31,876 bases of DNA from a virus, in IMG/VR virus record IMGVR_UViG_3300035070_000238, positions 1-31,876 of that record. The stretch is one strand, 5' to 3'. Under the pieces are notes generated by a model. It saw only the letters and a list, made by a program, of their open reading frames with translations. It was not told where the DNA came from and searched no databases. Below are positions 1 through 31,876 of this stretch, piece by piece. How positions within the stretch are numbered: position 1 is the first letter of the stretch; every line of letters starts with the position of its first letter. A program made the position numbers and the translations under genes.

Positions 1-30
1 CATAATATGTTTTTCTAAAATTATACTGCA

Positions 31-59
31 ATATAATACATTATTATAATACAAGTCAA
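31..59 (-). promoter_or_regulatory. candidate leftward promoter
   Basis: On the minus strand, TTGACT (plus 54-59) is followed after exactly 17 bases by TTATAT (plus 31-36). Transcription would run left off the window start. If the genome is circular it would enter the minus-strand membrane-protein gene at the right end. This is a sigma70-like pattern, not the Bacteroidota TAnnTTTG type, and such matches arise by chance in AT-rich DNA, so the call is tentative. Confidence 0.25.
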
Positions 60-98
60 GTTTTTTAATAACTTTTTTTTAAATTTTTTTAAATCTAG

Positions 99-110
99 TA
101 TTATATAGGT
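99..110 (+). promoter_or_regulatory. late start element TATTATATAGGT
   Basis: TATTATATAGGT directly abuts the ATG at 111. Nearly the same string precedes the genes at 8638 and 14883 (TATTATATAAGTA). If TATTAT is a -10 box, transcription would begin about at the ATG, giving a leaderless message. There is no Shine-Dalgarno sequence. It may instead be a translation-start context. Confidence 0.35.
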
Positions 111-782
111 ATGGATATCACAGTTAGAATACCTGAAAACCTAGATGAAATAACACTAGGACAGTATCAGAAATACTTAAAGGTACAAGATGAAAATGAA
201 GATGAGACCTTCATAGCACAAAAGATGATTGAGATATTTTGTGGAGCTAGACTAGATCAAGTAGTTAATATGAGGTTTACTGATGTACAAGAAATAACAC
301 ATGATTTAGTTAAGATGTTTGAAGAAGATCAAGAAATGATTAAGTTCTTTAAATTAAATGGAGTAGAATATGGATTTGTACCAAACTTAGATGAAATATC
401 TTTTGGTGAATTTGTAGACTTAGACAGTTACTTAGGAGATTGGCAAGAAATGCATAAAGCTATGCAAGTCTTATTTAGACCAGTTGATGTAAAATCACAA
501 GGAAGGTACAATGTACTACCTTATAAAGCTATATTAGATGAGACAATGAAAGATATGCCTCTTTCAGTAGCTATAGGAGCTGTTTTTTTTTTATTGAATT
601 TAGGGAAAGAGTTGTCAGTAGTTATGATGGACTATTTGCATCAGGGGAAAATCAAGGAGCATACACTTCTGAAGCAGGGTTTAGCAGAAAGTGGGGTTGG
701 TATACATCATTTTGGACAGCAAGTCAGGGGAATCTTGAAAGATTTGAAGATATCTCCAAGTTGGGGGTTCATAAAGTCTTAA
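111..782 (+). CDS. tail assembly chaperone, short form (223 aa)
   Basis: Probable tail assembly chaperone (the functional equivalent of lambda gpG), which binds the tape measure protein during tail-tube assembly in the host cytoplasm. The 223-aa protein opens with a short beta/alpha segment (MDITVRIPENLDEITLGQYQ) typical of phage tail chaperones and has an acidic middle. A hydrophobic helix follows at about residues 150-172 (AIGAVFFLLNLGKELSVVMM). The last 63 residues lie downstream of a ten-T tract at 583-592 and are replaced when the ribosome slips into the -1 frame (see the long form). The stop overlaps an ATG in the -1 frame (TAATG). It heads the tail operon. The tape measure is unusually far away, at 8787. 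The family assignment rests on recognition of the frameshifted C-terminus as well as position. Confidence 0.65.
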   Translation: MDITVRIPENLDEITLGQYQKYLKVQDENEDETFIAQKMIEIFCGARLDQVVNMRFTDVQEITHDLVKMFEEDQEMIKFFKLNGVEYGFVPNLDEISFGEFVDLDSYLGDWQEMHKAMQVLFRPVDVKSQGRYNVLPYKAILDETMKDMPLSVAIGAVFFLLNLGKELSVVMMDYLHQGKIKEHTLLKQGLAESGVGIHHFGQQVRGILKDLKISPSWGFIKS

Positions 783-853
783 TGTATTTAGAATTTGTAA
801 GTGAGAAAACAACATTAGAGAATCAAAAGTTAAAAAGAAAGCATGGCAGATAA
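111..853 (+). CDS. tail assembly chaperone, -1 frameshift long form
   Basis: Predicted frameshift product, equivalent to lambda gpGT. The -1 frame is open from 542 (after a TGA at 539-541) to a TAA at 851-853. A single perfect slippery site lies inside that interval: ten Ts at 583-592, read GTT TTT TTT TTA in the zero frame. A slip there gives about 160 residues of the short form plus about 87 new residues. The new tail contains KWGWYTSFWTASQGNLERF (encoded about 689-745) and VLMYLEF, a conserved-looking pattern that I recognise from Bacteroidota phage chaperones and that cannot come from the zero frame. The long form overlaps the next start by 11 bases. A homopolymer sequencing error is the main alternative, but both frames stay open for 60-plus codons past the tract. 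Confidence 0.65.
583..592 (+). other. T10 ribosomal slippery site
   Basis: Ten consecutive Ts. Tandem TTT codons in the P and A sites re-pair perfectly after a one-base backward slip. This is the only perfect tandem-slip sequence inside the window where the -1 frame is open (542-782). It joins the short and long chaperone forms. Confidence 0.6.
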
Positions 854-1313
854 AGCAGAAAGAGGTTTTTACCTTGTAACAAAAGCAATCAAAGATGAAT
901 TAATAAGTAACACTAGTATAAGAACTATGACATTTGGTGATATTACAGATGTAGACTTGCAAAAGCAGACTATGTTTCCATTAGCTCATCTGATTGTAGA
1001 GAGTGTTACTAATTCTGAAAAGACTTTACAGTTTAACTTAACTGTCTTGACAATGGAGCAGATTGATAGCAGTAATGAATATGTAGCAGATCTATTTACA
1101 GGCAATACAAATACACATGATATCTTAAATACACAATTAACAGTAAGTAATAGACTTATTACAAGACTTAGACAAGGACAAATGTATGAAGATGGCTATC
1201 AACTTGTAGGAGATCCTACTTGTGAACCATTTTTTGACAGATTTGAGAATGTACTAGCAGGATGGGCTACATCATTTACAGTAGAAATATTTAATGACTT
1301 AGATTATTGCTAA
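843..1313 (+). CDS. tail terminator / tail-completion-like protein
   Basis: 156-aa protein that I recognise as a family conserved in flavobacterial phages. The segment DVDLQKQTMFPLAHLIVES (residues about 36-54) and the end (FENVLAGWATSFTVEIFNDL) are characteristic, with a DILNTQL...NRL helix between. Small alpha/beta proteins of this size beside the chaperone usually act as tail terminator or head-tail joining proteins. The exact role here is inferred from size and position. It begins inside the frameshifted chaperone end and its stop shares one base with the next ATG (TAATG), so translation is probably coupled. Confidence 0.5.
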   Translation: MADKAERGFYLVTKAIKDELISNTSIRTMTFGDITDVDLQKQTMFPLAHLIVESVTNSEKTLQFNLTVLTMEQIDSSNEYVADLFTGNTNTHDILNTQLTVSNRLITRLRQGQMYEDGYQLVGDPTCEPFFDRFENVLAGWATSFTVEIFNDLDYC

Positions 1314-1828
1314 TGACTTTTAAAGAAACACAAAAGGTATTGGAGGACTTTGTAGAGGATGTTGTAAGAGCAGCAAAATCTAATCTTAGAAAAAAGAAAG
1401 CATCAGGTAAACTGCAAAGATCAGTTAAAGGACAAGCTAAAGTAAATCCAAACTCTTTTGAAATGACATTTGAAATGGAACCATATGGAGCTTATGTAGA
1501 TGCAGGGGTAGATGGAAAGAAGAAGAAGTATGGTAAAAGAAAAGCAGGATTACCAACATTTAGTTTTAAGTCTAAGATGCCACCACCAAAAGCATTAGAT
1601 AAATGGGTAGTAAGAAAAGGACTAAAAGGAATAAGAGATCAGAGAGGTAGATTTGTAAAAAGACAATCACTTACATTTCTAATTGCAAGAAGTATATTCC
1701 AAAAAGGTTTAGAGCCTACTTACTTCTTTACAGATGCATTTGAAGCAGCTTACAAAAAACTACCAAATGAGTTTATTAAAAAATATGAATTAGACATTGA
1801 CAACTTTTTAAAATTTACACTAGATTAA
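1313..1828 (+). CDS. HK97 gp10-like head-tail/tail completion protein
   Basis: Basic 171-aa protein resembling HK97 gp10-type neck or tail-completion proteins. The pattern is an N-terminal helix, an RKKKASGKLQRS segment, PYGAYVDAGVDGKKKKYGKRK near residues 56-76, a PPPKALDKWV stretch, then SLTFLIARSIFQKGL and YFFTDAFE. The start is set at the ATG of the TAATG overlap (1313), not at the in-frame TTG two codons upstream. These proteins sit at the head-tail interface or the tail end and act in joining. The preceding gene (843) is of tail-completion type, which supports the reading. Confidence 0.6.
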   Translation: MTFKETQKVLEDFVEDVVRAAKSNLRKKKASGKLQRSVKGQAKVNPNSFEMTFEMEPYGAYVDAGVDGKKKKYGKRKAGLPTFSFKSKMPPPKALDKWVVRKGLKGIRDQRGRFVKRQSLTFLIARSIFQKGLEPTYFFTDAFEAAYKKLPNEFIKKYELDIDNFLKFTLD

Positions 1829-1829
1829 T

Positions 1830-2798
1830 ATGGCAGTATATATACCAAGACTTAGATCACCATTTTTCATAAATAAAACAGCATCCTCAACATCAGGTTC
1901 TGCTGATATGACAATTACAATTAACAGTGTAGACCAATATGTTGTTTCAAAAAACACAACATCTGATGCAGTATCATTTGAAGTATCAGAATTAATCAGA
2001 GATTATTTAGACATTACATGGGATGGTTTATTCCCATATAGCAGCACTACTAAAAACAGTTTGACTATTTATGCAGTAATTAAAATAGAGTTTTATGTAG
2101 GTACTAAAGCAGAAAGAGCTTTGAATCCAAGCACTCCTAGACAAACAATAACAGATGAGATATATGGATTTGATGCTTACAGTGAGTTTAAAGAAGGTGT
2201 TAATAAACAAATAACTTCAGGACAATTACTACAAACTAATACAGTAATGTATTTGCCTGAAACAGGAAACTCATATATCCCATATGAAGTATCTAATGGT
2301 GTAACTTATTATACAGTTGCAGATACTGTAACAGATGGCAGTACAGTTTCAGTAGCAGGTATAAATATTATTATAAAAAGAATATGTGAGCCTATATTTG
2401 ATATTTTAAAAGTAGTGTTTGTAAACAAATATGGAGCATTACAAGAGTTCTACTTTAACAAGAAAAACATACAATCATTAAATGTAAAAGATGAAAGTTA
2501 TAAATCTACACTACTAGCAAATAACACATACTCTACATTAGATCATCAAAAATATAAATACAACAAACAAGCATCAAATAAAATAACTGTTAATACTGGA
2601 TATGTAGATGAAGGTCAATTTGAGCCTATAAAAGAAATGATGTTATCTGAACTTGTATGGATGCAAATTGGAAGTATAGTTTATCCAGTAAATGTTGTTA
2701 GTAATTCTTTAGAAAAGAAAACAAAGACAAATGACAAATTAGTAAACTATTCACTAGATTTAGAGTTTGCATATGATGTGATTAATAATGTTAGATAA
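1830..2798 (+). CDS. distal/minor tail protein (hypothetical)
   Basis: 322-aa beta-rich protein with no catalytic motif that I can see. It starts with PRLRSPFFI, has a VSFEVSELIRDYLDI segment near residues 48-62, and a C-terminal half rich in polar strands (KYGALQEFYFNKKNIQSL; EPIKEMMLSELVWMQIG). I recognise the general type from flavobacterial siphophages, where it sits next to the hub protein. A distal tail or baseplate role is inferred from its place directly upstream of the hub gene, with which it shares a TAATG junction at 2796-2800. It could also be an outer tail-tube decoration. Confidence 0.45.
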   Translation: MAVYIPRLRSPFFINKTASSTSGSADMTITINSVDQYVVSKNTTSDAVSFEVSELIRDYLDITWDGLFPYSSTTKNSLTIYAVIKIEFYVGTKAERALNPSTPRQTITDEIYGFDAYSEFKEGVNKQITSGQLLQTNTVMYLPETGNSYIPYEVSNGVTYYTVADTVTDGSTVSVAGINIIIKRICEPIFDILKVVFVNKYGALQEFYFNKKNIQSLNVKDESYKSTLLANNTYSTLDHQKYKYNKQASNKITVNTGYVDEGQFEPIKEMMLSELVWMQIGSIVYPVNVVSNSLEKKTKTNDKLVNYSLDLEFAYDVINNVR

Positions 2799-5700
2799 TG
2801 AGTGCATATCAACTATATATAAACAATCAAAGAGTAGAGATATTTGATGATGAAAGTGTTAGTTTAACACAAGCAATTCAAGATGTGAGAGATATATCAA
2901 AAGTCTTTACAGACTTTTCTAAACCATTTAGACTTCCTGCATCTAAAGAAAACAACAAAATATTTAAACATTACTATAGGTTTAATTTAGCAACTGGTAC
3001 TGCCTTTGATGCTAGGAAAAAAGTATCAGCAAGAATAGAATTAAACACTATACCATTTAGAGAAGGTAAACTAAAACTAGATGGTGTAGATATGGAAAAC
3101 AACATACCTAAAGCATACAAAGTAACTTTCTTTGGTAATACAGTAACATTAAAAGATGTGCTAAAAGAAGATCAGATTAATACATTAAACTGGTTAAACA
3201 ACTTTAACACAACATACAGTGCTGGTGATGTTTTTTCACTTTTAACAGATGAAGATGGAATAGGAAGTGTTACAGTAGATGACTTAGGCACTAGCACAAC
3301 TTATGAAAGAGCTGTGATTTGTCCATTGATTTCCAATTCAGCTAGACCATATTATGACACTAGTATAGCAGTACCATATACTAATTCTGATGGTTCTGAT
3401 AACTATGAATTAGGTGGTAACATAGGCCCAACAGAATCATCTACACCACCTGCTACAGGATTTACTACAGATGATATACATGGGATGTATTTTGAAGATT
3501 TAACTTATGCCATAAGAGTTCATTTAATTGTAAGAGCAATACAGAATCAATATTCATCAATTAGGTTTAGTGATGACTTTTTTGATTTAGTGCAAGGCCC
3601 TGAGGCATATAGAGAACTTTATATGTTGTGTCAGAATACTGAAGGTAGACAATTTGAAGATATGGGTGTTGCTTTAAAACAAATCTCTGGGTTTTCAACA
3701 GCTACAGCATTAAATGGTAAACTTATTGTACAAAATAATGTAATCTATGTACAAGGTCTTGCTCAAAATGACTTTATTACAGGTGTGTTTAGTTTTGAAA
3801 CAGAAACAGGGTATCCTACTTTTACAGCAAAAGTAAAAAGAGGTGGTGAAGAAGAATACACAAAAACATTTACAGGAGGTACAAACACATTAGGTAGTTT
3901 TACAGTTTTTATGTATAATGCATCACAAGGATATACTTTAGAAGTTGAAACACAAACAGCATTTGTTTTTAAAAACATTACATTTCAAGCAACTGATGCA
4001 GCAGGTAATCAATCAACACACCAAATAGGAACTGTAGATATATCTTTATCTAAAGAGTTTATAATTACAGAACATTTACCTGATTTAAAAATTATAGATT
4101 TTCTTACAGGTTTATTTAAGATGTTTAATCTAACTGCTTTTGAACAAGATGGGATTATACATGTTAAGACATTAGAACAATACTATAGCTCAGGTTCTAT
4201 TAGAGACATAACAGAATATGTAGATCCTACATCAATACAAGTTGATACAGCATTACCATATGAAGAAATAGAATTCAAATATAGATCAACAGGTAGTAAA
4301 CTTGCAAAAAAACACACAACAATAAGCAGCTCTGCATGGGGTGCATTAAAATATAGTAGTAATGAAAATTTAGACAGCAACAATGAAAAATTTGTAGTTG
4401 AAGCACCATTTGAACACTTAAAATTTGAAAAACTATACAACACTGCTAGTAGTACATATGTAGATACAGGTATACAAGTAGGTTGGTTAGCTAATGAAAA
4501 TGGTGAACCATATTTTAAAGATGCAGTTTTATTTATTCCAATATTTAACAAATTAACAACAGGATACACATTAAGATTTTTAAGAGCAAAAGACACTGTA
4601 GGAGGAATAGAAGATATAACTGAATATTGGATGCCAAGTAATTCTGTATCTTTATCACCAACTCAAAATACACAAAACCTTCATTTTAATTTAGAAATTA
4701 ATGAATATTCAGAAGGAACTGGTTTTACTGACACACTTTTTAAAAGATATTATCAATTTTATATAGCTCCTTTATTTAACAGATCCAAAAGAAAAACAAC
4801 AATAAATGCAAGACTACCTAAAAAGTTTATACTTAATTATACACTTGCAGACACAATACAAATTAAAGATGAGTATTATAAGATTAACAACATCACTACC
4901 AATTTATTAACTGGTCAAAGCTCTTTAGAGCTTTTAAATGAAACAAGTGATGTTACTATAGCTGATTCAGATGATACAGGTGGAACAGGTGATTTACAAG
5001 ATGGGCCTGATACAAATGTGTTAAAAGTAGAAAGGTGTGCTGATGGGCAAATACTAGGAGTAGATGTGCCATTGTCAGAGTTTAATTTTCCAAACAATAC
5101 TAGAATCAAATCAACATTAGGAGACAATCCTTTGCTTACATACAAAGTAATAGGTAATGAGGTAGCTGATCAACTAACTGCATTAAATCATATTTATTTA
5201 TATGATTCAGGTTTTTTAGGTTGTGAAAACACAACTCCTCCACCACCTCCTACATATTACTATGGACTAGAAAGATGTTCTGATGGAGTACAAACCTTTA
5301 GAACAGGGCAAGATGTAAGTTCAATTTCTTTAGCTATTACACAAAAAGTAGAAGATGCAAGTAATGTAGAATATATAGTTTTAAATAACAATACAGAAAC
5401 AACAACTCAGGTAGGTGGTACAACAGTAACAAGTGTTGGAAATGTTACAGCAATAACACCAACTACTTTAGGATGTGGTACACCACCTCCAACAGTATAT
5501 TATTATGAATTAGAAAAATGTGATAATGCTGCAATTAAATATTATGGGTTTAGTCCATCATCAGGACTTACAGGTCAGAGAATATATCAAAATGCATGTT
5601 ATGAATTATCATCAAGTTCTTTAACAGGAACTATACAAATAGACACACTATCAACTTGTACATGTCCAGTTTATTATTATACTTTAAATGACTGTACTAA

Positions 5701-8008
5701 TAATTCAACAATAGTACATTACACATTTTCCTCAAATCCTAATTTAGCAGGTACAAATAGATTTTATTTAAATGTTTGTTATTATGTAGCATCTACATCT
5801 ACAACAACTGGCACAATAGATATAGACACTTTACCATCATGTGTTTGTGAAACACCTTCTGTTACATATTTTTATGGGTTAGAAAGATGTTCAGATGGGT
5901 TGCAAATTTACAGAACTCAACAAGATGTAGATACTATATCTTTATCAGCATCACAAAATCAAAGAGTTGAAGATCCTAACAATATAGAATATATTGTAAT
6001 AAACAATGAAACAACATCTACACAAGTAATTAATGGAGTTACAGTTATAAATGTAGGAAATGTAACTGCAATTACTCCTACTGCTTATGGATGTGCAGTA
6101 GCACCTACTCCTACATATAATTATTGGATTATTCAAAGATGTAATGGTTCATTAGGTAATTATCAATCAATAAGAGATTTAGATGGTCAAGCAACAACTT
6201 TAGTTTTAAATGATGTAATATCAATGCCAGATGGTTTTTGTTATAAAATTACAGCATCAACTACAAACACAAGTAGTAATGATTGGTCTACTAAATATGA
6301 TAATTGTTTAGTATGTCAAACTGAAAATCCTGATGAAGTAACACCTCCTCCACCAACAGAAAGGTATGAGCTTAAAAAATGTTCAGATGATTCTACAGGG
6401 CATTATACACCTGAATCAACATCTGATATAGTATTAATAGTAGATGCAAATGGTGTAAATGGTTCTAGGGTTATAGATCAAGATGGATTAATTTATACAG
6501 TAATTGGAACTTCAACAAATGCAGCAAATATATCATCAATTTCAGACTTAGGCACAACAGGATGTCCTTCTGCACCAGTAGTACCTGCAACATCATATTG
6601 GTTATTGCAAAATTGTGAAACAAGTACAGGTGGATATGTTTCAGAAGAAACAACAGCAGACTTGCCAAATCTAACAGAAGATTCTGTTAATGGTTCTAGA
6701 GTACAAAGTGTAGATGGTTCTATTTATATTGTGTATGGTCAAACATCAGATCCTAGTCAATATTCAAGTGGTGTAGTATCTGTTATTAGCTTAAACATTA
6801 CTGGATGTCCTGATGAAACACCACCACCTGCTCCATATTATTATGAATTAGCACAATGTGCATCAAATATTATATATATATCAGGTCAAGAAATAACAAC
6901 TATAAATTTACAAGTTGGAGATTTTGTTTATCAAACATCTACACCTGATGTATATTATCAAGTTGTTGGAACAAGTCAATCAGGAACATCAATAGGCAGT
7001 GTAACTAAATCAACATTAACAGACTGTCCTTTATATTGGGATTTAAAACAATGTGGCACTTTACAGCTAGGTTATAGAAGTGATAATACAACACTTGAAT
7101 TGCCTAACCTTGTAATGAATGAAACTAATGGTACAAGAGTGCAAGATGCAAATGGTATATTTTATATTGTAGTAGGTAAAACTACTTCAGGAGCAAATGT
7201 AGGTACTGTAACAGACACTGGTAGTACAGGTTGTCCAACACCACCACCTTCTGCTAATTATTATTCATTACAGAAATGTGAAGATTCATCAACAGGATAC
7301 AGATCTCAACAAGATACTACACAAATAACATTTAATACAAATGATGTGGTACAAGATTCAGCAGGTACAACATATTTAGTAACAGGTACTGTTACATCAG
7401 GTACTAATGCAGGTGTAATGAGTGCTACATTATTATCAAACTGTACAGATGTTGCTCCTCCTACACCACCTGCTAGTCAAGGCCCATATTATGCTCAATT
7501 TATAAGTTGTGATGATCCTACAGGTGCAGTAGTATATGTAGTTAGTCAAAATCAAGATATATCAACATGGTGGGTATTGCAAGATGGATCTGCTAATAGT
7601 TATGAATGTTATAGATGGGTAAATAGTAATCAAGGAGCTAATCCAAGAGATATTAGTGAATTTACAATATTTAATGCAGGTAATACAGCAGGAGAGAACT
7701 GTATTGAATGTCAGGAAAATGTACCTACACCTCCACCAGTAGTAACACCACCTCCATTAGCTATATGTGGTGAGCAAAGTTTGTATTATGCATCTTCTGC
7801 AAGTGATTTATGTAATGAATCAACACCTAAAACAGTATATATGGATGCTAACTCAATAGATGAAGCATCTATTATATATTTAGATTCTACATGTACTACA
7901 CATTTAAGTACAGCAAGGTATTTTGCTAACACTCCTTCAGGACAATATTACTATTGGAATGGAAGCAACATACAAGGCCCATATACAAACAGTTGTGATA
8001 TTCAATAA
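2798..8008 (+). CDS. tail hub/tip protein with tandem Cys-domain array
   Basis: 1736 aa, the largest protein here. Residues about 1-730 look like a Bacteroidota phage baseplate hub: YQLYINNQRVEIFDDESVSL, then TDFSKPFRLPASKENNKIF, then a region with ITEHLPDLKIIDFLTGLFKM at about 420-440. From about residue 740 to the end the protein is a chain of about a dozen domains of 60-90 residues. Each opens Y(Y/W)xLxxC and most close near xxGC or xxC, many being separated by proline-rich linkers such as TPPPPPT and VTPPPPTE. The last domain (from about residue 1655) is different. The N-terminus probably caps the tail tube. The array is probably surface-exposed and could bind the host or stack between subunits. 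The gene ends 6 bases before the oxygenase gene. Confidence 0.6.
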   Translation: MSAYQLYINNQRVEIFDDESVSLTQAIQDVRDISKVFTDFSKPFRLPASKENNKIFKHYYRFNLATGTAFDARKKVSARIELNTIPFREGKLKLDGVDMENNIPKAYKVTFFGNTVTLKDVLKEDQINTLNWLNNFNTTYSAGDVFSLLTDEDGIGSVTVDDLGTSTTYERAVICPLISNSARPYYDTSIAVPYTNSDGSDNYELGGNIGPTESSTPPATGFTTDDIHGMYFEDLTYAIRVHLIVRAIQNQYSSIRFSDDFFDLVQGPEAYRELYMLCQNTEGRQFEDMGVALKQISGFSTATALNGKLIVQNNVIYVQGLAQNDFITGVFSFETETGYPTFTAKVKRGGEEEYTKTFTGGTNTLGSFTVFMYNASQGYTLEVETQTAFVFKNITFQATDAAGNQSTHQIGTVDISLSKEFIITEHLPDLKIIDFLTGLFKMFNLTAFEQDGIIHVKTLEQYYSSGSIRDITEYVDPTSIQVDTALPYEEIEFKYRSTGSKLAKKHTTISSSAWGALKYSSNENLDSNNEKFVVEAPFEHLKFEKLYNTASSTYVDTGIQVGWLANENGEPYFKDAVLFIPIFNKLTTGYTLRFLRAKDTVGGIEDITEYWMPSNSVSLSPTQNTQNLHFNLEINEYSEGTGFTDTLFKRYYQFYIAPLFNRSKRKTTINARLPKKFILNYTLADTIQIKDEYYKINNITTNLLTGQSSLELLNETSDVTIADSDDTGGTGDLQDGPDTNVLKVERCADGQILGVDVPLSEFNFPNNTRIKSTLGDNPLLTYKVIGNEVADQLTALNHIYLYDSGFLGCENTTPPPPPTYYYGLERCSDGVQTFRTGQDVSSISLAITQKVEDASNVEYIVLNNNTETTTQVGGTTVTSVGNVTAITPTTLGCGTPPPTVYYYELEKCDNAAIKYYGFSPSSGLTGQRIYQNACYELSSSSLTGTIQIDTLSTCTCPVYYYTLNDCTNNSTIVHYTFSSNPNLAGTNRFYLNVCYYVASTSTTTGTIDIDTLPSCVCETPSVTYFYGLERCSDGLQIYRTQQDVDTISLSASQNQRVEDPNNIEYIVINNETTSTQVINGVTVINVGNVTAITPTAYGCAVAPTPTYNYWIIQRCNGSLGNYQSIRDLDGQATTLVLNDVISMPDGFCYKITASTTNTSSNDWSTKYDNCLVCQTENPDEVTPPPPTERYELKKCSDDSTGHYTPESTSDIVLIVDANGVNGSRVIDQDGLIYTVIGTSTNAANISSISDLGTTGCPSAPVVPATSYWLLQNCETSTGGYVSEETTADLPNLTEDSVNGSRVQSVDGSIYIVYGQTSDPSQYSSGVVSVISLNITGCPDETPPPAPYYYELAQCASNIIYISGQEITTINLQVGDFVYQTSTPDVYYQVVGTSQSGTSIGSVTKSTLTDCPLYWDLKQCGTLQLGYRSDNTTLELPNLVMNETNGTRVQDANGIFYIVVGKTTSGANVGTVTDTGSTGCPTPPPSANYYSLQKCEDSSTGYRSQQDTTQITFNTNDVVQDSAGTTYLVTGTVTSGTNAGVMSATLLSNCTDVAPPTPPASQGPYYAQFISCDDPTGAVVYVVSQNQDISTWWVLQDGSANSYECYRWVNSNQGANPRDISEFTIFNAGNTAGENCIECQENVPTPPPVVTPPPLAICGEQSLYYASSASDLCNESTPKTVYMDANSIDEASIIYLDSTCTTHLSTARYFANTPSGQYYYWNGSNIQGPYTNSCDIQ
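5015..7760 (+). repeat. array of twelve tandem Cys domains in the hub protein
   Basis: Coding repeats begin near 5015, 5255, 5498, 5672, 5867, 6122, 6362, 6596, 6836, 7034, 7259 and 7487. Consensus: Y(Y/W/F)xLxxCxD..., a middle VxDxxGxxYxVxGTxxxG, and a final (T/L)xxGC or C. Units 2 and 5 (GLERCSDG...NVTAITPT) are close relatives. Units 3 and 4 resemble each other, and units 7, 8, 10 and 11 form a third type, so the order 2-3-4-5 is A-B-B-A. Proline-rich linkers of varied length separate many of the units. Confidence 0.75.
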
Positions 8009-8014
8009 AAAGTT

Positions 8015-8632
8015 ATGATTAAAGAAATAGAAAATTTTATAGATAAAGCAGAAGCAGATCACCTAGTTTATTTGATTGATAAGTTTGCACATAAGTCTAC
8101 TGTTGTAGGTAATGGTCAGCAACACAATAAATTTGATACTGCTAGGACATCATATTCAGCAACATTAGATTCTAAAAATCCAACTATTAAAAGAATACAC
8201 CAAAGAATAGCTAGATATTTAGGTGTACCTATAACAAAAGGAGAAGTGTTGCAAGGCCAGAGGTATCAAAAAGGTCAATACTTTAGAGAGCATCCTGATT
8301 ACTTTACAGGAGAACATTATGATATGAACTGTTTAGCATCAGGTAACAGAACATACACTTTTATGCTCTATTTAAATGATGATTTTAAAGGAGGAACTAC
8401 AAACTTTAAACATTTAAAAAGAGAAATTAAACCACAAGCATATAAAGCTGTTGTATGGAACAATTTACACATGGGAAAACCTGATCCTTATAAGCTACAC
8501 TCAGGTGAAGAAGTGTTAGAAGGTACAAAATATATAGTTACATCATGGTGGAGGGAGAATAACTGGAATGGAAGTGATGATTATAAAGAATACAAGAAAA
8601 AATTAAATTCTAATCAATTAAGTATTATATAA
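8015..8632 (+). CDS. prolyl 4-hydroxylase-type 2OG-Fe(II) oxygenase
   Basis: 205-aa non-haem iron dioxygenase of the P4H/2OG-Fe(II) family, which uses 2-oxoglutarate and O2 to hydroxylate a substrate. The double-stranded beta-helix motifs are all present: YQKGQYFREHPDYF holds the iron ligands His93 and Asp95, TFMLYLNDDFKGGTTNF is the family's YLN...GGxTxF signature, and His162 (YKLHSGEEV) is the distal ligand. Lys172 (GTKYIVTSWW) is the expected 2OG-binding residue. The protein therefore looks catalytically intact and is of the usual length for a single-domain enzyme. It lies 6 bases after the proline-rich hub gene and before the tape measure, which suggests a virion protein as substrate. The substrate is not shown by sequence; hydroxylation of the hub linkers is an inference. 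Confidence 0.85.
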   Translation: MIKEIENFIDKAEADHLVYLIDKFAHKSTVVGNGQQHNKFDTARTSYSATLDSKNPTIKRIHQRIARYLGVPITKGEVLQGQRYQKGQYFREHPDYFTGEHYDMNCLASGNRTYTFMLYLNDDFKGGTTNFKHLKREIKPQAYKAVVWNNLHMGKPDPYKLHSGEEVLEGTKYIVTSWWRENNWNGSDDYKEYKKKLNSNQLSII

Positions 8633-8635
8633 GTA
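8623..8635 (+). promoter_or_regulatory. late start element TATTATATAAGTA
   Basis: TATTATATAAGTA matches the element at 14871 base for base and the one at 99 with one difference. It lies over the end of the oxygenase gene and 2 bases before the ATG at 8638. As a -10 box it would start transcription within a few bases of that ATG. Confidence 0.35.
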
Positions 8636-8637
8636 GG

Positions 8638-8787
8638 ATGTTAAAGAATATTATAGATCTATTACAGGTGGTAAATGGTGAAACTGAGAGCATTAGATTT
8701 GCACAAGGTTCACATTATTTGCCTTCTACTTTTAAAAAAGGCTACAAATTAGCTAAAAAGATTGCAAAATTTGATAAACAAGACTAA
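8638..8787 (+). CDS. 49-aa basic protein before the tape measure
   Basis: Small protein that I do not recognise: an N-terminal helix (MLKNIIDLLQVVNGETESI), then FAQGSHYLPSTF, then a Lys-rich amphipathic end (KKGYKLAKKIAKFDKQD). It starts at the ATG just after the TATTATATAAGTA element, and its stop shares one base with the tape measure start (TAATG). The tight coupling on the right and the lack of any other reading for this 154-base gap support a real gene. It could be a tape-measure cofactor, which is a guess from position only. Confidence 0.55.
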   Translation: MLKNIIDLLQVVNGETESIRFAQGSHYLPSTFKKGYKLAKKIAKFDKQD

Positions 8788-10439
8788 TGAAAATAGGTAA
8801 ATACAAAATAAGCATAGAGGCTGATAATAAAAAAGCTGTTCAAGAAATCCAAGAGGTTAATGATGAATTAAAAAACACTAAAACCAACATGGAAGATGTT
8901 GATGCAACAGGAGATGCTTTAACAGGTGGTCTTGTTTCATCATTTAGAAATGTGCAAAAAGGTATAAAAACAGCAATTGGAAGCCTAAAAACTTTAAAAG
9001 GTGTGTTAATTGCTACAGGTATAGGTGCATTTGCATTAGCTATAGGTGCAGTTACAGCAGCATTTACTAGTTCAGAAGAAGGTCAAAATAATTTTATTAA
9101 AATAACAAAACAGATTGGTGTAGTTGTAGGTAATGTTACAGATATACTTGCAAGTTTTGGTAATGCCATACTTAATGTAGGAAGATATCTTGGAGCAAAG
9201 TTCAAAGGTGATGCAGCAGCAGCAGAAGAAGCTGTTAATGGTATTAAAGATAGTTTTAAAGAAGCTACAGATGGTATAAAGAACTTTGGTGAAGAAACAA
9301 GAAGGGAGATTGAGACTGTTGGTAAACTTGCAGATGCACAAGCAAGAGGTGATAGATTGCAAAGAAGATTAATAGTTGAAAGAGCAAAAGCAGATAGAGA
9401 GAGAGCTGACTTATTAGAGAAAGCTGTAGATAGAGAAAACTTTACAACAGAACAGAGAATTGGTTTTTTACAAGAAGCAAGTGCATTAGAAGAAGAAATT
9501 ACAAACAAAGAAATAGATCTTGCAAGGATAAGATTAAATAATAAGATAGAAGAAAATAAACTATCAGGATCTACTAAAGAAGATTTAGATGAAGAAGCAC
9601 AATTAAGAGCTGATCTTATTACTCTAGAAACATCTAGACTTACAAAACAAAAAGAAGTAACATCTCAGATTATAGGATTAAAGAATGAGGAGAAAGCTGC
9701 TAATGATGCAGCAACAAAAGCTGCACAAGATGAGATAACAGCACAAGAAGCTGCACTACAAAGTTTTGAGGATGCAGAAAGAGAAGCACTAGCAATTAAT
9801 GAAGATGAAAAGAGAGAATTACAGGTAGCTAAAACACAAGAGAGGTATGATGCTCTTATAGAACAAGCAAAGAAGTTTGGTAGAGATACAGCAGCATTAG
9901 AAGATGCAAGAACAAGAGCTATTGCACAAATAACAAAAACAGGAGAAGAAGAAATAGTAGAAATAGTAGAGGAAGAACAAAAGAACAAATATGATATAGC
10001 TTTAAAATTTACTGCACTAGGTTTAAGTTTAGCAACAGAAGGCTCAAATGCAGCTAAAGCATTAGCAATAGCAAATGCAATTATATCTACTTATTCAGGT
10101 GCTGCACAAGTGTTAGATGATCCTGAACTGGGATTATTTGCCAAGATAGCAGGAGTTGCTACAGTATTAGCTACAGGGTTTACACAAATTAGAGCTATTA
10201 AATCAACTGATGTACCTGTGCTAAGTGTAGGAGGTGTTACAGCAGGAGGAGCTAGTTCAGCCCCTGCTCCACAAATACAGCCACCTGCTTTTAATATAGT
10301 AGGTGCATCACCTATTAATCAGCTTACAGAAGCTATAGCAGGACAGCAACAAGAACCAGTAAGAGCATATGTAGTATCAAATGATGTTACAACAGCTCAA
10401 AGTGTAGATAGAAACATTGTACAAACAGCAGGAATATAA
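8787..10439 (+). CDS. tail tape measure protein
   Basis: 550-aa tape measure, which sets tail length and is later ejected into the host with the DNA. The N-terminus (KYKISIEADNKKAVQEIQEV) is helical. A hydrophobic glycine/alanine stretch lies at about residues 72-95 (GVLIATGIGAFALAIGAV). A long charged coiled coil covers about 170-400, and a second apolar stretch is at about 415-475. The end holds QPPAFNIVGASPINQL and RAYVVSNDVTTAQS, an ending that I recognise from Bacteroidota phage tape measures. At roughly 1.5 angstroms per helical residue the tail would be short, about 80 nm. No sheath gene is seen, so a siphovirus is likely. The chaperone is not adjacent, as it usually is, but at 111. 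Confidence 0.85.
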   Translation: MKIGKYKISIEADNKKAVQEIQEVNDELKNTKTNMEDVDATGDALTGGLVSSFRNVQKGIKTAIGSLKTLKGVLIATGIGAFALAIGAVTAAFTSSEEGQNNFIKITKQIGVVVGNVTDILASFGNAILNVGRYLGAKFKGDAAAAEEAVNGIKDSFKEATDGIKNFGEETRREIETVGKLADAQARGDRLQRRLIVERAKADRERADLLEKAVDRENFTTEQRIGFLQEASALEEEITNKEIDLARIRLNNKIEENKLSGSTKEDLDEEAQLRADLITLETSRLTKQKEVTSQIIGLKNEEKAANDAATKAAQDEITAQEAALQSFEDAEREALAINEDEKRELQVAKTQERYDALIEQAKKFGRDTAALEDARTRAIAQITKTGEEEIVEIVEEEQKNKYDIALKFTALGLSLATEGSNAAKALAIANAIISTYSGAAQVLDDPELGLFAKIAGVATVLATGFTQIRAIKSTDVPVLSVGGVTAGGASSAPAPQIQPPAFNIVGASPINQLTEAIAGQQQEPVRAYVVSNDVTTAQSVDRNIVQTAGI

Positions 10440-10469
10440 AAAAACCAAAAAATAAGTAATTATAATAAT

Positions 10470-11663
10470 ATGAAGATTGTAGAATTAATATTAGATGAAG
10501 ATTTAGAGTTTAATGGAGTAGATGCTATCTCTATTGTAGAGAATCCTGCAATACAAAGCAACTTTGTAGCTCTTAAAGATCAAGAAGTTAAATTAGCAGA
10601 GGTGTCTAAAGAGAAAAGGCTTTTACTTGGACCTATACTAATTCCTAACAAACCTATACTAAGAAATGGTGATGATGAAGATTACTACATTTACTTCTCT
10701 AGAGATACAGTAGAGAAAGCTAGTCAGATGTATTTAAAGCAAGGTAATCAAGGAAATGCATCATTAGAACACCAATACAGTCTTAAAGGTTTAACTCTTG
10801 TAGAATCTTGGATAGTTGAAGATGCAGTACATGATAAGAGTAGACTATATGAGAATACTAAAGAAGTTCCACTAGGTACATGGATGGGTGCTATTAGAGT
10901 AGATAGTGATGAAGTATGGCAAGACTATGTAAAAAATGGAGCTGTTAAAGGATTTTCAATAGAAGGTTATTTTGCAGACAAATCTGAGAGACCAAAAGAA
11001 GCTATAGATGACTTTCTAAGCCAATTAGAGGCTGCTGAGGCTGAGTTTTTATTATCAGAGATAGAAAGTGCTATAAATGAAGAAGAAGTAGCTTTAGAGA
11101 GCTTTAATGACTATCCTCAAGGTGTAGCTAATAATGCTAAAAAAGGAATAGAGCTTAATGAAAAGATAAATAACAGGTGTGCAACTGATGTTGGTAAGAT
11201 TAGAGCTCAACAACTTGCACAAAAAAAGAATATAACTGTTGCAACAATTAAAAGAATGTACAGCTATCTCTCAAGAGCAGAAGATCAGTACAGAAAAAAT
11301 GAGAATGATTCAGAGGCATGTGCTAATATATCATACCTATTGTGGGGTGGATTAGCAGCATTAGGATGGAGCAGAAACAAACTAAGAGAATTAGGAGAGT
11401 TAGAGCTTGAGACTATTGTGGTTGATGATGACTTTGCAATAATTGATGATAGATTAGCATACTCCTCTCAAGAAAAAGCAGAGGAAATTGCTAAAAATAT
11501 AGGATGTGAAGGTGTGCATATGCATGAGTTAGATGGAAAAGAATGGTTTATGCCTTGTTTTCAACACCAACTAAAAGAGCCATGTCAAGCAGGATATGAA
11601 ATGTATGGCTTTAAAATTAAAAATGGAAAGAGAGTTCCAAATTGTGTACCAATAAGATCATAA
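10470..11663 (+). CDS. XkdF-like prohead protease with extra C-terminal domains
   Basis: 397-aa head maturation protease of the XkdF (S78-type) group. The N-terminus, VDAISIVENPAIQSNFVAL, is typical. Candidate catalytic residues are His101 (NASLEHQYSLKG) and Ser163 (VKGFSIEGYF), with the flank LGTWMGAIRV. After the acidic stretch at about 172-208 comes a helical domain at about 212-305 (YPQGVANNAKKGIELNEK ... ISYLLWGGLAALGWSRNKLR). A Cys/His-bearing end (GCEGVHMHELDGKEWFMPC) and a final CVPI motif (KNGKRVPNCVPIRS) follow. The later parts may be structural or scaffold-like and be released by cleavage. It precedes the candidate scaffold and capsid genes, as expected. No Shine-Dalgarno is seen; the leader 10440-10469 is nearly all A and T. 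Confidence 0.75.
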   Translation: MKIVELILDEDLEFNGVDAISIVENPAIQSNFVALKDQEVKLAEVSKEKRLLLGPILIPNKPILRNGDDEDYYIYFSRDTVEKASQMYLKQGNQGNASLEHQYSLKGLTLVESWIVEDAVHDKSRLYENTKEVPLGTWMGAIRVDSDEVWQDYVKNGAVKGFSIEGYFADKSERPKEAIDDFLSQLEAAEAEFLLSEIESAINEEEVALESFNDYPQGVANNAKKGIELNEKINNRCATDVGKIRAQQLAQKKNITVATIKRMYSYLSRAEDQYRKNENDSEACANISYLLWGGLAALGWSRNKLRELGELELETIVVDDDFAIIDDRLAYSSQEKAEEIAKNIGCEGVHMHELDGKEWFMPCFQHQLKEPCQAGYEMYGFKIKNGKRVPNCVPIRS

Positions 11664-11665
11664 AT

Positions 11666-11707
11666 ATGCCAAGTAAATATAAACATAAGAAGAAGAAAAA
11701 GAAGTAA
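11666..11707 (+). CDS. 13-codon lysine-rich micro-ORF
   Basis: ATG at 11666 reads MPSKYKHKKKKKK and its stop shares one base with the next ATG (TAATG). Nine of 13 residues are basic. It may be a translated leader that couples the protease gene to the basic protein downstream, or chance. Too short to judge by itself. Confidence 0.3.
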   Translation: MPSKYKHKKKKKK

Positions 11708-11847
11708 TGCCTAGAAATAGAGTAGTAAGTACAGTAAGAGTAGAGAAACCTAAGGTTAGAAGAAAAGGAGTACATGCTAAGACTAAGACAAGCAAGTTAA
11801 AAGCTAGTAAAAACTATAAAAAAGCCTACAAAGGTCAAGGAAGATGA
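11707..11847 (+). CDS. 46-aa strongly basic protein
   Basis: Small protein made almost wholly of Lys, Arg and Ser/Thr with short conserved-looking strings: KPKVRRKGVHAKTKTSKLKA then SKNYKKAYKGQGR. I recognise this ending from small proteins of other flavobacterial phages, where its role is unknown. The charge suggests nucleic-acid binding or an internal head protein packed with DNA. The stop overlaps the next start in ATGA. Its place between protease and capsid genes fits a head component. No signal peptide or membrane segment. Confidence 0.6.
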   Translation: MPRNRVVSTVRVEKPKVRRKGVHAKTKTSKLKASKNYKKAYKGQGR

Positions 11848-12074
11848 ATAAAAATAGAAAAAGAAAAAATCCTTATCCATCTTACACAAGTCCTATAAGA
11901 TCACAAAGAGGATGTTTGTGTGATGACAATACATATCATCCTGATTGTTGTGATGGTACAATGTGGGCACAAGGTATAGGTATTACAGAAGCTACTGTAG
12001 AGGCAGAGAATTTTATACTACAGGAAAATGGAAGTTATTTATTACAAGAAAACAATTCAAAAATTAAACAGTAA
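11844..12074 (+). CDS. 76-aa Cys-rich structural protein (hypothetical)
   Basis: A basic N-terminus (MNKNRKRKNPYPSY) leads into a compact cysteine motif, RGCLCDDNTYHPDCCDGTMW at about residues 27-46, with a histidine and four cysteines that could bind zinc or form disulfides. An acidic end follows with a short repeat (NFILQENGSYLLQENNS). I recognise the CxC...YHPDCCDG pattern from flavobacterial phage head regions; its function is unknown to me. The stop shares one base with the next start (TAATG), so the protein is probably made together with the decoration-like protein. Confidence 0.5.
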   Translation: MNKNRKRKNPYPSYTSPIRSQRGCLCDDNTYHPDCCDGTMWAQGIGITEATVEAENFILQENGSYLLQENNSKIKQ

Positions 12075-12556
12075 TGGCAAATAAAAAAATATCAGAATTA
12101 AGTTCAGCTAGTACACTAACAGGATCAGAGGAGTTTGCAGTTGTACAAAGTGCTGCTACAAAGAAAACAACATTAACTACAATTCAAACTAAGATAGTAA
12201 CAGCAGTTGCAAAAACTTACATTACTCCTACTAGTTTAACTTGTAGTGCTACTAATGATGTTGATTTAAATGATTCTACATATGATAGTGTAGAGTTATT
12301 AAAGTTAAGTTGGAGTGGAGGCCAAGGAGCAATGACATTAACATTACCTGATGCTACTACAACTAACAACACAAACAGATTACTAAGAATTATTACTGAT
12401 ACTAGCTATCAAACATCTGGTAGATCTCATCTTTCACCAAGAGCAGGTCAAACACTAGATGGCTCAACAAACTACTATGAGATTAATAAAGAATATGAAG
12501 GTATTACTGTTTGGAGTGATGGAACTGAATGGTTTGTAATTCAGAAAAAAGCATAG
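12074..12556 (+). CDS. head decoration/fibre-like protein
   Basis: 160-aa protein starting KKISELSSASTLTGSEEFAV followed by TKKTTLTTI, an N-terminal module common to marine phage head fibres and tail fibres that seems to attach to the particle. The rest is a beta-rich sandwich with a closing ITVWSDGTEWFVIQKKA strand, typical of adhesive or decoration domains. Its site inside the head cluster makes a capsid decoration or head fibre more likely than a tail fibre. No enzyme motif. Confidence 0.5.
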   Translation: MANKKISELSSASTLTGSEEFAVVQSAATKKTTLTTIQTKIVTAVAKTYITPTSLTCSATNDVDLNDSTYDSVELLKLSWSGGQGAMTLTLPDATTTNNTNRLLRIITDTSYQTSGRSHLSPRAGQTLDGSTNYYEINKEYEGITVWSDGTEWFVIQKKA

Positions 12557-12593
12557 AAAATATAAATTTTTAATCCTATATAATTATATAAAC

Positions 12594-13196
12594 ATGAAAG
12601 CAACTGATACATTAAGTAAAATTAAAAACATCTTAGGAATGGAATTATCAAAAGATGAGGTTAAGGATGTAGAGGTTAAAGCAGAAGAAGTTGTTTTAGC
12701 TACTATGAACTTAGAAAATGGAACAGTCATTGAAGCTGAAGAATTTGCAGCAGGTAATGAGGTATTTATTGTTACAGAAGATGATAGAGTACCAATGCCT
12801 GTAGGTGAATACACTTTAGAAGATGGTAGATCAGTTGTAGTTGAAGAAGAAGGTGTTATTGCAAGTATTGCTGAAGCTGCTGAAGAACCAGTTGCTGAGG
12901 AAGAAGAAGTAGAAGCAAAACAAGAAGAAACATCTGAAGAATTAGCTACAGAATTTGCCACTAAAGAACAGTTTGATGAGCTGAAAGCTATGGTTGAAGA
13001 TTTAACAGTAAACCTTAGTGAAGTGCTGAAAAGCAAAGAAGTGGAGTTAAGTGAAGTAAAAGAGGAATTATCAGAGAAACCTGATGCTGCTCCTTTAAAG
13101 CACACTCCAGAAAATAAATCAAGTAATGACTTTTATCATATTGCATCTCAAAGAACTGAGACTAGCTTAGATAGAATCATGAGAAAATTAAGTTAA
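12594..13196 (+). CDS. candidate scaffolding protein
   Basis: 200-aa, very acidic protein directly before the major capsid gene. The middle holds a beta segment (TMNLENGTVIEAEEFAAGNE; DRVPMPVGEYTLEDG). A Glu-rich stretch at about 80-120 and a coiled coil at about 125-165 (FDELKAMVEDLTVNLSEVL) follow. The end is short and basic (DRIMRKLS), the usual capsid-contacting feature of scaffolds. Such proteins fill the prohead and are removed by the protease. The start at 12594 follows an AATTATATAAACATG context that resembles the late start element loosely. Confidence 0.6.
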   Translation: MKATDTLSKIKNILGMELSKDEVKDVEVKAEEVVLATMNLENGTVIEAEEFAAGNEVFIVTEDDRVPMPVGEYTLEDGRSVVVEEEGVIASIAEAAEEPVAEEEEVEAKQEETSEELATEFATKEQFDELKAMVEDLTVNLSEVLKSKEVELSEVKEELSEKPDAAPLKHTPENKSSNDFYHIASQRTETSLDRIMRKLS

Positions 13197-13221
13197 TAAT
13201 AAATTTTAAAAATCAAAGAAA

Positions 13222-14136
13222 ATGAGTAAACCAACAATAACTACTACCTATGCAGGGGAATCAGCTAAGAAGTACATCTCAGCAGCTCTGTTAGAAGGTA
13301 CAACTTTGGCAAATGGTGGATTAACTATTATGCCAAATGTAAAACACAAAAGTGTTATTCAAAAAGTGGATGTCTCAAACTTAATTGCTAATGCAACTTG
13401 TGATTTTACAGATGCAGGTACAGTAGCAATAAGTGAAAGAATCATTACACTAGAGGAGTTTCAAGTAAACATTAAATTCTGTACTAAGCAATTTGTAGAT
13501 TCTTGGGAAGCAGCAGAATTAGGAGCATCTACATTTAAAGATATGCCATCATCATTTGGTGATTATATAATTGCACACTTTGCAGATCAAATTTCAGCAT
13601 CAGTGGAAAATTCACTATGGCAGGGAGCTACTGGAAATGCAGGTGAAATAGATGGTTTTGAAACATTATGGACAGCTGATGCAAACATTGTTGATGTTGC
13701 TGCACCTGTTGGTGGAGTAGATGCAACTAATGTAATTGCACAATTAGGAGCTATCCTAGATGCATCTTCAAATACAGTATATGGCAAAGATGATTTAACT
13801 CTATATGTATCTAGAAACATTATGAAAGCATATGTTAGAGCATTAGCAGCACAAGGTGGTGGTTATGAAAACAGAGTAAACATGTGGTATGACATGAACA
13901 CTCCACTATCATTTGATGGTGTTCCACTATTCTTAGCAAATGGTCTATCTGACAACACTGCTGCACTAGCACAAAAAAGTAACCTGTTTATGGGAACTAA
14001 TTTAGTTAGTGATATGAATGAAATTAGAGTAATTGATACTGCTGATACATTAGGTGATCAAAATGCAAGATTTGTTGCAAGATTTTCATATGGAATTCAA
14101 TATGGAGTGCCACAAGAAATTGTGTTTTTTAGCTAA
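13222..14136 (+). CDS. major capsid protein (HK97 fold)
   Basis: 304-aa protein with the character of an HK97-fold capsid subunit. It has a variable N-arm, TLEEFQVNIKFCTKQFVDSW at about residues 74-93, a spine-helix-like DYIIAHFADQISASVENSLW at about 114-133, and a P-domain segment (DLTLYVSRNIMKAYVRALAA). VPLFLANGL is followed by a C-terminal strand, ARFSYGIQYGVPQEIVFF. There is no long delta domain, which agrees with a separate scaffold just upstream. The gene is followed by a hairpin that may limit read-through. The 25-base leader is A-rich with no Shine-Dalgarno box. Confidence 0.75.
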   Translation: MSKPTITTTYAGESAKKYISAALLEGTTLANGGLTIMPNVKHKSVIQKVDVSNLIANATCDFTDAGTVAISERIITLEEFQVNIKFCTKQFVDSWEAAELGASTFKDMPSSFGDYIIAHFADQISASVENSLWQGATGNAGEIDGFETLWTADANIVDVAAPVGGVDATNVIAQLGAILDASSNTVYGKDDLTLYVSRNIMKAYVRALAAQGGGYENRVNMWYDMNTPLSFDGVPLFLANGLSDNTAALAQKSNLFMGTNLVSDMNEIRVIDTADTLGDQNARFVARFSYGIQYGVPQEIVFFS

Positions 14137-14184
14137 AATATTGATTTTCAATAACATAAGCTAAGTAAGTAATAATAACCAGTA

Positions 14185-14211
14185 TATGGGAGGTGTAAAA
14201 GCCTCCCCATA
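14185..14211 (+). terminator. hairpin between capsid and tail tube genes
   Basis: TATGGGAGG pairs with CCTCCCCATA across an 8-base loop, with one bulged C (14208). The stem is GC-rich in a very AT-rich setting. Only a weak T/A run follows, so it could be a partial terminator, an attenuator or an mRNA-stabilising 3' end for the abundant capsid message. Confidence 0.5.
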
Positions 14212-14231
14212 CTTTAAAAATTTAAAATAAT

Positions 14232-14765
14232 ATGAGTTGTGCATTAACAAAAGGTAGAATAGTACCTTGTAAGAATAAATCAGGATCAATTAAAGCTGTA
14301 TACTTTGCAGACTTTGGTACATTAGGAAATGTAACTTTTACTGGTACTCAGGTAACAGGCTTTGATGGAACTCCAACATTATACAAATATGATGTGAGAG
14401 GTACAACAAACCTTGATACTGTAGTTACTTCTTCAAGAGAAAATGGTACTACTTTCTATACACAAACATTAACACTACAACTTCAATATTATGATAGAGA
14501 CACAAGTGAACAAATTAAATTATTAGCTGTAGGTAGACCACATATTATAGTAGTTGATGCAGATAATAATTATTTGTTAGTAGGTAGAGTAAATGGAGCA
14601 GAGCTTACAACAGGTAATTTTACTGTTGGAGCTAATATGGGAGATTTTAATGGATTCAATCTGACATTTGAAGCATTAGAAACAGCACCACCTGACTTTG
14701 TTTTAAGTACAGCAGTTACAAGTGAGACAGAAGGTTCACAAATTAATACTTTTCCTACTGCTTAA
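14232..14765 (+). CDS. probable major tail (tube) protein
   Basis: 177-aa beta-rich protein. Features: MSCALTKGRIVPCKNKSGSI at the start; a long strand region, GTTFYTQTLTLQLQYYDRDT at about residues 76-95; then LLAVGRPHIIVVDADNNYLL; and GDFNGFNLTFEALE near the end. Size, composition and position right after the capsid gene fit a tail-tube subunit, which polymerises round the tape measure. It is bracketed by a hairpin before and a strong terminator after, as expected for a gene expressed at high level. A head-completion role is the main alternative. Confidence 0.6.
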   Translation: MSCALTKGRIVPCKNKSGSIKAVYFADFGTLGNVTFTGTQVTGFDGTPTLYKYDVRGTTNLDTVVTSSRENGTTFYTQTLTLQLQYYDRDTSEQIKLLAVGRPHIIVVDADNNYLLVGRVNGAELTTGNFTVGANMGDFNGFNLTFEALETAPPDFVLSTAVTSETEGSQINTFPTA

Positions 14766-14801
14766 TTGAGCAGACATCATAATAGTTAAGTGTTTTTCTA
14801 A

Positions 14802-14830
14802 GAAAAGGGGACAATAGTCCTCTTTTTTTT
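14802..14830 (+). terminator. rho-independent terminator
   Basis: Stem AGGGGAC (14806-14812) pairs with GTCCTCT (14817-14823) with one G-T wobble and an AATA loop. An 8-T run follows (14823-14830) and an A-run precedes it, lengthening the stem. This is the clearest intrinsic terminator in the window. It separates the capsid/tail-tube transcript from the portal operon. Confidence 0.8.
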
Positions 14831-14870
14831 ATACAAAAACTTTACACTTTATAAAAAAACACAATAAAGT

Positions 14871-14883
14871 TATTATATAAGTA
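14871..14883 (+). promoter_or_regulatory. late start element TATTATATAAGTA
   Basis: TATTATATAAGTATG runs into the ATG at 14883, 41 bases past the terminator, so a promoter is needed here. The string equals that at 8623. With TATTAT as -10, transcription would start at about 14883, giving a leaderless message. Confidence 0.45.
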
Positions 14884-15386
14884 TGATATATTTAACATCA
14901 TCATCATCAACTCAAACTTTTACTTTTATTCCAAGAGAGTTTGTTATTACAGCAGTGGTAAATGTAAGAGATGAAGAAACTGATTTAGTACAATCTACAA
15001 CAGTACCAGTTAGTAAATTATCTAACTATGCTGCTATAACTATGAATCTTAGTTTAGTAGAAAATAGATTTTATCAACTAGAAGTAATTTCAGGTAGTTC
15101 AGATTGGGAAGATGTTGATTTAGCATGGAATGTAGCAGGAATATCATGGGAAGATGCTGTAACAAGAGGAGGTGCTGAATGGGAATTACAAACAGGGCAA
15201 TATCAAGATGTAGCAACAGCATGGGATAATGAAAGTATTGAAAGAGATATTGCAGTTTATAGAGACAGGATATTCTGTACTAATCAAACAATAGCACAAG
15301 GATTAGATGAATATTATGATGTAAACAAAGGTGTATATAAAGTAAGCACATCAGCAGACAACACATATAAAGTATATAATGCATAA
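14883..15386 (+). CDS. virion-associated protein (hypothetical)
   Basis: 167-aa protein. The first half is beta-rich (TQTFTFIPREFVITAVVNVR ... MNLSLVENRFYQLEVI). A Trp/Asp-rich middle follows (DVDLAWNVAGISWEDAVTRG; DVATAWDNES). The end, VYRDRIFCTNQTIAQGLDEY, resembles short motifs in other flavobacterial phage structural proteins. It is the first gene of the unit carrying the portal and adaptor, 2 bases before the portal start. Its exact place in the virion is unknown to me; a neck or tail-associated protein is plausible. Confidence 0.4.
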   Translation: MIYLTSSSSTQTFTFIPREFVITAVVNVRDEETDLVQSTTVPVSKLSNYAAITMNLSLVENRFYQLEVISGSSDWEDVDLAWNVAGISWEDAVTRGGAEWELQTGQYQDVATAWDNESIERDIAVYRDRIFCTNQTIAQGLDEYYDVNKGVYKVSTSADNTYKVYNA

Positions 15387-15388
15387 TT

Positions 15389-17182
15389 ATGAGTAGACAA
15401 CACAGGAGACCAAAATATGAAGGAGATATTAGAGTAGTAGAGTTAGCAGCTTACACTTCTCCTAAAATAATAGAAGATCCAAGAAAAGATTTTGTAATGT
15501 ATGGTGAGGATAATAACTATTATCAATATCTAATTGACCTTTACAATGGATCACCAACTAATCATGCCTGTATCAATGGTATATCAGAAATGATATTTGG
15601 AAAAGGATTAGATGCAACAGATTCAGAGAGAAAACCTGATGAGTATGCACAAATGATTAGCTTATTTAAAAAAGATGTAGTTAGAAAAGTAATATATGAC
15701 TATTATCTTATGGGTGGAGCTGCAATACAAGTTATCTATGGAAAAGGTAGAAAGAAGATTGTTCAGCTAGAACACATACCAGTAGAGACACTAAGAGCAG
15801 AAAAATCAGGTGAATCAGGAGAGATTGAGGCATATTACTACTTCCATGATTGGAGTGAGTATAAAAACTCATCTAATACAACTAGAATACCTGCATTTGG
15901 CACATCTACTGAGGGTAGAGAGATATTATTTATTAAACCTTACAAAGCAGGATATTATTATTATAGTCCTCCTGCATATACTGGTGGATTGCAGTATGCT
16001 GAATTAGAAGGTGAGATTAGTAATTTCCACATGAATAACATAAAGAATGGATTATCTCCTTCTATGATTATAAACATGAACAATGGAATACCTAATGAAG
16101 AAGAAAGATCTCTAATAGAAAACAAAATATCACAAAAGTTTAGTGGATCTAGTAATGCAGGAAAGTTTATTTTATCATTTAATGACAATACAGATAGTCA
16201 AGCTACAATAGAGCCAATACAGTTATCAGATGCACACCAACAATACCAGTTTTTATCTACAGAATCTCAAGAAAAGATATTAGTAGCACATAGAATTGTA
16301 TCACCAATGCTTCTTGGAGTAAAAAACAACACTGGTCTTGGAAACAATGCAGATGAATTAGAGAAAGCATCTATACTTATGGATAACATGGTAATCAGAC
16401 CATATCAGAATCTTATGATAGATGCATTTAACAAGATATTAGCTTTTAATAATATTACACTTAAACTGTACTTTAAAACTATACAGCCTTTAGAATTTAC
16501 AGACTTAAAGAATGTAGCAGATAAAGAAACAAGAGAAGAAGAAACAGGGCAAAAGTTAAGTCTTAAAAAGTCTAAAATTTATAGACCTAATGATCATCTA
16601 ACAAAAGATGTAGCAAAAATATTAATTGATTTAGGTGAAGATGAAGATTTAGACACTTGGGAAGTTATATCTGAGGAGGGTGTGAATTATGAACTAGATG
16701 ATAAGCAAAACAAAATGCTAGAACTTGCTGATGTAAAAACAGGATCTGCAAAACCTGCAAGTAAAAGTGAACAGGATGCAGGATTATTTAAAGTAAGGTA
16801 TAGATATACAGGTAGAATAGATAATAAAAAGTCAAGAGCTTTCTGTAAAGCTATGATAAAAGCTAAAAAAGTCTACAGAAAAGAAGATATTATTGCTATG
16901 GATAATGAAGCAGTTAATAAAGGATGGGGGCCTAATGGATCTGATAAATATTCTATATGGCTTTATAAAGGTGGGGGTAATTGTGGACATGAATGGACTA
17001 GAGTAGTATACTTTAGAAAAAGAAATGCACAAGGTGAGTTTTTACCAAATAAAGGTTTAACAAATGACAAAAAGGTTACAGAGGCTGAGGCTAAATCAAT
17101 AGGATTTACTCCTGAAAAAAATGATAAAGAAGTAGCTATGAAACCTAGAGATATGGATAACAATGGATTTTTACCTAAATAA
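15389..17182 (+). CDS. portal protein with C-terminal extra domain
   Basis: 597-aa portal, the ring at the capsid vertex through which DNA enters and leaves. The first about 420 residues carry portal features: VMYGEDNNYYQYLIDLYNGS, NHACINGISEMIFG, YLMGGAAIQVIYGKG, the EHIPVETLR strand, FHMNNIKNGLSPSMIINMNN, and the clip/stem-like VAHRIVSPMLLGVKNNTGLG. After a charged linker, residues about 470-597 form a second domain: YTGRIDNKKSRAFCKAMIKA, YRKEDIIAMDNEAVNKGWGP, YSIWLYKGGGNCGHEWTR. I recognise that domain from other Bacteroidota phage head proteins, where it can be separate or fused. Its CGHEW could bind metal. The gene lies downstream of the capsid gene, which is atypical. Confidence 0.75.
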   Translation: MSRQHRRPKYEGDIRVVELAAYTSPKIIEDPRKDFVMYGEDNNYYQYLIDLYNGSPTNHACINGISEMIFGKGLDATDSERKPDEYAQMISLFKKDVVRKVIYDYYLMGGAAIQVIYGKGRKKIVQLEHIPVETLRAEKSGESGEIEAYYYFHDWSEYKNSSNTTRIPAFGTSTEGREILFIKPYKAGYYYYSPPAYTGGLQYAELEGEISNFHMNNIKNGLSPSMIINMNNGIPNEEERSLIENKISQKFSGSSNAGKFILSFNDNTDSQATIEPIQLSDAHQQYQFLSTESQEKILVAHRIVSPMLLGVKNNTGLGNNADELEKASILMDNMVIRPYQNLMIDAFNKILAFNNITLKLYFKTIQPLEFTDLKNVADKETREEETGQKLSLKKSKIYRPNDHLTKDVAKILIDLGEDEDLDTWEVISEEGVNYELDDKQNKMLELADVKTGSAKPASKSEQDAGLFKVRYRYTGRIDNKKSRAFCKAMIKAKKVYRKEDIIAMDNEAVNKGWGPNGSDKYSIWLYKGGGNCGHEWTRVVYFRKRNAQGEFLPNKGLTNDKKVTEAEAKSIGFTPEKNDKEVAMKPRDMDNNGFLPK

Positions 17183-17188
17183 TAAGAT

Positions 17189-17695
17189 ATGGCAAAAGTA
17201 TTATTTATAAGCAGAAATGATTTAGTAAAGAACACCATAATAGATGGTAATGTACAAGCAGATAAGTTAATGCACTTTATTGAAATTGCACAAACTATCC
17301 ATATACAAAACTATTTAGGTACTGATTTATACAATAAAATAAGCACAATGATTGATGATGGTACTATATCAGGTACTGATTATGAAACATTATTAGTCAA
17401 TCATGTACAGCCTATGCTAATACATTATGCTATGGTTGATTTTCTTCCCTTTGCTGCTTATCAGATAAAGCAAGGTGGAATATTTAAGCATGTTTCTGAA
17501 AATGCAGAGACAGTAGAAAAGGCAGAGGTAGATTATTTAGTTGAAAAAGAAAGAAGTTTAGCTGAATACTACACAAGAAGGTTTATACAATTTATGGATT
17601 TTAATCAAAGCACATATCCTGAATATACATCTAACACAAATGATGATATATATCCTGATAGAGATGAGCCTACATTTCAAGGTTGGGTGCTATAA
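17189..17695 (+). CDS. head-tail adaptor-like protein (DUF6712-like)
   Basis: 168-aa mostly helical protein: VLFISRNDLVKNTIIDGNVQ, then HIQNYLGTDLYNKISTMIDD, then HVQPMLIHYAMVDFLPFAAY, then an acidic end with YPEYTSNTNDDIYPDRDEP. The pattern of a helical bundle with the LGTDLY motif matches adaptor-type proteins that I associate with Bacteroidota phages (DUF6712-like). Adaptors bind the lower face of the portal. It follows the portal by 6 bases, supporting that role. Confidence 0.6.
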   Translation: MAKVLFISRNDLVKNTIIDGNVQADKLMHFIEIAQTIHIQNYLGTDLYNKISTMIDDGTISGTDYETLLVNHVQPMLIHYAMVDFLPFAAYQIKQGGIFKHVSENAETVEKAEVDYLVEKERSLAEYYTRRFIQFMDFNQSTYPEYTSNTNDDIYPDRDEPTFQGWVL

Positions 17696-17698
17696 TTT

Positions 17699-17794
17699 AT
17701 GACTATGAAAATATATAAACCTAAGGAAAAAAACATTATAAAGTTAATGAGATATATAAATAACAAATTTAAAATAAATAAAAATGGCAAGTAG
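17699..17794 (+). CDS. 31-aa basic micro-ORF (doubtful)
   Basis: ATG at 17699 opens a 31-codon frame (MTMKIYKPKEKN ... KINKNGK), rich in Lys and Asn, ending 11 bases inside the fibre gene. It fills most of an 88-base gap between adaptor and fibre. The composition is what random AT-rich DNA would give, so this may be chance. Confidence 0.2.
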   Translation: MTMKIYKPKEKNIIKLMRYINNKFKINKNGK

Positions 17795-20450
17795 TTTAAC
17801 AGGAGTATCTATTGCATCAAGTTATGATTCACTACTAAAAGTTGGAGATAATGATGGATTATCAGCTACATTACAGGTAATTTCTGATGGTTTAGGAACA
17901 GAGACAGGGATTAGCCTTAACAATGCAGGAGATCTTACAGCAACAGGCACTATAACAGCTAATAGCTTTGTGGGAAGTCTGAGTGGAAATATCTCAGGTA
18001 ACACAACAGTATCAGGAACACTAACTTTTGGTTCATTATCAGATGGTACATTAACAATGACAGACATATTAGATGAAGATAATATGGTATCTGATAGTGC
18101 AACTGCATTAGCAACTCAACAATCAATAAAAGCATATGTAGATGCACAAGTAACAGCATCTGATTTAGACTATCAAGGAGATAGTGGAGGACAACAAAGT
18201 ATTGACTTAGATTCACAAGTCTTTACTATTGCAGGAACAGCTAATGAAATAACAACAACAGGTAGTCCACAAACATTAACAATAGGACTAGCAGATTCAA
18301 TTTCAGGATTAACATCAGTAAGTGCAACAAGTTTTACAGGAGCATTAACAGGAAATGTAACAGGTCAGGTTTCAGATGTTAGTAACCATGATACAGATGA
18401 CATTTCTGAAGGTACAACCAATTTATATTATACAGATGCCAGATTTGATACTAGATTAGCAACTAAATCTACAACTGATCTATCAGAAGGTACCAACCTT
18501 TATTACACTGATGCAAGAGCAGATGCAAGAGTAAATCTGCAAACAGGCTCAAACTTAGACCTATCAAGTAAATCAACTACAGATTTATCTGAAGGCACAA
18601 ATTTATACTATACTTCAGCTAGATTTGATAGTGCTTTTACAGCAAAATCTACTACAGATCTTAGTGAAGGTACAAATCTTTATTTTACAGATGAGAGAGT
18701 AGATGATAGAGTGGCTAATTTAGTAGTTGCAGGAACAAGCATTTCAGCAACATACAATGATGTAGCAAATTCTTTAACTATAGCCAACACAGCACCTGAC
18801 CAAACAGTAGTTTTAACAGGAGGTACAGGAATATCTACAAGTGGAACATATCCAAATTTCACAATAACTAATGATAACCCTGACCAAACTGTTGCAGTAA
18901 CAGGTAGTAATGGATTGACTTCAGGAGGCACATATCCAAACCTTACAATAGCAGGGGATGATGCAACTACATCTACAAAAGGTGTTGCTAGTTTCTCATC
19001 TGATCATTTTAGTGTAACTAGTGGAGCTGTTAGTTTAGCAGCAGATTCTATAGATGACACATTAATAGACTTTGGAACAGGAGCAGGTCAAGTAAATACA
19101 GATGATTTACCTGAAGGTAGCAGTAATTTATACTATACAGCAGAAAGAGTAGATGATCAAGTAAACACATTACTTACAGCAGGATCAGGAATTACATTAT
19201 CATATGATGATCCAAATGGAACTTTAACTATTGCAGCTACAAGCTCAGGTATTGGCTTAACAAGTTTCTCAGCAACTAGTTCAGGAATAGGAAGTTTAGC
19301 ATATAATAATACAACAGGTGTATTTACTTATACAGGGCCTTCTAAATTAGAAATAGATGGTCTTGGAATAGCAGCATCTACAGCAGCAACACTTGCAACA
19401 GCAAGAACAATAAATGGAACTAGCTTTGATGGTAGTGCAAATATTAGCTTTGATACTGATTCAGTAACTGAAGGAGCATCTAATCTATACTATACTGATG
19501 CAAGGGTACAAGCAATATCTATTAATGCATTATCAGAAGATAGCTCACCACAATTATCTGCTAACTTAGATGGACAGTCTTATGATATTACTACTACTGG
19601 TAAGATTTACTATGGTAATATGTTTGCAACTACAGGTGATTTACCTAGTGCTACAACATATCATGGTATGTTTGCTCATGTTCATGGTACTGGAAAAGGA
19701 TATTTTGCACACAATGGTAACTGGGTTGTATTATTAGATGAAACTTCATCTGATACTGATGATTTAACAGAAGGTGCAACAAACCTTTATTATACTGATG
19801 CTAGGTTTGACACTAGATTATCAGCTAAAACAACAGATAACCTAACAGAAGGCTCTACAAACCTATACAACCAAACACATACAGGTGATGTTACAGGTGC
19901 AACTGCACTTACTATTGCAAGTGATGCAGTAACATATGATAAAATGCAAGACCTTGTAACAGCAAATAGAGTATTAGGTGGAACAGCAGCAGGTACTATT
20001 GCAGAAGTACAAATTGTAAATGCTATGATGGCAGCAGATTCAGTAGATTCAGATCAGTATGTTGATGGTTCTATTGATACAGCACACATAGCAGATGATA
20101 ATATTACATTTGCAAAATTAGAAAATAGATATACTGCTCTTAGTGCATTAGGTTCTAGTACATCTTTTGCACTTGATTTTAGTGCAGCAACAACATTTAC
20201 TGCTACTGCAAGTGGAAATGCTACATTTACATTTAGTAATGCAGTACAAGGACAAGTAATTGATTTAATACTAACAGGTAATTTTACAATTACATTTAGT
20301 GAGACAGGTTCTACTTTTAATTTAGTAGGAACAACAGCATATGATGGAACAACAAATAATTTAATTCAAATAGTTTGTACAGATGATTCATCAGGAAGTA
20401 AAGTTTATCATTATTCAGTAGCAGCTTATGCTAGTGATCCAACACCATAA
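17784..20450 (+). CDS. tail fibre protein with EGTNLYYTDAR repeats
   Basis: 888-aa fibre. The N-terminal third has the GNISGNTTVSGTLTFGSL style strands and an ALATQQSIKAYVDAQV coiled segment seen in marine phage fibres. From about residue 205 to 700 come eight copies of the motif (S/T/P)EG(T/S)xNLYYT(D/A)xR, typical of trimeric beta-helical phage fibres. Residues about 600-650 hold a globular-looking insert (HGMFAHVHGTGKGYFAHNGN). The last about 120 residues (YTALSALGSSTSFALDFSAA onward) are a beta-rich tip. Host adhesion is the expected role. It is followed by a small protein (20468) that may help it fold. Confidence 0.75.
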   Translation: MASSLTGVSIASSYDSLLKVGDNDGLSATLQVISDGLGTETGISLNNAGDLTATGTITANSFVGSLSGNISGNTTVSGTLTFGSLSDGTLTMTDILDEDNMVSDSATALATQQSIKAYVDAQVTASDLDYQGDSGGQQSIDLDSQVFTIAGTANEITTTGSPQTLTIGLADSISGLTSVSATSFTGALTGNVTGQVSDVSNHDTDDISEGTTNLYYTDARFDTRLATKSTTDLSEGTNLYYTDARADARVNLQTGSNLDLSSKSTTDLSEGTNLYYTSARFDSAFTAKSTTDLSEGTNLYFTDERVDDRVANLVVAGTSISATYNDVANSLTIANTAPDQTVVLTGGTGISTSGTYPNFTITNDNPDQTVAVTGSNGLTSGGTYPNLTIAGDDATTSTKGVASFSSDHFSVTSGAVSLAADSIDDTLIDFGTGAGQVNTDDLPEGSSNLYYTAERVDDQVNTLLTAGSGITLSYDDPNGTLTIAATSSGIGLTSFSATSSGIGSLAYNNTTGVFTYTGPSKLEIDGLGIAASTAATLATARTINGTSFDGSANISFDTDSVTEGASNLYYTDARVQAISINALSEDSSPQLSANLDGQSYDITTTGKIYYGNMFATTGDLPSATTYHGMFAHVHGTGKGYFAHNGNWVVLLDETSSDTDDLTEGATNLYYTDARFDTRLSAKTTDNLTEGSTNLYNQTHTGDVTGATALTIASDAVTYDKMQDLVTANRVLGGTAAGTIAEVQIVNAMMAADSVDSDQYVDGSIDTAHIADDNITFAKLENRYTALSALGSSTSFALDFSAATTFTATASGNATFTFSNAVQGQVIDLILTGNFTITFSETGSTFNLVGTTAYDGTTNNLIQIVCTDDSSGSKVYHYSVAAYASDPTP
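18396..19890 (+). repeat. eight fibre repeats (EGxxNLYYTxxR)
   Basis: Copies include DDISEGTTNLYYTDARFDTR, TDLSEGTNLYYTDARADAR, TDLSEGTNLYYTSARFDSA, TDLSEGTNLYFTDERVDDR, DDLPEGSSNLYYTAERVDD, DSVTEGASNLYYTDAR, DDLTEGATNLYYTDARFDTR and a degenerate DNLTEGSTNLYNQTHTG. The first four are close together; the rest are spread by longer inserts. Confidence 0.75.
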
Positions 20451-20467
20451 TAAATTAAAATAATAAA

Positions 20468-20929
20468 ATGAAAGCAATAAATATAAATGGAGAAATAAAA
20501 TTATATAGTAGTTTACCAAAATCTTGGGGAAATATTATTGGTGGTTTCAACACAATTTCTGATTCAGAAGCTGAATCTCATGGGTTTTTTAATGTAGTAA
20601 CTCCTGAATTTAATAAACAAACAGAGACATTAAGTGATATGTATTTTGATACTGACAATAATGTATACACCTACAATGTAGTTGATTTAGTTTTTAATGA
20701 AACTTTAGCTGAGTTAAAAGAAAGCAAAATAGAATCATTAAAAGAATATACTAATGAACAGTTAGCAGAAACAGATTGGTACATTATTAGAAAGACTGAG
20801 AGGAATATTGACATACCACAAGATGTTCAAGATTTAAGAGCAGGAATAATTTCAGCAAATGATACAAAAGAAAATGAAATAAATGCATTAACAACTAAAG
20901 CTGAAGTAGTAAGTTATGAGTATAGATAA
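20468..20929 (+). CDS. tail fibre-associated / assembly-like protein
   Basis: 153 aa, directly after the fibre gene. The first half is beta-rich (MKAININGEIKLYSSLPKSW). The second half is a helical hairpin, ETLAELKESKIESLKEYTNE ... TDWYIIRKTERNIDIPQDVQ, then AGIISANDTKENEINALTTK. The helical LKxxKixxLkxyt...TDWYiiRk pattern with a closing NEI...T is common in fibre assembly or fibre-end proteins of marine phages. A chaperone role is inferred, not shown. It overlaps the next gene by 14 bases. Confidence 0.5.
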   Translation: MKAININGEIKLYSSLPKSWGNIIGGFNTISDSEAESHGFFNVVTPEFNKQTETLSDMYFDTDNNVYTYNVVDLVFNETLAELKESKIESLKEYTNEQLAETDWYIIRKTERNIDIPQDVQDLRAGIISANDTKENEINALTTKAEVVSYEYR

Positions 20930-22019
20930 AAGATTAATATCAACTGGTGCAGGTGAATCCCCAAATTGGATAGGTATTGCTGAATACACTGGTAATACAG
21001 GCACAAGAACTTTTTCAGGTTTAAGTAATCCTCCTGACTTTGTAATGTTTATGGCACAAGATAATAGTATGTATCATGCTTTAGTTAGCAGGGATCATCC
21101 TGAAAAAATATGTTACACTAACTTTAATTTTGCAGTAAATTATAATGGAAGTACAAATGCTGTTAATTTTACTAATGATGGATTTGAAATTCCTACAAAC
21201 ATTTACACAGATAATAGTCAAGTTGGGATTAACCTTAATGGTAGTAACTGGATAGCTATATCTTTTTATGCAGCTGATAGTTATGTGTCAAATACAGATG
21301 GTTCCATTACATCACAAGTGAAAGCCAATCCTGATATGGGGTTCTCTATAGTTAAATGGACTGGTAATGGAGATAACCAAACTGTTGGTCATGGGTTAAA
21401 TAGTGAGCCTAGATTAATTGTTGTGCAAACTACAGACCAAGTTAATCCTGATTGGAAAACAAGTTTTAGAAGTAATACACCTATTGGAAGTAATTATTGG
21501 AAATCTTCTAATAAAACTAATTTTTTAGATGGTGGTAGTTATTCAACAGGAGGTACTACTAATGGAAATCAAGCTAATTCTTCTACAATTATTATAGGAA
21601 GTGATGATGAAGCAGGTGCTACTGTAGGTGAAACTTACATGGCTTATTGTTGGACTGACCTTACATATGCAGAAACTAAGTTTTTTGAATATGCAGGAAA
21701 TAGTAGTACAACACAAAGAGATTTTAGTTGTGGTTTTGATCCAAGAATATTGTTTACATACACTAATGATACTAGTTATGGTGCTGTAATGAATTATCTT
21801 AATGCATATAGTAGTACAAGTACAGAATATAAAATAAATTCATATGCTAGAATGGGAACTTCATCAGGTCTTAGTACTATAACTGGTGAAATAGAATTTA
21901 GCAATAATAGTAATAGAGTAGAGCTAAGAACTTTATTTGCTGCATATAATAAATCTTCACATAACTATCTGAATTTAGCATTTGGTAGTACTTATATAGA
22001 AGAAATGACTGTATCTTAA
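20916..22019 (+). CDS. SPRY/lectin-like tail adhesin (DUF7483-like)
   Basis: 367-aa beta-rich protein with two related halves. Near residues 24-45 is IAEYTGNTGTRTFSGLSNPP DFV. Near residues 145-180 is FSIVKWTGNGDNQTVGHGLN then EPRLIVVQTTDQ, followed by W-rich strands. These TGNGxxxTvxHGL...P..ivV strings are seen in DUF7483-type domains of marine phage and virus adhesins. TYMAYCWTD at about 240-248 resembles the matching strand. No enzyme motif. It is probably a second receptor-binding or fibre-tip protein, located after the fibre and before the lysis genes. Confidence 0.55.
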   Translation: MSIDKRLISTGAGESPNWIGIAEYTGNTGTRTFSGLSNPPDFVMFMAQDNSMYHALVSRDHPEKICYTNFNFAVNYNGSTNAVNFTNDGFEIPTNIYTDNSQVGINLNGSNWIAISFYAADSYVSNTDGSITSQVKANPDMGFSIVKWTGNGDNQTVGHGLNSEPRLIVVQTTDQVNPDWKTSFRSNTPIGSNYWKSSNKTNFLDGGSYSTGGTTNGNQANSSTIIIGSDDEAGATVGETYMAYCWTDLTYAETKFFEYAGNSSTTQRDFSCGFDPRILFTYTNDTSYGAVMNYLNAYSSTSTEYKINSYARMGTSSGLSTITGEIEFSNNSNRVELRTLFAAYNKSSHNYLNLAFGSTYIEEMTVS

Positions 22020-22030
22020 AATAAATTGAA

Positions 22031-22177
22031 ATGAATTGGGAACCAACATTATTAGGAGTATTTGTATATGTAATAACAATAGCAAAAATTAATGAAGCTC
22101 TACAAGGACTTTTAATAATAGCAACTTTGGTCTATACAATCATTAAAATATATCAATTAATAGAGAATGGCAAATGA
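22031..22177 (+). CDS. 48-aa two-TM membrane protein, holin-like
   Basis: Two hydrophobic segments, residues about 6-19 (TLLGVFVYVITIAK) and 25-41 (QGLLIIATLVYTIIKIY), separated by a short NEALQ turn, with a short charged end. It sits just ahead of the endolysin region, so a small holin or pinholin-type protein is plausible. It shares 11 bases with the next small frame. No Shine-Dalgarno is seen; the context is ATTGAAATG. Confidence 0.6.
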   Translation: MNWEPTLLGVFVYVITIAKINEALQGLLIIATLVYTIIKIYQLIENGK

Positions 22178-22250
22178 TACTACATCACTAGGAGTAGAAG
22201 ATATAGAACAGTTAAAATTGAAAGTAAAAGAACTTGAAATTAACAATTAA
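22167..22250 (+). CDS. 27-aa acidic helical micro-ORF
   Basis: MANDTTSLGVEDIEQLKLKV followed by KELEINN: a short amphipathic helix with Leu/Ile at heptad-like spacing, overlapping the holin-like gene by 11 bases. It occupies a gap that would otherwise have no gene. The length is too small to prove coding, but the helical pattern and overlap are suggestive. Confidence 0.4.
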   Translation: MANDTTSLGVEDIEQLKLKVKELEINN

Positions 22251-22262
22251 AAAAAATAAATT

Positions 22263-22373
22263 ATGGTAAGAATATTTGAGTGGTTAGCACAAAAATTTAG
22301 AACATTTAACAACTGGTTTAAAACAAACTGGAATAACTTGATTAAAAAATTATTATTTAAACAAGGACTATAA
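22263..22373 (+). CDS. 36-aa aromatic, cationic amphipathic peptide
   Basis: MVRIFEWLAQKFRTFNNWFK followed by TNWNNLIKKLLFKQGL. It is rich in Trp and Phe on one face and Lys/Arg on the other, a pattern typical of membrane-active helices. It has no true membrane-spanning stretch. It lies between the holin-like gene and the endolysin, so it could help lysis, for example as a spanin-like or membrane-perturbing peptide. The function is inferred from composition and position only. Confidence 0.45.
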   Translation: MVRIFEWLAQKFRTFNNWFKTNWNNLIKKLLFKQGL

Positions 22374-22384
22374 TTTAAAACATT

Positions 22385-22921
22385 ATGAAACTAAGTAAGA
22401 ATTTATCTTTAGCTGAGGTAGTAAGATCAGAGACAGCAAAAAGATTAAGCATAGATAACAATCCTACTAAGGAACATATTGAAAACCTTAAAGCAATAGC
22501 TGAGAATGTGTTTCAGCCTATTAGAGACCATTTTAAGACACCTATACATGTATCTAGTGGTTACAGGTCAGAAGAATTAAATAGAGCTATTAGAGGCTCT
22601 AAAACAAGTATGCATATGCAGGGTTGTGCTTTAGACCTTGACATGGATTTCACTAGTGTATCTAACAAAGATATATTTGATTACATAAAAGATAACCTAG
22701 ATTTTGATACATTGATATGGGAGTTTGGTGATGAAAGTCCTAATTGGGTGCATGTTAGCTACAGAGAGGGTAAGAATAGAAAACAAGTTATAGAAGCATA
22801 TAAAGATCCTATAACTAAAATAACTAAATATAAATCCTATGAGCCAAGAAAAGAGAAAAAAGAAACTAAAGGATACAAAAGTAGGTCAGTTTCTTCTAGG
22901 AAAGACAGGGATACTGAATAA
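22385..22921 (+). CDS. M15-family peptidase endolysin
   Basis: 178-aa zinc peptidase of the M15 (D-Ala-D-Ala carboxypeptidase-like) type, which cuts peptidoglycan cross-links at the end of infection. Motifs: SSGYRSEELNRAIRGS at about residues 57-72, then SMHMQGCALDLD with zinc ligands His77 and Asp84, and the third ligand His123 in NWVHVSYREG. The catalytic Asp/Glu is probably in the DTLIWEFGDE region at about 108-117. A basic tail of about 40 residues (KSYEPRKEKKETKGY onward) follows the domain, and its last 83 bases are shared with the next gene in another frame. No signal peptide is seen, so a holin is needed for release. Confidence 0.8.
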   Translation: MKLSKNLSLAEVVRSETAKRLSIDNNPTKEHIENLKAIAENVFQPIRDHFKTPIHVSSGYRSEELNRAIRGSKTSMHMQGCALDLDMDFTSVSNKDIFDYIKDNLDFDTLIWEFGDESPNWVHVSYREGKNRKQVIEAYKDPITKITKYKSYEPRKEKKETKGYKSRSVSSRKDRDTE

Positions 22922-23297
22922 CCTTATAGATGTAGTACCTGATAAAGGTATACTAGGTGTAGTTAAGAATCTAATACAAAAAGATGATGACCTGCCACCA
23001 CAAGATAAGGAAACAGCTTTAAAACTTCTAGAGCAAGATAATATAGAATTACAAGAAGTATCTAAGAGGTGGGAATCAGATATGCAGAGTGATTCTTGGC
23101 TTAGTAAGAATACTAGACCTATGACACTTATATTCTTAACAGTGTGTATGATGCTGTTAATTTTCATAGATTCTACTGGACTAGATTTTAGTGTTGATAG
23201 TGGATGGGTAGATTTATTAAAGTCCTTGCTTATAACAGTTTATGTAGCATACTTTGGATCTAGAGGTGCAGAGAAATTTAAATCAATCAGCAAATAA
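22839..23297 (+). CDS. holin-like membrane protein
   Basis: 152-aa protein with a basic N-terminus (MSQEKRKKKLKDTKVGQFLL), a charged helical middle (DLPPQDKETALKLLEQDNIE), then WLSKNTRPMTLIFLTVCMML opening a first membrane helix (about 93-111). A second helix lies at about 122-141 (WVDLLKSLLITVYVAYFGSR). The WLSKNxRPxTL motif before the first helix is shared with holin-type proteins of Bacteroidota and GTA-like 3TM families. It would form lesions in the inner membrane. The start overlaps the endolysin gene by 83 bases; a later start would lose the conserved-looking N-terminus. Confidence 0.65.
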   Translation: MSQEKRKKKLKDTKVGQFLLGKTGILNNLIDVVPDKGILGVVKNLIQKDDDLPPQDKETALKLLEQDNIELQEVSKRWESDMQSDSWLSKNTRPMTLIFLTVCMMLLIFIDSTGLDFSVDSGWVDLLKSLLITVYVAYFGSRGAEKFKSISK

Positions 23298-23386
23298 TGG
23301 ATAGACTTACAGAAATACCACCATGTCAATGTGGGTTTACAACCTTACCAAATGATGAGTGTGTTTGTTTGGTGAGAAGGGATTAA
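23297..23386 (+). CDS. 29-aa Cys4 mini-protein
   Basis: MDRLTEIPPCQCGFTTLPND followed by ECVCLVRRD. It has two CxC pairs separated by 12 residues, the spacing of a small zinc knuckle or disulfide-bonded knot. It starts in a TAATG overlap with the holin-like gene, so it is probably translated by coupling. I do not recognise it. It is the last gene before the AT-rich gap. Confidence 0.5.
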   Translation: MDRLTEIPPCQCGFTTLPNDECVCLVRRD

Positions 23387-23524
23387 TTATTTATTTCCTA
23401 TAATATACTTAAATTAATATATATTTATTAATATAATATATTTATTATATATTCTACTTTATAATAGTGTATTATAAATTGTAATAATATTTTTAACACA
23501 AATTTATATTTTGTAACTTAGAGT
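23387..23524. other. 138-bp gap, about 90% AT, between lysis and replication genes
   Basis: Only 14 of the 138 bases are G or C by my count. It contains overlapping TATTATAT-type strings and near-palindromes around 23415-23450 (AATATAATA / TATTATATATT). Near 23505-23513 is TATATTTTG, one base longer than a Bacteroidota TAnnTTTG -7 box, 9 bases before GAGTATG. It probably holds the promoter of the replication module and is a candidate DNA-unwinding or origin region. No small gene is seen. Confidence 0.4.
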
Positions 23525-23917
23525 ATGGCAAAAAAACCATCTAGAAAGACTTTAATTAAAAAACTAGATAAGATCTTCAGTGCTTACATAAGACAAAGAG
23601 ATGCAGATAAGAAAGGATATTGTACATGCTGTACATGTGGTAAGAAACTACCTATAACTCAAATACATTGTGGTCATTTTATGTCTAGGAGACACTACTC
23701 TACAAGGTGGGATCCTGAGAATTGTGCCAGTCAATGTGTTTCATGCAATACCTTTAATCAGGGTGAACAATATAAATTTGCACTTTTTTTAAATAAAAAA
23801 TATGGAGGTGATAAAGCCTCTGAACTTCTTGTTAAGTCTAGGGAAACTGTTAAGTATTCCATAATAGATCTCCAAGAAAAGTATGAATTTTTTAAAAATT
23901 TATTGACAAAACTATAA
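23525..23917 (+). CDS. NinG-like recombination nuclease
   Basis: 130-aa protein of the lambda NinG (Rap) type, a Holliday-junction or branched-DNA endonuclease used in phage recombination. Matches: an N-terminal KLDKIFSAYIRQRDADKKGY helix, a CTCCTCGKK zinc pair, HCGHFMSRRHYSTRWDPENC with the GHF...R signature, then ASQCVSCNTFNQGEQYKFAL with the second CxxC pair and CN. The His of GHF and the Asn of ENC would complete the nuclease site. It is shorter than lambda NinG but spans the family core. It leads the replication/recombination block after the AT-rich gap. Confidence 0.8.
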   Translation: MAKKPSRKTLIKKLDKIFSAYIRQRDADKKGYCTCCTCGKKLPITQIHCGHFMSRRHYSTRWDPENCASQCVSCNTFNQGEQYKFALFLNKKYGGDKASELLVKSRETVKYSIIDLQEKYEFFKNLLTKL

Positions 23918-23934
23918 TATATAATAATATTTTA

Positions 23935-23942
23935 TATATTTG
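23935..23942 (+). promoter_or_regulatory. TAnnTTTG-type -7 box
   Basis: TATATTTG is an exact match to the Bacteroidota -7 consensus TAnnTTTG, 23 bases before the ATG at 23966, in the 48-base gap after the NinG-like gene. No TTTG at the right distance upstream; a TTGACA at 23903-23908 is too far for it. Supports a Bacteroidota host, weakly. Confidence 0.35.
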
Positions 23943-23965
23943 TTGAAGAAAAATAATTTACTATT

Positions 23966-24220
23966 ATGTCAATATTTAAAAAAAGAGGTGAAGAACCTAC
24001 TGCTAAAGACAGCAAAATACAAGAATTAACTGCTGAGATAAAACAACTCAGACAGGAATATCTAAAATCATTAGAAGAAAATAATGACCTCATAAGAGAG
24101 AATAAAAAACTATTACATGATTTGAGTATGCTTAGAATTGAGCTATCAAATTATGATACTAGGGAAGAAAAAAAAACACTTAACTTAAAAGCTAATTATG
24201 ATGGAATCCACCAATACTAA
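23966..24220 (+). CDS. 84-aa coiled-coil protein (hypothetical)
   Basis: Charged helical protein: MSIFKKRGEEPTAKDSK start, then a coiled coil at about residues 18-65 with Leu/Ile at heptad spacing (IQELTAEIKQLRQEYLKSLE; NKKLLHDLSMLRIELS), then a short NYDTREEKKTL end. No enzyme motif. It overlaps the next gene by 23 bases. It may form a dimer or trimer that bridges replication proteins; this is not shown. Confidence 0.55.
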   Translation: MSIFKKRGEEPTAKDSKIQELTAEIKQLRQEYLKSLEENNDLIRENKKLLHDLSMLRIELSNYDTREEKKTLNLKANYDGIHQY

Positions 24221-24713
24221 AACAAGTACAATAAAGTTTGTTGAAAAAGGTGATACTTATAATAATGGCACACATACATTTTTTAAATATACTTTGCATT
24301 TAGAAAATGGAGAAAAGCCTGAGTTTTTAGCTAAATCACAAGCAACAATAGATAATCTTAATGTTGGTGATACAGTTAGGTATGAATACAAAAAGAATTC
24401 TAATAAGTTTGCATCACTTGTTAGAGAATATAATGAACCAAAAATAAAACAAATGGCAAATAATAATCAAACAGCTAATAATGCTGTTATGTCTCAACAA
24501 GAATCTATAGCTAGGTCTGTTGGGTGGAATAATGTAGCTGCAATAATACTAAGTCCTGAGTTTCAAAAATACTCTGATTTAACAGATGTAAAATTTGATG
24601 ATAACCAAAGGGTACAAGGTAAAGTATTTTCAGATAGACAAATGTATATGCTGCAACAATGTGCAACAGCAGCAGATATAATTTTTAAACAACTAATAAC
24701 TAAACCTAAATAA
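24198..24713 (+). CDS. OB-like candidate ssDNA-associated protein
   Basis: 171-aa protein. Residues about 10-75 form a five-strand pattern (GDTYNNGTHTFFKYTLHLEN; NLNVGDTVRYEYKKNSN) that reads like an OB-type nucleic-acid-binding fold. A Gln/Asn-rich linker (MANNNQTANNAVMSQQES) leads to a helical end that starts SIARSVGWNNVAAIIL and closes with MYMLQQCATAADIIFKQLI. Position between recombination and helicase-type genes suits a single-strand DNA or recombination mediator role, but I have no family name for it. The ATG at 24198 or 24201 could be the start. Confidence 0.45.
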   Translation: MMESTNTKTSTIKFVEKGDTYNNGTHTFFKYTLHLENGEKPEFLAKSQATIDNLNVGDTVRYEYKKNSNKFASLVREYNEPKIKQMANNNQTANNAVMSQQESIARSVGWNNVAAIILSPEFQKYSDLTDVKFDDNQRVQGKVFSDRQMYMLQQCATAADIIFKQLITKPK

Positions 24714-24715
24714 TT

Positions 24716-24994
24716 ATGAGTAAACCTGATTTTGTAGGAGGTGTCTATGTAGAAGAATCTCCTAAAGATTTTGTTGTTGCTAAGATGAGGGTACACTTAC
24801 CTAGATTCCAACAATTTTTAGAAAATTCTTATGTAAAAGATTTTGCTAAGAAAAATAATGAGTATATTAATATGGATATTTTAAAAAGTAAGAATGGAAA
24901 ATATTACATACCATTTAGTGAATTTATTCCTGAGAAAAAAGTTACAACAACAGACCACAATCCTGACAGGGATTTAGATGAAGTCCCATTTTAA
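24716..24994 (+). CDS. SSB-like protein with acidic DEVPF tip
   Basis: 92-aa protein, 2 bases after its neighbour. The body has strands (VGGVYVEESPKDFVVAKMRV) and a YINMDILKSKNGKYYIPFSE segment. The tail, NPDRDLDEVPF, ends in an acidic stretch plus a hydrophobic Pro-Phe, the mark of single-strand DNA-binding proteins (DDDIPF in bacteria), by which SSB recruits repair and replication partners. The body is too short for a full standard OB domain and has no clear aromatic stacking set. It may be a reduced SSB, or a partner that mimics the SSB tip. Confidence 0.55.
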   Translation: MSKPDFVGGVYVEESPKDFVVAKMRVHLPRFQQFLENSYVKDFAKKNNEYINMDILKSKNGKYYIPFSEFIPEKKVTTTDHNPDRDLDEVPF

Positions 24995-25000
24995 TAGATT

Positions 25001-25924
25001 ATGATACTAGAGATTCAAGACCAACTTGACAAAATCCACAAAATAAGAAAAGGTGAAATCAAGGAGGGACTATCTCTAGGCATCAAATCTTTTGACACAT
25101 ATTTTAGATTTAAAAAAGGTACATTTAATATCTTTTTAGGGCATAGTAATGTAGGTAAAACTCATACTGTGCTTTTTTTTATGTTCCTGTATGCACTTAA
25201 ACACAATTTAAGATTCTTAATTTATGCAGGAGAGAATGAACCATATTCCATAGTAAAGAAATTAATTGAATATAAAGAGGGGATGCCCATTAACAAGGTT
25301 GATGAGGAAAAGCTGAAAGAAGGAAGTAAATGGGTAGACTCTCACTTTAAGTTAATAAGTATAGAAGAACAATATACCTACAAACAGTTATTAGAACTTG
25401 GAGATCAGATTAAAAAAGGATGGGATTATCATGGGTATTTTATAGATCCTTATAACTCACTTGAAAAAGATAGAGAAATATATAGATCTTTAGGTGGTCA
25501 TGAATTTGATTATAAAGCAGCATCAGATATGAGACAGTTTTGTCATAAAACTGGAGTATCATTATGGCTTACTGCACATGCACAAACAGATGCACTAAGA
25601 AAACTACATGGAGCACAACATGAATATTCAGGACATCCTATAGCACCAATGATGAGTGATTGTGAAGGTGGAGGTAAATGGAGTAACAGATGTGATAATT
25701 TCATAGTGTTACATAGATATATACAACATAACCTAGATTGGATGGTTACACATATCCATGTTAGGAAAGTAAAAGATACTGACACTGGTATGATGCCAAC
25801 AACATTAGATAGTCCAGTAAGAATTAGAAGTTTAATTAATAATGTAGGATTTAGTATAGAAGGAGATAACATGATAGAATTGATAAGTAATGAACATACT
25901 GGAGAAAGCATATCAGAAACATAA
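25001..25924 (+). CDS. RecA/DnaB-fold ATPase, candidate replicative helicase
   Basis: 307-aa P-loop ATPase. Walker A GHSNVGKT is at residues 47-54, following GTFNIFL. A sensor-like strand (LRFLIYAGENEP) has the catalytic Glu at about 78, Walker B-like GYFIDPYNSL is at about 145-154, and SLWLTAHAQTDA is at about 186-197. A C-terminal strand region (WMVTHIHVRKVKDTDTG) matches the L4 part of DnaB-type helicases. There is no N-terminal primase-interacting domain, so it is a core-only helicase or a RecA-like recombinase; the DnaB-type core fits better. It may act with the SSB-like protein upstream. The next gene starts inside its last 35 bases. Confidence 0.7.
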   Translation: MILEIQDQLDKIHKIRKGEIKEGLSLGIKSFDTYFRFKKGTFNIFLGHSNVGKTHTVLFFMFLYALKHNLRFLIYAGENEPYSIVKKLIEYKEGMPINKVDEEKLKEGSKWVDSHFKLISIEEQYTYKQLLELGDQIKKGWDYHGYFIDPYNSLEKDREIYRSLGGHEFDYKAASDMRQFCHKTGVSLWLTAHAQTDALRKLHGAQHEYSGHPIAPMMSDCEGGGKWSNRCDNFIVLHRYIQHNLDWMVTHIHVRKVKDTDTGMMPTTLDSPVRIRSLINNVGFSIEGDNMIELISNEHTGESISET

Positions 25925-26372
25925 GACATGGGTAAACATATGCAAGTCATTTGGACTAGATTATGCAACAGCAGAAGATCTTACTCAAGAGATGTACATC
26001 AAGTTACATTACATAACAGAGAAAGGTACTGACATTACATACAATAAAGATGAGCTTAATTACTATTATATTTTTAAAATACTATACACAATGTTTCTCC
26101 AACTTAAAAAGAAAAGGGATAAGGTATTTTTTGTTGATGAAGAAATACTACATAATGTTGAGAGTGCAGAACAAATACAATTTCAAGAAATTGAAAAGAA
26201 GTTTAATGAGGAGTTTTCTAAACTACACTGGTATGATCAGAAGGTGTTTGAGATTATTGCATCAGGAACTAAAATATCAGAACTTAGTAGGAAAACAACT
26301 ATTACTTATATTAGTTTGTATAACACTTATAGGAATGTTAAAAAACTTTTAAAGAAAAAGATAGGACTATGA
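25890..26372 (+). CDS. sigma-70 family-like factor
   Basis: 160-aa protein resembling sigma factor region 2 plus a region-4-like end. LEKAYQKHKTWVNICKSFGL is followed by DYATAEDLTQEMYIKLHYIT, where AEDLTQExYIKL matches the region 2.2 core contact, and by YYIFKILYTMFLQLKKKRD. Residues about 105-160 (WYDQKVFEIIASGTKISELS; TYISLYNTYRNVKKLLKKKI) form a helix-turn-helix-like end. Such reduced sigma-like proteins are frequent in flavobacterial phages. It might direct host polymerase to late promoters; the TATTATATA element is a candidate target. Start at 25890 keeps the N-terminal helix and costs a 35-base overlap. Confidence 0.6.
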   Translation: MNILEKAYQKHKTWVNICKSFGLDYATAEDLTQEMYIKLHYITEKGTDITYNKDELNYYYIFKILYTMFLQLKKKRDKVFFVDEEILHNVESAEQIQFQEIEKKFNEEFSKLHWYDQKVFEIIASGTKISELSRKTTITYISLYNTYRNVKKLLKKKIGL

Positions 26373-26620
26373 AACTTACAAAAGGAATAAAGAGATATTT
26401 TTTAAATGGATATAGAATGGCAGCAGGTAGAAGAATGAAGAAACCTATGAAGTTAGGAGACTTTACAGAAAAAGTAATAAGAATAATAACCTTAGGACAA
26501 GGTAAGAGAATAGCCAAGTTTGTAGCTAAACTATTTGGTTACAAAGATTGTGGTTGTGATAAGAGACAAGAGAAGTTGAATAAATATATATTTACAAAAG
26601 ATGGGATTAAAAAATTATAA
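26369..26620 (+). CDS. CGC-motif protein 1 (hypothetical)
   Basis: 83-aa basic protein, start overlapping the previous stop (ATGA). Residues about 28-75 (KLGDFTEKVIRIITLGQGKR then FVAKLFGYKDCGCDKRQEKL) match a small family common in Bacteroidota phages, with an LGDxxxKxI helix followed by CGCxxRxxxLN. The Cys pair plus Arg/Lys suggests a zinc- or nucleic-acid-binding element, but no role is known to me. The N-terminal 25 residues (RYFLNGYRMAAGRRMKKPM) look like a basic extension. The next gene has a similar CGC motif and overlaps by 20 bases. Confidence 0.6.
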   Translation: MKLTKGIKRYFLNGYRMAAGRRMKKPMKLGDFTEKVIRIITLGQGKRIAKFVAKLFGYKDCGCDKRQEKLNKYIFTKDGIKKL

Positions 26621-26873
26621 AAGATTGCTAGAGCAGCAAATGGAGGAAGAAGATTATTTAGACTTTACTGGATTTAAGTCTGCACTTAATGAAGGATTTA
26701 CTGATGATGATTTAAAGATAGTATACAGGTTACATGCAAAGTATTTTCAACATGCTTATAATGTGCCTTGTGGCTGTGGTGGAAGAAAGAAGATGGATAC
26801 CATTAATAAATGGATGAGTGATTTAGAAACAGTATATGACAATGGGGTTCAAACCAAAGAGTTACCAAAATAG
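26601..26873 (+). CDS. CGC-motif protein 2 (hypothetical)
   Basis: 90-aa acidic/helical protein. Middle: DDLKIVYRLHAKYFQHAYNV then PCGCGGRKKMDTINKWMSDL, a second CGC...R...IN motif like that of the previous gene, though the rest differs. The helix before it (YRLHAKYF) and the DNG end are features that I recognise from flavobacterial phages. Function unknown. Overlaps the previous gene by 20 bases and the next by 38. Confidence 0.55.
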   Translation: MGLKNYKRLLEQQMEEEDYLDFTGFKSALNEGFTDDDLKIVYRLHAKYFQHAYNVPCGCGGRKKMDTINKWMSDLETVYDNGVQTKELPK

Positions 26874-27312
26874 AGGTAATTGGAAAAAAGGAGAAATATC
26901 TGAAAAAAGATTTAAAGACTATATGGATCAGATAGGTATAGGAGCAACTAAAACATCTACATACATTGATAAGCATTATCATGTAGATTTTATTATTGGT
27001 GAGATTACTCCTGTAGATTTGAAAGGTGATAAGAATACTGAGGCAGTATGGTTAGAGAAAAGAAATGTTTGGGGTGGTAAAGGTTCTCTGTATGGTTTTG
27101 CAAAATACATGGTAATTGAGTATCTTGATATAAGTTCTTATGTGTTTTATGATAGACTAGGATTAGTTAAATACATTAAGAGATTTACAGATGTATGTGT
27201 AAACAAATCAGACTATCATTGTCTATACACTAGAGAAGGAAATAAAGATGTGATTATTAAAGTAAGAGAATCAGATATAAGAGACTATGAAAAATACAGA
27301 CTTCAATACTAA
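26836..27312 (+). CDS. PD-(D/E)XK nuclease-fold protein, resolvase-like
   Basis: 158-aa protein with the small PD-(D/E)XK pattern. An N-terminal helix (KKGEISEKRFKDYMDQIGI) is followed by TYIDKHYHVDFIIGEITPVD, where an Asp in VDFII and the Asp and Lys of PVDLKG form the D...(D/E)xK core at about residues 50-63. A KYMVIEYLD strand comes after. This fits a junction resolvase or a restriction-like endonuclease; Glu24 could be the first metal ligand. It might resolve branched DNA before packaging. The start is the first ATG (26836); MGF at 26842 is also possible. Confidence 0.5.
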   Translation: MTMGFKPKSYQNRGNWKKGEISEKRFKDYMDQIGIGATKTSTYIDKHYHVDFIIGEITPVDLKGDKNTEAVWLEKRNVWGGKGSLYGFAKYMVIEYLDISSYVFYDRLGLVKYIKRFTDVCVNKSDYHCLYTREGNKDVIIKVRESDIRDYEKYRLQY

Positions 27313-27619
27313 TATTCTAATAAAGAATATAGACAGAGAGTTAGTAAGCAAGAAATTAGATAATCTAAAAGACATGCAATACCTAGCCAACTCTGAGGTT
27401 GTAAATAGTATATTATTAGAATGGCAAAAGAAACATCCAACTAATGATAAATTAGAGACTTTAATTAATGCTGTACTTCAAATACATTTTTATGTACAAG
27501 AACTACAGAATGACAGACATCTTTTGATGTTAAGTATAGATGAATATAGACAAGATAAATTAAGAGCAATTGACAGAGCTAGAAAAGCTGAATCCAAACT
27601 ACAAGCCAAAGAAGATTGA
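27287..27619 (+). CDS. 110-aa helical protein (hypothetical)
   Basis: Mostly helical protein with no motif known to me: RELVSKKLDNLKDMQYLANS near the start, then ETLINAVLQIHFYVQELQND and a coiled coil (DKLRAIDRARKAESKLQAKE) at the end. It overlaps the previous gene by 26 bases and the next by 50, so all three are tightly packed. It may be an oligomeric accessory to the nucleases on either side. Confidence 0.5.
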   Translation: MKNTDFNTNILIKNIDRELVSKKLDNLKDMQYLANSEVVNSILLEWQKKHPTNDKLETLINAVLQIHFYVQELQNDRHLLMLSIDEYRQDKLRAIDRARKAESKLQAKED

Positions 27620-27863
27620 ACTTGGAGTAGAGGTTATATTTAGTGAGGATACAATTTACAGGGGAGCAGAAGTAGATATAGAGAATATGATAATAGATCA
27701 AGTAAATGCTATATTTATGAAATTTGATGCATTACCAAATATGTATGAAGAAATATTAGTAACATTTCAAAACATGGAACTATTAGCTAGAATAGATGGT
27801 AAGTTTTATCATTATCACAATGGCACATTATATATAACTTTAACTTTAAGACTACAAGAATGA
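27570..27863 (+). CDS. 97-aa hypothetical protein, TTG start
   Basis: The frame begins with a TTG at 27570 (TELEKLNPNYKPKKIELGVE) and has no ATG before 27688. If TTG is the start the gene overlaps its neighbour by 50 bases. The body has strands (VIFSEDTIYRGAEVDIENMI; KFYHYHNGTLYITLTLRL) and a central helix (NAIFMKFDALPNMYEEIL). I do not recognise it. Its end overlaps the exonuclease start by 4 bases (ATGA). Confidence 0.45.
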   Translation: MTELEKLNPNYKPKKIELGVEVIFSEDTIYRGAEVDIENMIIDQVNAIFMKFDALPNMYEEILVTFQNMELLARIDGKFYHYHNGTLYITLTLRLQE

Positions 27864-28633
27864 AAATACAATTATTAGATGGCAAAGAATGGGATAGAGA
27901 TGATATCCTAGCTAAAGCTGATGATGATGATTTCTACTATGGATACTTAGGTAAGTATGCATTTAGTTCTACATCAATAAAACATTTACTATCATCTCCA
28001 AAGACATACAAGCATATACTTGAATATGGTCAAACAGAGGCACAAGCTCTAAGAGATGGATGGTTGTTTCACACATGTGTACTTGAACCTGATGTGTTCA
28101 ATAGTCAGATCTTTGTAAATGTACAGAGTAAGAATACAAAGAAATATAAAGATGCAGTAGCACAATATGGAAAGGTATTTACTGCAAAAGAGAAACATGA
28201 TGCAGAAAGGTTGGCTGATGCTCTACTTAGGAATGAGATGGTGTTGCAGAAACTTAGCAATTCAACATTTGAACAGGCTGAGATAGGAGAAGTGTTTGGA
28301 TTCCCATTTAGAGCTAAAGCTGACATTTTAAGTAACAACTCAGAGATGTATGATTTAAAGAGTACAGCATCTTTACAGGGTTGGAAATATAGTGCAGATA
28401 AATATGGATATGATGTTCAGGCTTTTCTGTACTGTAAGTTGTTTGACATATTACCTAGTAAGATGGGATTCATAGTTATAGATAAAGGATCTCTAGATAT
28501 AGGATATGCTCAGGTAACAGATGAGTTTTATGAAAGAGGTATGATGAAGGTTAAGAAAGCTCTACAAACTTATGAGGAATGGTTTATGCAGGAGACAGAC
28601 TTAGATCAATATTATATTAACATAGAATTATGA
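27860..28633 (+). CDS. PD-(D/E)XK exonuclease, RecE/ExoVIII-like
   Basis: 257-aa nuclease of the YqaJ/ExoVIII-type PD-(D/E)XK group, which digests one strand of double-stranded DNA during phage recombination. Motifs: FSSTSIKHLLSSPKTYKHIL at about residues 36-55, LRDGWLFHTCVLEPD with its His at about 71, GFPFRAKADIL with Asp at about 155, EMYDLKST with Asp and Lys at about 165-167, and YGYDVQAFLYCK at about 182-193. It should work with an annealing or ssDNA-binding partner, and the SSB-like and OB-like genes upstream are candidates. It overlaps the next small gene in ATGA. Confidence 0.75.
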   Translation: MKIQLLDGKEWDRDDILAKADDDDFYYGYLGKYAFSSTSIKHLLSSPKTYKHILEYGQTEAQALRDGWLFHTCVLEPDVFNSQIFVNVQSKNTKKYKDAVAQYGKVFTAKEKHDAERLADALLRNEMVLQKLSNSTFEQAEIGEVFGFPFRAKADILSNNSEMYDLKSTASLQGWKYSADKYGYDVQAFLYCKLFDILPSKMGFIVIDKGSLDIGYAQVTDEFYERGMMKVKKALQTYEEWFMQETDLDQYYINIEL

Positions 28634-28782
28634 AAGCAACTAAAAAAGAAATCAACATGCCAGTTGATAAAGAATTTCAAAAAGCAATTATAAAGAATTT
28701 GTGGCTATATTTTCCAATAGTATTTTGGATGGTTATGTTTACCAATTTTGTATGTTTCATTTTATTAGGTAAAGTTGGCTAA
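28630..28782 (+). CDS. 50-aa single-TM membrane protein
   Basis: An N-terminal cytoplasmic, Lys-rich half (MKATKKEINMPVDKEFQKAI) is followed by a strongly hydrophobic segment at about residues 24-46 (LWLYFPIVFWMVMFTNFV). The start overlaps the exonuclease stop (ATGA) and the end overlaps the methyltransferase start by 8 bases. A phage-encoded membrane protein in a replication block may act in exclusion of other phages or in host membrane change; neither is shown. Confidence 0.6.
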   Translation: MKATKKEINMPVDKEFQKAIIKNLWLYFPIVFWMVMFTNFVCFILLGKVG

Positions 28783-29482
28783 TATTAATCTACATAACAT
28801 GGACTGTATGAAAGCTATGAAAGATATGGCTGACAATCAATATGATTTAGCTATTGTTGATCCTCCTTATGGTATTGGTTTGTCATTTAGTGATAAAGTA
28901 AAATTTAAAAGTAATGGTGTAATGAAAACTACAAAAGGTCATAAGCAGAAAGATTGGAATAATCAATCACCACCTGATGAATACTTTGATGAATTAATAA
29001 GAGTAAGTAAAAAGCATATTATTTGGGGGTGTAATTATTATGGAGATAATCAAGGTAAGTTTGGTCAAGGTAGAATCATACATAATAAACTTGTAACTCC
29101 ATTTTTAAAATCAAGAAATGCAAGTGATGCAGATATTGCTGCAACTAATTGTCAAAACAGAATTGGAGTGTTTGACTTTCAATGGTCAGGGAATGTTCAA
29201 AATGGTAAAATGAATACTAAAGGAGAAAATGATTATCAGTTAGGCATTGAGAAAAGAATACATCCAACACAAAAGCCAGTTAAATTATATGAATGGCTAC
29301 TGATGAACTATGCTAAAGAGGGTGATAAGATATTAGACACTCATTTAGGTTCAGGTAGTATAGCAATAGCTTGTTATAATTTAGGATATGATTTGGATGC
29401 TTATGAAATAGATAAAGAATACTATGAAGCAACTATGAAAAGATTTAATAACCATACATCACAAATAAGATTATATGAATAG
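28775..29482 (+). CDS. DNA N6-adenine methyltransferase
   Basis: 235-aa SAM-dependent DNA methyltransferase. The catalytic motif DPPYGIG is at residues 29-35 after the strand INLHNMD...DLAIV. The SAM-binding region comes later: HPTQKPVKLYEWLL, then ILDTHLGSGSIAIA at about 187-200 and DAYEIDKEYYE. DPPY before the glycine loop is the beta-type order. The start is TTG at 28775, because the upstream frame is closed by TAG at 28766 and an ATG start at 28799 would remove the first strand. No restriction partner is seen, so it may protect phage DNA or regulate it. Target unknown. Confidence 0.8.
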   Translation: MANINLHNMDCMKAMKDMADNQYDLAIVDPPYGIGLSFSDKVKFKSNGVMKTTKGHKQKDWNNQSPPDEYFDELIRVSKKHIIWGCNYYGDNQGKFGQGRIIHNKLVTPFLKSRNASDADIAATNCQNRIGVFDFQWSGNVQNGKMNTKGENDYQLGIEKRIHPTQKPVKLYEWLLMNYAKEGDKILDTHLGSGSIAIACYNLGYDLDAYEIDKEYYEATMKRFNNHTSQIRLYE

Positions 29483-29765
29483 AAAAGATTATCCAGTATG
29501 GACTGGTGTATTAGATTATTTTCCTGATGCTTTAATGGAAGTATCAAGAGTGAGTAAGATTGGAAATGACCAACATCACAAAGGTAAACCTCTACATTGG
29601 GACAAGAGTAAAAGTATGGATCATCTAGATGCTCTAACAAGACATCTAATACAAGCTAAACAAATAGATGATGATGGAGTATCACATCTAGCTAAAGTAG
29701 CATGGAGAGCTTTAGCAGCATTACAAACTAAATTAGAAAAACATGAGAACAAAAAGCAGGATTAG
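29475..29765 (+). CDS. dATP/dGTP diphosphohydrolase-type domain protein (DUF5664)
   Basis: 96-aa protein matching the DUF5664 domain, often named dATP/dGTP diphosphohydrolase N-terminal domain. Motifs: YFPDALMEVSRVSKIGNDQH, then LHWDKSKSMDHLDALTRHLI, then DDDGVSHLAKVAWRALAALQ. The WDxSKSxDHxxAxxRHL and HxxxxxWRALA strings are the family core and include likely metal-binding His and Asp residues. It would act on the purine dNTP pool during infection. The short length means it is a stand-alone domain. It overlaps the methyltransferase by 8 bases. Confidence 0.65.
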   Translation: MNRKDYPVWTGVLDYFPDALMEVSRVSKIGNDQHHKGKPLHWDKSKSMDHLDALTRHLIQAKQIDDDGVSHLAKVAWRALAALQTKLEKHENKKQD

Positions 29766-30195
29766 AAACCTAATAAATGAAATACAAGCCTTATCAGGAC
29801 ATGACATATTCCAAAATACTAGAAGAAGGGAAGTAGTAGAGGTAAGAGCTTTACTATATACAGTACTTAAGAAATACTATAGATTTACTCTAAGAGAAAT
29901 GACAGACCTATGTGCTGAACATGGATACTACATAACTCATGCTAGTGTTATTCATGCACTAAATGCATTTGAAGTATACTGTAATTACAACAAGAATCTA
30001 ACAGAATGGTATCATGCAGTTGTTATAGATTTAGAAGAAGATGTTGCAGCAGAAAGAATAGACTTTATAAAACCTAAATTGAAGTATTTATCTGAGGAGC
30101 AACTTTTAAAGTTATCAACAATTGTTAAAGAAATGTATGAAGATGCTATTATACAAATGAGTTTAGATCCTGAGGAAGAAACTGTACAAATCTGA
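29743..30195 (+). CDS. DnaA C-terminal-like DNA-binding protein
   Basis: 150-aa protein. Residues about 32-75 (VRALLYTVLKKYYRFTLREM then THASVIHALNAFEVY) follow the helix pattern of the DnaA C-terminal DNA-binding domain, where the second helix (ITHASVIHAL) matches the DHSTVLHA-type recognition helix. The rest is helical and acidic (WYHAVVIDLEEDVAAERIDF). It lacks the DnaA AAA+ part, so it would bind DNA without acting as an initiator ATPase. It may mark the phage origin, or act as a terminase accessory, since the small terminase follows after 23 bases. Confidence 0.55.
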   Translation: MRTKSRIRNLINEIQALSGHDIFQNTRRREVVEVRALLYTVLKKYYRFTLREMTDLCAEHGYYITHASVIHALNAFEVYCNYNKNLTEWYHAVVIDLEEDVAAERIDFIKPKLKYLSEEQLLKLSTIVKEMYEDAIIQMSLDPEEETVQI

Positions 30196-30218
30196 CAAAA
30201 AAATAACAAAAAAGGAAA

Positions 30219-30557
30219 ATGGCTAAGGATAGAGGTAAATTTCTAGAAGTATTTGCAAGTAAGATGGGGAATGTTAGTAAAGCATGTGAAGCTGCTAATA
30301 TCTCTAGACAGACTTTCTATGATTGGATGAAGGATAGTGAATTTGCAGGAAAGGTTGATGAAGTAAAAGAAGGATTGTTAGACTTTGCAGAACATCAATT
30401 ACTAAGTAATATAAAAGAAGGCAAGACTGCTGAAATCCTATTCTATCTAAAAACTAAAGGTAAGAAAAGAGGATACATAGAAAGACAAGAAGTAGATACA
30501 GTTGGTGATAAGATGTTTGAGGTGAAGATAATGAAGAATGAAACAGATACAGACTAA
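30219..30557 (+). CDS. terminase small subunit
   Basis: 112-aa protein with an N-terminal helix-turn-helix (FLEVFASKMGNVSKACEAAN then ISRQTFYDWMKD) followed by a helical oligomerisation part (LLDFAEHQLLSNIKEGKTAE) and a beta end (KRGYIERQEVDT). This is the usual design of terminase small subunits, which recognise packaging-start DNA. It overlaps the large terminase by 20 bases. An A-rich 23-base leader without a Shine-Dalgarno box precedes it. Confidence 0.7.
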   Translation: MAKDRGKFLEVFASKMGNVSKACEAANISRQTFYDWMKDSEFAGKVDEVKEGLLDFAEHQLLSNIKEGKTAEILFYLKTKGKKRGYIERQEVDTVGDKMFEVKIMKNETDTD

Positions 30558-31692
30558 TGTTGTATTTGAGCTACTTGAAAATTCTCAATCCAAAATAACC
30601 TGCTTACAAGGAGGAAGTAGATCAGGGAAAACTTTTAATACACTTTTATGGATTATATTTAGCTACTGTAATAGAAATACAGGTAAGGTTATAAGTATAT
30701 GTAGAAAGACACTCCCTAGTTTAAAAGCATCAGTTCTAAGAGACTTTCTAGAAATCCTAAGGAATAATGATTTATATTCTGAGATATATCATAATAAGAC
30801 ATCTAATGAATACTGGTTAAATGGAAACTTGATTGAGTTCTTTAGCCTAGACATGGGATCAAGGGTAAGAGGTAGGAAAAGAGATTTACTGTTTATAAAT
30901 GAAGCAAATGAAATAGATTATGAAGCATGGAATCAGCTTTTGTTTAGAACAGATGGTAATATCATAATAGACTACAATCCACATGACCAGTTTCATTGGA
31001 TATATGATAAAGTGTTAGAGAGACCTGATTGCTCACTACATATCTCTACCTTTATGGATAATCCTTTCTTATCAGAAACACTAAAAGCAGAAATAGAAAG
31101 ACTTAAAGATACAGATCCTGAATACTGGAGAGTTTATGGATTAGGTTTAAGAGGACAAAATAGATCACTAGTATTTAAGTTCCACATAGTAGATAAAATA
31201 CCTGCAACAGCTAAATTCATATCATATGGATTAGATTTTGGCTATGCATCAGATCCTTCTAGTTTATGTGCTACTTACATAGATGGAGATAACATGTATT
31301 GTAAAGAGTTGTTATATGAAACAGGATTAACTAATCAGGATATTGCAAAGAAGTTAGAGATACTAGGACTTGATAGGAGAGATGAAGTCTTTGCAGATTC
31401 TAGTGAGCCTAAGAGTATAGAGGAGATATATAGAATGGGATGGAATATAAAAGGCAAGAAAAAGTATGAGATTAATTATGGAATAGACATGATTAGAAGA
31501 TACAAACTACATGTAACAAAAGACAGCATCAATGCAATAAGAGAATTAGAAAACTATAAGTATGTAGAAGATAGAAATGGGAATCCTACTAATAAACCAG
31601 TAGATGCTAATAACCACTTTTGTGATAGCCTAAGATATAGTGTAGTGCATAAACTATCCTATCCTAACTATGGTAGATATGCTATAAAATAA
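30538..31692 (+). CDS. terminase large subunit
   Basis: 384-aa packaging ATPase and nuclease. Walker A GGSRSGKT is at residues 25-32; Walker B LLFINEANEI is at about 117-126 with the catalytic Glu; the coupling motif region reads ISTFMDNPFL. The nuclease part begins with YGLDFGYASDPSS (Asp at about 231), continues with EVFADSSEPKSIEE (Asp at about 288) and ends with HFCDSLRYSV (Asp at about 362), the three acidic ligands of the RNase H-like fold. Short compared with many terminases but complete. PBSX/phage terminase type; the packaging mode cannot be told from sequence alone. Confidence 0.85.
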   Translation: MKQIQTNVVFELLENSQSKITCLQGGSRSGKTFNTLLWIIFSYCNRNTGKVISICRKTLPSLKASVLRDFLEILRNNDLYSEIYHNKTSNEYWLNGNLIEFFSLDMGSRVRGRKRDLLFINEANEIDYEAWNQLLFRTDGNIIIDYNPHDQFHWIYDKVLERPDCSLHISTFMDNPFLSETLKAEIERLKDTDPEYWRVYGLGLRGQNRSLVFKFHIVDKIPATAKFISYGLDFGYASDPSSLCATYIDGDNMYCKELLYETGLTNQDIAKKLEILGLDRRDEVFADSSEPKSIEEIYRMGWNIKGKKKYEINYGIDMIRRYKLHVTKDSINAIRELENYKYVEDRNGNPTNKPVDANNHFCDSLRYSVVHKLSYPNYGRYAIK

Positions 31693-31696
31693 CAAA

Positions 31697-31723
31697 AGGA
31701 GGGGGAAATAACTCCCCACTCCT
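31697..31723 (-). terminator. hairpin between convergent genes
   Basis: AGGAGGGGG pairs with CCCC-A-CTCCT across an 8-base loop with one bulged A (31718), giving nine pairs. Read leftward (minus strand) it is followed by TTTTGTTATTTT, a terminator-like tract; read rightward it has no T run. It lies between the terminase stop and the stop of the minus-strand gene, so it probably ends the leftward transcript and may also end the rightward one. Confidence 0.55.
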
Positions 31724-31752
31724 GTAAATAAACAATTAATATGAAAAACTTA

Positions 31753-31869
31753 CTATGAATCAGCAAGTGCCATAAGGATGACTAATCCTACAGCTGCAAT
31801 CCATAGTAATAAGGTAATTAACCAAACTGGTAGGTTAAAGTATTTTTCTAAGTCTTTTAAGTCTTTCAT
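31753..31869 (-). CDS. 38-aa single-TM protein, only leftward gene
   Basis: On the minus strand, ATG at 31869-31867 opens MKDLKDLEKYFNLPVW followed by LITLLLWIAAVGLVILMALA and DS. A charged amphipathic N-terminus precedes one long membrane helix at about residues 15-36. It is the only convincing minus-strand gene. Its upstream region would be the window start if the genome is circular, where a candidate leftward promoter lies (31-59). It could be a membrane exclusion or early protein, or a small regulator of lysis; unknown. Confidence 0.6.
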   Translation of the reverse strand: MKDLKDLEKYFNLPVWLITLLLWIAAVGLVILMALADS

Positions 31870-31876
31870 TGTTATT

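Follow-up and report, generated by a model that had tools for sequence, protein, structure and literature searches.

Why a marine phage should encode a prolyl-hydroxylase-type enzyme directly behind a tail gene, and what this enzyme acts on, is the question raised by this locus. 2-Oxoglutarate (2OG) oxygenases are common in phages and mostly unexplained, and are usually classed as auxiliary metabolism or repair. The window, meaning the whole 31,876-base IMG/VR virus record analyzed here, carries such an oxygenase, hereafter ox1, next to a putative tail hub rich in proline linkers. An original prediction, made from the DNA letters, proposed that the enzyme hydroxylates these linkers. The analysis below indicates that ox1 is probably a prolyl hydroxylase acting on the proline runs of the adjoining tail protein.

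The tail protein and the adjoining oxygenase

The features of the locus are as follows.

2798-8008, plus strand: tail protein (putative hub), 1736 aa; open reading frame and hub family alignment
4985-8005, plus strand: C-terminal repeat array with proline-run linkers, the proposed substrate; shuffle test
5237-5251, plus strand: PPPPP linker immediately ahead of a YYYGLERC domain
5483-5491, plus strand: PPP linker ahead of YYYELEKC
6344-6355, plus strand: PPPP linker ahead of RYELKKC
6821-6829, plus strand: PPP linker ahead of YYYELAQC
7241-7249, plus strand: PPP linker ahead of YYSLQKC
7457-7471, plus strand: PPTPP linker
7730-7756, plus strand: PPPVVTPPP linker
8015-8632, plus strand: ox1, P4H-like 2OG-Fe(II) oxygenase, 205 aa; Pfam PF13640, P4Hs of the PDB, predicted fold
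8787-10439, plus strand: putative tape-measure-like protein, 550 aa; phrog_32985

In the tail protein, a conserved N-terminal part (about residues 1-729) is followed by an array of repeat domains that contain Cys and are joined by proline linkers. Its nearest annotated relative is gp46 of Nonlabens phage P12024L, to which the N-terminal part is homologous (28% identity, E 3e-65), and the label "hub" is suggested by gene order. Sequence comparison of the N-terminal 730 or so residues with solved structures gave no match, nor did a search of the whole protein against Pfam, crAss_MUZ included. All proline runs quoted in the original prediction were found in the translation; the region start given there, 5015, falls within the tail gene, close to the beginning of the array rather than at the gene start. 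The C-terminal 1007 residues contain 19 PP pairs and seven runs of at least three prolines, where shuffled sequences averaged 3.9 and 0.2, and none of 10,000 shuffles reached either value. Since most of the runs directly precede the start of a repeat domain, which is marked by a YYYxLxxC-like motif, they are read as linkers. The oxygenase is followed, ahead of the tape-measure-like gene, by a 49-codon open reading frame (8638-8787) whose stop overlaps the next start (TAATG).

The enzyme is a complete P4H-like 2OG-Fe(II) oxygenase. It matches Pfam 2OG-FeII_Oxy_3 (PF13640) at E 9e-14 and 52.6 bits against a curated cut-off of 27, and among solved structures its sequence is closest to prolyl 4-hydroxylases (PDB, E 4e-18). 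The four catalytic residues that had been claimed, His93 (codon 8291-8293), Asp95 (8297-8299), His162 (8498-8500) and Lys172 (8528-8530), are all present and remain unchanged in 63 of 63 aligned relatives. An AlphaFold model (pLDDT 89) returned P4Hs as all of its 17 highest fold matches (Z 17-25), led by an algal P4H with bound (Ser-Pro)5 (3gze; Z 24.8, 181 aligned residues, 2.0 A); the substrates of PDB enzymes are given here as in the entry titles. On sequence and model, ox1 is best read as a predicted active prolyl hydroxylase. Close pairs of ox1 show dN of 0.09-0.11 and dS of 0.66-0.77, and the resulting dN/dS of about 0.12-0.16, well under 1, indicates purifying selection.

The gap between the tail gene and ox1, from 8008 to 8015, is six bases as originally described, and no promoter- or terminator-like site was found in it on the plus strand, so that co-expression of the two genes is likely. 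Among bacterial genomes the best match to ox1 reached 39% identity, so the search turned up no close copy in a prophage or host. The closest oxygenases of cultured phages are about 30-40% identical (Erwinia Y3, Salmonella Sen-NF, Microcystis Mel-JY01 and a 6-kb faecal record); they were considered as tail-linked counterparts and rejected, as their annotations place them outside tail modules. The distant oxygenases of Erwinia Y3 and Salmonella Sen-NF (L323, L324) both adjoin an asparagine synthase gene.

Linker type and slot enzyme in the hub family

Hub loci collected by scans of viral contigs were grouped into clusters at 90% identity. Each was assigned to a class from the composition of its tail and from the content of the slot, whose borders are the hub and the tape-measure-like gene; the latter is conserved 3' of the hub or slot in most loci. 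The oxygenase occupied the slot in 18 of 18 non-redundant hub clusters with at least four PP pairs outside poly-Thr, and in none of 17 long-tail hubs with fewer than four (Fisher 4e-9, with L128 entered as a cluster of at least four PP and no ox1, and with hub relatedness uncorrected). The slot was empty in 11 long-array clusters that lack proline runs, and all 56 short-tail clusters were devoid of the oxygenase. Two hubs with 9 and 12 PP pairs (L011 and L118) both stand beside it. A survey of whether oxygenase and linker array co-occur and are lost together had been proposed with the original prediction; in the hub family, the two are present together and absent together.

Other linker types were accompanied by other enzymes. 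Three hub clusters with P-x-P tails carry a second putative oxygenase (ox2) and a glycosyltransferase resembling plant hydroxyproline O-arabinosyltransferases (HPAT), with a third gene as well where the contig extends far enough. In four poly-Thr hub clusters the slot holds another putative glycosyltransferase; one of them is L128, whose six PP pairs all lie within poly-Thr linkers and which has this gene instead of ox1. Poly-Thr hubs directly followed by a DxD-containing gene were seen at L140:5977-6861, L128:5535-6461 and L129:9634-10518, and also in L297 and L301, the gene of L129 belonging to phrog_4417; such a hub and DxD gene may form a mucin-like O-glycosylation pair. Profile comparison of the poly-Thr-associated with the HPAT-like glycosyltransferase gave nothing significant.

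In the hub tree, ox1-bearing hubs form a single clade (support 99/97), so that the hub result amounts to approximately one gain of ox1. The sister of this clade is L122, a hub with an array of the same kind (27.7% identity), one PP pair and no oxygenase. Similarly, L124 is nested among the P-x-P hubs and is 82.7% identical to L193 across the 677-aa N-terminal part of the hub; L193 has the P-x-P tail with the ox2 and glycosyltransferase genes, whereas L124 has neither the tail nor the cassette. Both contrasts run in the expected direction, although each could be explained by one block exchange.

A fused sister enzyme and the HPAT-like glycosyltransferase

Beyond the hub family, the survey found a sister of ox1 (about 39-55% identical) that forms a fusion protein with another putative oxygenase domain (ox1+ox2). 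Of 44 clusters, 34 have a proline-rich gene directly upstream of the fused gene, and when the distance is widened to three genes the count is 40 of 46; the background rate was 15 in 1999 genes. The observed value in a within-contig permutation test was 31 of 38, whereas 20,000 permutations of position averaged 9.2 and never exceeded 19. Distant oxygenase homologues, used as a negative control, had a proline-rich neighbor in 1 of 30 cases. The partners of the fused enzyme are mostly crAss-like muzzle proteins, many of them dominated by P-x-P repeats, and the crAss muzzle family scored over its cut-off in 24 of 37 records of fused-oxygenase contigs. Proline-rich partners in L071 and L080 did not cluster with other partners. 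Hub and muzzle proteins have repeat domains that fall in common clusters, and for this reason the two contexts are not fully independent. In L030 (532-9956), five crAss-like tail-region genes, muzzle included, stand in a row interrupted by one small open reading frame, each with long P-T-P or P-A-P stretches.

Oxygenases kept without a proline-linker array, named originally as the observation that would count against the prediction, were encountered in a few loci only. These are L021, where a 73%-identical oxygenase has no proline runs nearby, and the fused-enzyme loci L056, L059 and L067, which have no proline-rich gene. In L061 the proline-rich tail gene is farther away and on the opposite strand, and the contigs of fused-enzyme loci L068 and L202 end upstream. 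Two genes before the close homologue in L021 lies a gene (7411-9543) whose 710-aa product contains about twenty GGLQPS-type repeats and is possibly a different proline substrate.

A GT-A protein with similarity to HPAT is often encoded by the next gene 3' of ox2 or of the fused oxygenase. Of 21 members, 11 match Pfam HPAT (PF23452; best E 1e-6), mostly below the cut-off; the one from L071 exceeds the curated value (26.2 versus 23.9) and that from L125 does not. The model of this protein (pLDDT 94) adopts a GT-A fold, with glycogenin and LgtC as matches at Z of about 15, and the DxD motif is invariant across the alignment. Phage records gave no match to it. In L071, a 287-kb jumbo-phage contig, a P-x-P-rich protein, the HPAT-like protein, a P4H-like protein and an ox2-family protein are encoded consecutively, which by sequence is the gene set that a hydroxyproline-glycoprotein pathway would need. 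The proposal that hydroxyproline might serve as a glycosylation site thus gains from the relatives, in which the HPAT-like gene follows, but not from the window, where a scan of the open reading frames found the hydroxylase and no glycosyltransferase.

Profile comparison of ox2 with ox1 gave nothing significant. A near-invariant HxD...H, a sub-threshold Pfam match and an annotated cyanophage homologue mark ox2 as a putative oxygenase. The family matches PHROG 2954 (L125:11996-12580 and L071:8560-9063), which is labeled "ferrochelatase"; this label was set aside in view of the near-invariant HxD...H, and the motif suggests that it is wrong for the ox2 family.

Proposed mechanism, alternatives and known counterparts

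Based on these findings, a model is proposed in which ox1 is produced together with the tail protein and would convert some linker prolines to hydroxyproline, either ahead of tail assembly or in its course. Within polyproline stretches, hydroxyproline would favor an extended, stiff linker, through which host range or stability of the virion may be affected, as originally suggested. In the P-x-P relatives, the second putative oxygenase and the hydroxyproline-type glycosyltransferase would lead further, to extensin-like glycosylated stalks. The enzyme-substrate link is partly supported, by co-occurrence in the hub family and by the sister enzyme that adjoins proline-rich tail proteins elsewhere.

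The main weakness of this reading is linkage: tail arrays can be exchanged, hub and muzzle proteins have repeat domains in common, and neighboring genes move together. Array and enzyme are adjacent and may move as one block, which renders their co-occurrence less independent. The oxygenase might therefore hitch-hike in an exchangeable tail block while its target is a host protein or a small molecule. Adjacency, the single clade of ox1 hubs and the repeat domains common to hub and muzzle proteins are all compatible with this, and the fold also fits the EF-Tu-modifying P4Hs 5v7y (Z 20.9) and 4iw3 (Z 17.3). Pure hitch-hiking is nevertheless disfavored, because arrays without proline runs, such as that of L122, lack the enzyme and because different linker chemistries are met by different enzymes: PP runs by ox1, P-x-P by ox2 with the HPAT-like glycosyltransferase, and poly-Thr by another putative glycosyltransferase. 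Furthermore, L071 and L080 are examples of the same pairing with proline-rich proteins that cluster separately. We consider hitch-hiking unlikely; the matching between linkers and enzymes is most simply explained if the linkers are what the enzymes act on.

It is very unlikely that ox1 hydroxylates Asn, Asp or Lys of the Cys-containing repeat domains instead of linker prolines. 2OG oxygenases of this fold do act on various residues, and the repeat domains adjoin the linkers; the top fold and sequence matches, however, are prolyl hydroxylases, similar repeat domains are present in L122, which has neither PP runs nor the enzyme, and P-x-P repeats dominate many partners of the fused enzyme. Least probable among the readings considered is an auxiliary metabolic or nucleic-acid-repair gene that stands in the tail module incidentally. 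Distant homologues do sit among metabolic genes, and published cyanophage 2OG oxygenases were discussed as auxiliary genes or in DNA repair (PMC9146016). Against this, the close clade lies near proline-rich genes far more often than background and within-contig permutation allow while the distant group does not, and the search of bacterial genomes found no close homologue (best 39%).

Hydroxylation of the linker prolines by ox1 thus remains the preferred reading for the window. A broader one, to which we give even chances, is that several kinds of phage (the P12024-related hub group, crAss-like phages and the jumbo-size contig) modify the linkers of their own tails with a slot enzyme matched to linker chemistry: a prolyl hydroxylase for proline runs, oxygenases with a hydroxyproline glycosyltransferase for P-x-P, and another glycosyltransferase for poly-threonine. 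A search of the open-access literature by full-text words yielded no paper linking phages to HPAT, hydroxyproline or the hydroxylation of proline in tails, and tail self-modification by such phages is apparently unreported so far. If the broader reading is true, extensin- and mucin-like glycoprotein stalks would be a general feature of phage tails, and the hydroxyproline would be the first in a phage as far as the literature was searched. If the ox1 clade hydroxylates tail linkers, one group of phage 2OG oxygenases would gain a concrete neighboring substrate, and a post-translational modification of phage tails would become testable by ordinary mass spectrometry.

Several known systems resemble the locus in part. 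Nonlabens phage P12024L gp46 shares the N-terminal hub part, but it has 750 residues in all and no proline array, and P12024L has no close oxygenase. The crAss-like muzzle proteins (crAss_MUZ, PF25731) are likewise tail-end proteins with proline-rich tails, located beside the fused oxygenase, although they belong to a different family from the window's hub. The P4Hs of Chlamydomonas (3gze, 2jig) and Bacillus anthracis (3itq, 5hv0) have their sequence family and predicted fold in common with ox1, together with the HxD...H iron ligands, the Lys for 2-oxoglutarate and the RTS motif; the (Ser-Pro)5 peptide with which the algal enzyme was crystallized is chemically similar to the linkers of the window. 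In contrast to these enzymes, to which it is about 30% identical, ox1 is phage-encoded, lies directly 3' of a tail gene and is known from sequence and model. The collagen prolyl hydroxylase of chlorovirus PBCV-1 (5c5t, Z 20.4) is a virus-encoded P4H with the fold of ox1; PBCV-1, however, is a eukaryotic virus whose enzyme is named for collagen-like sequences, and no Gly-X-Y repeat was seen in the translated array of the window. In plants and algae, P4H and HPAT act on extensins. The GT-A proteins of the relatives, with weak to moderate similarity to HPAT (PF23452), follow an oxygenase and a P-x-P tail protein, whereas the window is without one; if the proposed modification is true, these phages would provide a prokaryotic-virus counterpart to the hydroxyproline glycoproteins of plants and algae.
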